A DNA stretch of 8,917 nucleotides, taken from Flavobacteriales bacterium UBA2426. GTDB lineage: Bacteria > Bacteroidota > Bacteroidia > Flavobacteriales_F > PHOS-HE28. The stretch spans positions 840-9,756 of the forward strand of contig DDRC01000244.1 of NCBI GenBank assembly GCA_002342985.1, given 5' to 3'. A program made the position numbers and the translations under genes. Under the pieces are notes generated by a model, which saw only the letters and a list, made by a program, of their open reading frames with translations, made no database searches and was not told the origin of the DNA. Shown in pieces: positions 1 through 8,917 of this stretch (position 1 is the stretch's first letter; each line of letters starts with the position of its first letter).

Positions 1-179
1 GGCAGGCTCGCCATCCAAGCGCTCTGTGCAAACGGTGTCAGCAGGGTGCCTTGCACCTGCGCAGGCATGGCCGCCTCAGGCAGGCCCACGGACAGTTGCG
101 CACCGAAGCTGGCGATGAAGCCATCGTGCGGTGGGTCCAGGGATTCCGGGTAGCCGGTTTTGGGGAACTCATGGTCCAT
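1..179 (-). CDS. Unrecognised protein, 5' end only (cut by left window edge)
   Basis: A minus-strand reading frame begins at the ATG at 179-177 and stays open for 59 codons to the window edge. It begins MDHEFPKTGYPESLDPPHDG and continues with a mixed stretch that includes FIASFGAQLSVGLPEAAMPA. The composition looks like an ordinary soluble protein (balanced acidic, hydrophobic and aromatic residues), unlike the Arg/Pro/Ala-rich shadow frames around it. The same frame is open upstream to beyond 280 (including RRIPIYLQLPNRFVSA just before the ATG) but offers no good alternative start, so the true start could differ. A promoter-like pair (TTG at 235-233, TACCTTCA at 212-205) sits just upstream of the ATG, which favours the start at 179. 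No signal peptide or transmembrane segment is visible. I do not recognise a family and assign no function. It is divergent from the tRNA and the T9SS operon. Confidence 0.5.
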   Translation of the reverse strand, partial: MDHEFPKTGYPESLDPPHDGFIASFGAQLSVGLPEAAMPAQVQGTLLTPFAQSAWMASL

Positions 180-187
180 GGCACTGA

Positions 188-199
188 CGAACCGGTTCG
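188..199. repeat. Perfect 12-bp palindrome, possible operator
   Basis: CGAACCGGTTCG is its own reverse complement. It lies between the candidate -7 element (205-212) and the ATG (179) of the leftward gene, so it overlaps the inferred transcription start. A partial echo, CACCGGTT, occurs at 266-273. The position would suit a dimeric repressor, but a 12-bp palindrome can arise by chance in GC-rich DNA, and the site lies in a stretch that would be coding if the leftward gene started further upstream. Confidence 0.25.
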
Positions 200-204
200 G
201 AAGT

Positions 205-235
205 TGAAGGTAGATCGGTATGCGGCGGAATCCAA
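205..235 (-). promoter_or_regulatory. Candidate promoter of the leftward gene (Bacteroidota type)
   Basis: Read on the minus strand, TTG (235-233) is followed after 20 bases by TACCTTCA (212-205). This resembles the Bacteroidota -33 TTG / -7 TAnnTTTG pattern, with mismatches in the last positions. The implied transcription start near 198 leaves a leader of about 20 bases before the ATG at 179. Spacing and position fit, but the matches are short. Confidence 0.35.
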
Positions 236-298
236 GGCCGTGTGGCGGGCGGCCTCCCCACCGACCACCGGTTGGCGGATGCGAGCGGAAGGCCACAG

Positions 299-327
299 CT
301 GGCGTGGCCCGTCGCCCTCTACCTTCG
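299..327 (+). promoter_or_regulatory. Candidate promoter of the tRNA gene
   Basis: TACCTTCG at 320-327 matches the Bacteroidota -7 element TAnnTTTG except for one base. CTGG at 299-302 could act as a weak -33 element at 18 bases distance. The tRNA begins 12 bases after the element, as expected for a tRNA promoter with a very short leader. Confidence 0.35.
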
Positions 328-339
328 CGCCGCTTTTGC

Positions 340-411
340 GACCCCATAGTTCAATGGATAGAATAGGAGTTTCCTAAACTCTTGATCCAGGTTCGACTCC
401 TGGTGGGGTCA
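340..411 (+). tRNA. tRNA-Arg (anticodon CCT)
   Basis: The sequence folds into a full cloverleaf. The acceptor stem is GACCCCA (340-346) with TGGGGTC (404-410). The D stem is GTTC/GAAT with a G-T closing pair. The anticodon stem is GGAGT/ACTCT around the loop TTCCTAA, which places CCT at the anticodon and so decodes AGG as arginine. A four-base variable region follows, then the T stem CCAGG/CCTGG around TTCGACT. Position 411 is the discriminator A, and the 3' CCA is not encoded. All stems pair, with only two G-T pairs. AGG is likely a rare codon in this GC-rich genome. Confidence 0.96.
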
Positions 412-417
412 CACGGG

Positions 418-455
418 GAAGAGGGGTCCGGCTGTCGCAGGGCCCCTCTTCGTTT
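418..455 (+). terminator. Rho-independent-type terminator after tRNA-Arg
   Basis: GAAGAGGGG (418-426) pairs perfectly with CCCCTCTTC (443-451). The stem can extend inward by a T-G pair and two C-G pairs, leaving a loop of about ten bases. The right arm is followed by G and a short TTT run (453-455). The hairpin begins 7 bases after the tRNA and separates it from the downstream operon. The U-tract is weak, so termination may be partial. Confidence 0.75.
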
Positions 456-511
456 GTCCGCGGGGCGCGGCCGCCCTCAACAGAGCGCTGTGTGAAAGTG
501 CGCTGCGGCCC

Positions 512-545
512 TTGCCGGGCGCGGGAAAGCGGGCGTCTACTTTCG
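512..545 (+). promoter_or_regulatory. Candidate promoter of the T9SS cargo operon
   Basis: TTG at 512-514 is followed after 23 bases by TACTTTCG at 538-545, one base off the Bacteroidota -7 consensus TAnnTTTG. The implied start near 552 leaves a leader of about 36 bases before the ATG at 588. This also argues against the in-frame ATG at 492, which lies upstream of the element. The rest of 452-587 holds no gene or other structure that I can support. Confidence 0.4.
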
Positions 546-587
546 GCGGGGCCGCGTGCATCCTGTGCGCGCCCCCTGCACGCACCC

Positions 588-1580
588 ATGCGCCTGGCAC
601 TCCTTGCCTGCCTGCTCTCGGCCGCCGCCACGGCCTGGGCCCAGCCGCCCAACAGCGACTGCGCCACCGCCGCGCTCGTGTGCGCCCAGCAGCCCGTGGG
701 CGGCGACAACACCGGCGCCAACGGCACGCTGCCCGGGTTCTGCCCCGGCACCGACAACCTGCTGTGGTACACCTTCACCACCAACAGCGTGGGCGGCCCC
801 GTGCAGGTGGCGGTGGAGGGCATCGCCTGCCCCCTGGTGGGGGGCATGGACAACGAGCTGAGCCTGGTGGTGCTCGCCGGCAACGGCAGCTGCACCCCGG
901 CATCCTTCACCGCGGTGTCGGCCTGCGAGCTGGATTCCATGGCCTTCGCGGTCACCACCCAATCGCTGATGCCCGGCACCGTCTACTGGGTGGTGGTCTC
1001 CGGCGCCATCAACGACGGCGCCCTCATCGCCGCCCAATGCGGCTTCAGCCTCACCGTATCGGGCCCCGGCGTGGATGTGGTGGGCGTGGACTTCACCGCC
1101 GGGCCCGACGAGGAGATCCCGCAGGGCGGCGCCGTGCAGCTCGATGCGCAGGGCGGCACCACCTACGACTGGACACCGACCACCGGCCTCAGCGGCAACG
1201 GCATCCCAGACCCCATCGCCAATCCGCAGAGCTCCACCACCTACGCGGTGACCACCGTGGTCGGCGGCTGCACCTACACCGACTCGGTGAGCGTGAACGT
1301 GATCCGCCTCATCGAGCCGCCCAACACCTTCTCGCCCAATGGCGATGGCCGCAACGACGTGTGGGAGGTGCCCGGCATCCAGGACTACCCCGGCGCCGTG
1401 GTGATGATCTACGACCGCTGGGGGCAGCGCGTGTTCAACAGCAACGGCTACCGCGAGCCGTGGGACGGCACGCGCAACGGGAACCCGCTCTCCGAGGGCA
1501 CCTATTACTACCACATCCAGCTGAACCCGGTGGAGGGCCGCTCGGACCCCTACACGGGCTACATCTCCATCATCCGATGA
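588..1580 (+). CDS. Secreted protein with T9SS type B (CHU_C, gliding-motility-associated) C-terminal domain
   Basis: 330 residues. The start at 588 is chosen because it opens directly with a signal peptide (MRLALLACLLSAAATAWA, likely cut before Q19). An in-frame ATG at 492 would add an Arg/Cys-rich leader that buries the signal. Residues about 20-160 form a Cys-containing beta-rich domain (PPNSDC, NLLWYTFTT), as in other Bacteroidota surface proteins. Residues about 165-240 resemble a PKD/Ig-like module (TYDWTPTTGLS, STTYAVT). Residues about 245-330 are the CHU_C / type B sorting domain: TFSPNGDGRNDVW from 247, IYDRWGQRVF from 274, PWDG at 291 and EGTYYYHI from 303. By family knowledge this domain sends the protein through the type IX secretion system to the cell surface. 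There is no enzyme domain, so it is probably structural or adhesive. It overlaps the next gene by ATGA, suggesting translational coupling with its PorP/SprF partner. Confidence 0.93.
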   Translation: MRLALLACLLSAAATAWAQPPNSDCATAALVCAQQPVGGDNTGANGTLPGFCPGTDNLLWYTFTTNSVGGPVQVAVEGIACPLVGGMDNELSLVVLAGNGSCTPASFTAVSACELDSMAFAVTTQSLMPGTVYWVVVSGAINDGALIAAQCGFSLTVSGPGVDVVGVDFTAGPDEEIPQGGAVQLDAQGGTTYDWTPTTGLSGNGIPDPIANPQSSTTYAVTTVVGGCTYTDSVSVNVIRLIEPPNTFSPNGDGRNDVWEVPGIQDYPGAVVMIYDRWGQRVFNSNGYREPWDGTRNGNPLSEGTYYYHIQLNPVEGRSDPYTGYISIIR

Positions 1581-2518
1581 GGACCGCCGCGCTGCTGCTC
1601 CTGGCCCTGCTGGCCTCCGCGCCCGCCGGGGCGCAGCAGCTGGCGCAGTACACGCAGTACGTCTTCAACCACTTCAGCGTGAACCCCGCCGTGGCCGGCA
1701 GCAAGGACTGCCTCGACGTGCGCCTCGGCTACCGCCAGCAGTGGGTGGGCCTCGAGGGCGCCCCGCGCAACGGGTGGGCCAGCCTGCACGGCACGCTGGG
1801 CCGCAAGAAGGGCGGGCCCAACCGCAACCGCCATGGCATCGGGTTCTTCGCCGAGAGCGACAACGCGGGCAACTGGGGCTATACGCGCCTGGCGCTGGCC
1901 TATGCCTACCACATGCAGATGGCGCGCGACTACCACCTGAGCTTCGGCTTCTTCGGCGGTGCGCAGCAGATGAAGTACGATGTGGGCGCCAGCACCGTGG
2001 TGGACTACAACGACCCGGCGCTCGACAGCCGGGCCACGGCGCTGGTGGTGCCCGAGGTGACCCCCGGCATCTGGGCCTACAACAAGGTGGCCTGGGCGGG
2101 CCTTTCCATGCACCAGGCCCTGGGCAACCGCATCAGCGGCATCGGCACGGACTCGCGGCTGGCGCGGCAGTTCATGCTCAGCGGCGGCTACAAGTACCGC
2201 ATCGGGCGCAAGACCGCGCTCATCCCGAGCCTGCTGCTGAAGAAGAGCAAGGCCGCCCCTTGGGCGCTCGACATCAATGGCATGGTGGAGTGGAACCGCA
2301 AGTTCGCCCTAGGGGCGGGCTACCGGGCCGGCGATGCGGTATCGGTGCTGATGAAGGTGAGCTTCGCCAAGTACTTCCAGCTCGGCTACAGCTACGACAT
2401 CACCACATCGCGGCTCCGCGTGGGCAGCTCCAACACGCACGAGATCATCCTGGGCATCACCCCGTGCGGGCAGGAGGACATGAGCCGCCGCATGATCAAT
2501 TGCCCGGCGTTCGACTAG
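1577..2518 (+). CDS. PorP/SprF family type IX secretion outer-membrane protein
   Basis: 313 residues, the usual family length. The start ATG lies inside the ATGA overlap with the upstream gene. The signal peptide is MRTAALLLLALLASAPAGA, cut before Q20. The mature N-terminus carries the family signature QYTQYVFNHFSVNPAVAGS (residues 24-42), followed by YRQQWVGLEGAPRN and many short alternating aromatic strands typical of an outer-membrane beta-barrel (GYTRLALAYAYHM, GYKYRIG, FALGAGYRAGD). The end has the family-style strand NTHEIILGI and a short Cys-containing tail ending NCPAFD. In Flavobacterium johnsoniae, SprF is needed for secretion of the adhesin SprB, and PorP/SprF paralogues are often paired with type B cargo. 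Its position between a type B cargo gene and a giant SprB-repeat gene fits that role. Which neighbour it serves is inferred; it could serve both. The gene is intact with no oddities. Confidence 0.95.
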   Translation: MRTAALLLLALLASAPAGAQQLAQYTQYVFNHFSVNPAVAGSKDCLDVRLGYRQQWVGLEGAPRNGWASLHGTLGRKKGGPNRNRHGIGFFAESDNAGNWGYTRLALAYAYHMQMARDYHLSFGFFGGAQQMKYDVGASTVVDYNDPALDSRATALVVPEVTPGIWAYNKVAWAGLSMHQALGNRISGIGTDSRLARQFMLSGGYKYRIGRKTALIPSLLLKKSKAAPWALDINGMVEWNRKFALGAGYRAGDAVSVLMKVSFAKYFQLGYSYDITTSRLRVGSSNTHEIILGITPCGQEDMSRRMINCPAFD

Positions 2519-2536
2519 ACCCTTGAATCACCCGCG

Positions 2537-5500
2537 ATGCGCATCCACGCCCTCCTCCCGCTCACGATCGCCGCGCTGATCCTGCTGCCCGCCGCGCCGG
2601 CGCAGGCCCAAGCGGGCACCGGCCGCACCCTGCACTGGGTGGGCGGCAACGGCTCATGGAGCGATGCGGCGCACTGGAGCCTGATGGCCGGCGGCGCCGG
2701 CGGTGCCGGCGTGCCGGGCGCCACCGACGATGCGGTGATCGCGCCGGCCGCCGAGACCGTGGTGGCGGTGGAGGGCCGCGCGCGCTGCCGCAGCCTGCGG
2801 CTGGATGGCGCCGCCGCCTTCGTGCGCGTGGATGGCGGAGGACGCGATGCGCTGGAAGTGCATGGCGATTGGTCGATGAGCGGCAGCGTGCAATGGGCCT
2901 TCGGCGGAACGGTGCGGCTCACCGGGGCGGGGGAGGGCCGCGTGATCGACACCCGGGGCATCCCCCTCGCCGGCCAGCTGCGGTTCGATGGCGAAGGCTC
3001 CTGGTCGCTGCTGAGCGACCTCCACCTCACCGAGGGCGACCTCACCTGGCGCTCGGGCACCGTGCACGCCGCGGGCGGCCTGGTGCAGGCCCGCACCCTG
3101 TGCAGCGAGGGCCGCGCCACCCAGCGCCTGATGGCCGGCCGCAGCGTCATCCGCCTCGCGCGCGCACCGGAGGCCGGTGTGCTGGAGCGCGTGGTACAGG
3201 CCCAGGAGGCCACGCTGCTGGTGGGGGCGGAGCCGGTGCGCCTGCCGCAGGCGATCCCCCCGGGCGGTGAGGACCGCGACGTGGCCGTGTGCGCCACCGG
3301 TGCGGGGCAGACGCCCTTCATCGCCACCACCTCGGCGACGACCAACTTCAACGGATTCAACGTCAGCTGCCGCGGTGCCTGCGATGCCACCATCACGGTG
3401 AGCGTCACCGGGGGCGTGGGTCCCTTCACCTACTCCTGGCTCTTCGGCGGCCCGGCCACGCAGACCTGGACGGGGGCATGCGGCGGCCCGCAGATCGTGG
3501 TGGTCACCGACGTGGGCCAGGGGGTGAGCTGCGGCGTGCCCATCAACGTCACCGAGCCGGGCCCCTTGGGTGTGATCTTCTTCGGCGCCGGCACCCCGCC
3601 CGCCTGCGCCGACGTGTGCAACGGCTCGCGCACGGCCCTGGCCATCGGCGGCGTGGCACCGCACAGCTACAGCTGGAACAATGGCGCGGGCACCGGCTCG
3701 TCGTTCAACCAGCTCTGCGCGGGCACCAATACCCTGGTGATCACCGACGCCAACAATTGCAGCTTCGATACCACCTTCACCTTCAACCTGCTGCCGATCC
3801 AGCCGAACCTGAGCTTCACGGGCACCTCGTGCAACGGCCTCTGCGATGGCACGGCATCGGTGAATCCCGCAGGCGGCACGCCCCCCATCGCCGTCACCTG
3901 GACGCCCGCGCCCGGCGGGGGCCAGGGCACCAACACGGCCACGGGCCTCTGCGCCGGCAACTACAGCGTGCTGCTGGTGGATGCCAACGGCTGCGATACC
4001 ACGGTCGCCTTCACCATCGATCAGCCGCCGCCCATCGTGCCCAATCCCGCGCAGACCGATGCGAGCTGCTTCGGCGTGTGCGATGGCACCGCCACGGTGA
4101 ATCCGACGGATGGCGTGGGCCCCTATGCCTACGACTGGACGCCCGCGCCCGGAGCGGGCCAGGGCACCAACGCGGCGACAGGGCTCTGCGAAGGCGCGTA
4201 CAGCGTCCTCATCACCGATCAGGGCACGGGCTGCACCACCACGCAGGCCTTCACCATCGCGGCGCCGCCCGCCATCGATGTGCAGGGCACGGTCACGCCG
4301 GCCAGCTGCTCCGACGCCTGCGATGGCACCATCGGCATCACGGTGAACGGCGCGGTGCCGCCGTACACCATCACCTGGTCGCCGCCGGTGACGGGGCAGG
4401 GCACCCCGAACGCCACGGCGCTCTGCCCCGGAGTGTACAGCGTCACCGTGGCCACGCCGAACGGCTGCGACACCACGCTCACCTTCACGGTCACCGCGCC
4501 CGCGCCGATCCAAGCCGCCGTGCAAACCACCGATGCGAGCTGTGCGGGCGTGTGCGATGGCGCGGCCCAGGCCCCCGGCGTCACCGGCGGAACCGCGCCC
4601 TATGCCTTCCTGTGGACGCCTTCGCCGGGTGCGGGGCAGGGCACCGATACCGCCACGGACCTGTGCGCGGGTAGCTACACCCTGCTGATCACCGATGCGA
4701 ACGGCTGCGACACCCTCATCGCCTTCACGATCAATGAGCCGCCGCCCTTGGTAGTGGTGCCCGCCCAGACGGATGTGACCTGCGGCAGCCTGTGCGATGG
4801 CACCGCGAGCGTGGCGGTCTCCGGCGGCTCGCCGGGCTACACCTATGCCTGGACGCCCGCCGTCACCGGGCAGGGCACGCCGGATGCGACGGGCCTGTGC
4901 GCGGGCAGCTACAGCGTGCTGATCACCGATGCGAACGGCTGCACCATCACCCAGTCGTTCACCATCCTCGATGCCGTGCCGCTGGATGTGTCGCTGCAGG
5001 TGCTGCCGGCCAGCTGCCCCGATGCCTGTGATGGCGAAGCGGGCGTGATCGTAACGGGCGGGCAGGCGCCGTATGCCTTTGCCTGGTCGCCCGAGCCCGG
5101 CGCGGGCCAGGGCACGGCTGCGGTCACCGGCCTCTGCCCGCAGGCCTATTCCCTGGTCATCACCGATGCGGTGGGCTGCGATACCACCATTGCCTTCACG
5201 GTGCCGGCGCCGCCGCCGATCGTTGCGACCGGCACGGTGACGCCGCCCTCGTGCAGCGGTGCGTGCGATGGGAGCATCAGCCTGTCGGCGAGCGGAGGCG
5301 ACGGTACCTTCACCTACCTCTGGTCGCCTGGGGTGACCGGTCAGGGCACGCCGAATGCCACGCTGCTCTGCGCGGGCAGCTACCAGGTCACCGTTTCCAG
5401 CGGCGGCTGCGACACCACGATCACTTTCGAGCTCACCGCTCCGCCGCCGATCGATGCCGCGCTGACCACGACTGACCCCGCATGCGCCGGTGCATGCGAC

Positions 5501-8500
5501 GGCGCGGCCAGCGTGACGGTGGCCGGTGGCACGCCGCCTTATGCCTTCCTGTGGACGCCCGCGGTCAGTGGCCAGGGTACGCCGGATGCAGCGGACCTCT
5601 GTCCCGGCAACTACACGGTGCTGGTCTCGGATGCGGCAGGCTGCGACACGCTCATCGCCTTCACCATCACGGAGCCGCCGCCCATCGTGGTGGACCTGAC
5701 GACAACGCCGGCCAGCTGCGGCGGACTCTGCGACGGCACGGCCACAGCAACCGTGACGGGCGGCGCTGCGCCGTACCAGTACGATTGGCAGCCGGTGCCC
5801 GGGAGCGGCCAGGGCACGCCGGATGCGACGGGCCTCTGCCCCGGCGCCTATGCGCTCACGGTGACGGATGCGAACGGATGCGTCTTGGCCACGCCCTTCA
5901 CCATCAGCACACCATCGGGGATCGACGCCCAGGGCACGGTGACGGATGCCAGCTGCGGCAACAGCTGCGATGGCGCCATCGCCGTGACGACGGCGGGCGG
6001 GCTTCCGCCCTACACCTACACCTGGTCGCCGGAGCCGGGCACCGGCCAGGGCACGCCCAACGCGGGCGGGCTGTGCGCCGGGGTCTGGACGCTGCAGATC
6101 ACCGATGCGGCGCAATGCGACACGGTGCTGCTGTTCACGGTGGATGAGCCGGACCCCATCCTGCCCAACGGGGTGAGCACCGATGAGACCTGCAATGGCC
6201 CCTGCGATGGCACCGTGACGGTGAGCCCCACGGGCGGCGTGGCCCCCTACACCTTCACGTGGGACCCCCCACCGCCGGTGGGCGATGGCACCAATGCAGG
6301 CAGCGGCCTGTGCCCGGGGACCTGGAGCGTCACCATCACCGATGCCAGCGGCTGCGACACCACCGCGGTGTTCGAGGTGCTGCCCAAGGTGCCGGTGACG
6401 AACAACCTCGTCTGGACCGATGCCACCTGCCCCAACACGTGCAGCGGAACGGCATCGGTGACGCCGGCAGGCGGCATCCCCCCGTACACCATCGTGTGGG
6501 TCCCGGAGCCGCCCACAGGCCAGGGCACCACGGCCGTGAGCGGCCTCTGCATCGGGCTCTGGGAGGTGCAGGTGTTCGATGCCGTGGGCTGCGTGGGCGC
6601 CACGCCATTCTTCATCGGCGCACCGCCGCCATTCGATGCGGGCCTTGCGGTGAGCCCGGAGGATTGCACGGCACCCTGCACCGGATCGGCCACCGTGACC
6701 CCCACGGGCGGAACGGGCGCCATCACCATCCTCTGGTCGCCTGAGCCCGGCGGCGGGCAAGGAACGACCACGGCCACCGGGCTCTGCGCCGGCACGCCGT
6801 ACACGGTCACCCTCACCGATGCCAGCGGCTGCGACAGCACCTTCACCTTCACGGTGGATCCCTTCACGCCCATCGCCCCCAACAGCAGCAGCACGCCGGT
6901 GAGCTGCGCGGGCTTCTGCGATGGCACGGCCACCGTGGGTCCCACGGGCGGAGCCGGCCCCTACTCCTTCCTCTGGTCGCCGGGGGGCCAGGATACGCCC
7001 CAGGTGAGCGGCCTCTGCGAAGGGGTGTACACCGTGACGATCACCGACGCCAATGGCTGCAGCATCGATGCGCAGGTGCTCATCACCGGTCCGGCGCCCA
7101 TCGCGGGCAATGCGGCCGTCTCGGACATCTCGTGCAACGGTGAGTGCGACGGGGCCATTGCGCTCAACGTGACGGGCGGCGTAGCGCCCTACACCTATGC
7201 ATGGACCCCCACGCCACCGAACGGCCCGGGGCAAGCGTCAGCCACGGGGCTCTGCGCCGGCACCTGGGAGGCGGTGGTGACGGATGCGACCGGGTGCAGC
7301 ACCACGCTCGCGTTCACCCTCACGGAGCCTGATGCGCTCGCGCTCAGCGTAGCCGTTACGCCGAGCGAATGCCAGGTCTGCATCGGCACCGCCGCCGCCA
7401 CCGTCTCCGGCGGCACGGCGCCCCTCACCGTGGAATGGTACAGCGCGGCCGGCTCGCTCATCGGCGCCGGCCTCAGCGTGAGCGACCTCTGCGCCGGCGT
7501 GTACACGGCGGTGCTGACGGATGCCAGCGGATGCTCGGTCCAGCAGGCCGTGGCCGTCACCGATGCCGCAGGCGAGGACATCACCGCCGTGGATGGTGCC
7601 ACCAGCTGCCCCAATGCCTGTGACGGCAGCGTGAGCGTGGACCTTGTCTGCGCCGATGCACCGTGCGTCATCGCCTGGTTCGATGGGCAGGGCAACGACC
7701 TGAATGCGAACGGCACCGCGCTCTCCGGGCTTTGCCCCGGCGATTACCTGGTGCAGGTGACCAATGCGTCCGGCTGCGTGAGCATTGACACCGCCACGGT
7801 GGCGGCGCCCTCCCCAACGGACCTGCTGGTGAGCAGCGAACCGGTCTCCTGCGCCGGCGCATGCGATGGCACTGCCACGGTGGGCGTGAGCGGCGGCACG
7901 CCGCCCTATACCTTCACATGGTCGCCTGAGCCGGGCGGCGGACAGGGCACGCCGCAAGCCACGCAGCTCTGCCCCGGCGTCTACACCGTGCTCATCAGCG
8001 ATGGCGGCGGATGCGACACCACGGCGCAGGTGCTGATCACGGAGCCCGCGCTGCTTGCAGTAGGGTCGGTGGTGATCGGCGCCTCCTGCGCAGGCCAATG
8101 CGATGGCAGCATCACCCTGAACATCACCGGCGGCACCGCACCCTACGGCATCGCGTGGTCTCCGCAGCCGCCGGGCGGCCAGGGCGGATTGCCTGCGGCG
8201 TTCGGGCTCTGCCCGGGCGATTGGACGGTGGTCATCACCGATGCCAACGGATGCTCCTACACCGAGACCTATGCCATCACGGAGCCGCAACCGCTGCAGG
8301 TGGCCGTGAGCACCGTGCCGAGCACCTGCCCCAACTGCGACGGACAGGCGACGGCCGCCATCACCGGCGGTACGCCGCCCTACACCGCCGAATGGTCGCT
8401 GGGTGGCACGGTGGTGGCCACGGGCGAGAGTGCGACGGGCCTGTGTGGCGGCCTCTACACGCTGGCGGTCTCCGACATCAACGGTTGCAGCAGCACGCAG

Positions 8501-8917
8501 CTGGTGCAGGTGAGCGACGGCAATGCCGACCCGCTCACGCCGGTGAACGGGCAGACCACCTGCGGGAACACGTGCGATGGCGAGGTGAGCGTGTCCTTCA
8601 CCTGCAGCGCACCGCCGTGCAACCTGGTGTGGTACGATGCCACGGGCAACGTGCTCGCCACGAATCAGGGCGCGCTCACGGGCCTCTGCGTCGGCGCTTA
8701 CACGGCTGAGCTGACCAATGGCAATGGATGTGTCAGCTTCGCCACGGCCGAGGTCACGCCCTCGCAGGCCATCATTCCCAACCTGAGCAGTTCGCCAGTG
8801 ACCTGCGCCGGGGCGTGCGACGGCACGGCCACCGTTGGCCCCACGGGAGGCGTGGCCCCCTATACCTTCCTCTGGAGCCCCGGCGGTGAGGACACCCCGC
8901 AGCTGACGGGCCTGTGC
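2537..8917 (+). CDS. Giant SprB-repeat surface protein, 3' end beyond the window
   Basis: The frame is open for 2127 codons from the ATG at 2537 to the right edge; the reading phase checks at every repeat, so there is no frameshift. Residues 1-24 are a signal peptide (MRIHALLPLTIAALILLPAAPAQA). Residues about 30-265 form a non-repeat module starting WVGGNGSWSDAAHWS, with short hydrophobic strands resembling a beta-helix. From about residue 270 come roughly 24 SprB-type repeats of about 79 residues, each on the plan C-x3-CDGTA, GG-PPY, W, GQGTP, GLC-G-Y, TDANGC. The visible part matches known giant gliding adhesins such as F. johnsoniae SprB (about 6500 residues), which are T9SS-secreted and move along the cell surface. 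A C-terminal sorting domain would be expected beyond the window. It lies 18 bases after the PorP/SprF gene with no terminator between. A non-motile adhesin or surface-layer role is equally possible. Confidence 0.93.
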   Translation, partial: MRIHALLPLTIAALILLPAAPAQAQAGTGRTLHWVGGNGSWSDAAHWSLMAGGAGGAGVPGATDDAVIAPAAETVVAVEGRARCRSLRLDGAAAFVRVDGGGRDALEVHGDWSMSGSVQWAFGGTVRLTGAGEGRVIDTRGIPLAGQLRFDGEGSWSLLSDLHLTEGDLTWRSGTVHAAGGLVQARTLCSEGRATQRLMAGRSVIRLARAPEAGVLERVVQAQEATLLVGAEPVRLPQAIPPGGEDRDVAVCATGAGQTPFIATTSATTNFNGFNVSCRGACDATITVSVTGGVGPFTYSWLFGGPATQTWTGACGGPQIVVVTDVGQGVSCGVPINVTEPGPLGVIFFGAGTPPACADVCNGSRTALAIGGVAPHSYSWNNGAGTGSSFNQLCAGTNTLVITDANNCSFDTTFTFNLLPIQPNLSFTGTSCNGLCDGTASVNPAGGTPPIAVTWTPAPGGGQGTNTATGLCAGNYSVLLVDANGCDTTVAFTIDQPPPIVPNPAQTDASCFGVCDGTATVNPTDGVGPYAYDWTPAPGAGQGTNAATGLCEGAYSVLITDQGTGCTTTQAFTIAAPPAIDVQGTVTPASCSDACDGTIGITVNGAVPPYTITWSPPVTGQGTPNATALCPGVYSVTVATPNGCDTTLTFTVTAPAPIQAAVQTTDASCAGVCDGAAQAPGVTGGTAPYAFLWTPSPGAGQGTDTATDLCAGSYTLLITDANGCDTLIAFTINEPPPLVVVPAQTDVTCGSLCDGTASVAVSGGSPGYTYAWTPAVTGQGTPDATGLCAGSYSVLITDANGCTITQSFTILDAVPLDVSLQVLPASCPDACDGEAGVIVTGGQAPYAFAWSPEPGAGQGTAAVTGLCPQAYSLVITDAVGCDTTIAFTVPAPPPIVATGTVTPPSCSGACDGSISLSASGGDGTFTYLWSPGVTGQGTPNATLLCAGSYQVTVSSGGCDTTITFELTAPPPIDAALTTTDPACAGACDGAASVTVAGGTPPYAFLWTPAVSGQGTPDAADLCPGNYTVLVSDAAGCDTLIAFTITEPPPIVVDLTTTPASCGGLCDGTATATVTGGAAPYQYDWQPVPGSGQGTPDATGLCPGAYALTVTDANGCVLATPFTISTPSGIDAQGTVTDASCGNSCDGAIAVTTAGGLPPYTYTWSPEPGTGQGTPNAGGLCAGVWTLQITDAAQCDTVLLFTVDEPDPILPNGVSTDETCNGPCDGTVTVSPTGGVAPYTFTWDPPPPVGDGTNAGSGLCPGTWSVTITDASGCDTTAVFEVLPKVPVTNNLVWTDATCPNTCSGTASVTPAGGIPPYTIVWVPEPPTGQGTTAVSGLCIGLWEVQVFDAVGCVGATPFFIGAPPPFDAGLAVSPEDCTAPCTGSATVTPTGGTGAITILWSPEPGGGQGTTTATGLCAGTPYTVTLTDASGCDSTFTFTVDPFTPIAPNSSSTPVSCAGFCDGTATVGPTGGAGPYSFLWSPGGQDTPQVSGLCEGVYTVTITDANGCSIDAQVLITGPAPIAGNAAVSDISCNGECDGAIALNVTGGVAPYTYAWTPTPPNGPGQASATGLCAGTWEAVVTDATGCSTTLAFTLTEPDALALSVAVTPSECQVCIGTAAATVSGGTAPLTVEWYSAAGSLIGAGLSVSDLCAGVYTAVLTDASGCSVQQAVAVTDAAGEDITAVDGATSCPNACDGSVSVDLVCADAPCVIAWFDGQGNDLNANGTALSGLCPGDYLVQVTNASGCVSIDTATVAAPSPTDLLVSSEPVSCAGACDGTATVGVSGGTPPYTFTWSPEPGGGQGTPQATQLCPGVYTVLISDGGGCDTTAQVLITEPALLAVGSVVIGASCAGQCDGSITLNITGGTAPYGIAWSPQPPGGQGGLPAAFGLCPGDWTVVITDANGCSYTETYAITEPQPLQVAVSTVPSTCPNCDGQATAAITGGTPPYTAEWSLGGTVVATGESATGLCGGLYTLAVSDINGCSSTQLVQVSDGNADPLTPVNGQTTCGNTCDGEVSVSFTCSAPPCNLVWYDATGNVLATNQGALTGLCVGAYTAELTNGNGCVSFATAEVTPSQAIIPNLSSSPVTCAGACDGTATVGPTGGVAPYTFLWSPGGEDTPQLTGLC
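4280..6170 (+). repeat. First visible pair of four-unit super-repeats (units 5-8 and 9-12)
   Basis: Unit 5 resembles unit 9 (GTVTP-SC, VTGQGTPNAT-LC, CDTT-TF). Unit 6 resembles unit 10 (CAG-CDGAA, AFLWTP, DLC, CDTLIAFTI-EPPP), and these two share an identical 20-base stretch at 4601-4620 and 5540-5559. Unit 7 resembles unit 11 (CG-LCDGTA, GQGTPDATGLC, NGC not followed by D). Unit 8 resembles unit 12 (WSPEPG-GQGT). Offsets are 936-945 bases. Boundaries are approximate. Confidence 0.6.
6880..8917 (+). repeat. Second pair of four-unit super-repeats (units 16-20 and 20-24)
   Basis: Units 16, 20 and 24 share SPV-CAG-CDGTATVG (P/T variants). Units 17 and 21 share a double-Pro loop, a G-W step and an EP-AL/EPQPL end. 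Units 18 and 22 share the shortened C-x2-C motif. Units 19 and 23 share an extra C-x4-C. Offsets are 945-957 bases. Unit 13 also fits the unit 17 type (SD/TD-CNG-CDG, GGVAPYT, PP, GTW), extending the phase backwards. Confidence 0.65.

Follow-up and report, generated by a model that had tools for sequence, protein, structure and literature searches.

The giant SprB-repeat gene that begins in the window (the whole stretch of 8,917 nucleotides analysed here, positions 840–9756 of contig C60) encodes a long array of domain units, of which U15–U28 form an A-B-C-D super-repeat of four distinct domain types. The most probable explanation, to which we would give roughly four chances in five, is tandem duplication of a four-unit block before the genus diversified, followed by selection that held the register, in a predicted type IX-secreted fibre. 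In this reading, tandem duplication of a four-unit (~950 bp) block carrying the C-D dyad, ahead of the spread of the genus, would have left three complete copies and part of a fourth (U15–U28); the register would then have been frozen, with each slot under purifying selection and slight conversion between units of the same type.

By domain content the giant protein is an SprB-repeat protein: the part encoded in the window scores 488.7 bits against the PF13573 profile over 18 stretches, above the curated cut-off of 28. The contig stops at its position 9756, which is window position 8917, inside the gene (Table 1). Cutting at the first cysteine, from window position 3368, gives units U00–U23, with first cysteines every 75–81 residues and the last unit clipped by the contig end. 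The count of 24 units given by an earlier, sequence-only reading of the window thus stands; unit n of that reading is U(n−1) here. The units of the window have a mean identity of 0.39 to one another, and a nucleotide tandem-repeat search of the window returned zero rows, as expected for units so diverged. For the small CHU_C protein encoded further upstream, the start was taken as the first ATG within frame 492–1580.

Table 1. Features of the window, with coordinates counted from its first nucleotide
Feature	Coordinates	Strand	Basis or remark
Small CHU_C-domain protein (type IX secretion signal)	588..1580	+	PF13585, 94 bits
PorP/SprF-family gene, immediately upstream of giant gene	1577..2518	+	PF11751, 220 bits
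Giant SprB-repeat gene, 5' part, 2127 codons	2537..8917	+	Open frame; truncated by contig end
N-terminal region ahead of array, 277 aa	2537..3367	+	Query for orthologue search
Units U00–U03, array front	3368..4306	+	Unit cutting
Front lag-4 patch, U04–U07	4307..5251	+	Lag-4 pairing
Front lag-4 patch, U08–U11	5252..6190	+	Lag-4 pairing
Units U12–U14, without clear lag-4 partner in source species	6191..6904	+	Lag comparison
U15, type A (tetrad 1)	6905..7132	+	Slot matches, unit tree, identities
U16, type B (PPNG loop, LCAGTW)	7133..7369	+	Slot matches, unit tree, motifs
U17, type C (CxxC start, D-x-x-G-E tail)	7370..7606	+	Unit tree, motifs
U18, type D (six cysteines)	7607..7849	+	Unit tree, motifs
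U19, type A (tetrad 2)	7850..8086	+	Slot matches, unit tree, identities
U20, type B	8087..8326	+	Slot matches, unit tree
U21, type C (CxxC start)	8327..8560	+	Unit tree, motifs
U22, type D (six cysteines)	8561..8803	+	Unit tree, motifs
U23, type A (opens tetrad 3), contig end after 38 residues	8804..8917	+	Full same-species gene

In the window array, units four places apart (lag 4) have a mean identity of 0.461, as opposed to 0.406, 0.414 and 0.413 at lags 1–3 (z 5.3), a value reached by none of 5000 shuffles of the unit order. The peak at lag 4 that the sequence-only reading had predicted is therefore present, and its offsets of 936–957 bases hold for all ten pairs that it named. Seven of these pairs (5/9, 6/10, 16/20, 17/21, 20/24, 18/22 and 19/23 in its numbering) beat all four of their direct neighbours, but 7/11, 8/12 and 13/17 do not. 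Of the marks that it ascribed to units 6 and 10, CDTLIAFTI is confined to them in the window but DLC also occurs in unit 18. Lag 8, at which a second peak was predicted, is not raised in the unit identities of the window alone (0.386). The lag-4 signal falls in two patches, about U03–U10 and U15–U23, and across the seven pairs U08/U12 through U14/U18 there is no clear excess, so that one continuous period over the window is rejected. Within the front patch of the source species, U04 and U08 are each other's best partners, as are U05 and U09; the pairs U06/U10 and U07/U11 are weak.

The remainder of the gene could be recovered. Contig C224 of the same assembly begins in the middle of an array of the same repeat kind and contributes seven more units (PF13573, 144.7 bits), followed by a PKD-like domain, a CHU_C type IX secretion domain (80.4 bits against a cut-off of 27) and then a PorP/SprF gene. 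By its C-terminal CHU_C domain, the giant protein belongs among the predicted substrates of type IX secretion. The assembly gap that separates C60 from C224 was forecast to span ~201 residues from the unit phase and 209 from frame lengths; both forecasts were written after the frame lengths of the relatives were known and before their sequences were read. Of 31 orthologues, 30 have a corresponding stretch of 195 or 196 residues; in the other (L042) it measures 191. The closed genome G147, from the same species, carries the whole gene (3114 residues), with a gap of exactly 195 residues and a tail identical to that on C224. The gap holds one B-type unit (PPAGQG, GTW) and one C-type unit (CxxC start), matching the phase. 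Unit phase is thus a practical tool, which called the contents of an assembly gap and about its size. The full array comprises 33 units, of which the window carries 23 and a half.

Over these 33 units no other lag reaches the value of lag 4 (0.457 against 0.379–0.385 at lags 1–3; z 7.2; 0 of 20000 shuffles). Lag 8, flat in the window, rises to 0.407 in the complete array (z 2.4; value reached by 239 of 20000 shuffles). For U15–U28, bounds that were picked after the data were seen, lags 4 and 8 stand at 0.513 and 0.533, as against 0.29–0.35 at the other tested lags, and none of 20000 shuffles reaches the lag-8 value. Mean identity in this stretch is 0.522 between units of the same type (18 pairs) and 0.317 between units of different types (73 pairs), with some overlap between the two distributions (lowest same-type pair 0.39, highest different-type pair 0.51).

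The four types are distinguished by several marks. All 86 C units open with CxxC instead of CxxxC, and 84 of the 86 have a tail like D-x-x-G-E; all 87 D units possess an extra cysteine pair, for a total of six cysteines. In the AlphaFold2 model of U15–U22 this extra pair links the positions of two adjacent strands (residues 249/254 and 567/572), and we infer from the model that it probably forms a disulfide. In a maximum-likelihood tree of 124 units (U14–U29 from 8 of 29 arrays), which had few alignment columns, types A, B, C and D each occupy one side of a branch, with support values of 52, 98, 94 and 99, respectively; the A clade is therefore weakly supported. The type labels change five times on this tree, the minimum possible, whereas shuffled labels average 74.5 changes. 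Slots are partly mixed within each type, and the tree gives neither the order nor the number of the duplications.

The same organization is seen across the genus. The lag and slot counts cover 29 arrays, 8 of which supplied the tree; three loci with a changed unit number (L050, L059 and L065) are excluded throughout; two of the 29 (L041 and L055) share one genome bin, G018. Over the whole array lag 4 ranks first among lags 1–8 in 29 of 29 cases, and lag 8 has a z above 2 in 26. Within U14–U29, lags 4 and 8 both exceed this value in all 29 arrays. In the front half (U02–U14), by contrast, the lag-4 z is above 2 in 12 of the 29, the source species included (2.3); it is about 5 in several arrays, and other lags peak in 16. 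Given this weak front half and strict rear half, the period is not one continuous feature. The sequence-only reading had proposed a test for four unit clades, ordered along the array, here and in relatives; the lag counts and the unit tree show such clades. Its ordered tetrads along the entire array survive in strict form for U15–U28, of which the window shows U15–U23, and the front has only a weaker, lineage-specific lag-4 patch. That the pattern arose by chance, or from selective picking of examples, would fit the three named pairs that do not beat their neighbours and the flat lag 8 of the window; given the outcome of both sets of shuffles and the rank of lag 4 in every one of the 29 arrays, we regard this as negligible.

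The bin G018 holds the giant gene twice, in diverged copies of 33 units each; as the bin has 5% contamination, these may stem from two organisms.

Synonymous sites bear on the age of the blocks. At fourfold third positions, the source species has an identity of 0.502 at lag 4 compared to 0.527–0.530 at lags 1–3; with no lag-4 excess at these sites, a recent duplication in the source species is rejected. Over the 29 arrays, fourfold identity is 0.38–0.42 at all lags, and it is 0.387 between species for one slot; within U14–U29 lags 4 and 8 are slightly raised (0.407 and 0.417, against 0.380–0.396). The best cross-species match lies in the same slot for 858 of 950 units, and 51 of the 92 off-slot best matches sit exactly four units away. 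Because identity at synonymous sites stays at background level or close to it and 858 units match their own slot, we take the blocks to be old, with their likeness kept mainly at the protein level. Within U15–U28, units of one type in the same species (identity 0.506) are almost as alike as units of one slot in different species (0.536), so late duplication or conversion could give the same pattern.

An explanation in which ongoing gene conversion, or repeated re-duplication within species, mostly upholds the lag-4 likeness can indeed point to several observations. Identity within species exceeds that between species by 0.021 for same-type pairs and 0.004 for different-type pairs in U15–U28 (these pairs are non-independent), and fourfold identity in the rear half is slightly raised at lags 4 and 8, as described above. 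One clear case is L063, where U23 and U27 share 0.863 nucleotide identity and 0.85 at fourfold sites; two-unit copies in the front half of L065 are likewise nearly identical (see below). However, same-type likeness between species (0.485) nearly equals that within species, most units find their best match in their own slot, and the source species lacks a lag-4 excess at fourfold sites; moreover, conversion presupposes that the types already exist. We consider it unlikely that conversion accounts for most of the likeness. Weak conversion between same-type units, on top of selection, probably does take place, and purifying selection appears to act on each slot and on total length. The sequence-only reading had suggested growth by blocks of about 950 bp or selection for a four-domain repeat; what is favoured is duplication first and selection afterwards, with tetrads that are old rather than products of recent growth.

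The number of units is nearly constant in the genus. Among 31 complete arrays, 28 have 33 units (27 fetched orthologues and the gene of G147); the exceptions are L059 (+4), L050 (−4) and L065 (+1). The array of L040 is colinear as far as its contig reaches. Frame length is 3118–3156 in 27 of 30 complete genus frames, at a median pairwise protein identity of 0.53 between orthologues. The genus list contains 43 orthologous loci, of which 11 have short frames (404–2133 aa), namely the window's own and ten that were not used; in 3 of the 45 genus genomes (G027, G029 and G037) the N-terminal region query found only weak unit hits. Within a species, the length comparison covers two genomes. In L059, the four extra units match the four before them, each in turn, at 0.72–0.78 nucleotide identity. 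In the front half of L065 (genome G004), four successive lag-2 pairs of two-unit copies share 0.87–0.96 nucleotide identity, and this is a recent two-unit expansion. L050 is on a draft contig, so its four-unit loss may be an assembly error. All three changes fall in the front half of the array; no four-unit change was found in the rear half. Judging by analogy from the two relatives whose front halves gained or lost four units, block duplication is the probable origin of the rear tetrads.

A second giant array in the source assembly (contig C251; L009, 1–7152), for which the unit model gives 23 units, is without signal at lag 4 (z −0.7). In the well assembled genomes G147, G041, G024 and G004 the frames of the C251 array measure 2473, 2415, 2916 and 3131 aa, and those of the window gene 3120, 3144, 3127 and 3226 aa. 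Orthologues of the C251 array vary widely in length, the longest in the genus having 4279 residues and some of the shorter ones perhaps being clipped by contig ends; despite the varying frame length, its N-terminal query finds relatives at 63–71% identity. One giant array thus keeps its unit count and four-type super-repeat across the genus while the other varies widely, and with fixed and varying arrays in the same genomes, selection on repeat number and the purpose of a super-repeat become testable in a bacterium.

Arrays of other lineages and genes mostly have a different period, or none. We compared lags in 15 distinct arrays of at least 12 units from outside the genus set of this gene, with z values left uncorrected for multiple testing. 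Lag 4 ranks first in one of them (L073, z 2.9). Lag 3 does so in L120 (z 5.7; lag 6 z 3.7), a related giant array on the same contig as L071; lag 2 in L072 (z 4.3; lag 4 z 2.4); lag 7 in L119 and L147 (z 3.6 and 2.9); and lag 1 in L106, L118, L075 and L116 (z 3.8, 4.4, 4.7 and 2.5). In the remaining six, no lag has a z above 2. These differing periods weaken a general geometric rule for SprB-type rods. L106, which comes from a sister lineage (a more distant relative) and has the same gene neighbours, contains 41 units; it holds the C-D pair twice, seven units apart, as well as two CxxC units without D. From this seven-unit spacing the C-D dyad looks older than the tetrad.

These comparisons bear on a further alternative, namely that a structural need of SprB-type rods, such as a four-domain twist, caused units of the same phase to converge without any block duplication. 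The type marks kept over long divergence and the near-fixed array length do indicate that selection acts on the layout. Nevertheless, the periods of the outside arrays and the seven-unit spacing of the C-D pairs in L106 speak against such convergence, and whole-unit clades with several independent marks, together with actual four-unit gain and loss, fit duplication better. Convergence appears quite improbable to us, more so than upkeep by conversion.

L083 groups with the uncultured lineage of the source species by its giant gene; the Chryseobacterium gleum titles of L083, L106 and L115 look mislabelled.

The giant gene is flanked by PorP/SprF relatives, upstream in 28 of 28 loci and downstream in 26 of 28; in the other two loci the available sequence ends first. 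The upstream protein is likely a carrier or anchor of the giant protein. The C-terminal tail of gliding SprF carries Cys-Xaa-Cys, as given in PMC12635249. This motif was found in the tails of none of 27 upstream and none of 25 downstream relatives (one of the latter clipped by the locus end), nor in either of the two that flank the window gene. The upstream relatives (27 of 27, loci L078–L109) have a conserved C-terminal tail in which two cysteines are further apart (PC...CP near the end), which may be another way of linkage to the periplasm; no such pair occurs among the last residues of the downstream ones. In four well assembled genomes of the genus, GldJ is above cut-off in three, and a GldB relative is present but below cut-off in all four. 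Because Cys-Xaa-Cys is missing from the tails of its PorP/SprF neighbours, we do not class the giant protein as a gliding adhesin. It resembles SprB of F. johnsoniae (6497 aa according to PMC9870892) in its repeat family (PF13573), its giant size, a type IX secretion domain terminating the array and adjoining PorP/SprF genes. It differs from SprB in its four-type super-repeat, its near-fixed unit count and the absence of Cys-Xaa-Cys from its PorP/SprF neighbours. Among the matches listed for open-licence papers in PMC, no paper describes a higher-order period in SprB arrays, which does not imply absence from print.

The giant protein is predicted from its sequence to be a type IX-secreted surface fibre. 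The AlphaFold2 model of U15–U22 is a string of beta-sandwich domains with a mean pLDDT of 88.2 and a low pTM of 0.46; each unit is accordingly modelled, and here predicted, to be an immunoglobulin-like beta-sandwich, and the array to be a rod along which four faces would recur in constant order. In a Foldseek comparison of this model, the three top-ranking matches are to the grappling hook protein GhpA of Aureispira (PDB 9flp and others; E down to 1.9e-20, 17–20% identity). In a second structure comparison, many strings of Ig domains, titin and GhpA included, score alike. At the sequence level, the window protein has zero matches to solved structures, and an alignment of U15–U22 gave three weak ones, all titled phage-type decoration or neck proteins.

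Super-repeats of titin, repeats of repeats built from Ig-like domains in the accounts of PMC10665226 and PMC7427331, offer a parallel in mode of building, not in descent. In the A-band super-repeats, domains in the same place of successive blocks are most alike, and recursive block duplication is favoured by PMC10665226; here, too, domains in the same place are more alike than block neighbours (0.522 against 0.317 in U15–U28). Blocks in titin are longer than the four domains seen here, and the giant protein is not known to have a partner filament to which a titin-type block period would be matched. A tentative and rather doubtful extension would make the giant protein a counterpart of the titin super-repeats: a fixed 33-domain secreted rod in which the C-D-marked four-domain cycle sets regularly spaced binding or assembly sites along the fibre, with length and register selected as in a molecular ruler.

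Periscope Proteins are another likeness, as rods on the bacterial surface in which a single chain forms a series of tandem folded domains, with rod and surface being predictions for the giant protein. According to PMC9704523, their repeats are highly identical and vary in number within populations, and this class of tandem-repeat surface proteins is known for quick length change. Mean unit identity of 0.39 and a near-fixed count over the genus place the giant protein outside that definition. In contrast to that class, an array with 33 domains in 28 of 31 cases provides a bacterial case for testing why the length of a repeat protein stays fixed.

Downstream of the PorP/SprF gene on contig C224 lies a giant repetitive frame of 3041 codons (L007, 2884–12009), which has N runs and a different kind of repeat. 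On the minus strand of the window, a 1526-codon open frame (2654–7234) mirrors the giant gene and is most likely a by-product of codon composition.
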